Below, one piece after another: positions 1 to 64,000 of a stretch of DNA of 64,000 nt. Both the position numbers and the translations under genes were made by a program. Source of the stretch: Acidovorax sp. GW101-3H11 (GTDB lineage: Bacteria > Pseudomonadota > Gammaproteobacteria > Burkholderiales > Burkholderiaceae_C); contig NZ_LUKZ01000012.1 of NCBI RefSeq assembly GCF_001633105.1, positions 151,278 to 215,277 of the forward strand, given 5' to 3'. A model generated the notes under the pieces. The model had not been told where the DNA came from. It did not search any database and worked only from the letters and a program-made list of their open reading frames with translations. Positions within the stretch are counted from its first letter, which is position 1. Each line of letters begins with the position of its first letter.

Positions 1-1693
1 AAATATCCCCGCCGTAGCACTTGGCCAGCACGTTCTTGCGCAAGGCCTTGATGGTCTCGCGCGCAATGATGTTGGCGCCAATCGCTGCCTGGATGGCCAC
101 GTCATACATCTGGCGGCTGATGATCTCGCGCATCTTGGCAACTACGGCGCGACCCCGGTACTGGGATTGCGAGCGGTGCACGATGATGGACAGTGCATCG
201 ACCTTTTCGCCATTCAGAAGGATGTCCACCTTCACCACGTCGGACGCACGGTATTCCTTGAACTCGTAGTCCATGGAGGCATAGCCGCGCGACACCGACT
301 TGAGCTTGTCGAAGAAATCAAGCACGATTTCGCCGAGTGGCATTTCGTAGGTGAGCATCACTTGGCGACCGTGGTACGCCATGTTCATCTGCACACCACG
401 CTTCTGGTTGGCCAGTGTCATCACCGGGCCCACGTAGTCCTGGGGCATGTACAGGTGCACCGTGACGATGGGCTCGCGGATCTCCTCCAGCCGCCCCTGG
501 TCGGGCATCTTGGAAGGGTTCTCGACCATGATCACTTCGCCATCGGCCTTGACCACCTGGTAGACCACGCTGGGCGCCGTCGTGATGAGGTCCTGGTCAA
601 ACTCGCGCTCCAGACGCTCCTGCACGATTTCCATGTGCAACAAACCCAGGAAGCCGCAGCGGAAACCGAAACCCAGCGCCTGGCTGACTTCCGGTTCGTA
701 ATGCAAAGAGGCGTCATTGAGCTTGAGCTTTTCAAGCGCATCGCGCAGCGAGTCGTATTCGCTCGCCTCGGTCGGGTACAGACCGGCAAACACCTGGGGC
801 TGGATTTCCTTGAAGCCGGGAAGCGCCTCGGTGGCAGGGCCTGCGTTGTTGGGCAACTTCTTTTCGAGCGTGATCGTGTCGCCCACCTTGGCGGCCTGCA
901 GCTCCTTGATGCCAGCGATGATGTAGCCCACCTGCCCTGCGTCGAGCGAATTGCGCGGCTCGTTGGCAGGCGTGAACACACCAAGGTTGTCCGCGTTGTA
1001 CACCGCACCACTGGCCATCATCTTGATGCGTTCGCCTTTCAGCAAACGGCCATCGACCACGCGCACCAGCATCACCACGCCCACGTAGCTGTCGAACCAG
1101 CTGTCGATGATCATCGCGCGCAGCGGGCCGTCGGCATTGCCACGCGGCGCAGGCACCTTGGCCACGATGGCTTCGAGGATCTCGTCGATGCCCATGCCGG
1201 TCTTCGCTGAGCAAGGGATGGCGTCGGTCGCATCGATGCCGATGACATCCTCGACCTCGGCCTTCGCGTTGTCGGGATCGGCGTTGGGCAAATCCATCTT
1301 GTTGAGCACAGGCACCACTTCCACACCCAGGTCCAGCGCGGTGTAGCAGTTGGCCACGGTCTGTGCTTCTACGCCCTGCGATGCATCGACGACGAGCAGT
1401 GCGCCTTCACATGCAGACAGTGAACGAGAGACCTCGTAGGAGAAGTCCACATGGCCCGGTGTATCGATCAGATTGAGGTTGTAGATCTGACCATCGCGCG
1501 CCTTGTACTGCAGCGCAGCGGTCTGCGCCTTGATGGTTATCCCACGCTCTTTTTCGATGTCCATCGAGTCCAGGACCTGGGCCTCCATCTCACGCTCCGC
1601 CAGCCCGCCACACCGCTGGATCAAGCGGTCGGCCAGCGTCGACTTGCCATGGTCGATGTGCGCAATGATGGAAAAATTTCTGATGTGATTCAT
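1..1693 (-). CDS. lepA: Elongation factor 4 (LepA), C-terminus cut by window edge
   Basis: Ribosome-associated translational GTPase that back-translocates or remodels stalled ribosomes. The frame runs from ATG at 1693 to the left edge with 564 complete codons; the family is about 600 residues, so roughly 38 C-terminal residues lie outside. The G1 motif AHIDHGKST is at residues 11-19, followed by ERGITIKA (switch I), DTPGHVDF (G3) and NKMDLP (G4). The last visible residues, [12 protein letters not shown], belong to the EF4-specific C-terminal domain. It sits downstream of the sigma-E operon, as in pseudomonads, but a strong terminator (1738-1768) separates it from mucD, so it probably has its own promoter in the short stretch upstream of its start. 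Confidence 0.97.
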
Positions 1694-1737
1694 CAACGGA
1701 AAGCGTCAAGTGATTGAATTAAAACGGCGCCCACAAG

Positions 1738-1768
1738 AAAAAAGGGCGCGTCGAGTGGCGACGCGCCC
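1738..1768 (-). terminator. Rho-independent terminator upstream of lepA
   Basis: A perfect 10-bp stem, GGGCGCGTCG (1744-1753) with CGACGCGCCC (1759-1768), has a 5-base loop. On the minus strand it is followed by six T residues (A-run at 1738-1743). It would end transcripts coming from the mucD side before they reach the lepA start at 1693. Confidence 0.85.
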
Positions 1769-1884
1769 TGAACCAACAATCATTGGCAACTGCGATAGTT
1801 GGAGCTTCATTGTAGGCAAAAAGGCCGCTTGGAAAAGCCCGCCCGACTGCACTGAGGGGGAGTTGCCGGTCTGCAACAGGGATT

Positions 1885-1952
1885 TTATACACAGTTTATT
1901 CACAGTTGGCACAACAACAACGCTGGACAACTTGTGGGTGAGCTGTGGATCA
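1885..1952. promoter_or_regulatory. Cluster of DnaA-box-like nonamers
   Basis: Two perfect matches to the DnaA-box consensus TTATNCACA lie 11 bp apart: TTATACACA at 1885-1893 and TTATTCACA at 1896-1904. A reverse-oriented TGATCCACA (one mismatch to TTATCCACA) lies at 1944-1952, and a weaker TCACCCACA lies between them at about 1934-1942. No dnaA, dnaN or gyrB gene is nearby, so this is more likely a DnaA titration or regulatory site than the replication origin. Confidence 0.5.
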
Positions 1953-2206
1953 GCTGTGCATTGCACCAAACCATCCCGCATCGTGAACCCGACGCCAGTC
2001 AATATGCAGATAAGCGTTTAACGGAAGCCTCTATTCTATCGAATCTGGTTGATAGGCTCCCCAAAAGTTAGCAAAAGCTAACATCTAGTCATCTTCCGAT
2101 GGCGACGCAAAAAAGCCAAAAAAGAAATCGATCACCCAAAGGCCCGCTCAAAGAAGAGGGGAATCAGCCCTGTGTGGGGCCGCCCCTCCCCTCCAACAGC
2201 GCCGCG

Positions 2207-3676
2207 TCAGCGCCCAGACCGGATCAGGGCGTACTGGGCCCATTCACCGCGCCGGTACAGCACGTTGATGGACTTGCTCTTGTCGGCCTTGGCGAGTACC
2301 GACTCAAACTCCTTGACGCCCGAAATTTCGGTATTGGCCACCGACAAGATGATGTCCCCTTCGCGCAGTCCCGCACGGGCTGCAGCGTCAGTGGCAGCGG
2401 CCACCACCACGCCGCCCTTGAGCTTGAACTCCTTCTTCTGCGCGTCCGTCAGTTCCGTCACCGACAGCCCCAACTGCTGCGCAGCTGCGGAGGCCTTGGG
2501 TTTTTCCTCACGCTCGGCCACCTTGGTAGCAGGCTTGTCTGGTTCGATTTCTGCGATGGTGATGCCGAGATCACGCGACGCCCCCCGGCGGAACACCGTC
2601 ACCGTGCTTTTGCTTCCGGGCTTGGTATTGCCCACCAGGCGCGGCAGGTCTGCCACCTTCTCGATGGGTTTGCCGTCAAAACGCGTGATGATGTCCCCGG
2701 CTTCCACGCCGGCCTTGTCGGCGGGCGACCCGCCCTCGACACCCGTGACCAGCGCACCTTGCGCCTTGCCCAGCCCAATGGACTCGGCCACATCTTTGGT
2801 GACCGCGCCAATCTGCACGCCAATGCGTCCGCGCGTCACGCGCCCCGATGCACGCAATTGTTCGCTCACCCGGATGGCTTCATCCATGGGGATAGCAAAC
2901 GAGATGCCCATGAAGCCACCTGAGCGTGAATAGATCTGGCTGTTGATGCCCACCACCTCGCCGCGCATGTTGATAAGCGGGCCGCCCGAATTGCCGGGGT
3001 TGATCGCCACATCGGTCTGGATGAAGGGCAGGTAGTCCCCCGTGTCGCGCTGCTTGGCACTCACGATGCCCGCCGTGACGGTGTTCTCCAGCCCAAAGGG
3101 GGAGCCAATTGCCATCACCCATTCACCCACCCGCAGGCGGCTCACATCCCCCACCTTCACCGCCGGCAGGCCCGTGGCTTCGATCTTGACCACCGCCACG
3201 TCCGTGCGCTTGTCTGCACCCACAATCTTGGCCTTGAACTCGCGCTTGTCCGGGAGCGTCACGATGACTTCATCGGCACCGTCCACCACATGGGCGTTGG
3301 TCATGACAAAACCGTCTGCCGTCAGGATGAACCCGGAACCCACACCCCGTGGCTGCTGCTCCTCTTCCTGCTGCGGCCTCTGGGGGCGCTGCTGGCGGGG
3401 CTGGTTAGGAATGGGCACACCAAAACGCCGGAAGAACTCCAGCATCTCCTCGTCCATGCCATTGGCACCGGCACGGGAGGACGCTTTTTCGACCGTGCGG
3501 ATATTGACCACCGAGGGCCCCACCTGGTCCACCAGATCCGTGAAGTCCGGCAACCCCCGGACCACGGCCGCTGGCTGGGCCCACGCCACCTGGGGCAGCG
3601 CCACGGCGCCGGCCACCCCGGCAAACATGCACGCGAGCGCCACAGAGCGCAGCTTATTTCCATCGAACTTCGGCAT
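2207..3676 (-). CDS. mucD: Periplasmic serine protease MucD (DegP/DegQ family)
   Basis: Periplasmic quality-control protease/chaperone that damps sigma-E signalling. It is 489 residues from ATG 3676, which has an AAAGG ribosome site 8 bases upstream; a longer frame to 3760 exists but lacks support. A signal peptide (residues 1-33, ending AWA) is followed by a trypsin-like domain with the catalytic triad H129 (TNAHVVDG), D159 (KRTDVAVV) and S230 (NPGNSGGPL), then two PDZ domains. The linker at 92-108 is very Q/P/R/E-rich. It is the last gene of the rpoE-rseA-mucB-mucD operon, with a 161-bp gap after mucB that leaves room for its own promoter. Confidence 0.95.
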   Translation of the reverse strand: MPKFDGNKLRSVALACMFAGVAGAVALPQVAWAQPAAVVRGLPDFTDLVDQVGPSVVNIRTVEKASSRAGANGMDEEMLEFFRRFGVPIPNQPRQQRPQRPQQEEEQQPRGVGSGFILTADGFVMTNAHVVDGADEVIVTLPDKREFKAKIVGADKRTDVAVVKIEATGLPAVKVGDVSRLRVGEWVMAIGSPFGLENTVTAGIVSAKQRDTGDYLPFIQTDVAINPGNSGGPLINMRGEVVGINSQIYSRSGGFMGISFAIPMDEAIRVSEQLRASGRVTRGRIGVQIGAVTKDVAESIGLGKAQGALVTGVEGGSPADKAGVEAGDIITRFDGKPIEKVADLPRLVGNTKPGSKSTVTVFRRGASRDLGITIAEIEPDKPATKVAEREEKPKASAAAQQLGLSVTELTDAQKKEFKLKGGVVVAAATDAAARAGLREGDIILSVANTEISGVKEFESVLAKADKSKSINVLYRRGEWAQYALIRSGR

Positions 3677-3837
3677 CTTCGACCTTTCGTGAATTGTGCA
3701 AATGCTGGCTATCAACTTGGTGTGACTGTGAAGAGTGTGCCGCGAAATGGTTCCCGGCAAAGACCCAGGTTCTTCGCCACACTATCAGTCAACCAGGCCA
3801 GGAAGGGGCGTTTGCCACCCCGCGAGGATGGACGCGC

Positions 3838-4917
3838 TCAGCGGACGCGTTCCAGTTGTCCGGCAAAAAGGCGCAGCGTCTGCAAGGGGACCTCGCCGAC
3901 AGCCGTCAACCAGGTGTCCGGCGACACCCGCTGCGCCAAGAGCTGCGTTGCACCCATGCCCGACACCTGGGATTGCGCCGGGTGACGCTGGGGGTCAAAA
4001 GACTCCAGGAACAAGGACACGGAAGCCAGTCCATCGGAGTACAAGCATTGCAGCACGCTTTGCGCATCGTCTGCACCAGAAACTGCCCGGCGATGGCAAC
4101 TGACAGGCACGAACCCCGCCACCGGCTGCCGCAGCGCCCAGCCCTCGGCCTGGGCCGTCGTCTTCACGACGGCTGGGGCGACCACCTTGTAGCCCATGGT
4201 TGAATCCATCAAGCGGGAGAGCTGCTCCACCCGCACCGATGCATTCAAATCAAGCTCCGAAAAAGCGGCCTGCTCCAGCACCCGCCCGTCCAAGGCCAGG
4301 GTTTGCAGCTTCACCACCAGCCCGGAGTCCCGCTCCACCCACAGGCGATAGCCAAAGCGCAGGGCATCCAGGGGTTTGAACCACACCACATCGGACACCA
4401 AGCCCGCCACCCGCTCCTGGCCTATCAGCTGCGAGGTATAAAACTGGGCCGTGGATGTGCCGCTGACCACCGGCACGCGCGGGAAAAGCCCGGCCGCATC
4501 GCGCCGATCCGTGCGCACCACACGCGCCTGCGGCAAAAAGGTACGCACCTCATCGTTGCGCCGAAAAACAGTGCGCGGCGTGCCGCTCAGCGACTCCACC
4601 CGCTCCATCTGCTGAAGCCCATCGCAGGCATGCCAGATGCGGGAACTGGACATGGCTCCGTTGGCAGACATCACCACAAACACCCCGGCGTAGGATTTGC
4701 GGCAGGGCGCACTGTGCATGCGCTCAATCCACTGCGCCACATCGCGCTCGGCAGGGACCGATATCGCCTCCGAGGAAGCAGCAGCAGGATTGCCCCCGCC
4801 AGGGCCTGCGGCCAGGGCTGCTGATGCCACCAGGCCCGACGCAACCACCGCCCCACACCACATCAGCCACCGATTGCGAAAGATTCCAGCAGCGCCCAGC
4901 ACTCCCAATGTGTTCAT
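3838..4917 (-). CDS. mucB: Sigma-E regulatory protein MucB/RseB
   Basis: Periplasmic protein that binds the anti-sigma factor RseA and shields it from site-1 proteolysis until it senses mislocalised lipoprotein or LPS. It is 359 residues from ATG 4917; the GTG one codon upstream is an alternative. An N-terminal membrane/signal segment (about 15-37, ending ALA) precedes the MucB/RseB lipoprotein-fold domain (WIERM, SYAGVFV, FRRNDEVRTFLPQ, GYRLWVERDSGLVVKL) and a small C-terminal domain. The position between rseA (39-bp gap) and mucD matches the canonical operon, which supports the call more than any single motif. Confidence 0.9.
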   Translation of the reverse strand: MNTLGVLGAAGIFRNRWLMWCGAVVASGLVASAALAAGPGGGNPAAASSEAISVPAERDVAQWIERMHSAPCRKSYAGVFVVMSANGAMSSSRIWHACDGLQQMERVESLSGTPRTVFRRNDEVRTFLPQARVVRTDRRDAAGLFPRVPVVSGTSTAQFYTSQLIGQERVAGLVSDVVWFKPLDALRFGYRLWVERDSGLVVKLQTLALDGRVLEQAAFSELDLNASVRVEQLSRLMDSTMGYKVVAPAVVKTTAQAEGWALRQPVAGFVPVSCHRRAVSGADDAQSVLQCLYSDGLASVSLFLESFDPQRHPAQSQVSGMGATQLLAQRVSPDTWLTAVGEVPLQTLRLFAGQLERVR

Positions 4918-4959
4918 CACGCGATCTCACCGCCTGGAGCAGGCATCCTTATTCCCAAA

Positions 4960-5628
4960 TCAACGGCCAGGGGTTTCAAAGGTGGCATTGCGCAGAAAAC
5001 CCGCTGGCATCTGCAGTGCCGATGTGCTGCCAAACTGCTTGTGGGCGGCCAGCAATTCATCCAGGCGGGGATCCCGCAGCATCACCTGCTGCCCGTCAGC
5101 GTCGGCCACAGCCACCACGGGAGCCCCTGGGGCCGGGCTGCTGCGCTCGGGCACGGCCGCCATCTGTGCCCCTGCCCCTGCTGCAGGGCCCGCACCTTGC
5201 AAACTGGCCAGGGATGTCCAACCGATCGCCGCCACCGCAGCCAGGGAAGCAAAGCCCGCCACCATCTTCCAGCGGAACACGGACGCATTGGCAGCCTCGG
5301 GCAGTCCGGCAGCAACCACGGCCACGGGGACCGGAACTTGGGGGCGCTCAGGCAGCGCCTCCTGGGCCAGTTGTTCACGCAAACGGGCCATGAATGCCGG
5401 GTTGGCAGGCTGCGCAAGGTCTGCCGAGCGCAGCACATCGCCCACCAGGTGGTACAGCTGCCAGGTCTTGGCCCCGTCCTCGTCCTCCGCCGCATAGGCG
5501 AATGCGGCACTCAGTTCGTCGCCCTGAAGCTGGCCATCAGCCAGCGCAGACAGCCGCTCCCGACGGTCCGCCCCTTGGTCCACGGGGCCACCCGCCAGTC
5601 CATTGATACCTGTTTCAGCCTTGTTCAT
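4960..5628 (-). CDS. rseA: Anti-sigma-E factor RseA/MucA
   Basis: Inner-membrane anti-sigma factor that holds RpoE at the membrane. It is 222 residues. The cytoplasmic N-terminal domain contains the family signature RERLSALADGQLQGDEL (about 23-40) and WQLYHLVGDVLRS. One transmembrane helix follows (about 121-140, VAGFASLAAVAAIGWTSLA), then an Ala/Pro-rich periplasmic tail ending with a conserved-looking LDELLAAHKQFGS segment that would contact MucB. It begins 9 bp after the rpoE stop, so the pair is co-transcribed and probably coupled. Confidence 0.9.
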   Translation of the reverse strand: MNKAETGINGLAGGPVDQGADRRERLSALADGQLQGDELSAAFAYAAEDEDGAKTWQLYHLVGDVLRSADLAQPANPAFMARLREQLAQEALPERPQVPVPVAVVAAGLPEAANASVFRWKMVAGFASLAAVAAIGWTSLASLQGAGPAAGAGAQMAAVPERSSPAPGAPVVAVADADGQQVMLRDPRLDELLAAHKQFGSTSALQMPAGFLRNATFETPGR

Positions 5629-5637
5629 TCCATCACC

Positions 5638-6264
5638 TCACCACCGTTTGCCCGACTGGTTCTCAAGCAGAGGGCGCACTTTGGCCGAGATGGCCTCACG
5701 CGCCCGAAAAATCCGGGACCGCACCGTGCCGATGGGGCATCCCATGGCCGCCGCGATCTCTTCGTAACTCAAACCCTCAATCTCGCGCAGCGTCACCGCC
5801 TGGCGCAAGTCATCGGGCAACGCCTCCATGGCCGCATTCACCACCTGCGCAATCTCTTGGGCAGCCAGTACGGTCTCGGGGGTTTCGTCGCTGGTTAGTT
5901 CATGTCCGAGGCGGGAAGTTTCATCCTCGTCCTCACCGCCCCGGAATGCGTTTTCTGAGATGACCGGGTTGCGCTTCATGTCCATCAGCGCCTTCTTGGC
6001 AGTATTGACGGCAATGCGGTACAGCCAGGTGTAGAACTGCGCATCCCCACGGAACTGGTGCAGCGCCCGGTAGGCTCGGATAAAGGTCTCCTGGGCAATG
6101 TCCTGGACAAGGTCGGTGTCGCGCACCATGCGCCCTATCAGGCGCTCAATGCGGCGCTGGTACTTGATGACCAGTAACTCATAAGCGCGCTGATCGCCCG
6201 CTACCGTGCGCTCCACCAGGTGGAGATCGCTGTCTTCGGGGGGAGAAGGCGAAATTACAGTCAT
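5638..6264 (-). CDS. rpoE: RNA polymerase sigma factor RpoE (AlgU)
   Basis: Group IV (ECF02-type) sigma factor for the envelope stress response. It is 208 residues. Region 2 spans about 26-92 with DLVQDIAQETFIRAYRAL and FYTWLYRIAVNTAK; region 4 spans about 145-200 with LREIEGLSYEEIAAAMG and GTVRSRIFRARE. Its start lies 6 bp after the stop of the YgfX-like gene, so transcription probably enters from upstream of that gene. RseA, MucB and MucD follow in order. Confidence 0.97.
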   Translation of the reverse strand: MTVISPSPPEDSDLHLVERTVAGDQRAYELLVIKYQRRIERLIGRMVRDTDLVQDIAQETFIRAYRALHQFRGDAQFYTWLYRIAVNTAKKALMDMKRNPVISENAFRGGEDEDETSRLGHELTSDETPETVLAAQEIAQVVNAAMEALPDDLRQAVTLREIEGLSYEEIAAAMGCPIGTVRSRIFRAREAISAKVRPLLENQSGKRW

Positions 6265-6270
6265 GGATAC

Positions 6271-6777
6271 TCAGGATTCACGCCCCACGGCCGTGGCCGG
6301 GGCGGTTGCGTCAGGGTTGTCAGCGCCCGGTACGGCGCGCGAATATACCGCACGGCGCATGTCCAGCCAGCGCTCGGGCTGGCTCGCACGCTCCAGCCAA
6401 AGCCAGGTGCGGTGATGCCCCCACGGAGAGACACACACCCAAAGATGGGCCTGCAGGTCAAGAAGGACTTCAGGCGGCGCAGAAAGTGCCCGGAATATTT
6501 TTTCAGGCCCATCGCCTTCCAGGACCCATCCCTGCCCGTCCCAGCGCAGGGTACCCACAAATTGCTGGCGCCAGAAATGCACCGCGCCCGCTGCAGCCAC
6601 CAGCCAAACGCCAGCAGCAGTGCTTGCAGACACCCAGGACAGCATCGCACCTTCCGCAAGCCAGGCCCACAGCACCGCAGCCCCTGCCAACAACAACACG
6701 ACCAATGCAGCGCCCAAGGCCATGCTGCGCCGCACGGGGTAGAGCACAGCAGGCGCACGCCGTGTGGGTCGGTTCAT
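6271..6777 (-). CDS. YgfX-like small inner-membrane protein
   Basis: A 168-residue protein from ATG 6777 (a GTG at 6807 would add 10 residues). Two adjacent hydrophobic helices (about 19-41 and 46-66) are followed by a soluble tail with the pattern TLRWDGQGWVLE, LDLQAHLWVCV and WLWLERASQPERWLDMRRAV. That layout resembles YgfX/CptA, the membrane partner of SdhE in gammaproteobacteria, which in pseudomonads also lies near the algU operon. The function is not established from sequence. It is 6 bp upstream of rpoE and probably the first gene of the sigma-E operon. Confidence 0.6.
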   Translation of the reverse strand: MNRPTRRAPAVLYPVRRSMALGAALVVLLLAGAAVLWAWLAEGAMLSWVSASTAAGVWLVAAAGAVHFWRQQFVGTLRWDGQGWVLEGDGPEKIFRALSAPPEVLLDLQAHLWVCVSPWGHHRTWLWLERASQPERWLDMRRAVYSRAVPGADNPDATAPATAVGRES

Positions 6778-6815
6778 GGCATCGGGGTCAAACTGAAACC
6801 GCGCCACAGCGCACG

Positions 6816-6843
6816 AAAACCCCCTGCCCTGCTGGACAGGGGG
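6816..6843 (-). terminator. Terminator after fabF
   Basis: The minus strand has CCCCCTG, a 10-base loop, CAGGGGG and then TTTT. It lies between the fabF stop (6916) and the YgfX-like gene, separating the fatty-acid cluster from the sigma-E operon. Confidence 0.55.
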
Positions 6844-6915
6844 AGGGCATTCGGTGCGCTGGGCCGAGGGCGTCCACGGGCATCGATGCCACGAAGAAAA
6901 AAGCTGTCCGCTGGA

Positions 6916-8160
6916 TCAGATGCGCTTGAAAACCAGCGTGCCGTTGGTGCCGCCAAAACCGAAGTTATTCTTTACGGCCACGTCAATCTTCATATCCCGC
7001 GCCGTGTTGGCGCAGTAGTCCAGATCGCACTCGGGGTCCTGATTGAACAGGTTGATGGTGGGAGGCACCTTTTGCTCGTGCAGGGCCAGCACGGTGAAAA
7101 CACTTTCAATCCCCCCCGCACCACCGAGCAGGTGGCCCGTCATGGATTTGGTGGAGCTGACAACGGTCTTGTAGGCATGTGCACCCAAGGCCGCCTTGAT
7201 CGCGTTGGTTTCGTTGATGTCGCCCAGTGGAGTGGACGTGCCGTGCGCATTCAGGTAATCCACCTGGTCGGCATTGATGCCTGCATTGCGCAAGGCGCTG
7301 AGCATGGCACGGCGGGGGCCATCCATGTTGGGGGCCGTCATGTGGCCCGCATCCGCACTCATGCCAAAGCCACTGAGTTCGGCGTAAATCTTGGCGCCAC
7401 GGGCCTTGGCGTGTTCGTACTCTTCCAGCACCATCACGCCAGCACCTTCGCCCAGCACAAAACCATCGCGGTCCTTGTCCCAGGGGCGGGAGGCTGTCTG
7501 GGGGTCATCGTTGCGGGTGGACAGGGCACGCATGGCAGCAAAGCCACCAATGCCCAGTGGCGACACCGTGGACTCTGTGCCACCAGCCACCACCACATCC
7601 GCATCCCCGTATTCGATCATGCGACCCGCTTCTCCGATGCAGTGCAAGCCCGTTGTACAGGCAGTCACCACAGCCAGATTCGGCCCTTTGAAGCCGAAGC
7701 GCATGGACACATGGCCGGCCACCATATTGATGATGGACGCGGGCACAAAAAACGGCGTGATACGCCGAGGCCCACGGCTGGCCAGTTCCGCATGGGTATT
7801 TTCGATCAGCGGAAGGCCGCCAATGCCAGAGCCGATCACACACGCAATGCGTGTGGCGAACTCGTCACTGAGCGCCTCGCCCGTAGGCAAACCGGCGTCT
7901 TGCACGGCCTGCGCAGCTGCGGCAATGCCGAAATGGATGAAAGCGTCCATCGCGCGCGCATCCTTGGCGCTGATGTACGACTCCAGGTCAAGACCTTTGA
8001 CCTCCCCCGCGATCTTGCAGGCGAAGTTCGACGCATCGAACTTGGTGATGAGATCAATGCCGGACTTTCCGGCAAGGAGGTTGGCCCAGGAATCGGCCAC
8101 CGTGTTACCCACGGGGCTGACGCAACCTAGGCCGGTCACGACAACGCGACGACGGCTCAT
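6916..8160 (-). CDS. fabF: 3-oxoacyl-ACP synthase II (KAS II)
   Basis: Elongation condensing enzyme of type II fatty-acid synthesis, adding malonyl-ACP to acyl-ACP in the cytoplasm. It is 414 residues, normal for the family. The catalytic triad is C168 (VTACTTG), H306 ([11 protein letters not shown]) and H343 ([14 protein letters not shown]). The C-terminal glycine-rich NNFGFGGTN is present. It is the last gene of the plsX-fabH-fabD-fabG-acpP-fabF cluster, 47 bp after acpP. Confidence 0.98.
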
Positions 8161-8207
8161 GCGTAAAAACCTTCTGCTGATCGCTTGAGTCAGGCGCAGG
8201 GCGCCGC

Positions 8208-8483
<276 letters not shown>

Positions 8484-8550
8484 CTAGCCGCTTAAGGAGA
8501 AGCCCCTAAACGACCCGCCGTCCGGATGAACCGGCGTTAACTTATCTTAA

Positions 8551-9309
8551 TTACATGTACATGCCGCCATTGACATGCAACTCCTGCCCCGTCACATAGC
8601 CCGCCTCGCGCGAAGCCAGGTAAGCGACCGCATGCGCGACGTCCGCTGGCTTGCCCATGTGGCCCAGCGGGATCTGCGCATTGAGCGCTTTTTGCTGATC
8701 TTCAGGCAACACCGAGGTCATGTCCGTCTCGATAAAACCAGGCGCCACGCAGTTCACGGTGATGCTGCGGCTGCCCAGCTCTCGGGCCAGTGCGCGCGTC
8801 ATGCCCGCCACACCCGCCTTGGCGGCGGCGTAGTTGGCCTGGCCCGGATTGCCCGATGCACCCACCACGCTGGTGATGCTGATGATGCGCCCAAAACGCT
8901 GCTTCATCATCGGGCGGATCGCGGCGCGGCTCACACGGAACACGGCCTTGAGATTGGTGTCCATCACCGCATCCCAGTCGTCGTCCTTCATGCGCATGGC
9001 CAGGGTGTCGCGCGTGATGCCGGCGTTGTTCACCAGCACATGCAGGCCGCCTTGTTGTTTGACGATGGAGTCCATCAGGGCCTCAACCGCCGCCACATCG
9101 TTCACATTCAGATTGGCACCCCGGCAGCCCGGATAGGCCGCCAGCGCCTGGCTGATGCGCGCAGCACCTTCATCCGTAGTGGCCGTACCCACCACCTGGT
9201 AGCCGCGCACCGCCAGCTCTAGAGCAATCGCTGCGCCAATGCCGCGCGATGCGCCGGTCACCAGCGCTACTTGCGCCGCCTGAGCTACCGTCTGGGTCGA
9301 TTCCGTCAT
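8551..9309 (-). CDS. fabG: 3-oxoacyl-ACP reductase
   Basis: NADPH-dependent short-chain dehydrogenase that reduces beta-ketoacyl-ACP. It is 252 residues. The cofactor motif TGASRGIG is at 18-25, NNAG at 94-97, and the catalytic residues are S147, Y160 and K164 (YAAAK). The typical FabG C-terminus GQELHVNGGMYM is present. Its ATG overlaps the fabD stop by 4 bp (ATGA), indicating translational coupling. Confidence 0.97.
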   Translation of the reverse strand: MTESTQTVAQAAQVALVTGASRGIGAAIALELAVRGYQVVGTATTDEGAARISQALAAYPGCRGANLNVNDVAAVEALMDSIVKQQGGLHVLVNNAGITRDTLAMRMKDDDWDAVMDTNLKAVFRVSRAAIRPMMKQRFGRIISITSVVGASGNPGQANYAAAKAGVAGMTRALARELGSRSITVNCVAPGFIETDMTSVLPEDQQKALNAQIPLGHMGKPADVAHAVAYLASREAGYVTGQELHVNGGMYM

Positions 9310-10256
9310 GCCAACAACTCCCGGGTTTCGGCCAACGTGGCCGAGTCAAACAATGCTGCGCCGACCAGTTCGGGGTCGATGCGCTTGGTCAGGCCCGCCA
9401 GCACCTTGCCGGGGCCACATTCAACAATGTGCGTCACGCCACGGCCCTTCAGCGCCTGCACGCATTCAACCCAGCGCACCGGGCCAAAGGCCTGGCGGTA
9501 GAGTGCGTCGCGAATGGCGTCCGCGTCCTGCTGCACTGCCACGTCCACGTTGTTGAGCACTGGAATCTGGGGCGCGGCCAGCGCCACACCGGCCAACGCC
9601 ACGCGCAGCTTTTCAGCGGCGGGCTTCATCAGGCTGGAGTGGAAAGGCGCAGACACCGGCAGCAGCAGCGCGCGCTTGGCACCGGCCGACTTGAGCACTT
9701 CACAGGCCTTGTCCACACCTGCCTTGGTTCCGGCAATCACGGTCTGGATAGGGTCGTTGAAATTGACGGCCTCGACCACCTCGGTGGTGCCGGACCCGAA
9801 CGATGCCAGCGCCTCGGCACACCCGGCGATGACCTTGGAGGCTTCCATGCCCAAAATGGCGGCCATGGCGCCGGTGCCCACCGGCACAGCCTCTTGCATG
9901 GCCGCAGCGCGCAGTCGCACCAGCGGAGCCGCCTGTGCCAGCGTCAGCACGTCGGCCGCCACCAGGGCCGAATATTCGCCCAGCGAATGCCCGGCCACTG
10001 CCACCGGGGCAGCCCCGCCCTCAGCACGCCAAACACGCCAGGCCGCCACACCCACCACCAGCATCACCGGCTGGGTGTTGGTGGTCAGCGCCAGCGCCTC
10101 CTTGGGGCCCTCTTTGATCAGGGCGCCCACATCTTCACGCAGGGCATCCGATGCTTCTTGCAGGGTCTGCGCCACCACAGGGTGATCACCCCACCCATCG
10201 AGCATGCCCACGGACTGGGAGCCTTGTCCGGGAAAGACAAATGCAAAAGACGTCAT
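9306..10256 (-). CDS. fabD: Malonyl-CoA:ACP transacylase
   Basis: Loads malonate from CoA onto ACP. It is 316 residues. The nucleophile elbow GHSLGEYSAL places S91, with catalytic H206 in APFHSSLMKPAAE and the N-terminal FPGQGSQ loop at 8-14. It sits between fabH (61-bp gap that contains a dispersed repeat copy) and fabG (4-bp overlap). Confidence 0.97.
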   Translation of the reverse strand: MTSFAFVFPGQGSQSVGMLDGWGDHPVVAQTLQEASDALREDVGALIKEGPKEALALTTNTQPVMLVVGVAAWRVWRAEGGAAPVAVAGHSLGEYSALVAADVLTLAQAAPLVRLRAAAMQEAVPVGTGAMAAILGMEASKVIAGCAEALASFGSGTTEVVEAVNFNDPIQTVIAGTKAGVDKACEVLKSAGAKRALLLPVSAPFHSSLMKPAAEKLRVALAGVALAAPQIPVLNNVDVAVQQDADAIRDALYRQAFGPVRWVECVQALKGRGVTHIVECGPGKVLAGLTKRIDPELVGAALFDSATLAETRELLA

Positions 10257-10280
10257 GACAAAATCCAGAAATTTGAGAGA

Positions 10281-10334
10281 AATTGGGCGCTACCGCCTGT
10301 CCACATTGGCTTGATAGCTACAACTTCAGGAGCA
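10281..10334 (-). repeat. Dispersed palindromic repeat, copy 1, overlapping the fabH 3' end
   Basis: Contains TTGATAGCTACAA and the arm GGGCGCTACCGCCTGTCCA. Read on the minus strand it begins inside the last fabH codons, and its AGTTGTAGCTATCA supplies the TAG stop codon (10318-10320). It is closely similar to the copies at 25121-25178 (ACCGCC(C/T)GTCCA arm) and 17101-17142 (GCTCCTGAA(T/G)TTGTAGCT). Confidence 0.75.
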
Positions 10335-11295
10335 CAGCGCCCCAGGCAAAGCCACCACCCACCCCCTCCAGCAACAGGGTCTGACCCTTGTGGACCTGGC
10401 CGGAGCGCACGGCGTGGTCGAGCGCCAGCGGAATGGAAGCCGCAGACGTGTTGCCATGCTGATCCACGGTGACCACCACTTTGTCCATGGACAGCTTCAG
10501 CTTGCGGGCCGTGCCCTGCATGATGCGGATGTTGGCCTGGTGCGGAATCAGCCAGTCGATGTCCGCTTCGGTCAAGCCGGCCTTGGCCAATGCGGCATGG
10601 GCGGCTTTTTCCAGCACCCCTACCGCCAGCTTGAAAACAGCCTGCCCATCCATCTTGAGGAGCGGATCCCCCAGCACCTGGCCACCCGACACATTGCCCG
10701 GCACACACAGAATGCCGACATGTTTGCCATCAGCGTGCAGGTCGCTCGACAGGATGCCGGGCGTCTCGGACGCCTCCAGCACCACTGCCCCGGCGCCATC
10801 ACCAAACAACACGCAGGTGGTGCGGTCATTGAAGTCCAGGATGCGGCTGAAAACCTCGGCGCCGATCACCAGGGCGCGGTTGGCCGCCCCCGTCTGGATC
10901 ATGGCATCTGCCACCGACAGCGCGTACACAAAACCGCTACAGACCGCCTGCACATCAAACGCCGGGCAACCATTGGCCCCCAGCTTGTTCTGCAAGATAC
11001 AAGCGGTGGAGGGGAACACCATGTCAGGCGTGGACGTGGCCACGATGATCAGGTCGATGTCCGTCGGCTGCAGCCCGGCCGCCTGCAAGGCGTTGCGCGC
11101 GGCCTCCAGACCCAGATCGCTGCTGGCCACATCGGGGGCCGCAAAGTGGCGCGCCCGGATGCCGGTGCGCTCCACAATCCATTCGTCAGAGGTTTCGATG
11201 CCGCGCTGGCCCAGTTCGGCCACGAGATCGGCGTTGGTCAACCGGCGGGGCGGCAGGTAGCTGCCGGTGCCGGTAATGCGGGAGTAGCGTCTCAT
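10318..11295 (-). CDS. fabH: 3-oxoacyl-ACP synthase III (KAS III)
   Basis: Initiates fatty-acid synthesis by condensing acetyl-CoA with malonyl-ACP. It is 325 residues from ATG 11295, which overlaps the plsX stop by one base (TGATG); a TTG one codon upstream is not needed. The catalytic triad is C119 (VQAVCSGF), H252 (IPHQANIRI) and N282 (HGNTSAAS). The stop codon lies inside a dispersed repeat copy, so the final residues LLKL may have been rewritten by that insertion. Confidence 0.97.
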
Positions 11296-12347
11296 CAATG
11301 TGTCGTCGCCGCTGCGCCAGGCTGGGGCTGGGCGTCTGCAGGCACCAGAAGCGGTGCCGCATGCGCAATCCGGGTCCGGACACGGTCGAGCAGGTTGTTG
11401 CGGGCTGCATCATACGCCCGGTTCAAAGCCTGCTCGAAGGCCATGGCGTCGGCCGATCCGTGACTCTTGAACACCAGTCCGCGCAGGCCGAGCAGCGCCG
11501 CGCCGTTGTACCGGCGGTAGTCCATACGCTTCATGAGCGCTTTTAGGATCGGATAAGCGATGATCGCCGCCATTTTCGTGAAGATATGACGGGAGAACTC
11601 GGTCTTAAGCGCCCCAATGACCATCGAGGCAACACCCTCGCTGGCCTTGAGCGCCACATTGCCCACAAAACCGTCACACACCACGATGTCCACGGTGCCT
11701 TTGAAAATGTCATTGCCTTCAACATTACCAAAGAAGTTCAAATCACCGGAACTGGCAGCAGATCGCAGCAGTTCACCCGCTTTTTTGATGACTTCGCTGC
11801 CTTTAATGACCTCTTCGCCAATATTCAGCAAACCCACGGTGGGCTCACCGCCCTCCTGAAGGGCCGACACCAGGGCGGACCCCATCACGGCAAACTGCAG
11901 CAGATGCTCAGCCGAGCAATCCACATTGGCCCCCAGGTCCAGCACCGTGGTGGCGCCGCCCGTGGCATTGGGCAGCTGGGTGGCAATCGCTGGGCGGTCA
12001 ATCCCATCCAGCGTCTTGAGGAGATAACGGGCGATGGCCATCAGCGCGCCGGTGTTGCCCGCCGAGACGGCCGCCGATGCCGCGCCGTCCTTGACCTGCT
12101 GGATGGCCACGCGCATCGAAGAATCCTTCTTCTTGCGCAAGGCCACCTCCACCGGGTCGTCCATGGCCACCACTTCGGAGGCGGGAACAATGGCAGCACG
12201 GTCGTGCGCAAACGCCTGCAGGCTGCCTGGCAGGCCTACCAGCAGCAAACGAGCATCGGGATGGTGTTCGAGAAACTGGCGGCACGCCGCGAGCGTGACG
12301 CGGGGGCCATGGTCGCCCCCCATGCAGTCAACAGCCAGTGTGATCAT
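11295..12347 (-). CDS. plsX: Phosphate acyltransferase PlsX
   Basis: Makes acyl-phosphate from acyl-ACP, linking fatty-acid to phospholipid synthesis at the membrane face. It is 350 residues. It begins with the family signature DCMGGDHGP (8-16) and contains [28 protein letters not shown] and [11 protein letters not shown]. The stop overlaps the fabH start. It follows rpmF after a hairpin that may attenuate read-through. Confidence 0.97.
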
Positions 12348-12399
12348 GGGCGACTTGTCCGACCAACGGATGGGGCCGGAAGAAAAATACGACGGTCAA

Positions 12400-12436
12400 A
12401 ACAAAGGCCCGCACTACAGAAGTAGTTGCGGGCCTT
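12400..12436 (-). terminator. Terminator or attenuator between rpmF and plsX
   Basis: A long stem pairs AAGGCCCGCA and its complement TGCGGGCCTT with a short extension CTAC/GTAG. On the minus strand the second arm runs into TTTGTTTTG. It starts 15 bp after the rpmF stop. It probably reduces, rather than abolishes, transcription into plsX, giving high L32 and lower PlsX/Fab output. Confidence 0.75.
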
Positions 12437-12450
12437 GATGGGTGCTGAAA

Positions 12451-12633
12451 TCAGGCTTCAGACTTGTTCTTCAGCACCTGACGGCCACGGTAGAAACCGT
12501 TGGGGCTGATGTGGTGACGCAGGTGCGTTTCACCAGTGGTGGGTTCCACAGCAATGCCTGGCACGTTCAGGGCATTGTGCGAGCGGTGCATGCCGCGCTT
12601 GGAAGGGGACTTTTTGTTTTGCTGAACGGCCAT
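12451..12633 (-). CDS. rpmF: 50S ribosomal protein L32
   Basis: A 60-residue ribosomal protein. The start is ATG 12633 ([19 protein letters not shown]), preceded by a purine-rich site (AGGAGCC); an upstream extension to 12723 does not belong to L32. The C-terminal GFYRGRQVL is characteristic. It shows the conserved order yceD-rpmF-plsX. Confidence 0.98.
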
Positions 12634-12711
12634 GATGGCTCCTGATCTTGAGTAGGTTGGTAAAAACGCGATCAGCCCAAAAGACACGATGGGATTCGCG
12701 TGAAGCCCACG

Positions 12712-12739
12712 ATTATAACCCAAATGATTTTTGGGTCAG
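12712..12739 (-). promoter_or_regulatory. Candidate sigma-70 promoter for rpmF-plsX-fab
   Basis: The minus strand has CTGACC (12734-12739), a 16-bp spacer and a perfect TATAAT (12712-12717), 79 bases upstream of the rpmF ATG. The spacer contains an ACCCAAA...TTTGGGT inverted repeat. The position at the 3' end of yceD fits an internal operon promoter. Confidence 0.45.
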
Positions 12740-12743
12740 CCAA

Positions 12744-13292
12744 TCACCCCTTGGGATCCTTGCGCAGCCCGGCGAGCGCAGCAAAAGGGTTGGGTTTTTC
12801 GTCGTTCGCTTCTTCGAAATCGTCGTCGGAAGAGGCCAGCGGCACGGCCGTGGGGCATTCGTCGTGTTTGGGCACCACGGGCAAGGCCATCAGCAGCTCG
12901 TCCTCGATGAGTTCGTGCAGGTCGAACTCACGGCTCAGGGCGAGCAGGTCTTCCTCGCTCTCGTCGTCCAGCGCCTCGGCCGTGGCCTCGTCCGCCACAA
13001 AACGGAACTCGCGGTCCACCTCCAGCGGCACGTCTACGGGGGTCATGCAGCGCTGGCATTCCATGGGGAAACTTGCGCGCACCTTGATGTGCAGCCACAC
13101 CTGGCCCATGCCACCCAGCGCGGTACGCACTTCGCCCACCGCCTCCCAGTCCACCAGCAGGTCGGGGTGCAGGCCCTTGGCCTCTTGCGCCAGGCGTTCG
13201 TACTTCAGCAGCGAGTCGTGGCCCGCCAGCCGTCCGCCCGCCTGTGCAAAGGCTTTCACGTCCAGGCGCTGCAGGGAGAATTCCTTGGTCAT
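12744..13292 (-). CDS. yceD: YceD/DUF177 protein, 23S rRNA accumulation factor
   Basis: A 182-residue protein from ATG 13292 (MTKEFSLQRLDVKAFA); a frame to 13319 would overlap maf and is less likely. It contains the DUF177 signature SFPMECQRCMTPVDVPLE, with a CxxC pair, and an acidic middle region (DDESEEDLL ... FDLHELIEDELLMALP). YceD-family proteins promote 23S rRNA accumulation and are almost always next to rpmF, as here. It is divergent from maf with only 25 bp between starts. Confidence 0.92.
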   Translation of the reverse strand: MTKEFSLQRLDVKAFAQAGGRLAGHDSLLKYERLAQEAKGLHPDLLVDWEAVGEVRTALGGMGQVWLHIKVRASFPMECQRCMTPVDVPLEVDREFRFVADEATAEALDDESEEDLLALSREFDLHELIEDELLMALPVVPKHDECPTAVPLASSDDDFEEANDEKPNPFAALAGLRKDPKG

Positions 13293-13317
13293 GGCGGCAG
13301 TGTAAGAGAATCGGCGC

Positions 13318-13917
13318 ATGCATCAATCCCCCCCCCTGCAACGCCCTCTGGTATTGGGCTCCACCTCGCGCTACCGGCGTGAATTGCTCGAGCGGCTGAA
13401 CCTGCCTTTTGAGGTCGCAGCCCCGGATGTGGACGAAACCCCCCTGCCCGGCGAAGCCCCGCGCGATCTGGCCCTGCGCCTGGCGCTGGCCAAGGCGCGC
13501 GCCGTGGCGCAGCAGCATCCCGGCGCCGTGGTAATTGGCTCCGACCAGGTGGCCGACCTCGCGGGTAAGCCCCTGGGCAAGCCGGGCCAGCACGAACGCG
13601 CCGTGCAGCAACTGCGCCAGATGCGCGGCCAGACCGTGGTGTTCCAGACCGCGCTGGCCGTGGTGTGCGCCGCCACCGGCTTTGAGCAAGCAGACCTCGC
13701 CCCGGTGGAGGTGAAGTTCCGCGACCTGTCCGACGAAGAAATCGAGCGCTACCTGCGCGCCGAACAACCCTACGACTGTGCGGGAAGTGCCAAGAGCGAA
13801 GGCTTGGGCATTGCGCTGCTGGACGCCATCCACAGCGACGACCCCACGGCCCTCATCGGCCTGCCGCTGATCCGCACCTGCCGCATGCTGCGCGCTGCAG
13901 GGCTGGTGCTGCCATGA
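13318..13917 (+). CDS. maf: Maf-family nucleotide pyrophosphatase (YceF type)
   Basis: House-cleaning pyrophosphatase; the YceF subgroup hydrolyses m7GTP. It is 199 residues. The N-terminal LGSTSRYRRELL (13-24) is the Maf phosphate loop. The catalytic GSDQVA is at about 73-78, followed by PYDCAGSAKSEGLGIALLD, whose CAGS matches the YceF rather than the dTTPase subgroup. It is divergent from yceD. Confidence 0.93.
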   Translation: MHQSPPLQRPLVLGSTSRYRRELLERLNLPFEVAAPDVDETPLPGEAPRDLALRLALAKARAVAQQHPGAVVIGSDQVADLAGKPLGKPGQHERAVQQLRQMRGQTVVFQTALAVVCAATGFEQADLAPVEVKFRDLSDEEIERYLRAEQPYDCAGSAKSEGLGIALLDAIHSDDPTALIGLPLIRTCRMLRAAGLVLP

Positions 13918-13920
13918 TGA

Positions 13921-14055
13921 AGCACCCCCTGAGTCGCTTCGCGCCCTCCCCCTCTCCTTCGGGAGGGAGACACACCCAGTGGCCTGGCCAAGCCAGCTCC
14001 ACGGGTGCGCTGGCCTGCACCGCGTCAGTATCCCCAGCACCGGACACTGCGCAGC
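13921..14055. repeat. Intergenic CACCCCCTGAG-type repeat element
   Basis: The stretch begins GAAGCACCCCCTGAGTCGC, then has CTTCGCGCCCTCCCCCTC, a TCCTTCGGGAGG hairpin and a CAGTGGCCTGGCC-type end. I recognise this layout as a repeated intergenic element of Comamonadaceae from memory. Only one copy is obvious in this window, so the repeat status cannot be shown from this sequence alone. A short echo (GAAGCACCCC) lies at about 14855. Confidence 0.4.
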
Positions 14056-14071
14056 GCAATGGAGGCCAACG

Positions 14072-14848
14072 ATGAATGCGAAAACCGGCACGCTGTACCT
14101 GGTGCCTGCCCCCCTCGACTTTGGCTGCGACACCCAGGCCCCGCTGCAGGACGCTCTGCCCGCAGCCACGCTGCAGACAGCCGCGCGCCTGACCCATTGG
14201 GTGTGTGAAAACGCCAAGAGCACACGCGCCTACCTCAAGCGCATCGACGCCCTGCACCCCCTGGCAGCGTCCCTGCAGCAACAGCAGATCACCGAGCTGC
14301 CGCGCGAAGTCCACAAAAAGGGCGACCACGGCGACAAGGGCTCGGCCCCGTTCGACGCCCGCCCGTTGCTGACGGCGGCGCTGAACGGGCACGACATCGG
14401 CCTGGTCAGCGAAGCGGGCATGCCTGCTGTGGCCGACCCGGGTTCGTCGGTGGTCCGCGCCGCGCACGACCTGGGCCTGCGCGTAGTGCCGCTGGTGGGG
14501 CCGGTATCGCTGCTGCTGGCCCTGGCGGCCAGTGGCCTCAATGGGCAGAACTTCGCCTTCGTCGGCTATCTGCCACAAGACGGGCAAGAGCGCGCACAGC
14601 GCATCAAGGAGCTGGAGGGCATTGCACTGCGCACGGGCCAGACCCAGCTGTTCATTGAAACCCCCTACCGCAACCCCGCCCTGTGGCAAGCCCTGGTGCA
14701 GACGCTGCAGCCCCACACGCGCCTGGCGCTGGCCAGCGGGCTGACACTGCCCGAGGCACGCATCCACAGCCAGCTGGTTCGGCAATGGCGCCAGCAACCC
14801 GCACCGCCCGACAACCGCACCCCGGTCGTGTTTGCACTGGGCCGCTAG
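14072..14848 (+). CDS. RsmI-like SAM-dependent methyltransferase (tetrapyrrole methylase fold)
   Basis: A 258-residue protein from ATG 14072, which has GGAGG 7 bases upstream; the frame is open back to 13979 but that part lies in repeat DNA. The fold signatures are TLYLVPAPLDFG at the N-terminus, GLVSEAGMPAVADPGSSVVRAA (about 110-131), LVGPVSLLLALAASGLNGQNFAFVGYLP and LFIETPYRN. This is the arrangement of RsmI (16S rRNA C1402 2'-O-methyltransferase), but the N-terminus is shorter and diverged, so a different substrate is possible. It lies downstream of maf. Confidence 0.8.
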   Translation: MNAKTGTLYLVPAPLDFGCDTQAPLQDALPAATLQTAARLTHWVCENAKSTRAYLKRIDALHPLAASLQQQQITELPREVHKKGDHGDKGSAPFDARPLLTAALNGHDIGLVSEAGMPAVADPGSSVVRAAHDLGLRVVPLVGPVSLLLALAASGLNGQNFAFVGYLPQDGQERAQRIKELEGIALRTGQTQLFIETPYRNPALWQALVQTLQPHTRLALASGLTLPEARIHSQLVRQWRQQPAPPDNRTPVVFALGR

Positions 14849-14849
14849 C

Positions 14850-16037
14850 ATGGTGAAGCACCCCTACCCTATTGCTATATTTTTGATAGCTATCAGCGCT
14901 TATGGAACGCGCGCAGAAGCCATTATTCGTTGTGAATTGAATGGCAAGGCGATCAATATTTCCAACGGTGGCGAGACCGCAGGCCAGTCCGGCCTGGTGC
15001 GCTGCCGCGACGAGAACACCGGCCATGTGCAGCGCGAGCAGCAATTGCAGAACGGCAAGTTCATGGGCCTGGAACGCATGTTCGACCGCGAAGGCCGCCT
15101 GCAGCGCGAGCGCAGCGTGAACGAACGCGGCAACAGCCATGGCCGGGTGGCGGAGTTCTGGCCCAACGGCCAGCTGCGCCGCGAGGAAACCGCCGACAAC
15201 GGCCGCACCCTGGGTGCGGTGCGGCGCTTCGATGCCAGCGGCCGGGTGGAACGCGTGTCCTTCCACGGCGAGGGGCAGGAGCTTTTTTATGTGGAGTACA
15301 CCAGCAAGGGCCAGCCAGCGCGCCTGCTGTGCCCGCGCACCAGCGTGTTGCCCGAAGACCGCAAGCTCTGCGGTTTTGACGGCGCCGCCGACACCCCACT
15401 TTTTGCTGAAAGCGGTGCGCGCTCGGCCCAGCTGCGCTACGACCAGGGCCGGCTGCTGAGCGCCACCGAATGGACCGCCGACGGCATCGTCTCTGCCCAG
15501 CAACTGGTGGTGGACGGCCGGCGGGTGCACAAAAGCTTCACCACCGAAGGCGGCAAGAGCGTGCTGCGCGAGGAGCGTGTCTTCGCGCCGGACGACTGCA
15601 CGCTGTGGGACACGCGGGGCCCCTTGCTGAGCGCCAAACGCTATGGCGCGTCGGGCCAGCTCATCGAGCAGCGCAGCTTTGCCGAGGGCCGCGAGGTGCA
15701 GGTGGAGCGCTGGTACCTGAACGGCGCCGTGCGCGAGCGCAGCGCCTGGAGCGGCACCGGCAAGGACGCCCGCCTGCTGCGCGAGATGTACCGCGACGAC
15801 GGCAAGCTGGCGCGGCGCGACCAGCTCAATGCCGACCAGTGGCCCGTGGGCACCCAGCAGGCCTTCCACGACAACGGCCGCCTGGCGCTGGAAGAGCAGT
15901 ATTCGGCCCCCGACGGCCGAGGGCGCACCCGGCTCACGGCGCGCAAGCAGTGGGATGACACCGGCAAGCTGACTGCAGACGACACCATCCTGGAAGACGG
16001 ATCACGCCAGCGCAAGGCGGGTGGGGTGGACAGCTGA
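14850..16037 (+). CDS. Exported protein with MORN/YwqK-like repeats
   Basis: A 395-residue protein from ATG 14850, two bases after the preceding stop. The signal peptide (about 1-24, core IAIFLIAISA, ending RAEA) is encoded by a dispersed palindromic repeat. The mature part is a run of imperfect 20-25 residue units of the type NGQLRREE, SGRVERVSF, SGQLIEQRSF, NGAVRERSAW and NGRLALEEQY, typical of MORN-related YwqK-type beta repeats. Cysteines near the start of the mature region (IIRCE, LVRCRD) could form a disulfide. The function is unknown; it is probably periplasmic or surface-exposed. A terminator follows. Confidence 0.75.
   Translation: MVKHPYPIAIFLIAISAYGTRAEAIIRCELNGKAINISNGGETAGQSGLVRCRDENTGHVQREQQLQNGKFMGLERMFDREGRLQRERSVNERGNSHGRVAEFWPNGQLRREETADNGRTLGAVRRFDASGRVERVSFHGEGQELFYVEYTSKGQPARLLCPRTSVLPEDRKLCGFDGAADTPLFAESGARSAQLRYDQGRLLSATEWTADGIVSAQQLVVDGRRVHKSFTTEGGKSVLREERVFAPDDCTLWDTRGPLLSAKRYGASGQLIEQRSFAEGREVQVERWYLNGAVRERSAWSGTGKDARLLREMYRDDGKLARRDQLNADQWPVGTQQAFHDNGRLALEEQYSAPDGRGRTRLTARKQWDDTGKLTADDTILEDGSRQRKAGGVDS
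14870..14922 (+). repeat. Dispersed palindromic repeat, copy 2, encoding a signal peptide
   Basis: Contains TTGCTATATTTTTG, then ATAGCTATCAGCGCTTATGGA and a GC-rich end. It is read in frame as IAIFLIAISAYGTRAEA, the hydrophobic core and cleavage region of the preceding-entry protein. It is 22/24 identical over its core to the copy at 60350-60397 on the other strand. Confidence 0.8.
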
Positions 16038-16078
16038 AGACGCCGTCCATACCACCCACACCGGCCCCCATACGCAAA

Positions 16079-16115
16079 ATGCCCTGAATGGAAACTCCAT
16101 CCGGGGCATTTTTTT
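16079..16115 (+). terminator. Rho-independent terminator between convergent genes
   Basis: A near-perfect 14-bp stem, ATGCCCTGAATGGA (16079-16092) with TCCATCCGGGGCAT (16095-16108), is followed by seven T residues. It ends the 14850-16037 gene and may also stop the opposing sppA transcript. Confidence 0.9.
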
Positions 16116-16148
16116 CTGCCATCGGCCAGCTGGCCGGGTGGGCTGCGG

Positions 16149-17195
16149 TCAGCGCAGCTGAGGGCCCGCCAGCGACAGCGACCTTACCGCGCCCACACCA
16201 ATCGCAGCGCCAAATCGCTTGACCAGGCGTTCCGCCACGTTGTCGCGGCGGGTGTAGTCGATGATGTCTTCGGCTTTGACCACTTCGCGGGCCACATAGT
16301 CCAGGTTGCCCAGCTTGTCGGCCAGGCCCATTTCCACAGCCTGCTGGCCGGTCCAGAACAGGCCGCTGAAGGTGTCGGGCGTGGTCTTGAGGCGGTCACC
16401 CCGGCCTGCCTTCACCACGGCGATGAACTGCTGGTGGATCTGGTCGAGCATGGTCTGCGCGTAGGCACGCTGCTTTTCAGTCTGTGGGCTGAACGGGTCG
16501 AGGAAACCCTTGTTCTCGCCCGCCGTGAGCAGGCGGCGCTCCACACCCAGCTTTTCCATGGTGCCGGTGAAGCCAAAACCGTCCATCAGCACGCCGATAC
16601 TGCCCACGATGCTGGCCTTGTCCACATAGATGTCGTCGGCGGCTGCGGCGATGTAGTAGGCGGCCGAGGCACAGGTTTCTTCCACCACCGCATAGATGGG
16701 TTTCTTGTGCTTGGCCTTGAGGCGAATGATCTCGTCGTTGATGATGCCCGCCTGCACCGGGCTGCCGCCGGGCGAGTTGATGAGCAGCACCAGCGCCTGC
16801 GAGCCTTCGTCTTCCAGCGCACTGCGCATGGCGGCGACGACAAATTCGGCACTGGCCTCGGCCCCGCTGGCGATCTCGCCCTTGATGTCCACCACGGCCG
16901 TGTGGGGGGTGCTTTTGCTGGCGCTGGGCGAGGCCTGGCGCAGGGCGGTGAAGGCCACGGCGGCAATCAACACCAGCCAGGCCAGGCGGAAGAAGATCTT
17001 CCAGCGGCGGGCGCTGCGTTGTTCTTGGAGGGCGGAGAAGGCCAGCTTTTCCAGCGTGGCGCGTTCCCAGCCAGGTTCACGCGATGGGTCGCTCACAGAT
17101 GCTCCTGAATTTGTAGCTGCTTGCGCCCACAGGTCGGGCGCGGGGTTGCTTTTGGGGTCAAAACCCGAGGGTCCGGGCGATTGGGGGTCGGTCAT
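16149..17195 (-). CDS. sppA: Signal peptide peptidase SppA (S49 family)
   Basis: Membrane-anchored serine protease that degrades cleaved signal peptides. It is 348 residues from ATG 17195 (MTDPQSPGPS); the longer open frame to 17354 has no support. A cytosolic tail (1-65) and one transmembrane helix (about 66-85) precede a periplasmic ClpP-fold domain with INSPGGSPVQAG, ETCASAAYYIA (nucleophile serine) and TAGENKGFLDPF (general-base lysine). This is the short, single-domain form. Residues 24-33 (AQAATNSGAS) are encoded by a dispersed repeat copy, so part of the tail is repeat-derived. Confidence 0.93.
   Translation of the reverse strand: MTDPQSPGPSGFDPKSNPAPDLWAQAATNSGASVSDPSREPGWERATLEKLAFSALQEQRSARRWKIFFRLAWLVLIAAVAFTALRQASPSASKSTPHTAVVDIKGEIASGAEASAEFVVAAMRSALEDEGSQALVLLINSPGGSPVQAGIINDEIIRLKAKHKKPIYAVVEETCASAAYYIAAAADDIYVDKASIVGSIGVLMDGFGFTGTMEKLGVERRLLTAGENKGFLDPFSPQTEKQRAYAQTMLDQIHQQFIAVVKAGRGDRLKTTPDTFSGLFWTGQQAVEMGLADKLGNLDYVAREVVKAEDIIDYTRRDNVAERLVKRFGAAIGVGAVRSLSLAGPQLR
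17101..17142 (-). repeat. Dispersed palindromic repeat, copy 3, inside sppA
   Basis: On the plus strand GCTCCTGAATTTGTAGCTGC then TTGCGCCCACAGG. It shares GCTCCTGAA(T/G)TTGTAGCT with the fabH-end copy and GCTGCTTGCGC with the 37967-38026 copy. It lies wholly in the sppA N-terminal coding region. Confidence 0.6.
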
Positions 17196-17283
17196 GTCTT
17201 GTGTCCTGGGCACTGCACCACTGCGGCCGGCGCCCCCACACAGGCGGCGGGTGGCGTGGGTCCAGGCTTTCCATCTGGGTTGT

Positions 17284-17661
17284 CTAGAACTCCACGGGCT
17301 GCAGGTGGTGGGCAGTATGCCAGTGCACCACACCATCGCTTTCTGACAAAGCAATTTTCACCAGCCCGCCCCGGCAGGGTCCTCCGGCACACTGGCCCGT
17401 GTGGGGCAGGTAGGCCGCCCCATGGGTGGAGCACAGCAGCCATTGGCCGGTGTCATCAAAAAAATGGCCTTCCTGGTAGTCCATCTCCATCGCCACATGG
17501 GTGCAGCGGTTGAGGTAGGCATGGGGCACGCCCCGGTAGCGGATGGCAAAGGCGCGGCAGGTCTGCCCCGCGTAACGCACATCAAACGCCACCGCCAGGC
17601 CGCCATCGACCAGGTCGGCGCTGTTGCACAGGGCAAGGGACTGTTCGGGGGGCGTGGTCAT
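17284..17661 (-). CDS. Small Rieske [2Fe-2S] protein
   Basis: A 125-residue single-domain Rieske protein from ATG 17661; a GTG at 17676 would add five residues. The cluster ligands are visible as C-x-H in NRCTHVAMEMD and C-x2-H in LLCSTHGAAY. It resembles the ferredoxin components of dioxygenases or NirD-like Rieske proteins, but no oxygenase is adjacent. The stop-to-start spacing from gph and the placement upstream of sppA suggest co-transcription gph-Rieske-sppA. The function is not assigned. Confidence 0.85.
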   Translation of the reverse strand: MTTPPEQSLALCNSADLVDGGLAVAFDVRYAGQTCRAFAIRYRGVPHAYLNRCTHVAMEMDYQEGHFFDDTGQWLLCSTHGAAYLPHTGQCAGGPCRGGLVKIALSESDGVVHWHTAHHLQPVEF

Positions 17662-17682
17662 GGCGGGTTCGTTCACACCGTC

Positions 17683-18357
17683 TCAGCCATGCTGCAGCAG
17701 CCAGTCGTGCAGCTCACGCACCGAATGCGCCACCGCCAGCGGATTCAGCGCGTGGAAGACATCGGGCTCGTGGGCGCCGTAGCTCACGCCCACGCTCGCG
17801 CAGCCTGCATTGACTGCCATCTGCAGGTCGTGGGTGGTGTCGCCAATCATCAAGAGGCGTTCGGGCGCCACGTCAAATTCGACCATCAGCTCCTGCAGCA
17901 TCAGCGGGTGGGGCTTGCCAGCAGTCTGGTCGGCCGTGCGCGAGCCGTCGAACACGCCACGCAGGTCTACCGAATGCAGCGCCTCGTCCAGCCCCCGGCG
18001 GCTTTTGCCCGTGGCCACGGCCAGCAGGTGACCGCGCTCGCGCAGATCGTTCAGCAGGGGCAACACGCCGTCGAACAGGCTCAGGTCGTCCTGGTGCTGG
18101 ATGTAGTGAAAGCGGTAGCGGTTGCCCAGCTCGGTGTACTTCTCGGGGGGTACATCCGGCGCCGCATGGGCCAGCGCCTGCATGAGCCCCATGCCGATCA
18201 CGTAGGCCGCCTCCTTGTCGGTGGGCACGGTGCCACCCACGTCGCGCACCGCCGCCTGGATGCAGCGCACGATGATGGCGGTGGAGTCGAACAGGGTGCC
18301 ATCCCAGTCAAAGGCGATGAGGTCGAAGCGGCGCGGGCGGAAGTTTTTGGCGGACAT
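17683..18357 (-). CDS. gph: HAD-superfamily phosphatase (Gph type)
   Basis: A 224-residue HAD hydrolase. Motif I is FDWDGTLFDST with D17 as nucleophile and D19 as acid/base; motif II is VATGKSRRG; motif III/IV is QTAGKPHPLM and MIGDTTHDLQMA. A four-helix cap lies between motifs I and II. It is annotated as phosphoglycolate phosphatase by family; the true substrate may differ. It follows rluC by 27 bp, so the order rluC-gph-Rieske-sppA looks like one operon. Confidence 0.88.
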   Translation of the reverse strand: MSAKNFRPRRFDLIAFDWDGTLFDSTAIIVRCIQAAVRDVGGTVPTDKEAAYVIGMGLMQALAHAAPDVPPEKYTELGNRYRFHYIQHQDDLSLFDGVLPLLNDLRERGHLLAVATGKSRRGLDEALHSVDLRGVFDGSRTADQTAGKPHPLMLQELMVEFDVAPERLLMIGDTTHDLQMAVNAGCASVGVSYGAHEPDVFHALNPLAVAHSVRELHDWLLQHG

Positions 18358-18384
18358 GGAAGCAAAGTTTTTCGCGCAGGATCG

Positions 18385-19386
18385 TCAGGCGGTAGGCACA
18401 AAATCGGCCAGCTCGGGAGGCAGCTCGGCAATCAACTGCACACGCTCCCCCGAGGCGGGGTGGTTGAACTGTAACCGCCATGCATGCAGGAACATGCGCT
18501 TCATCCCCTGCTTCTGCAGGCGTTTGTTGAGGTCGAAGTCGCCGTATTTGTCGTCGCCCACGATGGCGTGCCCCTGGCTGGCCAGATGCACCCGGATCTG
18601 GTGGGTACGGCCGGTCTTGATGGTCACCTCCAGCAGCGACGTCGCGGGCAGGCCCTGGGCCGTGCGCGCAGGCACGGTGCTGCGCACCTTGACCAGGGTG
18701 ATGGAGCGCATGCCGTCCGGGTCGTCGGCCGTGGTTACGCGCACGCGGCGTTCTCCATCCGCCTGCAAATATTTGTGCAGCGGCAGGTCGATGACCTTCT
18801 TGTTGGCGGGCCAAGTGCCGGTGACCAGCGCCAAGTAGGTCTTGCCCGTCTCGCGCTCGCGGAACTGGTCCTGCAGGTGAGTGAGCGCTGACCGCTTCTT
18901 GGCCACCAGCAGGATGCCGGAGGTTTCGCGGTCCAGCCGGTGCACCAGCTCCAGGAACTTCGCCTGCGGCCGCGCCTGGCGCAATTGCTCGATCACCCCA
19001 AAACTCACGCCGCTGCCGCCGTGCACCGCCACACCGGCGGGTTTGTCGAGGGCGATCAGGTGCTCGTCTTCGAGCAGGATGGGAAATTCGCGCGCGGGCG
19101 CCGGGCGCTCGGCCTTTTCGGCCACCTTGTCGGAGATGCGCACGGGCGGCAGGCGCACCTGGTCGCCCGCTTCCACCCGGGTGTCGGCGCTCGCGCGGCC
19201 TTTGTTGATGCGCACCTCACCGCTGCGGATGATGCGGTAGACATGCGTTTTGGGTACGCCCTTCAGGTGGCGTATCAAAAAGTTATCGAGCCGCTGGCCG
19301 GCGGAGTCTTCATCGACCTCCACCATGCGGGCTGCGGGAAGGCCCGCAGGAGCGGCGGGCGGTTTGGCCCCTATAATGTGTTTCAC
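18385..19386 (-). CDS. rluC: 23S rRNA pseudouridine synthase RluC
   Basis: Converts uridines 955, 2504 and 2580 of 23S rRNA to pseudouridine. It is 333 residues if it starts at GTG 19386 ([10 protein letters not shown]); ATG 19326 (MVEVDEDS) is an alternative, and the open frame to 19524 is not supported. An N-terminal S4 domain ([34 protein letters not shown]-like) precedes the catalytic domain with HRLDRETSG (catalytic Asp) and [13 protein letters not shown]. It is divergent from rne, the same arrangement as in E. coli. Confidence 0.92.
   Translation of the reverse strand: [333 protein letters not shown]
19372..19377 (+). promoter_or_regulatory. Candidate -10 element of the rne promoter
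   Basis: A perfect TATAAT on the plus strand in the context CCCTATAATGTG, right at the 5' end of rluC and about 600 bp upstream of the rne ATG. No good -35 is seen. If used, it would give rne a long leader. Confidence 0.3.
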
Positions 19387-19985
19387 CTGCGCGTTGTCAT
19401 GTAAGTGGTTGATTTGTCTGGAGTTTAGTCCACACAGCCCATTGCCCCGTGCAGGCAGGTCGATGCCAGCGGGTGTCGTGCGCGCAGATTGCAGGCCAGA
19501 TGCCTGTGGTGGCCCGCATGCCACGCGGCGGGCTGACAGATTGAAACACTGATACGGAATCCCCCAAGCTGGCAGATGTTCCCTACCCGGGCGCAGCCTG
19601 CCAGCGGATCAAAGCGAGCATGTGGTTGTTGATGGCATGGATGATGACCCTGTGGCGGAGGCTGCGGCCTTTGGCTGCATGCTCAAAATCGCCTTCAGCG
19701 CCCAGCCAGCAAGCGCATTCAGCTACTTTTTTGCTAGCAAAACTGCGCTCCTACCACTCGCCCCCATCCACGCGCCCCTGCCTCACGATGCTGCGCTAGA
19801 GCGCGGCAGATCATTGGCATTCCCGGCAATTCCCTTCGTTTCGATGCGTCAGTCCAGGCATTCACAGCTCCTGTAGAGCTTGTTGTATTGGTTTGGAAAC
19901 TGTGGGCGGCAGCCCGCGCAGCCCGTCCCTGTGGATCAGGTCGGCTGCACCGCTGCTGTCCGCGAAACACTGAAGGAATCGCATC
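19387..19985 (+). other. 599-bp leader region of rne
   Basis: No gene is supported here. E. coli rne has a long 5' untranslated region through which RNase E controls its own mRNA, and this gap may play the same role. It contains a dispersed repeat copy (19683-19741) with potential to form a hairpin in the leader RNA. An 84-codon open frame at 19622-19876 has no family features. Confidence 0.5.
19683..19741 (+). repeat. Dispersed palindromic repeat, copy 4, in the rne leader
   Basis: Contains AGCTACTTTTTTGCTAGC, an inverted pair of AGCTA/TAGC elements, and the arm TCGCCTTCAGCGCCC. On the minus strand it reads TTGCTAGCAAAAAAGTAGCT, the same core as other copies. Confidence 0.7.
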
Positions 19986-22900
19986 ATGAAGCGGATGCTC
20001 ATCAACGCCACGCAAGCCGAAGAACGGCGCCTGGCCATCGTCGATGGACAAAAACTCCTCGACTACGAAATCGAAATCGAAGGGCGCGAACAGCGCAAGG
20101 GCAACATCTACAAGGCCGTCGTCACGCGCGTCGAGCCTTCGCTGGAAGCCTGTTTTGTGGACTACGGCGAAGACCGCCACGGCTTCCTGCCGTTCAAGGA
20201 AATCTCGCGCCAGTACTTCGCCCCCGGCGTCTCGCCCAGCCAGGCGCGCATCAATGAAGTGATCAAGGAAGGCCAGGAGCTGCTGGTCCAGGTCGAAAAG
20301 GAAGAGCGCGGCAACAAGGGCGCGGCCCTGACCACCTTCGTCTCGCTGGCCGGCCGCTACGTGGTGCTGATGCCCAACAACCCCCGGGGTGGTGGCGTTT
20401 CGCGCCGCATCGAGGGCGAGGACCGCGCCGAGCTCAAGGAGGCGATGGACCAGCTGGAATACCCCAACGGCATGTCCATCATCGCGCGCACGGCCGGCAT
20501 CGGCCGCACCGCGCCCGAGCTGCAGTGGGACCTGAACTACCTGCTCAAGCTGTGGACCGCGATTGACGGCGCTGGCAAGGGCGGCAAGGGCGCCTTCCTC
20601 ATCTACCAGGAATCGAGCCTGGTGATCCGCGCGATCCGTGACTACTTCAACAACGATATCGGTGACATCCTCATCGATACCGACGACATCTACGAACAGG
20701 CGCAGCAGTTCATGGCGCACGTCATGCCCGAGCATGCCGCCCGCGTGAAGCGCTACCGCGACGACGCCGCCCTGTTCAGCCGCTTCCAGATCGAGCACCA
20801 GATCGAATCGGCCTACGCCCGCACCGTGCAACTGCCCTCGGGCGGCGCCATCGTGATCGACCACACCGAAGCGCTGGTGTCCGTGGACGTGAACTCGGCC
20901 CGCGCCATCAAGGGCGGCGACATCGAGGAAACCGCCACCCGCACCAACCTGGAAGCCGCTGACGAAGTGGCCCGCCAGATGCGCCTGCGCGACCTGGGTG
21001 GCCTGATCGTGATCGACTTCATCGACATGGAAGAGTCGAAGAACCGCCGCGAAGTGGAAAACCGCCTGCGCGACGCGCTGCGCCAGGACCGCGCCCGCGT
21101 GCAGTTCGGCACCATCAGCAAGTTCGGCCTCATGGAAATGAGCCGCCAGCGCCTGAAGCCCGCATTGAGCGAAGGCTCGTCCATCCCCTGCCCCCGATGC
21201 GGCGGCTCGGGCCACATCCGCGACACGGAATCGTCGGCCCTGCAGATCCTGCGGATCATTCAAGAAGAATCGATGAAGGACAACACGGCTGCCGTGCACT
21301 GCCAGGTGCCGGTGGAAGTGGCATCGTTCCTGCTGAACGAAAAGCGCACCGAGATCGCCAAGATCGAACTCAAGCAGCGCGTGGCCGTGTTGATGGTGCC
21401 CAACAAGACGCTGGAAACCCCCAACTACCGACTGGAACGCCTCAAGCACGACGACCCGCGCCTGGACCACATCGAAGCCAGCTACAAGCTTGCCGAAGAA
21501 GTGGAAGACCCCACGGCCGTGACGCGCCGCTCGCAAGAGCCCACCAACAAGCAGACGCCGGTGATCAAGGGCGTGCTGCCTGACGCACCCGCTCCACAGG
21601 TCGAGCCCCGCCCCGAAGTCGCGGCCCGCCCAGCGCGCAGCGGCCAGGCCCCACGCGGTGCGGCCACGCCAGCGCCCGCACCGGCTCCGGTGGCAGCGCC
21701 TGCCCCGGCCGCCCCGCAAGAGCAAGGCTTCTTTGCCTGGCTCAAGAGCCTGTTCGGTTTTGGCGGCACGCCCGCAGCGACCCCTGCCCCGGTGGCAGCC
21801 CCTGCCGCCGCACCGACCGGCGAGCCCGCAGGCCGTGGCGAACCCCGCCGCGACGGCCGCAACGGTGAAGGCCGTGGCCGCCGCAGCGGTGGCCGCGATG
21901 GCAACCGTGAAGGCCAGCGCGAAGGAGGCCGTGACGGCAACCGCGAAGCAGGCAGCGGCGAAGGCCGTGGCCGCCGTGGCGAGCGTTCGGCCGAAGGCCG
22001 CGCCCCCCGCGACGCCGAGAGCCGCCCACCCCGCGACACCGACCGCCGCCCCGAAGGCGAAGGCCGTGAAGGTGGTGGCCGCAACGGACGCGACGGGCGT
22101 GACGGTGGCCGTGGCCGCCGCGATGCCGAACCGCGCCAAAACAATGCTGGCCTGAACGCCGACAACACCGCCGCCAGCGCACAGGTGGAAGGCCCGGGCA
22201 ACCAGGGCGCAGAGGGCGCAGCGGCCCAGCAGCCACGCGGTGAACGCGGCCCCCGCCGCGAACGGGGTGATCGCGGTGACCGCGCCCCCCGTGGCGAACG
22301 CGCACCCCGCGCCGTGGAAGCCCAGGAAGCCGCAGCAGCCCAGGCCCCCGCCGTGCCCGGCGACTTCGCCGACACAGCGCCCATGGCCTCGCTGCCCGAC
22401 CTGGACCTGAGTGGCAATGACGCCCCCGGCAACGGCCAGGGCGCAGCCAGCGAAGAACAGCGCCGCGAGCGCCGTTCGCGCGACCGCTATGGCCGTGACC
22501 GCCGCGAACGCGGTGAACGTGGCCCCCGCGACGGCAATGGCACCGAAGCAGCCGCCGCACCGGCCATGCTGGACTTCGACCCCACCCAGGCCGAGCCCGC
22601 AGCAGCCCCAGCGGCTGCCGCACCCCAGGACGAGCCACCACGCCGCAGCTACTTCAGCGCCCCGGCCACTGCGGCCGCCGCTCCTGAGGTTGCAGCCACT
22701 GCGGCTGCACCGGCACCCGCCCAGGCCGTCGCACCGGCCATGGCCCCTGTCGCAGCACCCGTGGCAGCACCGGCAGCACCAGCGGCTGCGCCCGTGGTCG
22801 CCGCTGCCCCTGTGGCAGCCGCCCCGGCCACGCCCGCAGCTGTGGCACCTGCAGCCGCCCCAGCTGCTGCTGCAGCCCAGGGCGGCCTGCCCCGCGTGCA

Positions 22901-23147
22901 GACGTTCACGCTGCCGGTCGATGCGCTGCAGCAAGTGGCTGCTTCGTCGGGCCTGCAATGGGTGAACTCCGATGCGGACAAGATCGCAGCCGTGCAGGCC
23001 GCGATTGCCGCCGAACCCAAGCCCATCCACGTGCCGCGCGAACGCCCCCCCGTGGTGGTGCTGGACGAAGGCCCGCTGGTGCTGGTGGAAACCCGCCGCG
23101 ACCTGTCGGCCATGCCGCTGCCTTTTGAGCAGCCACCAGCGGCTTGA
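19986..23147 (+). CDS. rne: Ribonuclease E
   Basis: Essential endoribonuclease and scaffold of the RNA degradosome. It is 1053 residues. The catalytic half (1-530) has an S1 domain (about 35-120), the DNase I-like core with metal-binding D301 ([14 protein letters not shown]) and D344 (IVIDFIDM), and the Zn-link CPRC (C402, C405). [13 protein letters not shown] at about 580-592 is an amphipathic segment matching the E. coli membrane anchor (GALKALF). An Arg/Gly/Asp-rich RNA-binding region follows (about 610-790), then a long Ala/Pro-rich linker. The last 80 residues ([24 protein letters not shown]...) look folded and conserved. The low-complexity part also creates a long open frame on the other strand. 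Confidence 0.97.
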
Positions 23148-23191
23148 AGCCCACACATGGCCGCCGCCCCCGGGCAGTGGCCGTGAACCCA

Positions 23192-23220
23192 GAAGGCGGC
23201 TCCGGCCGCCTTCTTTTTTT
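23192..23220 (+). terminator. Rho-independent terminator of rne
   Basis: The perfect 9-bp stem GAAGGCGGC/GCCGCCTTC has a TCCG loop and a tail of seven T residues, 45 bp after the rne stop. Confidence 0.93.
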
Positions 23221-23384
23221 GGGGCCCCGCGAGCAAGGCCCGGCGCCTTGTTCAGCGTTGTCAGCCAGCGCCCGCCAATACCCATGGGCGACCGGCGCCC
23301 GGGATGGAGCAGGTACCATTTCCTGCACAGCCCGCGCCGCCGCTGGCAAACCGCCCCTTACAGATCCGAGAGCTTTCCGCCCCC

Positions 23385-24170
23385 ATGCTGTTCCTGCTGT
23401 CCCCCGCCAAATCGCTCGACTACGACACGCCCCTGCCCGAGGGCCTGCCACACACCACGCCGCAATTTGTGCCGCAGTCCACGGCCCTCATCGAGGTGCT
23501 GCGCACGCAGTCTCCGCAGCAGATCGCCTCGCTGATGGAGCTGAGCGACGCGCTCGCTGCCCTCAACGTGGCGCGCTACCAGGCCTGGCGGCCCCGCTTC
23601 ACGGCCAGCAACTCGCGCCAGGCGGTGCTGGCTTTCAATGGCGATGTCTACGACGGGCTGCAAGCCCGCAGCCTGGGCCCTGACGACCTGGGGTGGGCAC
23701 AGAGCCATGTGGCCATCCTGAGCGGCCTGTACGGCGTGCTGCGGCCGCTGGACCGCATGCAGCCCTACCGCCTGGAGATGGGCACGCGCCTGGCCACCAG
23801 CGCGGGCAGCAACCTCTACCAGTTCTGGGGCAGCCAGATCGCCGAGCACCTCAACACCCGGCTGCGGGCCGACACCACGCCCGTGGTGGTCAACCTGGCC
23901 TCGCAGGAATACTTCAAGGCCGTGGACCGCAAGGCGCTCAAGGCCCGCGTCATCGAATGTGTGTTTGAGGACTGGAAGGGCGGCAACTACAAGATCATCA
24001 GCTTCTTTGCCAAGCGCGCGCGCGGCCTCATGGCACGCTATGCCATCACCCACCGCATTGCCACGCCGCACAAGCTCGAAGGTTTTGATCTGGACGGCTA
24101 TGCCTTTGCCCCGGCATCATCTGAGCCGGAGCGCCTGGTGTTCCGGCGCAAGGCGGCACCTGCCGCATGA
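23385..24170 (+). CDS. yaaA: Peroxide-stress protein YaaA (DUF328)
   Basis: A 261-residue protein from ATG 23385 (MLFLLSPAKSLDYD), the universal start of the family; the frame opens at 23304 but the extra residues are not conserved-looking. The signatures are LSPAKSLDY, LAFNGDVYDGL, ILSGLYGVLRPLD, PYRLEMGTRL and VNLASQEYFK. E. coli YaaA lowers intracellular free iron during hydrogen peroxide stress and binds DNA. The gene stands between the rne terminator and a prolyl hydroxylase gene. Confidence 0.95.
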   Translation: MLFLLSPAKSLDYDTPLPEGLPHTTPQFVPQSTALIEVLRTQSPQQIASLMELSDALAALNVARYQAWRPRFTASNSRQAVLAFNGDVYDGLQARSLGPDDLGWAQSHVAILSGLYGVLRPLDRMQPYRLEMGTRLATSAGSNLYQFWGSQIAEHLNTRLRADTTPVVVNLASQEYFKAVDRKALKARVIECVFEDWKGGNYKIISFFAKRARGLMARYAITHRIATPHKLEGFDLDGYAFAPASSEPERLVFRRKAAPAA

Positions 24171-24212
24171 ATTGAACTGTTCTGCCCCACCGCACCCCGT
24201 TGAAGGACCGCC

Positions 24213-25121
24213 ATGGCATCACGCTCTGACACGCATTCCGACAGCACCACCACGGCCCAGCGCAGCCACACGGCGCGCCAGGCCATCACGCCCGAGCTGC
24301 GCCGCTGGATCATCGAGCAGGCCCAGGCCGGCCACGCCGCGCCCGTGGTGCTGCAGTCCATGCGCGATGCGGGCTGGGATGAAGACGTGGCCGCCGACGC
24401 GCTGGAGATCACGCTGCAGGACCACCTGAACGAGCTGGCCGTGCAGCAGGGCCTGCCCTCGGCCGTACCCGTGCCCGAGCCGCAGCTCGGTGCGTCGCCC
24501 GCGCAGGTGGACTGCGGCGACCGCATGGTCAACGTGCTGCTGGCCATGGCCCAGCCGCGCATCGTGGTGTTTGGCAACCTGCTGTCGCCCGAGGAATGCG
24601 ATGCCCTGATTGCCGACGCCGAGCCCCGCCTGGCGCGCTCGCTCACCGTGGCCACCAAGACGGGCGGCGAAGAGATCAACGCCGACCGCACCAGCGACGG
24701 CATGTTCTTCCAGCGCGGAGAAACCCCGCTGATCCAGCGCATCGAGGCGCGCATTGCACGCCTCTTGCACTGGCCCATCGAGAACGGCGAAGGCCTGCAG
24801 GTGCTGCACTACCGCCCCGGCGCCGAGTACAAGCCGCACTACGACTACTTCGACCCGGCCGAGCCCGGCACGGCCACCATCGTCAAGCGCGGCGGGCAGC
24901 GCGTGGGCACGCTGGTGATGTACCTCAACACCCCCGAAAAAGGCGGCGGCACCACCTTCCCCGACGTGCACCTTGAGGTGGGCCCACAGCGCGGCAATGC
25001 GGTGTTCTTCAGCTACGAACGCCCCCACACCTCCACGCGCACCCTGCACGGCGGCGCCCCCGTGATCGCAGGCGAGAAGTGGATCGCCACCAAGTGGCTG
25101 CGCGAGCGGGAATTCAAATAA
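24213..25121 (+). CDS. 2-oxoglutarate/Fe(II) prolyl 4-hydroxylase
   Basis: A 302-residue dioxygenase. The Fe(II) ligands are H209 and D211 ([10 protein letters not shown]) and H279 (TLHGGAPV); K289 (GEKWIATKW) would bind the 2-oxoglutarate C5 carboxylate. The N-terminal part (about 20-85, [14 protein letters not shown] and [20 protein letters not shown]) looks like a small UBA-like helical module, an addition to the core P4H fold. There is no signal peptide, so it acts in the cytoplasm. Bacterial homologues hydroxylate prolines in proteins such as EF-Tu; the substrate here is unknown. Confidence 0.88.
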
Positions 25122-25178
25122 AAACAGGCCTTACCGCCCGTCCATATTGCCTCAATAGCTATCAAATAGATAGCAAAC
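25121..25178 (+). repeat. Dispersed palindromic repeat, copy 5, between P4H and queF
   Basis: Contains ACCGCCCGTCCATATTGCC then AATAGCTATC, AAATAGATAGC. The ATAGCTATC and GATAGC elements give a strong hairpin. It fills nearly all of the 77-bp gap between the two genes. Confidence 0.75.
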
Positions 25179-25198
25179 ATCCTTATCAACACACCAGC

Positions 25199-26044
25199 AT
25201 GAACACGCCAGAACAATCCCAGCTTGGCAAGGCCTCGGCCTATGTGGACCAGTACGACGCCGCGCTGCTGTTCCCCATCCCCCGCGCAGGCAAGCGGGCC
25301 GAGATCGGCATCACCGGCGCTGCGCCCTTCTTTGGCGCCGACCTGTGGACAGCGTTCGAGCTGTCGTGGCTGAATACGCGCGGCAAGCCGCAGGTGGCGC
25401 TGGCGCACATCACCGTGCCCTGCGAGACGCCCAACATCGTCGAGAGCAAGTCGTTCAAGCTCTACCTCAACAGCTTCAACAACACACGGTTTGCCGACAT
25501 GGCCGAGGTGCAGGCCCGCATCCGCACCGACATCAGCGAAGCCGTGTGGCGCGGCGCCGAGCACCCGGCCACGGTGGGCGTGAAACTCATCGCGCCCGAG
25601 CTGTTTGACCAGGAGCCCGTGCACGAACTGGACGGCCTGAGCCTGGACCGGCTGGATGTGGAATGCACGCGCTACCAGCCCGCCCCCGAGCTGCTGACAG
25701 CCGAATTCAACGCGGGCCCGGTGACCGAGACCCTGACCAGCAACCTGCTGAAAAGCAACTGCCTGGTGACCGGCCAGCCCGACTGGGGCAGCGTGCAGAT
25801 CAGCTACAGCGGCCCGCAGATCAACCAGGAAGGCCTGCTGCAGTACCTGGTGAGCTTTCGCAACCACAACGAATTCCACGAGCAGTGCGTGGAGCGCATC
25901 TTCATGGACCTGTGGGCGCGCTGCAAACCCATCAAGCTCACGGTGTATGCGCGCTACACGCGCCGGGGCGGCCTGGACATCAACCCCCTGCGCACCAGCC
26001 ACCCGCAGGGCCTGCCGCGCAACGTGCGCACGGCCCGGCAGTAA
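25199..26044 (+). CDS. queF: NADPH-dependent 7-cyano-7-deazaguanine reductase QueF
   Basis: Reduces the nitrile preQ0 to preQ1 in queuosine biosynthesis. It is 281 residues from ATG 25199, the long two-domain (YqfX/E. coli-like) form. The nucleophile is C188 ([15 protein letters not shown]) with general acid D195. [13 protein letters not shown] at 82-94 contains the substrate glutamate and QueF signature. A longer open frame to 25079 overlaps P4H and is ignored. No other queuosine gene is near. Confidence 0.97.
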
Positions 26045-26052
26045 GCCCGCCA

Positions 26053-26319
26053 TCAGCCCCGCACATCAAGCCAGTCACACCGTAGGGTATGGCGCAAATG
26101 TGCGCGGGTGCGCCAGGTCACGTACAGACTGGGCACAAAGATACCGATCAGGCTCACCGGGGCGGTGAGCGGCTCGCCAAAAGCGCAGAGGGGGAACCAG
26201 CCCACCCAGCCCAGTACCCACAGCGTCAGCACCAGGTCCCACAGGTGGTACTCCAGCGGGTGGTCCGCCTTGTGCGCAACATGCCATTGCTTGATGCGTT
26301 GCAGCTCGCTCAACGTCAT
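26053..26319 (-). CDS. Small two-helix membrane protein
   Basis: An 88-residue protein from ATG 26319, preceded by GGGAGA. Two hydrophobic segments (about 27-47 and 50-68) are separated by a short loop, with charged ends (N-terminal ELQRIKQWHVAHKADH and C-terminal RTRAHLRHTLR). I do not recognise the family. A good sigma-70 promoter lies 28 bases upstream, which supports expression. It converges on queF. Confidence 0.7.
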   Translation of the reverse strand: MTLSELQRIKQWHVAHKADHPLEYHLWDLVLTLWVLGWVGWFPLCAFGEPLTAPVSLIGIFVPSLYVTWRTRAHLRHTLRCDWLDVRG

Positions 26320-26346
26320 GGGAATCTCCCGGAAAACGGGTGATTC

Positions 26347-26375
26347 AATGTAAGTTGCGAGTAAGAATTCGTCAA
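26347..26375 (-). promoter_or_regulatory. Sigma-70 promoter for the 88-residue membrane protein gene
   Basis: The minus strand has TTGACG (26370-26375), a 17-bp spacer and TACATT (26347-26352), 28 bases upstream of the ATG at 26319. Confidence 0.6.
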
Positions 26376-26488
26376 GAAATACCGGGATGGGGACGGTCCC
26401 CCTGAGGGTGACAAGGCCCACCGACTTGCCCGGCCCCTCCAGCAGCCCGCCAGTGCCCCCTGCCCCCCGGGGCACCAGCGCCCCCGGT

Positions 26489-26977
26489 TTACTGCGCGGG
26501 CTTGTAAGCCGCGATGGCCTTGGCCAGATCGGTGGTTTCCTCGCACTGCGCACAAATGGCCTGCAGTTTGGCAAGCTGGGCTTCGGCCTGCGCCTTCTGG
26601 CCCACCTTGAGGTAGCCCATGCCCGAGTATTCGAGGGCTCCTTTGTGGCGGGGGTCCAGCGCCAGGGCCTTGTTGTAGGCGGCAAACGCCTCGTCGTACT
26701 TGCCCAGCCAGCGGTTGGAGTAGCCCAGCAGGTTGTAGGCATCGGCATTCTGCGGGTTCTGGGCCACCACCTTGCTAAAGCTGCTGGCCGCCAGCGCCCA
26801 GTTCTTGGCTTCGATGGCTTTCTTTCCCACGGCAAAGTCGTCAATGCGGGTGTTTTCGACCGGCGTGGTGGGTGTATCGGCAGCATGGGCCGTGTGCAGC
26901 GCCCACAGGGGCGCCGCCGCCAATGCCAGGCTCAGCAGGGGCGTGGACATCCAACGGCGAATAGAAAAGGAAGGCAT
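26489..26977 (-). CDS. Exported TPR protein
   Basis: A 162-residue protein from ATG 26977, with AGGAG upstream. A signal peptide (1-31, ending AHA) precedes tetratricopeptide repeats: DDFAVGKKAIEAKNWALAASSFSKVV, ADAYNLLGYSNRWLGKYDEAFAAYNKALALDP and ALEYSGMGYLKVGQKAQAEAQLAKL. The C-terminal CAQCEE pair could form a disulfide. It lies directly downstream of an anti-sigma gene and has a candidate ECF promoter in its own 165-bp leader, so it may be a target of that sigma factor. A periplasmic scaffold role is an inference. Confidence 0.8.
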   Translation of the reverse strand: MPSFSIRRWMSTPLLSLALAAAPLWALHTAHAADTPTTPVENTRIDDFAVGKKAIEAKNWALAASSFSKVVAQNPQNADAYNLLGYSNRWLGKYDEAFAAYNKALALDPRHKGALEYSGMGYLKVGQKAQAEAQLAKLQAICAQCEETTDLAKAIAAYKPAQ

Positions 26978-27074
26978 GGGAAGACTCCTGAAAACGCAGA
27001 CCAGAAAAAAGGGGGTGAGAGGCCGCGATGGCCCCATGCCGCGCAACGGCACCTTGGACAAACGCCACGGAGCG

Positions 27075-27101
27075 CCAAACGGATGCAGTACGCGGAAAAT
27101 T
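27075..27101 (-). promoter_or_regulatory. Candidate ECF promoter upstream of the TPR gene
   Basis: The minus strand has AATTTT (27096-27101), 11 bases, then ATCCGTTTGG (27075-27084). The same pair of elements, with a 12-base gap, lies upstream of the DUF3034 gene (52742-52769); both sites are just downstream of one of the two paralogous sigma/anti-sigma pairs. Confidence 0.35.
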
Positions 27102-27142
27102 TTTTCTTGGCGACGCCGGGGGCTGCCTCGCCCGGCCCCCAC

Positions 27143-27940
27143 TCACCACAGCTTGGCGCAGTTGCCGGTGAACAGCACGGTGCCACTGGGCACCTGGGGC
27201 GTTGCCGAGGTCTCCAGCGTCACCATGAGCTTGCTGACCTTGAGCAGCAGCTTCTCCGACGTATCGGGCAATGCCGACACCGCCGAGCCCGTCACCGGCA
27301 CCATGCCCAGCGCAAACGGGGCACCGTCGGCGGGCACCGCCCACAGCACCAGCTGGGGGGCGGCGCCCGCCGACGTCGCTGGAGCCGCTGGCATCGCTAG
27401 CGTCGGAGGAAGGGTGATAGGCCCGATGGCCTTCACCGTCAGCGTGCGCCCATGGCGCAGCGAACTCACCAGCACCTTGCCATTGCCGGCCGCGTCCGTC
27501 AGCAAGCCCACATAGGCCTGCGGCAGCTTGTCCCCGGCGCGCAAGGCCACCTGGTCGCTCGACACAAACCAGGTGGGCACCGCAGCCACCAGCGCCACAG
27601 TGGCCACCGCACCCAGCACCACACCCGCCAAGCCCTGCAGCACCCCATGGCGCCGCCACAGCGCGCCCATCCAACCACCTTGTGGGGCGGCCTCTTTCAC
27701 ATTCAAATCGTGCTGCCGGGTGCGCGCCTCAATGGCGGTCCACACGCTTTGCGGTGGCTTCTGCACCGGCACCGAACTGGCCAGCAGGCCCAGCCGCCCT
27801 TCCCATTGCGCCACCAGCAACTGCAGGTCGCTGCGGTCTCTCAGCAGCCGCACAAACCGGCGGCGCGCACCACCACCCAGCGTGCCCAGCACATAGGCAG
27901 ACGCCAGGTGGTCCAGCAGCGCAGGATGGGTGTATCTCAT
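27143..27940 (-). CDS. RskA-like anti-sigma factor (pair 1)
   Basis: A 265-residue membrane anti-sigma factor from ATG 27938-27940, overlapping the sigma gene stop by 4 bp. The cytoplasmic part (1-95) has the pattern HPALLDHLASAYVLGTLGGGARRRF, which recurs in the paralogue at 52805-53608. A transmembrane helix lies at about 105-127 (GLAGVVLGAVATVALVAAVP). The periplasmic RskA domain has LRAGDKLPQAYVGLL, LTVKAIGPITLP, LVLWAVPADGAPFALGMVPVTG. It would inhibit the adjacent ECF sigma factor. Confidence 0.88.
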   Translation of the reverse strand: MRYTHPALLDHLASAYVLGTLGGGARRRFVRLLRDRSDLQLLVAQWEGRLGLLASSVPVQKPPQSVWTAIEARTRQHDLNVKEAAPQGGWMGALWRRHGVLQGLAGVVLGAVATVALVAAVPTWFVSSDQVALRAGDKLPQAYVGLLTDAAGNGKVLVSSLRHGRTLTVKAIGPITLPPTLAMPAAPATSAGAAPQLVLWAVPADGAPFALGMVPVTGSAVSALPDTSEKLLLKVSKLMVTLETSATPQVPSGTVLFTGNCAKLW

Positions 27941-28572
27941 GTGCCCGCCCCTTGCGCGGCCAGGCAGTTTTTCAGGCGTTCCAGGCCCCGCCGGATCCAC
28001 GCCTTGACCGACCCCAGTGGCGCGCCCATCTGCGCCGCCACCTCGGAATGCGACAGGCCCTGGTAGTAGGCCAGCGCCAGGCTTTGCCGGTGGCTCCCGT
28101 CCAACGCGTTCATGCAACCTTCGACGCGCAGCGCCTCGGCGGCCTGCTCCAGCAGATGCAGCGCGCTGGGTGCGGCGGCCCATGCAGATGCAGCACCCGG
28201 CGCGTCGCTGCCGTCCGTCTCACTGCCTGCAGGCTCGGTGGTGTCATTCCAGGCGCTTTCGGGCCGCCGCGCACGGGCGCGCAAAGCGTCCAGCGCCTTG
28301 TTGCGCACGATGGCAATCAGCCATGTCATGGGCTGGATGGGCTGCCCGCCCACTTCGCTGCGGTAGCTTCCAGCGTTTTTCCAAATGCTCACATACGCCT
28401 CTTGCAGCACATCCTCGGCCGCTTGCCCTTGCCCCAACATACGCACGGCAACGCCGAACAGATGCACATGGGTGCGCTGGTAGACCTGCGCGAAGGCCGC
28501 GTGATCGCCCCCGGCGGCGGCGCGGATCAATGCCTGCAGGTTGGCAGAAGAAACATCGGGGGCGGAGGCCAT
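27937..28572 (-). CDS. ECF sigma factor (pair 1)
   Basis: A 211-residue sigma-70-family factor from ATG 28572; an open frame to 28683 is not needed. Region 2 has AAEDVLQEAYVSIWKNAGSYRSEVG and MTWLIAIVRNKALDALRARARR; region 4 has LALAYYQGLSHSEVAAQMGAPLGSVKAWIRRGLERLK. An A/S/G-rich linker separates the two. It is translationally coupled to its RskA-like anti-sigma factor. This is the SigK/ECF-with-RskA type. The target genes are probably local. Confidence 0.92.
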   Translation of the reverse strand: MASAPDVSSANLQALIRAAAGGDHAAFAQVYQRTHVHLFGVAVRMLGQGQAAEDVLQEAYVSIWKNAGSYRSEVGGQPIQPMTWLIAIVRNKALDALRARARRPESAWNDTTEPAGSETDGSDAPGAASAWAAAPSALHLLEQAAEALRVEGCMNALDGSHRQSLALAYYQGLSHSEVAAQMGAPLGSVKAWIRRGLERLKNCLAAQGAGT

Positions 28573-28689
28573 ATGCGGGCGAGTATAGAAACGCGCCGGG
28601 TTTTGCAGCCCGCCTGCGCCCTGGGTGTTTACGCCGATTGCCACGGCCGCGCCGGGCCGTGACGTGGCAGGTCGGGGCGTCAAAGCGCG

Positions 28690-30009
28690 CTAAAAGAGCT
28701 GCGCCGTGCCACCCACACCGCCCGTGCCATCGGTGGTGCCTGGCTTGTGTTGGCGTGTTTCTGCCGCTGCCCCAGCCCGTGGCTCCAGCACGGGTTCTTC
28801 GCCCCGTCGCGCCAGGGTGCTGGCCCGCACGCCCAGCAGCCGCAAGCGCTTGTCCAAAGGCACGCGTTTGAGGCACTGCCCCGCCAACTGGCGGATGGTG
28901 GCACCGTCGGCCGTGTAGATACCTGCCGTGTGGTCCCGCGTGGCAATCTTGAAGTCGTCATAGCGCAGCTTGATGCCGATGGTGCGCGCCACATAGCCCT
29001 TGCGCTGCAGGTCCTCGGCCAGGCGCAGACACAGGTCGGTAAAGATCGCGCCCAGTTCCGCCTTGTCGCGCACGGCATGCAGGTCGCGGTCGAAAGTCGT
29101 CTCGCGGCTCATGCTCACGGGCTCGCTCTCGGTCACCACGGGGCTGTCGTCGCGGCCCCAGGCCACGCGGTGCATCCAGGCGCCGGTGGATTTGCCAAAG
29201 TGGCCGATGAGCCACTGCGGGTCTTGCGCCGCCAATTGGCCGATGGTCTCCACACCCAGCCGCGCGAGCTTCTCGCCCGCCTTGGGGCCGATGCCATTGA
29301 CCTTGCGCACGTTCAGCGGCCAGATCTTTTCCTGCAGGTCGTCCTCGTAAACGATGGAGATGCCATTGGGTTTGTTGAACTCGCTCGCCATCTTGGCCAG
29401 CAGGCGGTTGGGCGCCACGCCGATGGAGCAGGTCAGCCCCGTCTTGTCGAAGATGCTTTTCTGGATGAGCCGCGCCAGCACCCGCCCGCCCTCGCGCTGG
29501 CCGCCGGGCACATCGGTGAAGTCGATGTAGACCTCGTCCACGCCCCGGTCCTGCATCACCGGCGCGATCTCGGTAATGGCGGCCTTGAAGGTGCGCGAAA
29601 AGCTCCGCACTTCGTCAAAATCCACCGGCAGCACGATGGCCTGCGGGCACAGCCTGGCCGCCTTCATCATGCCCATGGCCGAGCCCACGCCAAACTGGCG
29701 CGCGGCGTAGGTCGCCGTGGTGATCACGCCCCGGCCCACATAGTCCTTGAGCAGCGGGAAGTCTTCCACCGGGATGAAGCGACGCTCGCGTTCGGCCGTG
29801 CCGTCCGGCCCGCGCAGCAGCAGCTCGTCCACCTTGCGCCGCCCGCCACCAATGACCACGGGCAGGCCCTTGAGCTGCGGGTAGCGCAGCAACTCGACGG
29901 ACGCGAAAAAGGCGTCCATGTCGAGGTGGGCGATGCGGCGCAGCTTGCCTCCGGTCTGGGCCGGGGTTGCGGGGTCGCTTTCAGCGAAATCAGATGCGGG
30001 AACGGTCAC
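28690..30009 (-). CDS. dinB: DNA polymerase IV (DinB), extended form
   Basis: Error-prone Y-family polymerase for translesion synthesis. It is 439 residues from a GTG start, against about 350 in E. coli. The catalytic metal ligands are D30 (HLDMDAFFASVE) and D158/E159 (GVDEVYIDFT). An insertion at about 57-92 (RRKVDELLLRGPDGT ... FPLLKDYVGRG) lies between the first palm strand and the fingers motif TTATYAARQFGVGSAM. Helix-hairpin-helix (VRKVNGIGPKAGEKLARLG) and little-finger domains follow, then a disordered tail. No canonical beta-clamp motif is obvious except the terminal GTAQLF, which fits a clamp-binding peptide (QLF). Confidence 0.95.
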   Translation of the reverse strand: MTVPASDFAESDPATPAQTGGKLRRIAHLDMDAFFASVELLRYPQLKGLPVVIGGGRRKVDELLLRGPDGTAERERRFIPVEDFPLLKDYVGRGVITTATYAARQFGVGSAMGMMKAARLCPQAIVLPVDFDEVRSFSRTFKAAITEIAPVMQDRGVDEVYIDFTDVPGGQREGGRVLARLIQKSIFDKTGLTCSIGVAPNRLLAKMASEFNKPNGISIVYEDDLQEKIWPLNVRKVNGIGPKAGEKLARLGVETIGQLAAQDPQWLIGHFGKSTGAWMHRVAWGRDDSPVVTESEPVSMSRETTFDRDLHAVRDKAELGAIFTDLCLRLAEDLQRKGYVARTIGIKLRYDDFKIATRDHTAGIYTADGATIRQLAGQCLKRVPLDKRLRLLGVRASTLARRGEEPVLEPRAGAAAETRQHKPGTTDGTGGVGGTAQLF

Positions 30010-30079
30010 GCCCGCTATTGTGCGCGGCGGGGTGACAGCCTGCTGCCATCCCGCTCCCCGCGCTATCGCCGGGTCACCA

Positions 30080-31765
30080 TCACTGTTTTGCCAGGGCCGC
30101 TTTGCGAATCCCCTGCAGCGTGCCGGTGGGCGTGATCGCCTCGGGGTCGATCAGGCAGTGCAACACGCTGGGCAGGCCGCTGGCGCGGGCGCGGGCCAAT
30201 GCAGGTGCGAAATCTTCGGTGCGCTCCACACGCTCGCCGTGGCCGCCAAAGGCCTGCGCATAGGCCTTGAAGTCGGGGTTCTTGAGCTGCGTGGCGCTGA
30301 TGCGGCCGGGGTACTCACGCTCCTGGTGCATGCGGATGGTGCCGTACATGGCGTTGTCCAGCAGCACCACGAGGATGGGCAGGCCGTACTGCACAGCGGT
30401 CGCAAACTCCTGTCCGTGCATCAAGAAGTCGCCGTCGCCCGCAAACACCACCACCTCGCGCTGCGGCCACAGGCGCTTGCCGCCCACGCCTGCGGGCAGG
30501 CCGTAGCCCATCGACCCGCTGGTGGGTGCCAACTGGCTTGCGTACGTGGTGAAGGGCCAGAAGCGGTGGACCCAGGTGGCGAAGTTGCCCGCGCCGTTGC
30601 AGAAGATGGTGTCGGCGGGCAGCACGCTCTTGAGGTGCTGCATCACCTCGCCCATCTGCAGATTGCCGGGGATGCGGATGGGCGCCGGGTCGCTCCAGGC
30701 CAGGTATTCGGCATGGGCTGCTTCGGTGTGTGCCTTCCACGCGACCGAGGCCGTGGGGCGCACTGCGTTGAGCGCGGCGGTGAATGCCTGTGGCGTGGCG
30801 TGGATGGCCTGCGTGGGGCGGTAGAGCTTGCCCAGTTCATCCGCATCGGCATGCACATGCACGAAGGACTGCGCGGGCGTGGGAATGTCGAACAGCTCAT
30901 AACCTTGCGACGGCACTTCGGACAAGCGGCCACCCACCACCAGCACCAGGTCGGACGCCTTGATGCGTGCCAGCAGCTTGGGATTGACACCCAGGCCCAG
31001 GTCACCGCCATAGCAGGCATGCGTGGCCGGGAACAGCATCTGGCGGCGGAACGAGCAGTACACAGGAATCGACCACGCCTCGGCAAAGGCTGTGAACTCG
31101 CGCACCGCCTCCTCAGACCAGCGGCTACCGCCCAGAATCGCTACGGGATTCTTGGCGGCTTGCAGGCGCTGGGCTAACTCGGCCAACTGCGCAGCGCCAG
31201 GGTGGGTTTCCGTCACTTGGTAGGGCAGCGCATCGGCCACCGTGGCGGCTTCGGTCAGCATGTCTTCAGGCAGCGCCACCACCACCGGGCCGGGGCGGCC
31301 TGAAGTGGCGACGTGAAAGGCGCGCGAGATCAGCTCGGGCACGCGCGCCGGGTCGTCGATCTGCACCACCCACTTGGCCATGGTGCCAAACACGGCGCTG
31401 TAGTCCAGCTCTTGAAAGGCCTCGCGCCCCATGGCGCCGCGCGCCACCTGGCCCACAAACAGAATCATGGGCGTCGAGTCCTGGTGCGCAATGTGCACAC
31501 CGGCCGATGCATTGGTGGCGCCGGGGCCGCGCGTCACAAAGCAGATGCCGGGCTGGCCGGTGAGCTTGCCCTGCGCCTCGGCCATCATGGCCGCGCCGCC
31601 TTCCTGGCGGCACACGGTCACGCCGATGTCGGCATCGTGCAGGGCATCAAGCACCGCCAGGTAGCTTTCGCCGGGCACACAAAAGAGCTGCTTCACGCCA
31701 TGGGTGATGAGCTGCTGCACCAGGATCTGGCCGCCGGTGCGGGGGGTGAGGGAGGTCGTGTTCAT
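30080..31765 (-). CDS. Thiamine-pyrophosphate enzyme, acetolactate-synthase-like
   Basis: A 561-residue TPP enzyme. The N-terminal PYR domain has FCVPGESYLAVLDAL and the catalytic Glu55 in VCRQEGGAAM. A central domain (about 190-330) would be structural. The C-terminal PP domain has the TPP/Mg motif GDGDFLMHGQEFATAVQYGLPILVVLLDNAMYG. It resembles acetolactate synthase large subunits but lacks a neighbouring regulatory subunit. As the last gene of an operon with an ALDH7, a flavoprotein and an aminotransferase, it may decarboxylate the 2-oxo acid made by the pathway, for example 2-oxoadipate. That role is inferred from context. Confidence 0.8.
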   Translation of the reverse strand: MNTTSLTPRTGGQILVQQLITHGVKQLFCVPGESYLAVLDALHDADIGVTVCRQEGGAAMMAEAQGKLTGQPGICFVTRGPGATNASAGVHIAHQDSTPMILFVGQVARGAMGREAFQELDYSAVFGTMAKWVVQIDDPARVPELISRAFHVATSGRPGPVVVALPEDMLTEAATVADALPYQVTETHPGAAQLAELAQRLQAAKNPVAILGGSRWSEEAVREFTAFAEAWSIPVYCSFRRQMLFPATHACYGGDLGLGVNPKLLARIKASDLVLVVGGRLSEVPSQGYELFDIPTPAQSFVHVHADADELGKLYRPTQAIHATPQAFTAALNAVRPTASVAWKAHTEAAHAEYLAWSDPAPIRIPGNLQMGEVMQHLKSVLPADTIFCNGAGNFATWVHRFWPFTTYASQLAPTSGSMGYGLPAGVGGKRLWPQREVVVFAGDGDFLMHGQEFATAVQYGLPILVVLLDNAMYGTIRMHQEREYPGRISATQLKNPDFKAYAQAFGGHGERVERTEDFAPALARARASGLPSVLHCLIDPEAITPTGTLQGIRKAALAKQ

Positions 31766-31788
31766 GTCAACGGTATCGGATCAAAAAT

Positions 31789-33015
31789 TCAGAACAGGGC
31801 CTGGCAGGCGCGCTGGATGCGTGCGCAAGCCTCTTGCAAATCGGCCGTGGACGCAGCGTACGAGATGCGGAAGTAAGGCGCCAGCCCCAGTACCCCGCCG
31901 GGCACCACGGCCACGTGGTGTTCGCGCAGCAGGTAGGCGCAAAAGTCGGCATCGGTGCGCAGCAGCAAACCACCCGGCGTGGTGCGGCCCAGCGCACCTT
32001 CGCAACTGGCAAAGGTGTAGAACGCGCCCTCGGGCACACGGCAGCGCAAGCCGGGTGAGACGTTGAGTGCGGCCACCACCAGGTCACGCCGGTCCTGGAA
32101 AGCTTGGCAGCGCTCGCGCACCACGTCTTGCGGCCCCGTGAGCGCTGCCACGGCTGCCGCCTGGCTGATGGACGAGGGGCAGGAGGTGGCCTGGCTCTGC
32201 ACCACGGCCATGGCCGCAATCAGCGCCTTGGGGCCCGCGCCGTAGCCCAGGCGCCAGCCGGTCATGGCATAGGCCTTGGAGACACCGTTCACCGTCAGCG
32301 TGCGATCGCGCAGCGATGGCAGCACGGCGGCGGGCGTGGCAAACGCACGGCCGTCGTACAGGATGTGTTCGTAGATGTCGTCTGCCAGCAGCCACACCTG
32401 CGGGTGGCGCTCCACCACCTCCAGCACCGGGCGAAGCTGTTCTGCGCTGTAAGCCGCGCCGCTGGGGTTGGAGGGCGAATTGATGAAAACCCAGCGCGTG
32501 CGCGGCGTGATGGCCGCCTCCAGCTGCTCGGGCGTGATGCGAAAGCCGTTGGCCTCGGTGCAGGGTACGACCACCGGCACGCCGCCCGCAATCAACACCA
32601 TGTCGGCGTATGACGTCCAGTACGGCGCGGGCAGGATCACCTCGTCGCCAGGGTTCACCGAGGCCATCAGCGCGTTGTAGAGGATCTGCTTGGCACCCGC
32701 GCCTGCGGTGATCTCGTTGAGCTGAAAGTCCAGCCCGTTGTAGTGCTTGAACTTGTGCTGGATGGCGGCCTTGAGTTCGGCCGTGCCGTCCAGCACCGTG
32801 TAGTGCGTCTCCCCCCGTGCCATGGCCTGCTGCGCGGCCTCCAGGATGTGGGCAGGCGTGTCGAAGTCCGGCTCGCCCAGGCCCAGAACGATCACGGGCT
32901 GACCCTGGCGCTTGAGCTGGTTGGCCTCTTGCGTCAGGCGCACGATTTCCGAGACACCGATGGCGCCCAGGCGGTCGGCCGCGCGGAAGGCGGTGGCGGG
33001 GATGGGAGCGTTCAT
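31789..33015 (-). CDS. Class I pyridoxal-phosphate aminotransferase
   Basis: A 408-residue fold-type I aminotransferase (aspartate aminotransferase Ib-like) from ATG 33015, which overlaps the stop of the binding-protein gene by 4 bp. The PLP lysine is K247 (VNGVSKAYAMTGWRLGYGAG); the substrate-carboxylate region is NSPSNPSGAAY and the PLP-phosphate/ring contacts are AGAGAKQILYNAL and ADDIYEHILYDG. In this operon it may convert 2-aminoadipate to 2-oxoadipate, which is inferred. Confidence 0.9.
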   Translation of the reverse strand: MNAPIPATAFRAADRLGAIGVSEIVRLTQEANQLKRQGQPVIVLGLGEPDFDTPAHILEAAQQAMARGETHYTVLDGTAELKAAIQHKFKHYNGLDFQLNEITAGAGAKQILYNALMASVNPGDEVILPAPYWTSYADMVLIAGGVPVVVPCTEANGFRITPEQLEAAITPRTRWVFINSPSNPSGAAYSAEQLRPVLEVVERHPQVWLLADDIYEHILYDGRAFATPAAVLPSLRDRTLTVNGVSKAYAMTGWRLGYGAGPKALIAAMAVVQSQATSCPSSISQAAAVAALTGPQDVVRERCQAFQDRRDLVVAALNVSPGLRCRVPEGAFYTFASCEGALGRTTPGGLLLRTDADFCAYLLREHHVAVVPGGVLGLAPYFRISYAASTADLQEACARIQRACQALF

Positions 33016-33929
33016 TGCTGGTAGGTCTCCAGGGGCTTGTCGTTGGGGGTGGCAAACAGCTGGCGCAGCGTGGTGCCCAGTGGCAGGTTCAGGCTCATGT
33101 TCTTGGGTGGGATGGGGTTCACAAACCACTTGGTGTAGATCTTTTCCATCTCGCCGGACTGCATCAGCTTGGTCAGCACGCCGTCCACCGCCGCCTTGAA
33201 GGTGGGGTCGTCCTTGCGGAACAGCAGTGCGATGGGCTCAGCACCCAGCGGCTCGCCCACGATGCGGTAGGCCGAGGGGTCTTTGGAGTTGGCAATCATC
33301 CCGGCCAGCAGGTTGTCGTCGAGCACAAAGGCATCCGCACGGCCTGATTCGAGCAGCAGGAAACTCTCGTGGTGGTCCTTGCCCAGCACGGTCTTGATGG
33401 GCGCGCCGCCCAGCACGCGCTCTTGCTTGCGCAGCAGCTGCACGGCGGTGGTGCCGGTGGAGGCAGCGATGGTGCGGCCCGCCAGCTGGTTGATGGACTT
33501 GAGGTCCGAATCCTTGCGCACGGCCATGCGCACTTCGCTCACATAGGTGGTCACGGCAAAGGCCACCTGCTGCTGGCGCGCCGTGTTGTTGGTGGTGGGG
33601 CCGCAGCCAATGTCGAGCGTGCCGTTCTGTACCAGCGGCAAGGTGTTCTGCGCCGTCACAGCCATGTATTCGAGCTTGGCGTCGGGCGCGATCTCTTTGA
33701 GCACACGCTCGCACAGCTCGACGTGGTAGCCCACGTACTTTTCATTGGCGCCCAGTGCATAGGCCATGGGCGGCGAGGTCTCGCGCACGCCCAGCACGGC
33801 CTTGCCGGATGCCTTGATCTTCTCCAGCGTCGGTTGAGTGACAGTCTGCGCCAGCGCAGGTGCCGTGGTCAGGCAGGCCAGGGTCAGGCCTGCAGCGAGC
33901 GCTGTGAAGGTCTTGCGGGAAATTGCCAT
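33012..33929 (-). CDS. Amino-acid ABC transporter substrate-binding protein (GltI-like)
   Basis: A 305-residue periplasmic binding protein of family 3. The signal peptide (1-27, ending ALA) is followed by LEKIKASGKAVLGVRETSPPMAYAL, GYHVELCERVLKEI, LDIGCGPTTNNTARQQQVAFAVTTY, and ends IPPKNMSLNLPLGTTLRQLFATPNDKP, typical of glutamate/aspartate-type GltI proteins. No permease or ATPase gene is adjacent, so it must borrow a transporter encoded elsewhere. It lies inside a catabolic operon, so its ligand is probably the pathway substrate. Confidence 0.9.
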   Translation of the reverse strand: MAISRKTFTALAAGLTLACLTTAPALAQTVTQPTLEKIKASGKAVLGVRETSPPMAYALGANEKYVGYHVELCERVLKEIAPDAKLEYMAVTAQNTLPLVQNGTLDIGCGPTTNNTARQQQVAFAVTTYVSEVRMAVRKDSDLKSINQLAGRTIAASTGTTAVQLLRKQERVLGGAPIKTVLGKDHHESFLLLESGRADAFVLDDNLLAGMIANSKDPSAYRIVGEPLGAEPIALLFRKDDPTFKAAVDGVLTKLMQSGEMEKIYTKWFVNPIPPKNMSLNLPLGTTLRQLFATPNDKPLETYQQ

Positions 33930-34003
33930 GTCGTTGTCTCCGTATGTTTTGTGGTTGGCAGGTTGAGAAAGGGGTGAGGGAAAACTGGCGGTACCGATGG
34001 CGC

Positions 34004-35227
34004 TCAGATCACGTTCTTTTCAAGCAGCGGCGCGTTGCGCGCAATGCGCTCGATGGACAGCGGCGACAGGTCCAGGCTCTGGTAGCTGCCCGTGAGCAAC
34101 AGCTCGGCCACACCCCGGCCCACGGCAGGGCACTGCTGCAGGCCGTGACCCGAAAAGCCGTTGGCGAACACTAGGTTGTCGCACGCCGGGTGCAGGCCCA
34201 CGATGGCGTTGTGGTCGAACGTGTTCATCTCGTAGTAACCCGCCCAGGCGCCCTGCATGCGCAGTGCCTCAAAGCCCGGAATGCGCTCGGCCAGCGTGGG
34301 CCAGATACGGTCTTCAAACGCGGCGTACTCGGGCTCCAGCGGGGCAAAGTCGGCGTCGTTGTCCGCATCGGGCGCAAAGCCGCAGATAAAACCCTTGCCC
34401 TCGGGCCGCAGCCAGATACCGCTGGTGTCGATGAGCAGCGGGCAACCCGGCAACGCTGCGGGGCTGGCCAGGTTGAACACCGTGCGACGCTTGCCCACCA
34501 CGGGCAGGCCGATGCCCGCCCAGCCTGCAATTGCTGCAGCCCAGGGGCCACCGGCATTCACGGCGTAGCGACAGGGCAGCACGGAGCCGCTATTCAGTTG
34601 CACCGCGTTCACATGCAACAAGCCATCGCTGCTCGCCGTATCCAGCCCCACGGCTTCATCGGCAACGTAGCGCACGCCCTGGCTTTGCGCCTTCTTGCGC
34701 AGCGCCGTCAGCAGCAGGTAGCCATCAAACCAGCCCTCGCCCGACAGGCCCAGCGAGCCCAGCACCACGTCCTGCAGCGCCAGCCACGGAAAACGCTCGG
34801 CCAGTTGCTGCGGGCTGAGCAGCGCCACATCGGCGCCATGCTGCTTTTGCAGCGCGTGGTTCTCGCGCAGCGTGGCCTCACCGGCCTGGGTGGCCAGGTA
34901 CAGGTAGCCACCTTCGTGCAGACCAATGTCGGGCACATCGCCATGGCACGCCAGCAGAGAACCCACGTTGCGCAGAAAGTCGATACCAAATGCCGAGATC
35001 TGGATGTTGATGTCAGTGGAGAACTGCTGGCGAATGGAGCTGGCAGACAGCGCCGACGAGGCGCGTGCGTAGGTCGGGTCGCGCTCGACCACCACCACCT
35101 CGCAGCTCGGTTGCTGCAGGGTGAGGAAGTAGGCAATCGCGCTGCCGATGACACCGCCGCCGATGATGACGATGGGGTGTTGGTCCTTAGCGTTAGGCAT
35201 AGACGGTGCGGCCAGCGCGTGGGTCAC
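34004..35227 (-). CDS. DAO-family FAD oxidoreductase, candidate L-pipecolate oxidase
   Basis: A 407-residue flavoprotein. The Rossmann motif IVIIGGGVIGSAIAYFL sits at about 19-35, followed by VVVERDPTYARASSALSASSIRQQFS, and the C-terminal FAD motif is FANGFSGHGLQQCPAVGRGVAELL. It starts at GTG 35227, overlapping the ALDH stop by 4 bp; ATG 35200 is an alternative. Neighbouring an ALDH7 gene recalls amaA-amaB of Pseudomonas putida, where AmaA oxidises L-pipecolate to piperideine-6-carboxylate. The substrate is inferred from context only. Confidence 0.75.
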   Translation of the reverse strand: MTHALAAPSMPNAKDQHPIVIIGGGVIGSAIAYFLTLQQPSCEVVVVERDPTYARASSALSASSIRQQFSTDINIQISAFGIDFLRNVGSLLACHGDVPDIGLHEGGYLYLATQAGEATLRENHALQKQHGADVALLSPQQLAERFPWLALQDVVLGSLGLSGEGWFDGYLLLTALRKKAQSQGVRYVADEAVGLDTASSDGLLHVNAVQLNSGSVLPCRYAVNAGGPWAAAIAGWAGIGLPVVGKRRTVFNLASPAALPGCPLLIDTSGIWLRPEGKGFICGFAPDADNDADFAPLEPEYAAFEDRIWPTLAERIPGFEALRMQGAWAGYYEMNTFDHNAIVGLHPACDNLVFANGFSGHGLQQCPAVGRGVAELLLTGSYQSLDLSPLSIERIARNAPLLEKNVI

Positions 35228-36759
35228 ACGTCAAACGTCACGCCCTGCGCCAGCGGCAGTGCGGTCGAATAGTTGATGGTGTTCGTCGCCCGGCGCATGT
35301 AGGCCTTCCAGCTGTCCGAGCCCGCCTCACGCCCACCGCCCGTTTCCTTCTCACCGCCAAACGCACCGCCAATCTCGGCGCCACTGGGGCCAATGTTCAC
35401 GTTGGCTATGCCGCAGTCCGAACCCGCTGCGGACATGAACTGTTCGGCCTCGCGCACGTTGAGTGTGAAAATCGACGACGACAGGCCCGCGCCCACGGCG
35501 TTGTTCATGGCGATGGCTTCGTCGATGGCGCTGTAGCGCACCACGTACAGGATGGGCGCAAAGGTTTCGTGCAACGCGGGGCCTTCGTGTTTTTGCAGCT
35601 CCACCAGCGCGGGGCGCACGTAATACGCATCGGCACCGCCCACGCCCTCCACACGGCCACCACCATGCACCGTGGCGCCCAGCGCGCGGCTCTGCTCCAG
35701 GGCTTTTTGCATGCCATCAAAGGCCATGCGGTCGATCAGCGGGCCCACCAGCGTGCCAGGCGTGCGCGGGTCGCCCACCTGCACGTTGGCGTACACCTTG
35801 GCCAGCTGGGGCACCAGTTGGTCGTAAATGCTTGCGTGCACGAACAGGCGGCGCAGCGTGGTGCAGCGCTGGCCTGCAGTGCCCATGGCGGCAAACGCAA
35901 TGCCGCGCAGGGCCAAGTTCAGGTCGGCCGTGGGCGCCACGATGGCGGCGTTGTTGCCACCCAGCTCCAGAATGCCACGCGCAAAGCGCGCTGCCAGGCG
36001 CGGGCCCACAGCGCGGCCCATGGCGGTGGAGCCGGTGGCAGACAGCACGGGCACACGGGCGTCGTCCACCAGCACCTCGCCGATGTCGCGCTGGCCCACG
36101 ATCAGCTCCAGCAGGCCTTCGGGCGCATCGGTGCCAAACCGCGCAATGGCGCGCTGGGCAATCGCGTGCGTGGCCAGTGCGGTGAGCGGCGTCTTTTCCG
36201 AAGGCTTCCACACCACCGAGTCACCGCACACCAGCGCCAGCGCTGCGTTCCACGACCACACGGCCACGGGGAAGTTGAAGGCCGAGATCACGCCGCACAC
36301 GCCCAGCGGGTGCCAGGTTTCCATCATGCGGTGGCCGGGGCGCTCGGTGGCAATCGTCAGGCCGTACAGCTGGCGCGACAGGCCCACGGCAAAGTCGCAG
36401 ATGTCGATCATTTCCTGCACCTCGCCCAGGCCTTCGGACGGGATCTTGCCCGCCTCGATGGTCACCAGCAGGCCCAGGTCGCCCTTGGCGGCGCGCAGTT
36501 CTTCGCCCAGCAGGCGCACCAGCTCGCCCCGGCGCGGTGCGGGCACATTGCGCCAGGCCAGGAAGGCCGCATGTGCCCGGCCAATGGCGGCGGTGGCATC
36601 GGCCGCACTTTGCTGTGGCACCTGGGCCAGCACCTCGCCCGTGATGGGCGAACGCGCCGCCAGCGTACCGCCGGTGTACGCAGCGCGGGGCACGCCCAGG
36701 CGTTGCAACAGTTGATCGACTTCGGACACAAGGGGGGTGGCGGCAGGGGTGGCAGACAT
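35224..36759 (-). CDS. amaB: ALDH7/antiquitin-type alpha-aminoadipate semialdehyde dehydrogenase
   Basis: A 511-residue NAD-dependent aldehyde dehydrogenase from ATG 36759. The catalytic C299 is in GTAGQRCTTLRRLF and the general base E265 in ILELGGNNAAI; N162 is in ISAFNFPV. The C-terminal stretch SDCGIANVNIGPSGAEIGG, then AFGGEKETGGGREAGSDSW and KAYMRRATNTINYS is diagnostic for the ALDH7 (antiquitin) family, which oxidises 2-aminoadipate 6-semialdehyde (piperideine-6-carboxylate) in lysine breakdown. It is the first gene of the operon, divergent from a LysR gene 243 bp away. Confidence 0.9.
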   Translation of the reverse strand: MSATPAATPLVSEVDQLLQRLGVPRAAYTGGTLAARSPITGEVLAQVPQQSAADATAAIGRAHAAFLAWRNVPAPRRGELVRLLGEELRAAKGDLGLLVTIEAGKIPSEGLGEVQEMIDICDFAVGLSRQLYGLTIATERPGHRMMETWHPLGVCGVISAFNFPVAVWSWNAALALVCGDSVVWKPSEKTPLTALATHAIAQRAIARFGTDAPEGLLELIVGQRDIGEVLVDDARVPVLSATGSTAMGRAVGPRLAARFARGILELGGNNAAIVAPTADLNLALRGIAFAAMGTAGQRCTTLRRLFVHASIYDQLVPQLAKVYANVQVGDPRTPGTLVGPLIDRMAFDGMQKALEQSRALGATVHGGGRVEGVGGADAYYVRPALVELQKHEGPALHETFAPILYVVRYSAIDEAIAMNNAVGAGLSSSIFTLNVREAEQFMSAAGSDCGIANVNIGPSGAEIGGAFGGEKETGGGREAGSDSWKAYMRRATNTINYSTALPLAQGVTFDV

Positions 36760-37002
36760 GGCGGCTCGCAAGGGTGGATGGGGCAGAGAGAGGGAAACAG
36801 TGTGGAAGAACACACGCAATGAATGCGCCAATATCCGCCAATCGCGCCACGCTGGATAGCGAAAAAATGGAACTACTTGATCACAAATCAGAATGAAGTG
36901 CCTGAAAATATCAGGACTACCACCCCATACCCAATGCGCGGCAGGGGCTCAAAAGGTTCAAATTTTGGCACCCATCATCATTCCCCCAATGCATAACCCG
37001 GT

Positions 37003-37914
37003 ATGACCTTGCTGCGCCGCGCCTTCCTGCCCTCCACCGCCGACCTGTTGGCCTTTGAGGCCGCCGCCCGCCACCAGAGCGTGTCGCGCGCGGCCGAGGA
37101 GCTGCACCTCACGCAAAGCGCGGTGTCGCGCCAGATCCGCCAGCTGGAGGAGCAGATCGGCACCGCCCTCTTCCACCGCGTGCGCCAGCGCGTGGTGCTG
37201 ACCGACGCGGGCCGCGTCTACGCCGCCGACGTGCAAAACCTGCTGCAACAGCTGTCGGCCAGCACACAAAAAGCCATGGCGTTCTCCAGCACCGACGGCC
37301 TGCTCAACCTGGCCGTGCTGCCCACGCTGGGCACGCGCTGGCTCATCCCGCGCCTGGGCGGTTTCATGGCGCTGCACCCCGAGGCCATGGTCAACTTCTC
37401 GGCCCGCACCGAGCCGTTTGACTTTGCGGGCACACCGTTTGACGCCGCCATCCACTTCGGCACGCCGCACTGGGCGGGCGCCGTGTGCGAATACCTGATG
37501 CACGAAGAAACCGTGCCCGTGTGCAGCCCCACCTACCGCGACCGCCACAACATCCGCACCCCACAAGACCTGACGCGCGTGGTGCTGCTGCAGCAAAGCA
37601 CCCGCCCCACGCAGTGGGCCGAGTGGTTCGAGCTGGTGGGCGCCCCCACAGCCCTGGCCCTGCGCGGCCCGCAGTCGGAACACTTCGCCATGATTGCGCA
37701 GGCTGCGGTCTCGCACCTGGGGGCGGCCCTGCTGCCGCGCTTTTTGATTGAGCAGGAGCTGGCAGCAGGGAGTTTGGTGGAGCTGTCGGACCAGGTGCTG
37801 ACAAGCACCGATGCGTATTACCTCGTGTACCCCGAGGCACGGGCGCAGACGCCGCTGGTGAAGGCGTTCAGGGATTGGGTAGTGGGGGAATGTGCGGGGC
37901 GGGGCCAGGGATGA
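37003..37914 (+). CDS. LysR-type transcriptional regulator (GcvA-like)
   Basis: A 303-residue LysR regulator. The winged helix-turn-helix is at about 10-70 (STADLLAFEAAARHQSVSRAAEELHLTQSAVSRQIRQLEEQIG). The effector domain (about 95-295) has GLLNLAVLPTLGTRWLIPRL. It is divergent from the ALDH7 operon across a 243-bp gap, the standard layout for a LysR activator of the neighbouring catabolic genes with the pathway substrate or intermediate as inducer, which is an inference. The last residues overlap no other gene. Confidence 0.92.
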   Translation: MTLLRRAFLPSTADLLAFEAAARHQSVSRAAEELHLTQSAVSRQIRQLEEQIGTALFHRVRQRVVLTDAGRVYAADVQNLLQQLSASTQKAMAFSSTDGLLNLAVLPTLGTRWLIPRLGGFMALHPEAMVNFSARTEPFDFAGTPFDAAIHFGTPHWAGAVCEYLMHEETVPVCSPTYRDRHNIRTPQDLTRVVLLQQSTRPTQWAEWFELVGAPTALALRGPQSEHFAMIAQAAVSHLGAALLPRFLIEQELAAGSLVELSDQVLTSTDAYYLVYPEARAQTPLVKAFRDWVVGECAGRGQG

Positions 37915-37966
37915 AGGAGCGGAGAAACCCGCAAGGCACTGCGCTACGCACTGCCACCTGAAATGT

Positions 37967-38026
37967 GGTCAAAAAATGACTCCAACGCTTTTTGGTAAAG
38001 CGCAAGCAGCTATGAAAACAGAAGCA
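37967..38026 (+). repeat. Dispersed palindromic repeat, copy 6, upstream of the nuclease gene
   Basis: Contains TTTTTGGTAAAGCGCAAGC, AGCTATGAAAACAGAAG and an outer GTCAAAAAATGAC. On the minus strand it reads CATAGCTGCTTGCGCTTTAC, close to the canonical form of the family. Confidence 0.75.
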
Positions 38027-38117
38027 CGTTGCCGCAAAGCACCACACCCCATGCGAGGATGTGCCCACCGAAGCTGTCGGGAACAAGAACGGCATAGTTC
38101 GTAGCCAAGGAGTTCGT

Positions 38118-39200
38118 ATGAGTCAAATCAAACCACAGAAGAAAACCGCGCCAGCATCCGTGGCCGCAACGGATGCGCCCCAGTTGTTGATGGACCTACG
38201 GCAGCTCATCGAACAATCGCGCCAAGCAGCTGCGGCAGCTGTGAATGCAGGGTTGACTTTGATGTACTGGCACATCGGACAGCGCATTCGAACTGAAGTG
38301 CTTTCCGGGGAGCGCGCCAGCTACGGCGAGGAAATTGTCTCGACGGTGTCGAGACAATTGACGGCAGATTACGGCCGCAGCTTCAGCGCCAAGAGCCTTC
38401 GGCACATGATCCGGTTTGCTGAGGTTTTCCCAAATCTTGAAATTGTCTCGACACTGTCGAGACAATTAGCCTGGAGCCATTTTCTAGAGCTGATCTACCT
38501 GAAAGACCCGCTCGCTCGCGACTTCTACGCTGAGATGTGCAGCATCGAACGCTGGAGCGTACGCACACTGCGCGAGCGGGTGGATTCGATGCTGTTTGAG
38601 CGCACAGCCCTGTCCAAGAAGCCCGGCGAAACGATCCGCTCAGAACTGGACACCCTGCGCGCAGAGGGCGAAGTCAGCCCGCCCCTGCTGCTCAAAGACC
38701 CCTACGTTCTGGACTTCCTCGCACTGGAAGACCGCTATCTGGAAAAAGGCCTCGAAGACGCCATCCTGCGCGAGCTGGAGCACTTCCTGCTGGAGCTGGG
38801 CGCGGGCTTCAGCTTTGTAGCGCGGCAGCGCCGCATCCAGCTCGACAACGACGACTTCTATATCGACCTGCTGTTCTACAACCGCAAGCTGCGCCGCCTA
38901 GTGGCCATTGAACTGAAGCTGGGCGAGTTCCGCGCCGAATACAAAGGCCAGATGGAGTTGTACCTGCGCTGGCTGGCCAAACACGACCAGGAGCCGGGGG
39001 ATCTGCCCCCGCTGGGCATCATCCTGTGCACCGGCAAAAAACAGGAGCAGATTGAGTTGCTGGAGCTGGACAAGTCCGGCATCCACGTGGCCGAGTACCT
39101 GACGGTGCTACCGCCGCGTGAAGTATTCCAACAGAAGATCCATGAGGCAATGGTGCAGGCGCGATTACGGGTGGAGCGGAGGGAGTCAACCGGAGCATGA
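38118..39200 (+). CDS. YhcG-type PDDEXK nuclease (DUF1016)
   Basis: A 360-residue protein from ATG 38118 (AAGGAG 8 bases upstream). The N-terminal DUF1016 part has LMYWHIGQRIRTEVL, YGEEIVSTVSRQLTADYGRSFS and NLEIVSTLSRQLAWSHFLELI. The C-terminal nuclease domain has LGAGFSFVARQRRIQLDNDDFYIDLLFYNRKLRRLVAIELKLGEF, in which D...E-x-K form the PD-(D/E)xK site. YhcG-like proteins are linked to recombination or genome defence and are patchily distributed. Two perfect DNA palindromes lie inside the gene. It is next to an AT-richer gene in an accessory patch. Confidence 0.9.
   Translation: MSQIKPQKKTAPASVAATDAPQLLMDLRQLIEQSRQAAAAAVNAGLTLMYWHIGQRIRTEVLSGERASYGEEIVSTVSRQLTADYGRSFSAKSLRHMIRFAEVFPNLEIVSTLSRQLAWSHFLELIYLKDPLARDFYAEMCSIERWSVRTLRERVDSMLFERTALSKKPGETIRSELDTLRAEGEVSPPLLLKDPYVLDFLALEDRYLEKGLEDAILRELEHFLLELGAGFSFVARQRRIQLDNDDFYIDLLFYNRKLRRLVAIELKLGEFRAEYKGQMELYLRWLAKHDQEPGDLPPLGIILCTGKKQEQIELLELDKSGIHVAEYLTVLPPREVFQQKIHEAMVQARLRVERRESTGA
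38333..38359. repeat. 27-bp perfect palindrome A inside the YhcG gene
   Basis: AATTGTCTCGAC, loop GGT, then GTCGAGACAATT: 12-bp arms without mismatch. It is translated as EIVSTVSRQL. Confidence 0.95.
38441..38467. repeat. 27-bp perfect palindrome B inside the YhcG gene
   Basis: The same 12-bp arms as palindrome A with loop ACT, translated as EIVSTLSRQL. It starts exactly 108 bp (36 codons) after palindrome A starts, in the same frame. Confidence 0.95.
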
Positions 39201-39275
39201 CCAAGGCTTCGACCAGCATGGGTCTACACGAATCGAAGCCCCATCACTCATTTCGGAAAGTTACTTCTGGTCCAA

Positions 39276-40349
39276 TCAGTGATGAAACAAGTCCTCCATA
39301 GGCTGGTAGGAGGTGTTGTGCCCAAACACAACCAATATTCGTTGCGACTTTGGATCAAACACCAACATCTGGCCGCCAGCCCCGACAAACTGAGGGAGAC
39401 CCCGCTTGTCTATCCACATCTGATAGCCATATTTTTTTGAAGCCCATGACGAGTCAAGGTGCGGAGCGATCGACTCAGCCATGAACTGTTTCATACAGGC
39501 ATTGCCATCATGAAGAACGTCAAGCGCCATCATGCCAACTCGTGCCAAGTCTCGGGGAGTCACCCAAAGACCGCCATCCGCAATGGCCCGGCCATCCTTG
39601 CTGGCGACGCGAAGGAACGCATCGCTCGCCGCACCTACCTTGCGCCAAACAGCGATATCAAACCACTCCTGAAACTTCATCCCAACGGCACCTTCGATCA
39701 CCAACGAGATGGCTGCAGTGTCTCGACCACTGTACTGAAATACCGAACCCGGCACGCGGGTTAGGCCATTTCGCACGAACGGTCTACTGTCTTTGCGAAC
39801 GTACTCGCTGACACCAAGACGCCCTTCGAACTGGGCCATAAAGTCCTTAAAGTTGACGCCAGCAGGGACATCATCCATATAAGCCGGATCGGCGCCACTC
39901 GACATCGTGAGAAGCTGTTTAACACTAGCCTGACCTTGAACTGCTCCACTGAGTTCATTTGAGTAAGAAACGGCTGGGTCATCCAGGCTCTTAATTTTTC
40001 CTGCACAAAGAGCTTCGCCTGTTGCTATCGCTACAAGGCTCTTGGTTATCGACAAAGAAAAGAGTTGAGTCTTTTCATTCAAATCAGTGGCGTATTGCTC
40101 AAAAGCAATCCCCCCCTTGTCAATAAGGAGCAAAGCGAGGCTGTCTTTTGTAAATGCACGCTTCGCGGCTGCTTCAATTTTTGAATCTGTCGCAATGGAT
40201 AACTCACGGGGTAAAGAGCTTCTACCAAGCACATAAGTCCGCTCAGCAGGTGGGTGCACTATGTGCGTGCGTCTAGGCAAATCAACCGCACCGATAGTCT
40301 GACTCAGACAGAGTACAAATGCGCAAGCAAAACCCTTGGATCTTTTCAT
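39276..40349 (-). CDS. Exported serine hydrolase, beta-lactamase/class C family
   Basis: A 357-residue protein from ATG 40349, which has a strong GGAGGAG site. A signal peptide (about 1-20) is followed by a class C beta-lactamase/DD-peptidase fold: SLSITKSL holds the S-x-x-K nucleophile, YSGRD is the Y-x-(N/S)-like motif, and GAGGQ near the C-terminus replaces the K/H-x-G motif. It also has LLTMSSGADPAY and WVTPRDLARVGMMALD. The family includes esterases and 6-aminohexanoate hydrolases. Base composition is clearly more AT-rich than the neighbours, which suggests acquisition by transfer. Confidence 0.85.
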   Translation of the reverse strand: MKRSKGFACAFVLCLSQTIGAVDLPRRTHIVHPPAERTYVLGRSSLPRELSIATDSKIEAAAKRAFTKDSLALLLIDKGGIAFEQYATDLNEKTQLFSLSITKSLVAIATGEALCAGKIKSLDDPAVSYSNELSGAVQGQASVKQLLTMSSGADPAYMDDVPAGVNFKDFMAQFEGRLGVSEYVRKDSRPFVRNGLTRVPGSVFQYSGRDTAAISLVIEGAVGMKFQEWFDIAVWRKVGAASDAFLRVASKDGRAIADGGLWVTPRDLARVGMMALDVLHDGNACMKQFMAESIAPHLDSSWASKKYGYQMWIDKRGLPQFVGAGGQMLVFDPKSQRILVVFGHNTSYQPMEDLFHH

Positions 40350-40513
40350 TGCTCCTCCCATAGCGGTATCGAAGTTGACCAAGCAATCCTAACGCCCGAT
40401 TGCCAAGCCGGACGGTCCTCAATGAGCAATTGAAGCACTACCGCACTAAAAATGACCACTCATGTCGAATTCGTTCAAGACCCCACCAATGCGCCCGGGC
40501 ACCATCCCGCGCC

Positions 40514-41200
40514 ATGCAACTTGAACCCCTCGACTCCCACCTCTGGCACGCCACCCACGCCTTCAAGGCCAACGGCCTTCCCATCACCACGCGCATGACG
40601 GTGGTGCGCCTGCCAGGGCGCAAGCTTTTGATTCACTCGCCCATTCCGATGCCGCCCGGCAGCGCGTTGCTGCGCCAGGTGCAAGACCTCGGCAGCGTGG
40701 CCTATATCGTGGCGCCGAACAAGATGCACCACCTGTTTCTGGCGCCCTGCGCGGCAGCCTTTCCGGGCGCAGTGGTTTACGGCCCGCGAGGGCTGGCGCA
40801 AAAGCGGCCGGACCTGGCCGCCACCTTGCGTGTGCTGCCTGCAGGCGACCTGCCCGAGTGGCTGCCGGAGCTGGAGCACTTTGCCTTCGAGGGCATTCCG
40901 GCGGGCAACGAGTCGGTGTGGTTTCACCGGCCGTCGGCCACGCTCGTCGTGACGGACCTGCTGCAGTGGATGGCGGGTGATCTGCCCTGGCCCACGCGGG
41001 CCTATGCCACGCTGACGGGGGTGCGAAGCAAGCTAGCTGTACCGCTCACGGTGCGTGCGCTGGTGCGCGACCGGGCTGCAGCGGCCCGCAGTGCGGAGCG
41101 TTTGTTGCGCTGGCCCTTCACGCGGGTGGTGGTGGCGCACAACTGCGTCATTGATACCGATGCGCATGCCCAGGTGGCGCGGGCGCTGGCCGTGATCTGA
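40514..41200 (+). CDS. DUF4336 protein, metallo-beta-lactamase-like fold
   Basis: A 228-residue protein from ATG 40514 (MQLEPLDSHLWHATHAF). It has TRMTVVRLPGRKLLIHSP, VAYIVAPNKMHHLFLAPCAAAFPGAVVYGP and FTRVVVAHNCVIDTD. This matches DUF4336, a branch of the metallo-beta-lactamase fold in which the usual HxHxDH metal motif is reduced (here NKMHH). The activity is unknown. Starts upstream of 40514 fall in non-conserved sequence. Confidence 0.75.
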   Translation: MQLEPLDSHLWHATHAFKANGLPITTRMTVVRLPGRKLLIHSPIPMPPGSALLRQVQDLGSVAYIVAPNKMHHLFLAPCAAAFPGAVVYGPRGLAQKRPDLAATLRVLPAGDLPEWLPELEHFAFEGIPAGNESVWFHRPSATLVVTDLLQWMAGDLPWPTRAYATLTGVRSKLAVPLTVRALVRDRAAAARSAERLLRWPFTRVVVAHNCVIDTDAHAQVARALAVI

Positions 41201-41248
41201 CTGACAGGCAGCGGGATGGTGGCCGGGCTTGTGCCCCGGGCCTCCCCA

Positions 41249-42109
41249 TCAAGCCGCTGGGTTGGCGCCACCGGAAGGCACCAGCAGTTGTTCAGACGGC
41301 TGCCCCGCCAGGCTTTGCGCGGGGCGGCGCAGCGTGGCATCGAAGGGGTGAATGCGCGGGCCAATGGCGGCGGCCTCGCGCTTGAGCAGCTCCACCACCG
41401 TGGGCAGGCGGTCTTCGTTGAGGCGGGCGGAGATGGTGCCCACGCTCAGCGCGGCCACGGCGCGGCCTTCGCGGTCGAGCACGGGCACGCCCACGCCGGC
41501 CATGCCTTCGAGCAGGCCGGTGTTGCGCGCGGCGTAGCCGGTCTGGCGCACGCGCTCGATCTCGGTGCGCAGGTAGACCTCGTCGTACACGCCGTACTCG
41601 CGCACGCGCGAGAGGTTGAAGCGGATCACTTCTTCGCGCTCGGCCTCGGGCAAAAAGGCCAGGATGGACAAGGCCCCCTGCCCCACCCCCAGCGCCACGC
41701 GGCCGCCGATGTCGCCGGTAAACGAGCGGATGGGAAACGGCCCTTCGCTGCGGTCCAGGCAGATCGCGTCGAACCCGCTGCGCACCAAAAGGAAGATGCT
41801 GTCGCCCAGGCTGGCGCTCAGGCGCAGCAGCGCGGGCCGGCAGATGCTGCGCAGGTCACCGGGGTTGCCCGCCTTGGCCGCGAGAGCAAAGAACTCGGTG
41901 GACAGGCGGTAGAGCTTGCTGCGTTCGTCCTGCTCGACCATGCCCTCGGCGACCAGCGATTGCAGCAAACGGTGCGTGGTGCCCTGCGTCAGCCCAATGG
42001 CACGCGCCAATTGGGTGACTCGGCCGCCCTCGGCCTGCACAGCCACCAGGGCGCGGATGAGGGCAAAGACCCGGGGTACGCCGCCCGTGCCTGCGGATGC
42101 TGCTTCCAT
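41249..42109 (-). CDS. IclR-family transcriptional regulator
   Basis: A 286-residue regulator. An N-terminal winged HTH (about 12-75, VFALIRALVAVQAEGGRVTQLARAIGLTQGTTHRLLQSLVAEGMVEQD) precedes the IclR effector domain (about 90-265) with GVGQGALSILAFLP and GMAGVGVPVLDREGRAVAALSV. It is divergent from the transporter-dehydrogenase operon starting at 42431 and is probably its regulator. Repeated GGAATA elements in the shared intergenic region, one overlapping its own ribosome site, are candidate operators. Confidence 0.93.
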   Translation of the reverse strand: MEAASAGTGGVPRVFALIRALVAVQAEGGRVTQLARAIGLTQGTTHRLLQSLVAEGMVEQDERSKLYRLSTEFFALAAKAGNPGDLRSICRPALLRLSASLGDSIFLLVRSGFDAICLDRSEGPFPIRSFTGDIGGRVALGVGQGALSILAFLPEAEREEVIRFNLSRVREYGVYDEVYLRTEIERVRQTGYAARNTGLLEGMAGVGVPVLDREGRAVAALSVGTISARLNEDRLPTVVELLKREAAAIGPRIHPFDATLRRPAQSLAGQPSEQLLVPSGGANPAA

Positions 42110-42122
42110 GCGTCACTCCTGC

Positions 42123-42200
42123 GGAATAGATGGCTTGTATTCTAATCTTAATATTCCATTAAACGGAATAAATTGAAGAAAAATTCTGATTAATGGAATA
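42123..42200. promoter_or_regulatory. Candidate IclR operator region
   Basis: The hexamer GGAATA occurs at 42123-42128, 42165-42170 and 42195-42200, and its complement TATTCC at 42152-42157. The pair 42152-42170 forms TATTCC-N7-GGAATA. This AT-rich stretch contrasts with its surroundings, and the rest of the 321-bp gap (42110-42430) shows no gene. Confidence 0.5.
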
Positions 42201-42430
42201 CCCGATTCAACCTGGTTCGCATATTGCAATAGAGTGAATCAACAAAGCCGGTCATGTTCTATTTCAGGCAAGCAGGCGCACCACAGCGGTGCACCCGGCG
42301 CCACGCACTGGAACACAAGGCGCCCGGCGTTCCGATAGCCCGCAGTGGCCCGCGCTTCTTTGCAGAAAACGGGCGGCTGGCCCCGCAAGAACAGATCGAT
42401 AGACAAACAGGCAGAAAGAAAGGCCCACGC

Positions 42431-43519
42431 ATGTCCTTCCTCCAGCTCACGGATGTGACCAAGTTCTATGGCAGCACCTGCGCGGTGCAGTCCATGAACC
42501 TTTCGGTGGAAAAAGGCGAGTTCGTCTCGCTGCTCGGCCCCTCGGGCTGCGGCAAGACCACCACCTTGCAGATGGTGGCGGGCTTCGAGGCGGTGACCAG
42601 CGGCCGCATCGAGCTGGCCGGGCGCGACATCACACACGCCAAGGCCAACACACGCGGGCTGGGCATCGTGTTCCAGAGCTACGCGCTCTTCCCGCACATG
42701 ACGGTGGCCGACAACGTGAGCTTTGGCCTGGAGATGCGCAAGGTGCCCAAGGCCGAGCGCAAAGACCGCGTCGCCCAGGCCCTGGGCCTGGTGCACCTGG
42801 AGAAACATGCAGGCCGCTACCCGCGCGAGCTGTCGGGCGGGCAGCGCCAGCGCGTGGCCCTGGCGCGTGCGCTAGTCATCGAGCCGCCCGTGCTGCTGCT
42901 GGACGAACCCCTCTCCAACCTCGATGCCAAGCTGCGCGAAGAGATGCAATTCGAGCTGCGCCAGATCCAGCGCAAGGTGGGCACCACCACGGTGATGGTG
43001 ACCCACGACCAGAGCGAAGCCATGTCCATCAGCGACCGCGTGGTGGTGATGGAGGCAGGCCGCGCCACGCAGATCGACCACCCGCATCGCGTGTACGAAC
43101 ACCCGCGCACGCGCTTCATCTCCACCTTTGTGGGCAAGGCCAACCTGGTGCCGGGCCAGGTGACCACGGCCAGCGCCACCCACACGCATGTGGGCGCGGG
43201 GCCCATTGAAGTGCGCGTGGAAGGTGCGCAGTTCCGCCCCGGTGCGGCCGTGCTGCTGAGCGTGCGCCCCGAGAAGCTGCAACTGGTGCCCACAGTGCAA
43301 GGCCGCATCGACGGTGAGGTGTGCGAGCGCTTCTTCCTGGGCAGCCAGTGGCTGTACCGCGTGGGCACGGGCATGGGCGACCTGATGGTGCTGGCCCCCA
43401 ACGATGGCCGCGGCGCACTCGAAGAAGGCGAGCGCACGGGCCTGGACTGGCCCGACCACTGCATGCGCCTGCTACCCGCCGATGAAGCCGCCCTGGCCGA
43501 CACCGAGGCCACGCCATGA
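42431..43519 (+). CDS. ABC transporter ATPase, polyamine/opine type (PotA-like)
   Basis: A 362-residue ATPase from ATG 42431; upstream open frame is not conserved. Walker A is GPSGCGKTT, the Q-loop FQSYALFPH, the signature LSGGQRQR, Walker B VLLLDEPLSNLD and the H-loop VTHDQSEA. The C-terminal TOBE domain (about 270-345) has VRPEKLQLVP. It starts the operon of two permeases, a three-subunit dehydrogenase and a binding protein. Its stop overlaps the next start (ATGA). Confidence 0.94.
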   Translation: MSFLQLTDVTKFYGSTCAVQSMNLSVEKGEFVSLLGPSGCGKTTTLQMVAGFEAVTSGRIELAGRDITHAKANTRGLGIVFQSYALFPHMTVADNVSFGLEMRKVPKAERKDRVAQALGLVHLEKHAGRYPRELSGGQRQRVALARALVIEPPVLLLDEPLSNLDAKLREEMQFELRQIQRKVGTTTVMVTHDQSEAMSISDRVVVMEAGRATQIDHPHRVYEHPRTRFISTFVGKANLVPGQVTTASATHTHVGAGPIEVRVEGAQFRPGAAVLLSVRPEKLQLVPTVQGRIDGEVCERFFLGSQWLYRVGTGMGDLMVLAPNDGRGALEEGERTGLDWPDHCMRLLPADEAALADTEATP

Positions 43520-44415
43520 CAAGCGCCACGACAACAACGACGGCAGCAACGCCCCACCCGCTGCTGGGCAAAAAGGCCTTGCCCTGGTGGCTGTCCGGCC
43601 CGGCGCTGCTGCTGTTCACGGTACTGCTGCTGGTGCCGCTGGGCCTCACGGCCGTGCTCTCGTTCAACGCCTTCGACCCGGCCACGGGCGTGAAAGCGGG
43701 CGAGTTCACGCTGGAGCACTACGGCCATGTGTTTGCCGATGCGTACTACCACGCGATCTTCTGGCGCACGTTCTGGATTGCGGGCCTGGTCACGCTGATC
43801 TGCGTGCTGATTGGCGCACCCGAGGCCTATGTGCTCAGCCGCATGCGCAACCCGTGGCGCTCCATCTTGCTGCTGGTGGTGCTGGCCCCGCTGCTGGTGT
43901 CGGTGGTGGTGCGCGCCTTTGGCTGGAGCATGTTGCTGGGCCCCGAGGGACTGGTGAACGCGGCCTTCGGCCTGGTGGGCATCGGCCCCGTGAAGATGCT
44001 CTACACCGAGATTGCGGTGGTGATTGCACTGGTGCATGTGATGCTGCCCTTCATGGTGATCCCCGTGTGGACCTCGCTGCAGAAGCTGGACCCGGGCGTG
44101 GAGAACGCAGCCCTGTCGCTGCAGGCCACGCCCTTCACCACGCTGCGGCGCATCGTGCTGCCGCAGGTGCTGCCCGGCATTCTGTCGGGCAGCCTCATCG
44201 TGTTCGGCCTGGCAGCCAGCTCATTCGCCATCCCCGGCTTGCTGGGCGGGCGGCGCCTGAAGATGGTGGCCACGGTGGTGTACGACGAATACCTGCACGA
44301 GCTGAACTGGCCACTGGGCGCTGCGATTGCGCTGACCCTGTTGGTGGCCAACCTCGTGGTCATGCTGAGCTACAACCGCCTGGTTGAAGGCCGGTACAAA
44401 AAGTCTTTGGGATAA
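43516..44415 (+). CDS. ABC transporter permease 1 (PotB-like)
   Basis: A 299-residue inner-membrane permease with about six transmembrane helices. The EAA-type loop is WTSLQKLDPGVENAALSLQATPFTTLRRIVLPQVLPGI, contacting the ATPase. The N-terminal part (ALLLFTVLLLVPLGLTAVLSFNAF) is typical of the polyamine/iron/thiamine group. It is translationally coupled to the ATPase gene, with 5 bp before the second permease. Confidence 0.93.
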   Translation: MTSATTTTTAATPHPLLGKKALPWWLSGPALLLFTVLLLVPLGLTAVLSFNAFDPATGVKAGEFTLEHYGHVFADAYYHAIFWRTFWIAGLVTLICVLIGAPEAYVLSRMRNPWRSILLLVVLAPLLVSVVVRAFGWSMLLGPEGLVNAAFGLVGIGPVKMLYTEIAVVIALVHVMLPFMVIPVWTSLQKLDPGVENAALSLQATPFTTLRRIVLPQVLPGILSGSLIVFGLAASSFAIPGLLGGRRLKMVATVVYDEYLHELNWPLGAAIALTLLVANLVVMLSYNRLVEGRYKKSLG

Positions 44416-44420
44416 CCAAG

Positions 44421-45215
44421 ATGCAAAAGAACGGCCCCATCGCCCTCGCGTTCAACGCGCTGGTCATCACCTTCATGCTCGCCCCCTTGCTGGTGGTGTG
44501 CATCGTGGCCTTCACGCCGCACAACACGCTGACGCTGCCCACCACCGAGTTCTCGCTGCGCTGGTTCAAGGCAGTGTTCGAGCATTCAGACTTTGTGCAG
44601 TCGTTCTGGAACAGCCTGTGGCTCGCGCTGGCATCGGCCACGCTGGCCACGGCGCTGGCCGTGCCTGCAGGCATCGCCATCACACGCTACGACTTTCCGG
44701 GGCGCGGCTTCCTGAACGGCTTGTTTTTATCGCCACTCATCATTCCGCATCTGGTGCTGGGTGTGGCCCTGCTGCGGCTGTTCGCGCTGATTGGGGGCAC
44801 GGGCAGCTTTGGCTGGCTGGTGGTGGCGCATGCACTCATCGTCACGCCCTACACGCTGCGCCTGGTGGTGGCGGCGCTGGTGGGGTTTGACCGCAGTGCC
44901 GAGCATGCCGCCCTGTCGCTGGGTGCCAGCCAGGCCACGGTGTTCACACGCATCACGCTGCCGATGATCCTGCCGGGCGTCACAGGCGGGTGGATGCTGG
45001 CCTTCATCAACAGCTTTGACGAAGTGACCATGTCGATCTTTGTCACCTCGCCCAGCACGGTGACGCTGCCGGTGCGCATGTACATGTACGCCACCGAGTC
45101 CATCGACCCGCTGATGGCAGCCGTGTCGGCGCTGATGGTGGCGGTCACGGCCTTTGCCATGGTGCTGCTGGACCGCGTGTACGGGCTCGACCGTGTGCTG
45201 GTGGGACGGAAATGA
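44421..45215 (+). CDS. ABC transporter permease 2 (PotC-like)
   Basis: A 264-residue permease with about six transmembrane helices. The EAA loop is LVGFDRSAEHAALSLGASQATVFTRITLPMILPGV. FINSFDEVTMSIFVTSPSTVTLPVRMY is a characteristic PotC-type stretch. The stop overlaps the start of the [2Fe-2S] subunit gene (ATGA), so transport and oxidation genes are coupled in one message. Confidence 0.93.
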   Translation: MQKNGPIALAFNALVITFMLAPLLVVCIVAFTPHNTLTLPTTEFSLRWFKAVFEHSDFVQSFWNSLWLALASATLATALAVPAGIAITRYDFPGRGFLNGLFLSPLIIPHLVLGVALLRLFALIGGTGSFGWLVVAHALIVTPYTLRLVVAALVGFDRSAEHAALSLGASQATVFTRITLPMILPGVTGGWMLAFINSFDEVTMSIFVTSPSTVTLPVRMYMYATESIDPLMAAVSALMVAVTAFAMVLLDRVYGLDRVLVGRK

Positions 45216-45556
45216 TGCCGCTTGAAACCATGAGTTCCAGCCAACCCTTGCTGCGCCGCGTGGCCGAAAAAGGCCGTGCGCCCGTGCACTTCACCATCGA
45301 CGGCCAACCTGCCACCGCCCTGCAGGGCGACACGGTGCTGACCGCCATCCTCACCCAGCGCGCGCAACTGCGCCGCAATGAATTCAGCCACGAGCCCCGC
45401 GCAGGCTTCTGTTTGATGGGGGCCTGCCAAGACTGCTGGGTGCTGACCGACAGCGGCGAACGCCTGCGTGCCTGCAGCACCTTCATCACACCGGGTGTGG
45501 CGCTGCGCACCGAGCCTGTGGATGCGGCGGCTTTTGCCAGCGGGGGCCCGGCATGA
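45212..45556 (+). CDS. [2Fe-2S] subunit of an opine/HcnA-type dehydrogenase
   Basis: A 114-residue plant-type ferredoxin domain (Fer2_4). The visible cluster cysteines are in RAGFCLMGACQDCWVL plus the later LRACSTF, the four-Cys set of HcnA, OoxX and the N-terminus of sarcosine oxidase alpha. It is the small subunit of a heterotrimer with the next two genes. The starts at 45212 and the second ATG at 45215 are both possible. The stop overlaps the next start. Confidence 0.9.
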   Translation: MMPLETMSSSQPLLRRVAEKGRAPVHFTIDGQPATALQGDTVLTAILTQRAQLRRNEFSHEPRAGFCLMGACQDCWVLTDSGERLRACSTFITPGVALRTEPVDAAAFASGGPA

Positions 45557-46959
45557 CAGCAGCCCCCGCCTTGCAACCCGTGATCGTGGGCGCGGGCCCC
45601 GCTGGCATTCGCGCCGCGCAAACGCTGGCCGCCCACGGGGTGCGCCCTGTGCTGATCGACGAAGCCGCGCGTGGTGGTGGGCAGATCTACCGCCGCCCGC
45701 CCGCACATTTCACACGCGCCGCAGCCACGCTGTATGGCACCGAGGCCACACGCGCCACGGCGTTGCACGCGGCGCTCGAAACGCTGCACGACCAGATCGA
45801 CTACCAACCCGACAGCCTGGTGTGGAACGCTCAAGGCAGCCTGCTGGACGTTCTGCACGGCCCCACGCAGACAACCCGCTCAGTGCCCTACAGCCAGCTC
45901 ATCGTGGCCAGCGGCGCCACCGACCGGGTGCTGCCCATCACGGGCTGGACGCTGCCGGGCGTGTACACACTGGGCGGCGCGCAGGTGGCACTCAAGTTCC
46001 AGGGCTGCGCCATTGGCAGCCGTGTGGTGCTGATGGGCACGGGCCCGCTGCTGTATCTGGTGGCCTACCAATATGCGAAGGCCGGTGCCACTGTGGCCGC
46101 CGTGCTGGACACCGCGCGGCTTTCCGACCAGCTGGCTGCCGTGCCCGCCATGCTCACGCAGCCTGCGGTGTTTGCCAAGGGCATCTACTACGTGGCCTGG
46201 CTGCGCGCGCGCGGCATCCCCATCCACAGCGGCATCCGCCCCGTGCGCGTATTGGGCGACCAGCGCGTGGCAGGCGTGGTGTGGGCCGATGGCGCCGGGC
46301 GCGAGCACACGCTGGCCTGCGACGCCGTGGGCTTGGGCTACGCACTGCGCTCCGAGACCCAGCTGGCCGACCTGCTGGGCTGCCGCTTTGCCTGGGCCCC
46401 CCTGCACCGTGCCCACCTGCCCGAGCGGGATGCCCAAGGCCGCAGCAGCGTGCCGGGCGTGTACCTGGCGGGCGACGGCGCGGGCATCATGGGTGCCGAC
46501 GCGGCGGAGTGGGCGGGCGAGCTGGCGGCGCTGGCGCTGCTGCAGGACCACGGTGTGGCCGTAGACACCGCGCGCATGCAAACGCTGCAAGGCCAGCTCG
46601 GCCATCTGATGAAGTTTCGCCAAGGGCTGGAACGCGCATTCCCCTTCCCCACCGACTGGGCAGCACACGCACCCGATGCACTGGTGGTGTGCCGCTGCGA
46701 GAACATCACGGCGGGCGATTTGCGCGCCTGCGTGCGCGACACCGGCGCCGACGAGATGAACCGGCTCAAAGCCCTCACCCGCGTGGGCATGGGCCGCTGC
46801 CAGGGCCGCAGCTGCGGCGTGGCCGCCGCCGAGATCCTGGCCCAGGCCACCGGCAAGCCTGTGGAGCTGGTAGGCCGCCTGCGCGGGCAGGCGCCCATCA
46901 AGCCGATACCGATCCACCTGCAGACGCGGCCCTCAGCCGATGCGGGAGCCGCCGCATGA
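45553..46959 (+). CDS. FAD/NAD oxidoreductase subunit with BFD-like [2Fe-2S] domain (HcnB/OoxA type)
   Basis: A 468-residue flavoprotein. It has VIVGAGPAGIRAAQTLAAHGVRPVLIDE (FAD Rossmann) near the N-terminus, a second dinucleotide site in GSRVVLMGTGPLLYLVAYQYAKAG, and GVYLAGDGAGIMGADAAEWAGELAALALL. The C-terminal BFD-like domain has CRCENITAGDLRACV and MGRCQGRSCG, the four-Cys pattern of HcnB/opine oxidase A subunits. It passes electrons between flavins and the [2Fe-2S] subunit and onward, probably to the respiratory chain. The stop overlaps the next start by 4 bp. Confidence 0.9.
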   Translation: MTAAPALQPVIVGAGPAGIRAAQTLAAHGVRPVLIDEAARGGGQIYRRPPAHFTRAAATLYGTEATRATALHAALETLHDQIDYQPDSLVWNAQGSLLDVLHGPTQTTRSVPYSQLIVASGATDRVLPITGWTLPGVYTLGGAQVALKFQGCAIGSRVVLMGTGPLLYLVAYQYAKAGATVAAVLDTARLSDQLAAVPAMLTQPAVFAKGIYYVAWLRARGIPIHSGIRPVRVLGDQRVAGVVWADGAGREHTLACDAVGLGYALRSETQLADLLGCRFAWAPLHRAHLPERDAQGRSSVPGVYLAGDGAGIMGADAAEWAGELAALALLQDHGVAVDTARMQTLQGQLGHLMKFRQGLERAFPFPTDWAAHAPDALVVCRCENITAGDLRACVRDTGADEMNRLKALTRVGMGRCQGRSCGVAAAEILAQATGKPVELVGRLRGQAPIKPIPIHLQTRPSADAGAAA

Positions 46960-48128
46960 GCAGCACCACACGCATTGTCAAAACCGACGTCGCCATCGTG
47001 GGCGGCGGTATCGTGGGCGCATCGGCCGCATTGGCCCTGCGCCGCAAGGGCGTGGACGTGGTGCTGCTGGAGCGCGACCTGTGTGGCTCACGCTCCAGCG
47101 GCGTCAACTACGGCGGTGTGCGGCGCCAGGGCCGCCCGTTGAGCCAGCTGCCGCTGGCGCAGCGCGCCCACCAGATCTGGGCGCGGCTGCCCGAGCTGAT
47201 TGGCACCGATGGCGAATACCAGCGCACCGGGCACTTCAAGATCGCGCGCAGCGAGGCGGACTTGGCCTCGCTGGAGCACTACGCCGACCTGAGCCGCGAC
47301 TTTGACCTGGGGATCGCGCTGATCTCCGGCGAGCGCCTGCGTACGCAGTGCCCGTGGCTGGGCGGCAAGGCCGTGGGCGGGTCGCTGTGCGCGGACGACG
47401 GACAAGCCAACCCGCGCCTGGTGTCGCCCGCCTTTGCGCTCGCCGCCCAACGCGCGGGCGCACAGATCTTTGAGCGCTCCCCCCTCACGCACATCGAACA
47501 CAGTGGCCAGCAGTTCACGCTGCAATCGGGCGCCGCGCTGCAGGTGCAGGCGCCCGTGGTACTCAACTGCGCGGGCGCCTGGGCCGGTGCCCTGGCGGCG
47601 CAATTTAGCGAAGCCGTGCCGCTGCGCTCCGGCCACCCGGCCATGATGGTCACCGAGCCCCTGCCCTACTTCATGCAATGGAGCCTGGGCGTCGAAGGCG
47701 GTGGCATCTACTGCCGCCAGGTGGCGCGCGGCAACCTGGTGCTGGGCGGCGGCTCGGGCTTCTGGCTCGATGCCGACCGTGCGCGTTCGGAGCGCGGCGC
47801 GATTGCATCGCTCACGCAGCAGGCCATCGAACTGCTGCCCGCACTGAAGCACGCGCATTTCATCCGCACCTGGAGCGGCACCGAGGGCTACCTGCCCGAC
47901 CGCCAGCCCGTGCTGTGCCAAAGCCGCACCACGCCGGGCCTGGTCCACGGCTTTGGTTTTGCGGGCGCGGGTTTCCAGATTGGCCCCGCCGTGGGCGAGG
48001 TGCTGGCCGAACTGGCGCGCGACGGGCAGACCAGCACGCCCATCGACGCGTTTTCTCTCGCACGTTTTGACGAACCGCCCGCGCCCATCGCTGGCGCCAC
48101 CCCCACAACCCCAGTGCAGGCCCACTGA
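46956..48128 (+). CDS. DAO-family catalytic flavoprotein subunit (HcnC/OoxB type)
   Basis: A 390-residue FAD amine oxidase. The FAD motif is VAIVGGGIVGASAALALRRKGVDVVLLERD, followed by SGVNYGGVRRQGRPLSQLPLA; the C-terminal motif is GLVHGFGFAGAGFQIGPAVGEVLAELA. The ATG at 46956 overlaps the previous stop; the frame extends far upstream only as an accident of composition. This subunit would oxidise the imported substrate, such as an opine, D-amino acid, hydroxyproline isomer or polyamine derivative. The exact substrate cannot be read from sequence. Confidence 0.9.
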   Translation: MSSTTRIVKTDVAIVGGGIVGASAALALRRKGVDVVLLERDLCGSRSSGVNYGGVRRQGRPLSQLPLAQRAHQIWARLPELIGTDGEYQRTGHFKIARSEADLASLEHYADLSRDFDLGIALISGERLRTQCPWLGGKAVGGSLCADDGQANPRLVSPAFALAAQRAGAQIFERSPLTHIEHSGQQFTLQSGAALQVQAPVVLNCAGAWAGALAAQFSEAVPLRSGHPAMMVTEPLPYFMQWSLGVEGGGIYCRQVARGNLVLGGGSGFWLDADRARSERGAIASLTQQAIELLPALKHAHFIRTWSGTEGYLPDRQPVLCQSRTTPGLVHGFGFAGAGFQIGPAVGEVLAELARDGQTSTPIDAFSLARFDEPPAPIAGATPTTPVQAH

Positions 48129-48175
48129 GCCCGCCGATCTTTCATCCCCCCTGACCCACCCGAAAGGCAATCACC

Positions 48176-49252
48176 ATGAACTTCGCTTTCCGCTCGAACG
48201 TTGTTTCCCTGCGCCGTGGCCTGCTGGCCGCAGCGGCTGCTGCCACGGCCCTGGCCGCCAGCGGCGGCGCAGTGGCACAAACCAAGACGCTGTACATCGG
48301 CATGAACGGCGGCACCATGGAGAAGGCGTACACGCAGTACGTGTTCCCGGCGTTTGAAAAGCTGCACGGCGTGAAGGTAGTGGTGGTGCCCGGCACGTCT
48401 TCGGACATCCTGGCCAAGGCCCAGGCCAACAAGGACAAGCCGCAGATGCACGTGATGTTTCTGGACGACGGCATCATGGTGCGCGCCATGGGCATGGGCC
48501 TGTGCGAAAAGCAAAAGCCCAACCCGCACCTGGCCGACATTTACCCTGCAGCCCGCTTCAAGGACGACCTGGCCAGCGGCGTGAGCCTGGGCATGACGGG
48601 CATCGCCTACAACACCAAGATGTTTGCGGAAAAGGGCTGGGCTGCGCCCACCTCGTGGATGGACTTTGCCGACCCCAAGTACAAGGGCAAGGTGGTGTTC
48701 CAGTCCATGCCGTCGTCGTCGTTCGGGCTGCATGGCTTCTTGATGTTCAACCGCATCCAGGGCGGCAACGACAAGAACGTGGAGCCGGGCTTCAACAACT
48801 GGGCCAAGACGATTGGCCCCAATGTGCTGGAGTACATCCCCAGCTCGGCCAAGATTTCGGAGATGGTGCAGACGGGTGAAGCCGCGCTGTTCCCGCTCAC
48901 GCCCACGGCCGTGGCTGCGCTCAAATCCAAGGGCATCCCGGTGGAATATGCACAGCCCAAGGAAGGCTCGGTGGTGCTGATGACCGGCCAGTGCGTGATT
49001 GCCAAGAACAGCGAACCCGAGCTGGCACAAAAGCTTGCCGAGTTTTTGCTGAGCCCGCTGGCCCAGGCCAACGTGCTGCAGTTTGGCGCGCAGATCCCCA
49101 CCAACCCCAAGGCACCCGCCGTGGGCGAAGGTGCTGCCCAGGTCGCCCAGATCAGTCAGTGGATGAAAAATGCCGTGACGCTGGATTGGGACAGCGTGAA
49201 CGCCAACCGCCCGGCCTGGAACACGCGCTGGAACAAGACCGTCGAGCGCTGA
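48176..49252 (+). CDS. ABC transporter substrate-binding protein (PotD-like)
   Basis: A 358-residue periplasmic binding protein. A signal peptide (1-35, ending AVA) is followed by LYIGMNGGTMEKAYTQYVFPAFEKLHGVKVVVVPGTSSDILAKAQA, SLGMTGIAYNTKMFAEKGWAAPTSWMDFADPKYKGKVVF and FLLSPLAQANVLQFGAQIPTN, the layout of the spermidine/putrescine/iron family. It lies 47 bp after the catalytic flavoprotein and completes the importer. A hairpin at 49257-49285 follows. Confidence 0.93.
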   Translation: MNFAFRSNVVSLRRGLLAAAAAATALAASGGAVAQTKTLYIGMNGGTMEKAYTQYVFPAFEKLHGVKVVVVPGTSSDILAKAQANKDKPQMHVMFLDDGIMVRAMGMGLCEKQKPNPHLADIYPAARFKDDLASGVSLGMTGIAYNTKMFAEKGWAAPTSWMDFADPKYKGKVVFQSMPSSSFGLHGFLMFNRIQGGNDKNVEPGFNNWAKTIGPNVLEYIPSSAKISEMVQTGEAALFPLTPTAVAALKSKGIPVEYAQPKEGSVVLMTGQCVIAKNSEPELAQKLAEFLLSPLAQANVLQFGAQIPTNPKAPAVGEGAAQVAQISQWMKNAVTLDWDSVNANRPAWNTRWNKTVER

Positions 49253-49256
49253 GATG

Positions 49257-49285
49257 GGTGTGAGCAGGCAACGCTTGCTCACACC
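49257..49285 (+). terminator. Hairpin at the end of the transporter-dehydrogenase operon
   Basis: The perfect 10-bp stem GGTGTGAGCA/TGCTCACACC lies five bases after the stop. There is no T-run, so it may act as a transcript-end stabiliser rather than a classical terminator. Confidence 0.45.
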
Positions 49286-49424
49286 AACGGGCCGTTTGTG
49301 ACAAATGTCACCGGCCCCGCCCCGCCCTGCGGCCTGGGGGTGTGCCAAACCGCTTCTTCGAATTCAGAATCCGCCGCCTGAACACGGCAATTGGGTCGTT
49401 GGATCGAAGAAGAGGGATACCACC

Positions 49425-50423
49425 ATGAAACGCTGGATCAAATGGACTGCAGGCGGCGCGATGCTGCTGGGCGTGATCGTGGCCGCCACCGCCGCCAGCG
49501 GCCTGTACCTGGCCGAGCAGCGGCGCAACCGCTACATCGACATCAAGCCCCGCCCCGTGGCCTACACCACCGATGCGCAGACCATTGAGCGTGGCCGCTA
49601 CCTGTATGCGTCGCGCGGCTGCACCGACTGCCATGGCGCCCAGGGCACGGGTCGCGAGTTTGTGAACGATGGCAAGGGCACGCGCATCGCCGGGCCTAAC
49701 ATCACCTCGGCAGGTGTGGTGGGCCGCTACCAGCCCGAGGACTGGAACAGCGTGATCCGCCACGGCGTCAAGCCCAATGGCCGCCCCGTGATGGTGATGC
49801 CCAGCGAAGACTACAACCGCTTCACCAACGACGACCTCAACGCCCTCGTGTCGTACGTGCGCCAGCTGCCGCCCCAGGAGAGCACGCAGCAGGCGGTGCT
49901 CGATCTGCCCCGCCCTGCCTGGGTGCTGTATGGCCTGGGCGTGATTCCGGACGCTGCCGCGCGCATCGACCACCAGCTGGCGCCCTCGCGCCCCGTGCCT
50001 GCGGGCGTGACGCTGGCCAACGGCCAGTACGTGGCCAACATGTGCATCGGCTGCCACGGCGCAGACCTGTCGGGCGGCAAGATCCCGGGCGGCCCGCCCG
50101 ACTGGCCTGCGGCCTCCGACATCCGCCCCGGCTCCCACAGCGCCGACAGCGCCCTGGCGCGCTACCCCAACGCCGCCAGCTTTGTGGCCATGCTGCGCAC
50201 GGGCAAGCGGCCCGATGGCACGCCCATCCAGGTGATGCCTTTCGAGTCGCTGGGCCAGCTCAGCGATGTGGATGCACAGGCGCTGTACCTGTACCTGAAT
50301 GCCCCGGTGGGCAGCGTGAAGCAGGAGGTGGGCAATGCCAACCCCCTGCCCCCGGCCCAGGGCACCAAGAGCAGCGCCAACACCGTGACCTCGGGCCCGG
50401 GCGGGCTCAAGCTGCCGGGCTGA
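49425..50423 (+). CDS. Membrane-anchored dihaem cytochrome c
   Basis: A 332-residue protein from ATG 49425. An uncleaved or cleaved N-terminal helix (about 8-30, AGGAMLLGVIVAATAASGLYLA) exports it. Two haem-attachment motifs are CTDCH (C66-H70) and CIGCH (C207-H211), each followed by Met-bearing segments (VMVMPSEDYNRFTNDDL, IQVMPFESLGQLSD). It resembles cytochrome subunits of alcohol/aldehyde dehydrogenases. It faces, convergently, a cupredoxin gene, and both products are periplasmic electron carriers. Confidence 0.92.
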   Translation: MKRWIKWTAGGAMLLGVIVAATAASGLYLAEQRRNRYIDIKPRPVAYTTDAQTIERGRYLYASRGCTDCHGAQGTGREFVNDGKGTRIAGPNITSAGVVGRYQPEDWNSVIRHGVKPNGRPVMVMPSEDYNRFTNDDLNALVSYVRQLPPQESTQQAVLDLPRPAWVLYGLGVIPDAAARIDHQLAPSRPVPAGVTLANGQYVANMCIGCHGADLSGGKIPGGPPDWPAASDIRPGSHSADSALARYPNAASFVAMLRTGKRPDGTPIQVMPFESLGQLSDVDAQALYLYLNAPVGSVKQEVGNANPLPPAQGTKSSANTVTSGPGGLKLPG

Positions 50424-50445
50424 ACCACAAGCAAAACAGCTGCCC

Positions 50446-50491
50446 GCTGACCCGCCACCCGGTGGACCACCCGCCGTGGTGGTGGGTCAGC
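50446..50491. terminator. Large hairpin between convergent cytochrome and cupredoxin genes
   Basis: GCTGACCCGCCACC (50446-50459) pairs with GGTGGTGGGTCAGC (50478-50491) with one wobble. The right arm overlaps the cupredoxin stop codon. There is no T-run; a bidirectional transcript end is likely. Confidence 0.45.
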
Positions 50492-51245
50492 TCCCGCGGT
50501 AGTGGGCGTGGGTGCCCTGTGCAGGCGCCTGGCTGTAAGCGCCCATGGGCCCACCTGGGGTGTTGCTGGGTGTGGCCGGAGGGGCGCGGCGCACGCGGGG
50601 CACGACGCTGAGCTGCACGGTGTCGAGCACCGGGCCAGGCACCACGTTCAGGGCCTTGCGCGGCAAGTCCACGAGCTGTTCGGCATGCCACACGCGCACC
50701 TGGGCGGCGCCGTCGGGCACGGAGGGGAAGCGCGCAATCCCGTCGTTGTCGGTCTTGAGCGACCAGGCCGAGTCGGTCACAAACACATGGCCGCGCATGG
50801 AGCCGTGCAGGTGGCAGCCCAGCAGCACCACGCCGGGCGCGTCCAGCTTCACGTCGGCAAAGTTGGCGGGCTTGCCGTCGGTCTTGCCCGCCAGGCGCAA
50901 TTCGAAATTGGTACTGGCCGCCGCCGCACCGGGCGCGGCGGCCGGTGCCACACCGGTGGGATTGCCGCGCACATGGTGGTCCCAGCGGTCCTGGTTGGTG
51001 AAGCGCACCGTGGTGCCTGCCGAGACCACTGTCACCGCAGGCACAAACCGCATTTTTTCCTGCTCGATGGTGGGGCTGGCCTGGAGCAGATTGGGCGGCG
51101 TACCCGCTGCGTTGCCGGGGTAGATCACCACCACGGCGTCGGGCACGGGCTTGCCTTCGCGGTCCAGCACCTGGATCTGGACATTTCCGGCGCTAGCGCC
51201 TGTCCACAAAGCGCTGATAGCTATCAAAACAAGAGTATTTCTCAT
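50487..51245 (-). CDS. Exported plastocyanin-like cupredoxin (methylamine-utilisation type)
   Basis: A 252-residue protein. The signal peptide (1-19, core TLVLIAISALW, ending ASA) is encoded by a dispersed repeat. The fold has an extra N-terminal beta region (VQIQVLDREGKPVPDAVVVIYP) and type-I copper ligands: H91 (DHHVRG) and the C-x2-H-x2-M cluster C144, H147, M150 (GCHLHGSM). The tail is Pro/Ala-rich. It is followed upstream on the same strand by globin and DUF3034 genes, so it is probably the last gene of that operon. Confidence 0.87.
   Translation of the reverse strand: MRNTLVLIAISALWTGASAGNVQIQVLDREGKPVPDAVVVIYPGNAAGTPPNLLQASPTIEQEKMRFVPAVTVVSAGTTVRFTNQDRWDHHVRGNPTGVAPAAAPGAAAASTNFELRLAGKTDGKPANFADVKLDAPGVVLLGCHLHGSMRGHVFVTDSAWSLKTDNDGIARFPSVPDGAAQVRVWHAEQLVDLPRKALNVVPGPVLDTVQLSVVPRVRRAPPATPSNTPGGPMGAYSQAPAQGTHAHYRGS
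51188..51240 (-). repeat. Dispersed palindromic repeat, copy 7, encoding a signal peptide
   Basis: The minus strand has TTTTGATAGCTATCAGCGCT followed by TTGTGGACAGGCGCTAGCGCC. It starts four codons after the cupredoxin ATG and covers its whole hydrophobic core and cleavage site. Confidence 0.82.
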
Positions 51246-51251
51246 GGTGGT

Positions 51252-51722
51252 TCAACGAATGGTGATCACGTCCCGGTGCATGGGCGCCAGCAGGGCCAGC
51301 AAGCGGTTTTGCTGGGCGAAGGGTATGCCCTGGGCATCCATGGCGCTTTGCAGCACCTCGACCAGGGCGTTGAAGTGGCCCTTGTTGATGTCCATGTCGG
51401 CATGGGCCGATTTCATGTCAGCGCCTTCATATTTGCAAGGGCCGCCGCTCAGCTGGCAGATCTGGTCGGTCAGGCTCTCCTTGAGGGCGGCGGGTTTGAC
51501 GTCCTTGAAGTGGCCGCCAATGCGGGGATCTTTGACCACACGGTTCACAAAGTCGTCCATCAGGCGGGTGATGCCGGGTTTCTCGCCCAGCGCCTGGTAC
51601 AGGCCCGCAGGGGCCGTGGCCATGGCGGCGGTGCCCTGGGCAAATGCTGGCGGGGCCAGCACCCCCCCCACAGCGATGGCGGTGGCGATGGCAAGGGCGA
51701 TGAGGGTTTTGGGGTGCGTCAT
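51252..51722 (-). CDS. Exported group 1 truncated haemoglobin
   Basis: A 156-residue protein from ATG 51722 (GAGGAG upstream). The signal peptide (1-29, ending AFA) is unusual for this normally cytosolic family. The 2-on-2 globin follows: LYQALGEKPGITRLMDDFVNRVVKDPRIGGHF, then GGPCKYEGADMKSAHADMDINKGHFNAL with proximal H107. A Cys pair (C89, C96) could form a periplasmic disulfide. It lies 6 bp upstream of the cupredoxin gene, in an operon with the DUF3034 gene. A role in periplasmic NO, oxygen or haem chemistry is inferred. Confidence 0.88.
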   Translation of the reverse strand: MTHPKTLIALAIATAIAVGGVLAPPAFAQGTAAMATAPAGLYQALGEKPGITRLMDDFVNRVVKDPRIGGHFKDVKPAALKESLTDQICQLSGGPCKYEGADMKSAHADMDINKGHFNALVEVLQSAMDAQGIPFAQQNRLLALLAPMHRDVITIR

Positions 51723-51736
51723 GACAATCTCCTCAC

Positions 51737-52678
51737 TCAAAATGCGACTTGGGCCGACAGGTAGTACCCGGTCTGGCGGCGGTTGTTGGTGATGCCGGGC
51801 ACGATGCGGCCCAGGTCCACATAAGCCAGCGTGAGCGACAGGTTCTTGCTGGGCGCCCAGGCCACAAAGATGTCCTTCCAGTCGTCCTCGCGCAGCGCAG
51901 CGCCCAGGCCTGCGGCGGCGCCCAACGCCTGCAGGTTGTTGGGCTTGAAGCGGTATTCGGCGCCCACGGCCAGGTGCTTGTTGATGAGGTAGGCCACCGA
52001 GAACTCGGGCTGCAGGCTGCGGCTGTTCTTGCCAGGGGCTGCCGAGCCAAAGCCCAGCAGGCCGTTCTGGTTGGCGTTGGTGTAGCGCAGCGTGCCGTTG
52101 ACGAGCACGCTCTGCGCCAGCAGCAGCTTGGTCGCACTCACATACACATCGGTACCGCTGGTTTTGGTGCCCAGAAAATCCAGCACCGAGCCGATAGAAC
52201 CCGGGTGCACCCGCTTGTGCTCCAGCCCCACCGCAATCTGCGGCATCCAGCTGTCGCTGTTGAGCACGGCGTCGCCCGCCACCCTGAGCTTGACACCCAC
52301 CACATCCATCTTGATGTGCTGGCCCGGCGTCACGCCAAACGGTGCAATGCCGTTGAGCGCGATGGCGGGCGAGGCATCAAAGTCCTGCCGCGCCAGCGAC
52401 AGCTCCAGGCGGTCGTACAGGCCCAGTGCCACGCCATAGCCGGTCAGGCCGTAGTCCTGCGTGGCGGCGCGGGTGGCATGGGCGCTGACGCCCACCTCGC
52501 CTTCGGTGGCGTTGCTGCCGATCACGGCCCAGGGGGTCAGCCCGCCTCCGGCCGATCCGGCGATGGTGCTGACGCCGCCGGTGAGCAGCAGCTTGCCGGT
52601 ATCGGCCTGGGCCAGGCCACTGACCAGGGTCAGCGCGGCGGCAGCCAGGAGGGGAAATGGGGGCCTGTGGGTCATCAT
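51737..52678 (-). CDS. DUF3034 outer-membrane protein
   Basis: A 313-residue exported protein. A signal peptide (1-25, ending AQA) is followed by a beta-strand-rich sequence with alternating hydrophobic residues and a terminal aromatic (YYLSAQVAF), typical of an outer-membrane beta-barrel. GKLLLTGGVSTIAGSAGGGLTPWAVIGS at the start of the mature part is the DUF3034 signature. The function is unknown. It is the first gene of the DUF3034-globin-cupredoxin operon, 14 bp before the globin start, and has a candidate ECF promoter upstream. Confidence 0.85.
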   Translation of the reverse strand: MMTHRPPFPLLAAAALTLVSGLAQADTGKLLLTGGVSTIAGSAGGGLTPWAVIGSNATEGEVGVSAHATRAATQDYGLTGYGVALGLYDRLELSLARQDFDASPAIALNGIAPFGVTPGQHIKMDVVGVKLRVAGDAVLNSDSWMPQIAVGLEHKRVHPGSIGSVLDFLGTKTSGTDVYVSATKLLLAQSVLVNGTLRYTNANQNGLLGFGSAAPGKNSRSLQPEFSVAYLINKHLAVGAEYRFKPNNLQALGAAAGLGAALREDDWKDIFVAWAPSKNLSLTLAYVDLGRIVPGITNNRRQTGYYLSAQVAF

Positions 52679-52741
52679 GGTCTCCGGTGAATAAATGGGG
52701 GGGTGTAAGAAGTTGTTGCAACCTACATACGACCACCGATG

Positions 52742-52769
52742 CCAACCGGATTCACGAATCCCGAAAATT
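52742..52769 (-). promoter_or_regulatory. Candidate ECF promoter upstream of the DUF3034 operon
   Basis: The minus strand has AATTTT (52764-52769), 12 bases, then ATCCGGTTGG (52742-52751), 64 bases upstream of the DUF3034 ATG. It matches the element pair at 27075-27101. Confidence 0.38.
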
Positions 52770-52804
52770 TCTGGCGGGGTGGCGCTAACCCGCGAGCCCA
52801 GCGG

Positions 52805-53608
52805 TCACAACATCCGCTGAATCAGCTCGCCCTTGAACAGCACCGGCCCGGTGGGCCCCGTCTCGCTGGGCACGCCGCCCTTGGGCTCCAGGCTGATGGC
52901 CAGCGCAGGCACCTGGCGCACATCGGCCTCGCCCGCCACCAGCGTCAGCAGTTTGTCCTGCCCCAGCACACCCAGCGAACGCGGGCCCCCCGCAGGCGGC
53001 AGCGCCCACAGCTGCAGGGATTTGTCCGCCCCCTCCTGGAAACCGCCCACGCGCTGCAGCACCAGCTGGTTGTTTTTGGGGTCGAAGGTGACCAGCATCG
53101 ATGCGGCCGCCTTGTCGTCGGCCAGCACGGCCACGTACTGGATCTGGGGCGTGGCCTGCAGTTGCTGCTGCAGGGCCGCAATCTGCGCGCCCGTGGTGGC
53201 GCGCAGGCCGCCGTTGACCTGCACCCCCACCACCACCGCCGCCAGGGTGGCGATGGCACCGGCAGCGGCGGCACCGCGCCACACCAGCAGGTTGCGCCAC
53301 CAGCCGCCGGGGGCCGGGGCGGATGCGTGTGCGGGGGCGGCCTGCCGGGCGGCCAGCATGGCCTGCTCCAGCTGGCCTGCCCGCACCAGGTTGTCAATGC
53401 GCGTCCACACGGCGGGCGACGGCGCCACCTGCGGCTGCAGCTCGGTCAGGCCCGACCAGCGGGTCTGCCACACCAGGGCGGCGGCGCGCACGGTAGCGTG
53501 CTCACGGGCCAGGGTTTCAAAGCGGCGGCGGGCGCCACCGCGCAGCGTGCCCAGTGCGTAGCTGGCGGCCAGGCGGTCCAGCAGATCAGGGTGTTGGGTG
53601 ATGTTCAT
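52805..53608 (-). CDS. RskA-like anti-sigma factor (pair 2)
   Basis: A 267-residue anti-sigma factor from ATG 53608, 10 bp after the sigma stop. The N-terminal HPDLLDRLAASYALGTLRGGARRRFETLAREH is clearly paralogous to pair 1. A transmembrane helix lies at about 117-136 (GAAAAGAIATLAAVVVGVQV). The periplasmic domain has QYVAVLADDKAAASMLVTFDPKNNQLVLQRVGGFQEG and LQLWALPPAGGPRSLGVLG, the RskA pattern. It probably restrains the adjacent sigma factor. Confidence 0.9.
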   Translation of the reverse strand: MNITQHPDLLDRLAASYALGTLRGGARRRFETLAREHATVRAAALVWQTRWSGLTELQPQVAPSPAVWTRIDNLVRAGQLEQAMLAARQAAPAHASAPAPGGWWRNLLVWRGAAAAGAIATLAAVVVGVQVNGGLRATTGAQIAALQQQLQATPQIQYVAVLADDKAAASMLVTFDPKNNQLVLQRVGGFQEGADKSLQLWALPPAGGPRSLGVLGQDKLLTLVAGEADVRQVPALAISLEPKGGVPSETGPTGPVLFKGELIQRML

Positions 53609-53618
53609 GGCGACGACC

Positions 53619-54194
53619 TCAGGCATAGCGCGCCATGCAGGCACGCAGTTGCTCCAGCCCCCGGCGAATCCAGGTCTTGACGGTGCCCAGCGGCAGCTTG
53701 AGCTGCTCGGCCAGCTCGCCGTGGCTCTGGTCGCGCAGGTAGGCCAGGCTCACCACCTCGCGCTGTTTGCTCTCCAGCTTGCCCAGGCAGTGGTGCAAGG
53801 CAAAGGCCTGCTCGCTGGCGTCGGCGGCGTCCATGGGGTTGGGCGAGTCGCCTTCCAGCGTCTGCGCCATGTCATCGTCCAGCTCGTTCATGAGATCGGC
53901 CCGGTCGGAAGTGCGCTTGCGCAGGGCATCCAGCGCCCGGCTGCGCACGATGAGCCCCATCCAGGCCATGGGCGGGCTCAGCGACGCGCGGTAGCTGCCC
54001 GCGCTGCGCCAGATGGTCAAGAACGCCTCCTGCAGCACGTCCTCGGCCGCATCGCGGTTGCGCACGACGCGCAAGGCCAGGCCAAAAAGCTGCGACGCCG
54101 TGCGGTCGTACAGGCTTTTCAGCGCGGAATCGTCCTGCGCGGCAATGCGGTCAAGGAGGTCCATCAGTTCAGTGTCTGGGTGGCGGGTGCTCAT
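53619..54194 (-). CDS. ECF sigma factor (pair 2)
   Basis: A 191-residue sigma factor from ATG 54194; the open frame to 54272 is not needed. Region 2 has AAEDVLQEAFLTIWRSAGSYRASLSPPMAWMGLIVRSRALDALRKR; region 4 has VVSLAYLRDQSHGELAEQLKLPLGTVKTWIRRGLEQLRACM. It is the paralogue of the factor at 27937-28572. It lies upstream of its anti-sigma gene and the DUF3034-globin-cupredoxin operon, all on one strand. Confidence 0.92.
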   Translation of the reverse strand: MSTRHPDTELMDLLDRIAAQDDSALKSLYDRTASQLFGLALRVVRNRDAAEDVLQEAFLTIWRSAGSYRASLSPPMAWMGLIVRSRALDALRKRTSDRADLMNELDDDMAQTLEGDSPNPMDAADASEQAFALHHCLGKLESKQREVVSLAYLRDQSHGELAEQLKLPLGTVKTWIRRGLEQLRACMARYA

Positions 54195-54292
54195 GCGCCC
54201 ATTGTGTGGGATCGGTCTGGATTCGCGGATTGGGGACATCGTCTGTGGGTGAATACGCCACAACCGGCCCACCGGATTCAGTGGCGGCCCCA

Positions 54293-54321
54293 GAAAAAGA
54301 AAAAGGCCGCAAAGCGGCCTT
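54293..54321 (-). terminator. Rho-independent terminator of lldD
   Basis: The perfect stem AAGGCCGC/GCGGCCTT has a 3-base loop. On the minus strand it is followed by TTTTTCTTTTTCT. It starts 22 bp after the lldD stop. Confidence 0.88.
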
Positions 54322-54343
54322 CGGGGAACAGGTTCTGCCTAAC

Positions 54344-55516
54344 TTACACCGGGTAGGTACCCGGCAGCAGGATGGAGCGGTCCACCGTGTTGATGTTGGT
54401 GTGCCCACAAAACGCCATGGTGATGTCCAGCTCTTTCTGGATGATCTGCAGCGCGCGGGTCACGCCTGCCTCGCCATACGCCCCCAAGCCGTACAGGAAG
54501 CTGCGCCCGATCAGCGTGCCCTGCGCGCCCAGCGCACGGGCCTTGAGCACGTCCTGCCCGCTGCGAATGCCGCCGTCCATCCACACCTCGATGCCACCGC
54601 CCATCTGGGCCACCGCGTCGGCAATGCCGGGCAGCGCGGCGATGGAAGATGGCGCGCCATCCAGCTGGCGGCCGCCGTGGTTGCTGACGATGAGCGCATC
54701 GGCCCCGCTGTTGACGGCCAGGCGCGCGTCTTCGGCGTCCATGATGCCTTTGAGGATCAGCTTGCCGCCCCAGCGCTTCTTGATCCACTCCACATCGCCC
54801 CAGTTGAGCTGTGGGTCAAACTGCTCGGCCGTCCACGACGACAGCGACGACAAATCACCCACGCCCTTGGCATGGCCCACGATGTTGCCGAAGCTGCGGC
54901 GCTTCGTGCCCAGCATGCCCAGGCACCAGCGCGGCTTGGTGGCCAGGTTGATGAGGTTGGCGATGGTGGGCTTGGGCGGGGCCGAGAGGCCGTTCTTGAT
55001 GTCCTTGTGGCGCTGGCCCAGGATCTGCAAATCCAGCGTGAGCTGCAGCGCCGAGCAGTTGGCGGCCTTGGCGCGGTCGATCAGGCGCTCGATGAAATCG
55101 CGGTCGCGCATCACATACACCTGGAACCAGAAGGGGTGGCGGCCCGTGTGCTCGGCAATGTCCTCGATGGAGCAGATGCTCATGGTCGAGAGCGTGAACG
55201 GGATGCCGAACGCCTTGGCCGCCTTGGCGCCCAGGATCTCGCCGTCGGCATGCTGCATGCCGGTGAGGCCGGTGGGCGCAATGGCCACGGGCATGGCCAC
55301 GTCCTGGCCGACCATGGTGGTGCGGGTGCTGCGGCCTTCCATGTTCACCGCCACGCGCTGGCGCAGCTTGATGCGCTGGAAGTCGCTTTCGTTGGCGCGG
55401 TAGGTGCCCTCGGTGTACGAGCCTGAATCGGCGTAGTCATAGAACATGCGCGGCACGCGGCGCTGGGCGATGGCACGCAGGTCTTCGATGCAGGTGATTT
55501 TGGACAGGTCAGGCAC
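54344..55516 (-). CDS. lldD: FMN-dependent alpha-hydroxy-acid dehydrogenase (LldD-like)
   Basis: A 390-residue flavoprotein from GTG 55516 (VPDLSKITCIEDLRAIA), which has GGAGAG at proper spacing; the longer open frame to 55702 begins inside a dispersed repeat and is rejected. Family features are FYDYADSGSYTEGTYRAN, APTGLTGMQH, FTLSTMSICSIEDIAEH, the catalytic His/Arg in SNHGGRQLDGAPSS, and WMDGGIRSGQDVLKARALGA. It oxidises L-lactate or a related 2-hydroxy acid to the 2-oxo acid at the membrane. It stands alone between two terminators or repeat elements. Confidence 0.92.
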   Translation of the reverse strand: MPDLSKITCIEDLRAIAQRRVPRMFYDYADSGSYTEGTYRANESDFQRIKLRQRVAVNMEGRSTRTTMVGQDVAMPVAIAPTGLTGMQHADGEILGAKAAKAFGIPFTLSTMSICSIEDIAEHTGRHPFWFQVYVMRDRDFIERLIDRAKAANCSALQLTLDLQILGQRHKDIKNGLSAPPKPTIANLINLATKPRWCLGMLGTKRRSFGNIVGHAKGVGDLSSLSSWTAEQFDPQLNWGDVEWIKKRWGGKLILKGIMDAEDARLAVNSGADALIVSNHGGRQLDGAPSSIAALPGIADAVAQMGGGIEVWMDGGIRSGQDVLKARALGAQGTLIGRSFLYGLGAYGEAGVTRALQIIQKELDITMAFCGHTNINTVDRSILLPGTYPV

Positions 55517-55656
55517 GCAGGCTCTCCAGGATGGGGAATGCGCCAGATGGTAGGGGCAGGCGCCAGGGGCAGCCATCAAAATTATTTCGGGGGGCTGCAA
55601 CAAATTTTCAGCGCAGCCTCTGTGCGCGGCGCGGGGGGCGCGGCTGCATTTGAAGC

Positions 55657-55715
55657 AAAAAGTGCCTTCCCCGCACGATGGTATTAGGCTGATAGCTACC
55701 AATTGAGTAGCAAAT
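55657..55715. repeat. Dispersed palindromic repeat, copy 8, between lldD and the GGDEF gene
   Basis: Contains AAAAAGTGCCTTC, GCTGATAGCTACC and GAGTAGCAAAT. The GATAGCTA...TAGC core and the AAAAAG-GCC-type end match other copies. It fills part of the 219-bp gap, which otherwise shows no gene. Confidence 0.68.
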
Positions 55716-55735
55716 CACCCACGCTCAGCCGACAC

Positions 55736-58018
55736 TCACCCTTCGATGCTCGCCACCGCATCGGGCAGCACCACCTCGGGCTCCGCATCCGGGCCCCGGT
55801 AGAGCATGAAGCGCATGCGGCCACCGCGCTTGGCGGCGTACATGGCGCTGTCGGCGTGGCGCGAGAGCGCGTCGAAGGTGTCGCCATGCTGCGGGAACAG
55901 CGCAATGCCGCCGCTGAGCCCCACGCGCATGGGCTCGCCCGCCAGCTCGAAGGGCGCGTCGCACGAGGCGAGGATCTTGCGCGCCACGGCCCGCGCAGGC
56001 TCGGCGCCCTCCAGGCCCGGCAACAGCACCACAAACTCGTCGCCGCCCTGGCGGCACACGGTGTCGGACGCACGCACGGCGGCCTTCAGGCGCTGGGCAA
56101 ACTGCACCAGCAGCACATCGCCCACATCGTGGCCCAGGCGGTCGTTGACCTCCTTGAAGCCATCCAGGTCCAGGTACATGACGGCCAGCGACTTGCCGTC
56201 GCGCCGTGCCTGGGCAATGGCCAGCTGGGCGCGGTCGTGCAGCAGCACGCGGTTGGGCAGGTCGGTGAGTGCGTCGTACTGCGCCAGGTGCGCCATGCGC
56301 TCGGCCATGGCCACGGCTTCGGTCACATCGCGCAGCACGGCCACCGCGCCCTTCACGGCGCCATGGCGGTCGGTGATGGGGCTGGCGGTCTCCTCCACCT
56401 GAAAGCGCTGGCCGCTGCCCCGGTGCACCACCACGCCCCGCACGGCCTCCATCATGGCCGCTTGCTGGATGGCTGTGCGCAACGGGCTGGGCAGCAGGGC
56501 GTCGTTGTCGGGGCTGCGCAGGCACACGACCTCGTCCACGTTGTGGCCTGCGGCGTCAAAGGCCTGCCAGCCGGTCAGGCGCTCGGCTGCCGGGTTGAGG
56601 TAGGTCACCGAGCCCTTTGCGTCCGAGCAGACCACGGCATCGCCAATCGACTGCAGCGTGAGGCGCACGCGTTCTTTCTCGTCAAACAGCTCGTCCTCCA
56701 TGCGCTTGCGCTCGGAGATGTCGGTGGCCTGCACAAAAATGCCGCGCACGGCGCCCGCTTCGGTGTCGGGCACGTACGAGACGATGATGTGGCGCGACAC
56801 GCCATGCACGTCGAGCAGGGTGTTCTCGAACAGCTGTGGCTCGCCCTGCAGCGCGCGCTCCAGAAACGGTTTGTTCACCGCAAAACGCTCGGGGCCCACC
56901 AGCTCGCTGAAGTGCATGCCCCGCAGCCGCTCAGGCTGGATGCCGAACCACTCGAAATGCGCCTTGTTGGCAAAGCGGTTGAGCAGGTGCGCGTCCCAGT
57001 AGCCGATCATGGACGGCAAGTTGTTGAGGATGGTGCGCACATCGTGCTCGGCCTCGCTGAGCCGGGCGGCCACCTGCTGGCGCAGGGTCAGCTCGCGCAC
57101 GAACAGCAGCGCCAGCCCCAGGCAGGCGGCCATCAGCAGCAACGCAAAACCGCCCAGCCACAAGGAGCTGCGGTACCACTTGCTCAGGATGGTGTCGGTG
57201 GCCTGGGCCACGTTGATGATCAGCGGGAACTCGCCCACCTGCCGGAAGGAATACAGGCGCTCGACACCATCGAGCGCCGCCGTGCCCACAAAGGAGCCGT
57301 TGCCCTCCTTCTGAAAGCGCAGCATGTTGGGCGACCCGGCAATCGTCTTGCCCACGTCCATGTCGCCATAAGGGAAGCGCGAGATCACCACTCCGTCACT
57401 GCGGAACAGGTTCACGCCGCTGCTGGGGCCCATGTCCAGCGCGCCGAAGAGTTCGTTGAAGTAGCTCAGGCGCACGGCCCCCACCACCACGCCCGCAAAG
57501 CTGCCGTCGGCATGGAAGTACGCGCGCGACAGGGGCAGGATGTTGAGCCCCGTGATGCGCGACGGCACGGGTTTGCCGATGTACAGGCCCTGGTGCCCGT
57601 CCTTCTGGAAGGCCAGGAAGTAGTCCCGGTCCGCAAAGTTGACTTTGCGCGGTGTGAGCGAGCCTGAATCCAGGATGACGTTGCCCTGGGCATCGAGCAC
57701 CAGCACGTCCCCCGTGCCCCGGGCGCGCAGAGAGTTGTCGAACACCGCGCGCGCGCGCAGCTCGGGGGCCAGGTCCCACACCTCGGGGCGGCTTACCTCG
57801 CGGGCCACGCCCTCCAGGGATTTGTCAAACGACTCCAGCACCCAGCCCAGGCCCTGCTCCAGGGTCTGCACCAGGTTGGCATTGGTCTGCGCGGCGTAGT
57901 TCCACTCGTCCTGGCGAATGGTCCAGATCGAGCGTGCGAACAGCACACCGATCCCCAGGGAGACCAACACAGCAAGCCAGATCAGGCGATGCGAAAAGAA
58001 CTGGCGCAAAAGGGGCAT
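55736..58018 (-). CDS. Membrane diguanylate cyclase, dCACHE-PAS-PAS-GGDEF
   Basis: A 760-residue sensor. Two transmembrane helices (about 12-30 and 285-310) enclose a periplasmic double-CACHE domain (DRDYFLAFQKDGHQGLYIGKP). Two PAS domains follow (about 330-450 with GYWDAHLLNRFANKAHFEWFG, and 455-580 with GDAVVCSDAKGSVTYLNPAAERLTGW). The GGDEF domain begins DALTDLPNRVLLHDR, has YLDLDGFKEVND and the intact active site RQGGDEF, with an RASD inhibitory site five residues upstream. No EAL domain follows. It should make cyclic di-GMP in response to a periplasmic ligand and be product-inhibited. Confidence 0.94.
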   Translation of the reverse strand: MPLLRQFFSHRLIWLAVLVSLGIGVLFARSIWTIRQDEWNYAAQTNANLVQTLEQGLGWVLESFDKSLEGVAREVSRPEVWDLAPELRARAVFDNSLRARGTGDVLVLDAQGNVILDSGSLTPRKVNFADRDYFLAFQKDGHQGLYIGKPVPSRITGLNILPLSRAYFHADGSFAGVVVGAVRLSYFNELFGALDMGPSSGVNLFRSDGVVISRFPYGDMDVGKTIAGSPNMLRFQKEGNGSFVGTAALDGVERLYSFRQVGEFPLIINVAQATDTILSKWYRSSLWLGGFALLLMAACLGLALLFVRELTLRQQVAARLSEAEHDVRTILNNLPSMIGYWDAHLLNRFANKAHFEWFGIQPERLRGMHFSELVGPERFAVNKPFLERALQGEPQLFENTLLDVHGVSRHIIVSYVPDTEAGAVRGIFVQATDISERKRMEDELFDEKERVRLTLQSIGDAVVCSDAKGSVTYLNPAAERLTGWQAFDAAGHNVDEVVCLRSPDNDALLPSPLRTAIQQAAMMEAVRGVVVHRGSGQRFQVEETASPITDRHGAVKGAVAVLRDVTEAVAMAERMAHLAQYDALTDLPNRVLLHDRAQLAIAQARRDGKSLAVMYLDLDGFKEVNDRLGHDVGDVLLVQFAQRLKAAVRASDTVCRQGGDEFVVLLPGLEGAEPARAVARKILASCDAPFELAGEPMRVGLSGGIALFPQHGDTFDALSRHADSAMYAAKRGGRMRFMLYRGPDAEPEVVLPDAVASIEG

Positions 58019-58102
58019 AGAAATAATTTGTAACCATTTTAGGCGACCCGTGGAGGGACGCTGAATGGGGAATTCACACCGTATTCCTCGGATTAGAGCG
58101 CG

Positions 58103-60472
58103 TCAATGCGCGGCAGCCCTGATCGGGGGCGCCACCGAACCCGCCGCCACGCCCCCCCCGCGCACCTCGATGCGGATCTCGTCCAGCACCTGCCCCTGGG
58201 CGTTGGTGATCTGCACCACATGCCGCCCCGGCCAGGGCAGCCAGGCCACACGCGGGCCCCGGCCCAGCGGCTTGCCGTCCATGCGCCAGAGCAGCCCGTC
58301 GCCCGTGGCCGTGAACTGCAGGCGCTGGCGCGCGGGCGGGATGTCCGGGTCCAGCGCAATGATGGTGCCGGGTGCGGGCGCGGTGATGCGGGCGGGGCCG
58401 GAAGGCGCGTCTACCACCTGAGTAGGCGATTTTTTGAAGCTTTTTTGGCCTTCTGCGCGCAATGGATATGCCTTTTCAGCTATTGAATCAATAGCAAACA
58501 AGGCCTGCTGCGTGCCTTGCAGAAACCATTCGCTGCGCGCGGCCTCCAGCGGGGGGCGGGGGTCGGGCGCCGCACCCGGCTGGCCACCGGCCACGGGCCC
58601 GGGGCCAAACCGCACCCCGGCCTGCAGCAGGCCCGCCGGGGCCTTGGGCGCGCGGCTGGGCTCGCGGGCGTGCAAAAAGCCCATCACTGCCGCCCAGATG
58701 GGCGCCGCGCCGCTGGTGCCGCTCACGTCGTGCATGGCCGCGCCGCTGGCGTTGCCCACCCACACGCCCACGGTGTAGCGCTCCGACCAGCCCACGGCCC
58801 AGTTGTCGCGCATGTCCTTGCTGGTGCCGGTTTTCACGGCCGTCCAAAAGCGGGTGGCCAGCACGCTGTCGGTGCCGAAGGTGCGCGCGCGTGCATTGCC
58901 GTCCGAGAGGATGTCGCCCACGATGAAGGCCGCGCGCGGGTCCAGGGCCGCCGTGAAAGCGGGCGCCCGGCCCTGGACCGGCGCTGCCAGCGCCACCGGG
59001 CTGAGCCGCCCGCCGTTGGCCAGCGTGCGGAACGCGTTGGTCAGGTGCAGCAGCGGCACCTCGGGGCTGCCCAGCGCGAGGCTGTAGCCAAAGTAGTCGC
59101 CGCTTTCGCGCAGCGGCAGGCCCACGGCGCCCAGCTGGCGGTGGAACGCATCGGGTGTGACCATGACCAGTGTGCGCACCGCTGGCACGTTGAGCGACGC
59201 GGCCAGCGCGGTGCGCACCGACACCCAGCCCTTGAACTGCCGGTCGTAGTTCTGCGGGATGTAGAGCCCGCCCGCCGTGGCGATGTGCGCGGGCGAGTCA
59301 TCCACCAGCGACGCGGCCGTGAGGCGCCGCTGTTCAATAGCCTGCCCATACAGAAAAGGCTTGAGCGTGGAGCCCGGCTGGCGCAGCGCCAGCACGCCGT
59401 CCACCTCGCTCGCCTGGCTGAGCTGGCCCGACGAGCCCACCCAGGCCAGCACCGCACCCGTGGCGTTGTCGAGCACCAGCACCGCGCCGTCTTCCACATT
59501 GCGGCCGCGCAGCTCGCGCAGGTGCTGCTGCAGGGTCTGCACGGCAAACCGCTGCAGGGGTGCGCGCAGCGTGCTCTGCACACGCTCGGGCACCGCAGCG
59601 TCCTTGCCAAAACGCTGGCGCAGCAGGTGGCGCGCAAAGTGCGGGGCCACGCCCTCGCTCGCGTCAAACGCGCGGCGCTGCAGCGCGGCGGTGGTGAACA
59701 GGTCGAGCGCGTCGCAGTCGATGCGGGCACCACCATCACCACCACCTCGCTGCATGTCGCGCAGCACCCCGCAGGCGCGCTGCGCCACCAGCGCGGGCCG
59801 CGCATTGGGCGCGCGCACCAGGGCGGCGGCCACGGCGGCCTCGCGGTCGTCCAGCCCATGCGCGGCCTTGCCAAACAGCGTGCGGCTCAGCGCATCAATG
59901 CCCACCAGTTCGCTGCGAAACGGCACGAGGTTGAGGTAGGCCTCCAGGATCTGGTCCTTGCGCCAGCGCCGGTCCAGCACCTGGGCGGCCACCGTCTGCC
60001 CCAGCTTTTGCACCACGGTGCGCCCGCCGGGGCCCTGGCGCCAATCGCCATCGAGCAAACCCGCCAGCTGCATGGTGATGGTGCTGGCGCCGCGTGTGCG
60101 CTGGTTCCACAGGTTGCCCCAGGCGGCGGCCGATGCGGCGCGCCAGTCCACACCGCTGTGTTCAAAAAAGCGCTTGTCCTCGCTCAGCACCAGCGCCTGG
60201 CGCAGCGCGGGCGAGATGTCGGCCAGCGGCACCCACTGGCCGCGCCGCACCGTGGGGTCGGTGCGCAGGCGCTGCAGCACCTCGCCTTCGCGCGAGAGCA
60301 GCACGGTGTCGGAAGGCTTGAAATCAGCACGCACCTCATCAAAAGTGGGGATTGCGCGCGCTGGACTTGCCGTGATAGCTACAAAAAATATAGCAACCAA
60401 CAGTTGCACACCCAGGGCATGCCGCAGCCGCGAGCACATGCAGCGCACAGCACGCACCGACTCAGCGGCCAT
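58103..60472 (-). CDS. pbpC: Penicillin-binding protein 1C (PbpC)
   Basis: A bifunctional class A penicillin-binding protein of 789 residues (ATG 60472; ATG 60439 is an alternative). The N-terminal hydrophobic core VAIFFVAITASPARA is encoded by a dispersed repeat and looks cleavable, unusual for a family that is normally membrane-anchored. The GT51 domain has EDKRFFEHSGVDWRAA; the transpeptidase has the S-x-x-K in PGSTLKPFLYG and KTGTSKDMRDNWAVG. The C-terminal BiPBP_C domain (about 700-780) follows a linker (FAIDSIAEKAYPLRAEGQKS) that is itself a repeat insertion. It is the last gene of the alpha-2-macroglobulin operon. Confidence 0.94.
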   Translation of the reverse strand: MAAESVRAVRCMCSRLRHALGVQLLVAIFFVAITASPARAIPTFDEVRADFKPSDTVLLSREGEVLQRLRTDPTVRRGQWVPLADISPALRQALVLSEDKRFFEHSGVDWRAASAAAWGNLWNQRTRGASTITMQLAGLLDGDWRQGPGGRTVVQKLGQTVAAQVLDRRWRKDQILEAYLNLVPFRSELVGIDALSRTLFGKAAHGLDDREAAVAAALVRAPNARPALVAQRACGVLRDMQRGGGDGGARIDCDALDLFTTAALQRRAFDASEGVAPHFARHLLRQRFGKDAAVPERVQSTLRAPLQRFAVQTLQQHLRELRGRNVEDGAVLVLDNATGAVLAWVGSSGQLSQASEVDGVLALRQPGSTLKPFLYGQAIEQRRLTAASLVDDSPAHIATAGGLYIPQNYDRQFKGWVSVRTALAASLNVPAVRTLVMVTPDAFHRQLGAVGLPLRESGDYFGYSLALGSPEVPLLHLTNAFRTLANGGRLSPVALAAPVQGRAPAFTAALDPRAAFIVGDILSDGNARARTFGTDSVLATRFWTAVKTGTSKDMRDNWAVGWSERYTVGVWVGNASGAAMHDVSGTSGAAPIWAAVMGFLHAREPSRAPKAPAGLLQAGVRFGPGPVAGGQPGAAPDPRPPLEAARSEWFLQGTQQALFAIDSIAEKAYPLRAEGQKSFKKSPTQVVDAPSGPARITAPAPGTIIALDPDIPPARQRLQFTATGDGLLWRMDGKPLGRGPRVAWLPWPGRHVVQITNAQGQVLDEIRIEVRGGGVAAGSVAPPIRAAAH
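58431..58499 (-). repeat. Dispersed palindromic repeat, copy 9, in frame inside pbpC
   Basis: The minus strand has TTTGCTATTGATTCAATAGC and ends with GGCCAAAAAAGCTTC. It is read through as FAIDSIAEKAYPLRAEGQKSF, between the transpeptidase and the C-terminal domain. It keeps the frame and adds no stop. Confidence 0.78.
60350..60397 (-). repeat. Dispersed palindromic repeat, copy 10, encoding the PbpC signal segment
   Basis: The minus strand has TTGCTATATTTTTTGTAGCT then ATCACGG, encoding VAIFFVAIT. It has only two mismatches over 24 bases with the copy at 14872-14895. Confidence 0.82.
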
Positions 60473-60818
60473 CGCGGCCTCTGCGAATTCGCGCCCAGGC
60501 CACCGCCCCAGCGGCGCCCAGCAGCGGCGCGAGCACCAGCCAGGCCATGATCTCGGCCGCGTGGGACTGGCGGGGCAGATCCAGCACCCGCCCCCAGGCC
60601 ACCATCACCCCGGCTGCACAGCCCAGCACTGCCCACCAGCGGGCCCCGCGCAGCGGGGGCACCCACCACGCCAGCAGCAAGCACACCGCCACTACAGCAA
60701 CCTGGGCGTAGGCCATGGCCAGCACCTCCTGCCCGTGGGCGTGCGCGGCCAGCGGGGCACCCGCCAGCACCGCGCACCACGCGGGGCGCAAGAAGAGGGA
60801 TGGCCGCCGTTCAATCAT
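60462..60818 (-). CDS. Small membrane protein in the alpha-2-macroglobulin/PBP1C operon (gene 3)
   Basis: A 118-residue protein from ATG 60818 (GGGAGC upstream; 60836 is an alternative). About four hydrophobic segments: CAVLAGAPLAAHAHG, VLAMAYAQVAVVAVCLLLAWWVP, WWAVLGCAAGVMVAWG and MAWLVLAPLLGAAGAVAWA. I do not recognise the family. It overlaps the upstream gene by 8 bp and the pbpC start by 11 bp, so all three are translationally linked. Confidence 0.75.
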   Translation of the reverse strand: MIERRPSLFLRPAWCAVLAGAPLAAHAHGQEVLAMAYAQVAVVAVCLLLAWWVPPLRGARWWAVLGCAAGVMVAWGRVLDLPRQSHAAEIMAWLVLAPLLGAAGAVAWARIRRGRDGR

Positions 60819-61179
60819 CGGGATGCTCCCGGTCAAACCGGGTTTCGGCCTCGCTCAGGTGGCGCAGCAGCACATGCGACATCAGGTTGACGCCGATGCC
60901 GCCAAACACCACGGGCAGCACGTACAGTGCAATGGACAGCTCGGAGATGAACACCGCGTCGTCCGCCAGCGACGGCGTGGTCTTGGCCAGGGACGCGAGC
61001 GACTGCAGCAGGTACACATCCACCCCCGCAATCAGCACCAACGCCACGCCAAAACCCAGCACCGCCATGCGCGAGATGGAGCGAGTGGCCAGCAGCAGCG
61101 CGTAGATGCCCGCTGGCAGCACCAGCGAAAACACCACCAGCAGCCAGAACCGCAGCTCGACAAAAACACTGAGGCTCAT
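60811..61179 (-). CDS. Small membrane protein in the alpha-2-macroglobulin/PBP1C operon (gene 2)
   Basis: A 122-residue protein from ATG 61179. Three predicted helices: ELRFWLLVVFSLVLPAGIYALLLA, AVLGFGVALVLIAGVDVYLL and ELSIALYVLPVVFGGIGVNLMS. The C-terminus is charged (LRHLSEAETRFDREHPDD). The family is not recognised. It lies 52 bp after the alpha-2-macroglobulin stop and overlaps the next gene. Confidence 0.78.
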   Translation of the reverse strand: MSLSVFVELRFWLLVVFSLVLPAGIYALLLATRSISRMAVLGFGVALVLIAGVDVYLLQSLASLAKTTPSLADDAVFISELSIALYVLPVVFGGIGVNLMSHVLLRHLSEAETRFDREHPDD

Positions 61180-61231
61180 GGCGGGCTGCAAGCAGACGGG
61201 CTCATCACGGAAGAAGGCATGGCGCTGCGGC

Positions 61232-64000
61232 CTACCGGGCCGCCTCCACCTTCACCCGCGCGTTGGGGAACTCGCCAAACATCTCGGGCGCGTACATCGC
61301 TTCCACCCGGCTCGGGGGCAGCGCGAAGTCACCCACGTTGTTCAGGCGCACGGTGTATTCCATCTTGACCGTGCCCTTGGGCAGGTACTCGTAGTAGCTG
61401 CGGAAGGACTCGAAGCTGCGCTCCTCGAACGCGGGCCAGCCGGGGCCGGTGCGCGCTTTTTCGCCCTGCGTGGCGATGGCCGAGTCACGGCCCAGGCCGC
61501 TGCCCAGGATGGTGGCGCCGCCCGGGATGGGGTCGGTGATGGCCACCCAGGTCATGTCGGCGCTGGCGTTCACCTCCAGCGTCACACGCAGCACGTCGCC
61601 GCGTGTGTACTGGCCTGCGGGCAGCGACTTGTTGGCCTGCTCTACCGGCGTGATGGTCTTGGTGATGGCATAGCCTGCTGCAAACGGCGCCTTGAGCTGC
61701 ACGGCCGCCACCGACTGCAGCGTGAGCCACGGCTTGCCGGGGCCCTGGTGCGTGACGGCGAGCTGCTCCTTGCCACCTGTTTTGCTCCAGGGCAGGAACA
61801 TGCCGTTGTTCTTCAGGTTGCCCGGCGATGCGGGCGCACCAAACCAGGTGCCCTGGTGAGGCGCACCGGTCAGGTCGCTGGTCTTCACTCGCTCGACCTT
61901 GCTCCAGTCCACGCTGGCAGCATTGCCACCCATGCTGGCCTTGGTGGTGCCGGACACCGGCACGGCCTCGAACTTGGCGCTGAATTTTTCCAGCGCCAGC
62001 CCGCCCCACAGGTTGGCCGTGGTGGTGTGCCAGGCACCCGCCTGCTGGCGGCTGATGAAGCCGTTGGCCAGGCGGCCCATGTCGTCCTTCCAGGCCGGGT
62101 CGTCCATCACCGCCAGCATCAGGCGCGCGGTGTTCACGTCGCCGTTTTGCATCAGCCACCACCAGTAGTCGTCCTGCTCGGTGCTGAAGATGAGCTTGGT
62201 GCCCTGGAACGACAGGCGCGCGCGCAGGATCTGCTGGGCCTCGGCCAGGCGCTGGTCGCGCTGGGGCACATCGGCCACGCGCTTCAAGACATTCACCCAG
62301 TCGATCACCGCATGCGTGGGCCACTGGTTGGGCGCGATGGTGATGCTGCTCACCATGCGGCCCTGGGCCTTGCCGTAGCGCGACAGCGCCTCGATGGCAG
62401 CGAGCTTGCGCATGTCCAGGTCCTTGCGCGGGCTCCAGAAGCTGCGCTCGATGCGGCCTTCAATGAAGGCGATCAGGCCGCGCTCCATGGGGGCGCGCAC
62501 GTCGTCCGGCAGTGCAAACGCGGGGTTGATGGAGGCGGCCTCGTGCGTGGCGGCCAGCACGTAGGCAGTGAGCGTGTCGCTGCCCCGGTTGCTGTCGCCG
62601 TCGCGCGGCGGGAAATAGTTGGCCAGGCCGTCGCTGTCGAGGTAGGTGGGCAGCTGCGCCACCACGGTCTGCCACAGCGCGCCGTCGCGCAGGCCCACGG
62701 CCTTGCTGGTCTTTTGCTCCAGGCAGGCAAACGGGTAGCGGGCCCACCAGTCGCGCACGCCGGGCAGGCCCTCGGCCAGCTTGGGCTGCAGCGCCAGCTT
62801 GAGGCCGCCGCGCCCGGGCAACGCATCGGCGGGCGGGTTCACGTCCAGGTTGAAGCTGCCGTCCACCTGCACCAGCGTGGCCTGCTGCACGGTGAGCGGC
62901 ACGGCGGGGATCAGCTTCTGGCTGGCCTTGAGCGCGTCGCGCGCGCCGCTGACGGTGTCCTTGGCCTCGATCTCCCACAGGATGGCCTGGGTGCGGGTCT
63001 GCGCGAGCTGCGCGGGCGCGGTGACGTTCCAGGCCACCTCGCGCGATTCGCCAGCGGGGATGTCCACGGTTTGCGGTTTCAGGTCGAGCAGCGTGGCACG
63101 CGGCGCCACCTCGACCTTCATCGCGGCCTTGGTGGTGTTGCGCAGCGTGAGCTGGGCGCGGAACTGGTCGTCCTCGCGCACCAGGGGCGGCAGGCCGCTG
63201 ATGATCTGCAGATCCTGCGTGGCGCGAATGCTGGTGCTGCCGGTGCCAAACAGGCCGGTGGACGCATCGGCCACGGCCACGATCTTGAAGGTGGTCAGGG
63301 CATCGTTGAGCGGCACCGTCACCTTGGCCTGGCCGTTGGCATCGAGCTGGATGGCGGGCTGCCACAGCAGCAGCGTGTCGAGCAGCTCACGCGTTTGCGC
63401 CTTGCCGCCGCCACCGCCTGCGGGCACGGCCTTCTTGCCATAGTGGCGGCGGCCGATGATTTCCATCTGCGCGGTCGATGTCTCCACGCCCCAGCTGCGG
63501 CGCTGCAGCATGGCTTCGAGCAGGTTCCAGCTGTTGTTGGGCATCAGCTCCAGCAGCGCCTGGTCCACGGCGGCCACGGCCACCTCGGCATTCGCGGCGG
63601 GCTTGCCACCCGGCAGCGTGGCGGTGATGGTGACCTGCGCCTTGCCGCGCACGGCATAGCTTTCCTTGTCGGCCTGCACCTTCACATCGATCTGGTGGGC
63701 CTGCGTGCCCACGCGGATTTCGGCCAGACCCAGGCGGTAGGCGGGCTTGGAGAGGTCCACCAGCGCGGTGGGCGCCTGGTACTCACGGCCTTCGTACCAG
63801 AAGGACGTCCACCACTCGCTTGGCGACTTGAAGCCCCAGGTGAAGAAGCTGTACCACGGCACCTCGCGCAGGCGGCCGCGCAGGGCCAGCACGCTCACGT
63901 AGACGTTGGGGCCCCACTCGGGCTGGATCTTGAGGCTCACCGTGGGGTCCTGCCCGTTGAGCTGCACCACCTGCGTGTCGATGATGCCTTCGCGCTCCAC
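61232..64000 (-). CDS. Bacterial alpha-2-macroglobulin, N-terminal part cut by window edge
   Basis: The visible 922 C-terminal residues match a large periplasmic protease trap (full length usually 1,500-2,000). The frame is open to the right edge, so no start is shown. Visible parts are macroglobulin strands, the bait-side LLDTLLLWQPAIQLDANGQAKVTVPLNDALTTFKIVAVAD, and the intact thioester motif CLEQ (62714-62725, in YPFACLEQKTSK), which forms the covalent trap. The C-terminal receptor-like domain ends SRVEAMYAPEMFGEFPNARVKVEAAR. It heads an operon with two small membrane proteins and pbpC; PBP1C is thought to repair peptidoglycan after breaches while the macroglobulin traps invading proteases. 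Confidence 0.93.
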   Translation of the reverse strand: MEREGIIDTQVVQLNGQDPTVSLKIQPEWGPNVYVSVLALRGRLREVPWYSFFTWGFKSPSEWWTSFWYEGREYQAPTALVDLSKPAYRLGLAEIRVGTQAHQIDVKVQADKESYAVRGKAQVTITATLPGGKPAANAEVAVAAVDQALLELMPNNSWNLLEAMLQRRSWGVETSTAQMEIIGRRHYGKKAVPAGGGGGKAQTRELLDTLLLWQPAIQLDANGQAKVTVPLNDALTTFKIVAVADASTGLFGTGSTSIRATQDLQIISGLPPLVREDDQFRAQLTLRNTTKAAMKVEVAPRATLLDLKPQTVDIPAGESREVAWNVTAPAQLAQTRTQAILWEIEAKDTVSGARDALKASQKLIPAVPLTVQQATLVQVDGSFNLDVNPPADALPGRGGLKLALQPKLAEGLPGVRDWWARYPFACLEQKTSKAVGLRDGALWQTVVAQLPTYLDSDGLANYFPPRDGDSNRGSDTLTAYVLAATHEAASINPAFALPDDVRAPMERGLIAFIEGRIERSFWSPRKDLDMRKLAAIEALSRYGKAQGRMVSSITIAPNQWPTHAVIDWVNVLKRVADVPQRDQRLAEAQQILRARLSFQGTKLIFSTEQDDYWWWLMQNGDVNTARLMLAVMDDPAWKDDMGRLANGFISRQQAGAWHTTTANLWGGLALEKFSAKFEAVPVSGTTKASMGGNAASVDWSKVERVKTSDLTGAPHQGTWFGAPASPGNLKNNGMFLPWSKTGGKEQLAVTHQGPGKPWLTLQSVAAVQLKAPFAAGYAITKTITPVEQANKSLPAGQYTRGDVLRVTLEVNASADMTWVAITDPIPGGATILGSGLGRDSAIATQGEKARTGPGWPAFEERSFESFRSYYEYLPKGTVKMEYTVRLNNVGDFALPPSRVEAMYAPEMFGEFPNARVKVEAAR

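Follow-up and report, generated by a model that had tools for sequence, protein, structure and literature searches.

Several dispersed repeats of bacteria are known to enter reading frames. The YPAL/RU-2 repeat of Yersinia, ~168 bp long, is among the repeats described as supplying part of a signal peptide or as sitting within genes in frame (Delihas 2007, PMC2759123; PMC2229807); the sections consulted give one main signal-peptide case and predict two more, YPO2495 and, for RU-1f, YE2643, and relatives in other genera carry signal sequences unrelated to the repeat (PMC2759123). These descriptions contradict the statement, made when the present DNA was first read from its letters alone, that no account of such repeats was known. 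In Rickettsia, RPE are in-frame insertions in conserved enzymes and other proteins, 105-146 bp long and with long stem-loops, and the parts of the RPE descriptions consulted make no mention of signal peptides or genome dialects (PMC2229807; 2024 MITE review). According to the portions consulted, BRE are dispersed in Comamonadaceae and Bordetella, usually between genes with some in coding sequences, and measure ~90 bp at about 69% G+C, with Bordetella copies at 63.7-78.9% G+C and in tandem at some loci (Hot et al. 2011, PMC3110155). The DNA uptake sequences of Neisseriaceae provide, in the part of the source consulted, an example of genome-specific dialects of a dispersed motif (PMC3630211).

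Here we describe an AT-rich dispersed repeat of 60-70 nt that occurs in a 64-kb stretch of Acidovorax sp. GW101-3H11 (the window, meaning that whole stretch) and throughout the surveyed part of the genome. A profile search at E ~0.001 recovered 159 copies in 1.664 Mb (the window plus C9:1-1200000, C12:1-140000 and C1:1-260000), comprising 95 copies at E<0.001 in 864 kb and 64 at E<=0.001 in the rest; this amounts to ~1 copy per 10 kb and extrapolates to ~500 copies in the 5.44-Mb genome. The copies lie in both orientations, are open in several reading frames, have a G+C content of 0.31-0.59 (at E<=0.001) and carry ~42-54 bits of information across 58 columns. The sequence model used below, R1, was built from 31 own-genome copies and has 74 columns. 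A 20-nt core, allowing up to three mismatches, occurs 73 times in the 5.44-Mb genome, and the reversed pattern, used as a control, not once. Repeat matches were found in at least 44 of 150 drawn genomes of the family, spanning 39 of 126 genera, a lower bound obtained with the own-type model on the best 32 candidates per genome. An exact 23-nt core was present in 10 stretches of named records, including Acidovorax, Comamonas and MAGs without a genus name; a longer exact pattern gave no match in the named genomes. A whole-genome search with the model, limited to the best 150 candidates, showed one local array (G000:C24:45946-56562) that holds eight copies on one strand over ~11 kb at uneven spacing.

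Within the window R1 identifies nine copies at E<0.001: three in putative signal peptides, one in a PBP1C linker and five between genes, two of which slightly overlap the 3' end of a gene.

14850-14921, plus strand: putative signal peptide of a MORN_2 protein; repeat copy 14871-14938, R1 59.9 bits, copy in the model; gives AIFLIAISAYGTRAEA
51180-51245, minus strand: putative signal peptide of a cupredoxin-like/DUF4198-like protein; repeat copy 51180-51239, R1 50.8 bits, copy in the model
60339-60398, minus strand: putative signal peptide or N-terminal hydrophobic segment of PBP1C; R1 25.2 bits, the weakest of the three, copy not in the model
58432-58499, minus strand: second copy within PBP1C, amino acids 657-680, in frame (LFAIDSIAEKAYPLRAEGQKSFKK); R1 34.5 bits
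25109-25178, minus strand: copy between genes, with a 13-nt overlap with a gene 3' end; R1 37.7 bits
55645-55714, minus strand: copy 5' of an FMN-dependent dehydrogenase gene, frame open, no signal peptide seen; R1 30.2 bits
37959-38026, minus strand: intergenic copy; R1 27.8 bits
10267-10333, minus strand: copy between genes, with a 16-nt overlap with a gene 3' end; R1 23.0 bits
19683-19723, minus strand: partial copy between genes; R1 18.8 bits, E 8e-4

The sequence-only reading had held the element to be intergenic elsewhere in the window, which needs correcting for one of the six other copies, the one at 58432-58499 in PBP1C coding sequence. Two further repetitive features of the window are recorded in their own right. 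Positions 38333-38467 contain two near-identical 27-nt palindromes (AATTGTCTCGAC..GTCGAGACAATT), 81 nt apart, within the called gene 38262-39200, and a coding stretch rich in repeats at 21819-22541, in the ORF 19986-23147, bears no relation to the element.

Direct reading of the DNA, together with the R1 scores, upholds the central claim of that reading, namely that the repeat lies at the 5' ends of three unrelated genes in the same orientation and frame and supplies a hydrophobic core followed by an Ala-x-Ala-like site. The N-terminus of the MORN protein reads MVKHPYPIAIFLIAISAYGTRAEA^IIRC from 14850, that of the cupredoxin-like protein MRNTLVLIAISALWTGASA^GNVQ from 51245 on the minus strand, and that of PBP1C ...HALGVQLLVAIFFVAITASPARA^IPTF from 60472 on the minus strand; signal peptides were called by eye, as a hydrophobic stretch with AxA ahead of a conserved mature start. 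All three genes read the element in one and the same phase, SAME0 (sense orientation, with the first base of each codon at a model column that is a multiple of 3). The MORN gene (14850-16037) has a PF07661 (MORN_2) match, and its ATG stands one base after the stop codon of the preceding gene. The cupredoxin-like gene (50487-51245) has weak Pfam matches, every one below the cut-off, and PBP1C (58103-60472) has the domains Transgly, Transpeptidase and BiPBP_C.

Orthologues differ in whether they carry these copies. The repeat-like signal peptide of the MORN protein is found in 10 of 11 same-genus orthologues, and the most distant one, from G005 at 68% identity, has no repeat and a different N-terminus. 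For the cupredoxin-like protein the repeat scores above the cut-off in 25 of 30 orthologues read; the five below it come from G009, G049, G005, G047 and G060, and the G009 peptide is similar to that of the repeat while its DNA shows no match; it may be a decayed copy. The PBP1C N-terminus is patchy within the genus, being repeat-like in eight of 30 orthologues read (seven above the cut-off), and the orthologues without the repeat mostly have G+C-rich segments with the same end residue. A single capture in PBP1C was rejected, as at least four changes are required on a 23-genome tree whose backbone is weak and on which gains and losses are indistinguishable. Persistence of the N-termini without the repeat, which had been named in advance as telling against the idea of captured export signals, did not occur, because the orthologues without the repeat have other N-termini in all three families; these are of similar build and share the junction with the mature protein. 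The repeat-bearing cupredoxin-like and MORN orthologues (25 and 10 sequences) contain no stop codons, and their variation is greatest at third codon positions. Comparison of orthologues shows a repeat at the 5' end of an exported-protein gene serving as a predicted signal peptide that replaces another.

Four more repeat-encoded N-termini, again called by eye, were found in the other 1.6 Mb, bringing the number of unrelated proteins with such putative signal peptides to seven in 1.664 Mb.

L073:13147: GspD-type secretin, putative repeat-encoded signal peptide
L080:223-296: amidohydrolase-like protein, putative signal from an inverted pair of copies, one of the pair at E 0.0014
L204:11766: M16 peptidase, putative repeat-encoded signal peptide
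L205:2370: SCO1/SenC protein, putative lipoprotein-type signal

The joint translation of the inverted pair at L080:223-296 gives the hydrophobic core ALIAIFLIAIGASVRA of the amidohydrolase-like protein, which is putatively exported. Six of the seven repeat-encoded signal peptides use SAME0, the inverted pair being scored as ANTI1, and this frame is commoner among N-terminal than among internal copies (6/7 vs 5/23, p 0.0045). The test omits the doubtful L062:4266 and the C-terminal-end copies L084:4375 and L086:12545. Copies were left unscored if they contain a start codon, or if they lie upstream of a start in an open frame but offer no plausible start themselves. With two doubtful copies treated otherwise, p becomes 0.0070 and 0.032; the window had been chosen because of this feature, and without it p is 0.047, 0.065 and 0.136. 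The frame bias of 5'-end copies is weaker than had been claimed, above all without the window; it is likely to be real, though not firm.

Translated in one sense frame, the repeat can yield a hydrophobic segment with an Ala-x-Ala site behind it; one antisense frame can yield a short polar linker, approximately xxPLPxDGxAxxAIK. Of the 116 own-genome copies that lie outside called genes, 61 have SAME0 open over 52 nt and 18 are strongly hydrophobic in that frame; in ANTI1, 60 are open and 11 hydrophobic. The description of the element as a ready-made export signal thus applies to a minority of copies only.

Internal in-frame copies, like the genome dialects discussed below, did not figure in the sequence-only reading. 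Predicted genes contain 23-24 of the 159 copies at positions other than the C-terminal end, and ANTI1 is the commonest frame among these (12 copies). In DapE and DapF an internal copy is present in 30 of 30 orthologues read for each (47 genomes searched). Solved DapE and DapF chains are shorter at the repeat site by about 8 and 10-11 residues, respectively, a shortfall smaller than the repeat length, and a plain full-length insertion was accordingly rejected for both. The PBP1C linker copy, which sits between the transpeptidase and the C-terminal domain, is recognized in 25 of 30 orthologues read and varies by genome dialect; in an asparaginase, a copy lies at the border of its two Pfam domains. 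Positions within the DapE, DapF and PBP1C-linker copies are conserved. Judged from these translations, copies in a loop or between domains show the repeat to be tolerated as a putative linker.

To describe the dialects of the repeat (own ..TAtcAGCGCTTgatgGTCGCGCGc.., G004 ..TGCtaGCGCATgTtgCACTAGCGC.., G051 ..TAcAAGgGCtTATaAAACAAGCGC..), models were built from copies outside called genes, 116 in the own genome (G000), 26 in G004 and 17 in G051; the own model omits copies inside called genes, the four coding window copies, L205:2370 and scores below 25 bits. G004 and G051 were picked for their different-looking DapE and DapF copies, before their other copies were seen, and the loci tested lie outside the stretches that supplied the models for these two genomes. 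The model of the own genome scored best for the DapE, DapF, cupredoxin-like and PBP1C-linker copies in 12 of 12 gene-genome cells. For the weaker copy embedded in the gene beside dapE, which by its look we take to be prmB, this was so in one of three cells, G004 and G051 failing. Overall, the own dialect was best in 13 of 15 cells, unchanged when the 4 (G004) and 3 (G051) coding copies were left in, with a probability of 3e-5 at a chance of 1/3 per cell, the cells of one genome not being independent. At equal sample size, the own model won 189-200 of 200 bootstraps in 10 of 12 cells; the shaky two are both from G051 (cupredoxin-like, 146; linker, 140).

Short motifs mark the same dialects. CTAG in columns 37-46 is found in 15 of 26 noncoding copies of G004 and in none of those of the own genome (0/116) or G051 (0/17); among embedded copies it is present in 14 of 20 from the G004 clade (G004, G017, G022, G043, G056) and in one of 107 elsewhere. 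CGCGCG occurs in 40/116 own, 0/26 G004 and 1/17 G051 noncoding copies, and in 14/27 embedded copies of the own clade against 0/100 elsewhere. These tallies of embedded copies omit the gene beside dapE, and the clades were named after inspection of the DapE and DapF copies; a tree computed without the repeat's own columns groups the G004 clade (SH-aLRT 89). Exceptions to the own-clade dialect are DapF of G057 (L268) and the cupredoxin-like gene of G019 (L136), for which transfer or mixed bins are possible, given that each of the two assemblies is split into more than 300 contigs. Across 24 genomes, copies of the same genome in different genes are more alike than permuted ones (0.600 vs 0.562, 0/5000, kinship ignored). 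Embedded copies likewise exceed expectation in identity to 45 other flank copies of the same genome (mean excess 0.033, positive in 56/81, 0/2000 permutations, kinship ignored), a comparison that in effect sets embedded against embedded, because most flank copies are coding copies themselves.

Copies inside genes are written in the dialect of the genome that carries them and are thus no fossils; coding and noncoding copies would evolve in concert, a conclusion supported in three dialect genomes and at five embedded loci, of which four agree throughout. In the open-access literature searched, no title or abstract start was found on this repeat or on coding copies that track genome dialects, which points to the dialect-following of embedded copies as new, as far as that search reaches.

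The notion of a mobile or now-multiplying palindrome fared less well. Palindromy is confined to short parts of the repeat such as GATAGCTATC: RNAalifold returned zero consensus pairs on the 74-column model, and pairing covariation was not clear among own copies and weak in G004. A hairpin or RNA reading was accordingly rejected. Recent multiplication was rejected as well, as 0 of 6670 pairs among the 116 own copies outside called genes reach 90% identity. Pairs at least 75% identical number 92 against 14.7 expected under a null model with fixed row and column totals. Coupling between columns is mostly local: of the 53 column pairs that exceed the highest value in a single shuffle, 6 are separated by more than 3 columns. 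Among the flank comparisons listed for the loci at hand, which were noisy, no clean empty site or target duplication was found, and a suspected 63-nt difference between G045 and G006 failed on inspection. No transposase specific to the repeat was found. A REP/RAYT link found no support, Y1_Tnp being common throughout the family (113 of 150 genomes, whether or not these match the repeat); G146 and G187 have at least 32 repeat matches each, and neither is among the Y1_Tnp matches.

We favor, as a probable account on the whole, a dispersed repeat used as signal peptide or linker, with copies that evolve in concert by being overwritten in short tracts while selection filters the products. Existing copies would receive short tracts from other copies, and the targets may also include repeat-like sequence such as AT-rich signal-peptide codons; the route might be ectopic gene conversion, or a copy might be written anew into a site that already holds one. 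Only in-frame, functional products would survive selection. Overwriting in short tracts would leave N-termini with and without the repeat similar in length and joined to the mature protein at the same residue. Two observations lead us to prefer copying-over: dialect differences of several bases occur at fixed sites of unrelated genes, and signal peptides are swapped with little change in length. No conversion event was seen among the copies and loci compared here. Whether, more broadly, a genome-wide drive edits proteins from dialect to dialect, rewriting segments of DapE, DapF, PBP1C and exported proteins in concert with hundreds of noncoding copies while selection keeps what works, is a proposition for which we see the case as evenly balanced.

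If long-tract conversion were frequent or transposition recent, pairs of at least 90% identity would be expected; their absence argues against frequent long-tract copying, which keeps a binding or uptake motif under drive as a serious rival. Here selection or biased transformation would maintain the motif at every site, and dialects would arise from a change in the recognizing protein, not from copying. The lack of near-identical pairs, the mostly local coupling, the conserved positions in DapE, DapF and the PBP1C linker, the very existence of genome dialects and the fact that N-termini are of similar length whether or not they carry the repeat all agree with such a motif, but ~42-54 bits over 58 columns at ~1 copy per 10 kb do not, as known uptake sequences are far shorter and denser, nor does the excess of pairs at least 75% identical; we consider it rather unlikely. 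An ordinary MITE- or RPE-like element, whose old insertions decay independently and are occasionally exapted as signal peptides, would be dispersed, AT-rich and in both orientations and would have in-frame genic copies, as in RPE and RU elements. That embedded copies track genome dialects speaks against it, as do the lack of a consensus structure and of target duplications at the loci at hand, and we regard it as improbable.

The signal peptides themselves might be explained away in two other manners. The MORN and cupredoxin-like starts called by the gene finder lie past the repeat or at its end, as though the repeat were 5' untranslated DNA that is open by accident; we attribute these late starts to its odd codon use. 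A hydrophobic core with AxA, in frame and stop-free in 25 and 10 orthologues, the position of the MORN ATG and the signal-peptide-like N-termini of repeat-less orthologues at the same place make wrong start codons highly improbable. Convergence of AT-rich Ile/Leu/Ala signal-peptide codons upon the repeat, with no common origin, would accommodate the weak PBP1C copy (25 bits), the graded similarity in some orthologues and the G009 cupredoxin-like peptide. It seems barely credible, however, in view of the match of the MORN and cupredoxin-like copies behind the hydrophobic core as well (59.9 and 50.8 bits, both copies in the model), the E of 8e-6 in 864 kb for the PBP1C N-terminal copy, which is outside the model, and the control pattern (0 vs 73); for the two strong copies, MORN and cupredoxin-like, a chance origin is very unlikely.

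If concerted evolution of coding and noncoding copies is true, segments of conserved enzymes would change for reasons unrelated to those proteins, and unrelated proteins would co-vary, misleading residue co-variation analyses and trees. It would also offer a route for the replacement of whole signal peptides and a natural system for studying the homogenization of short dispersed bacterial repeats. The dialect rule can be tested across genomes of the family from sequence data alone.

Compared with known systems, the repeat is of the same broad kind as RPE and RU elements, being dispersed and mostly intergenic with some copies in frame in unrelated genes. It differs from RPE proper in having no long stem-loop of 105-146 bp (74 columns, 0 consensus pairs). 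Identity with BRE was rejected on G+C content (0.31-0.59) and length, the comparison being with the description of BRE. The DNA uptake sequences of Neisseriaceae are 10-12 nt long and occur about once per kb; genome dialects are common to both, whereas the repeat here is ~60 nt and occurs once per 10 kb. YPAL/RU-2 is set apart by length and description: the present element measures 60-70 nt and lies at the N-termini of seven genes in 1.66 Mb, the predicted hydrophobic core and cleavage site come largely from the repeat, it is present or absent among congeneric orthologues, and embedded copies track genome dialects.
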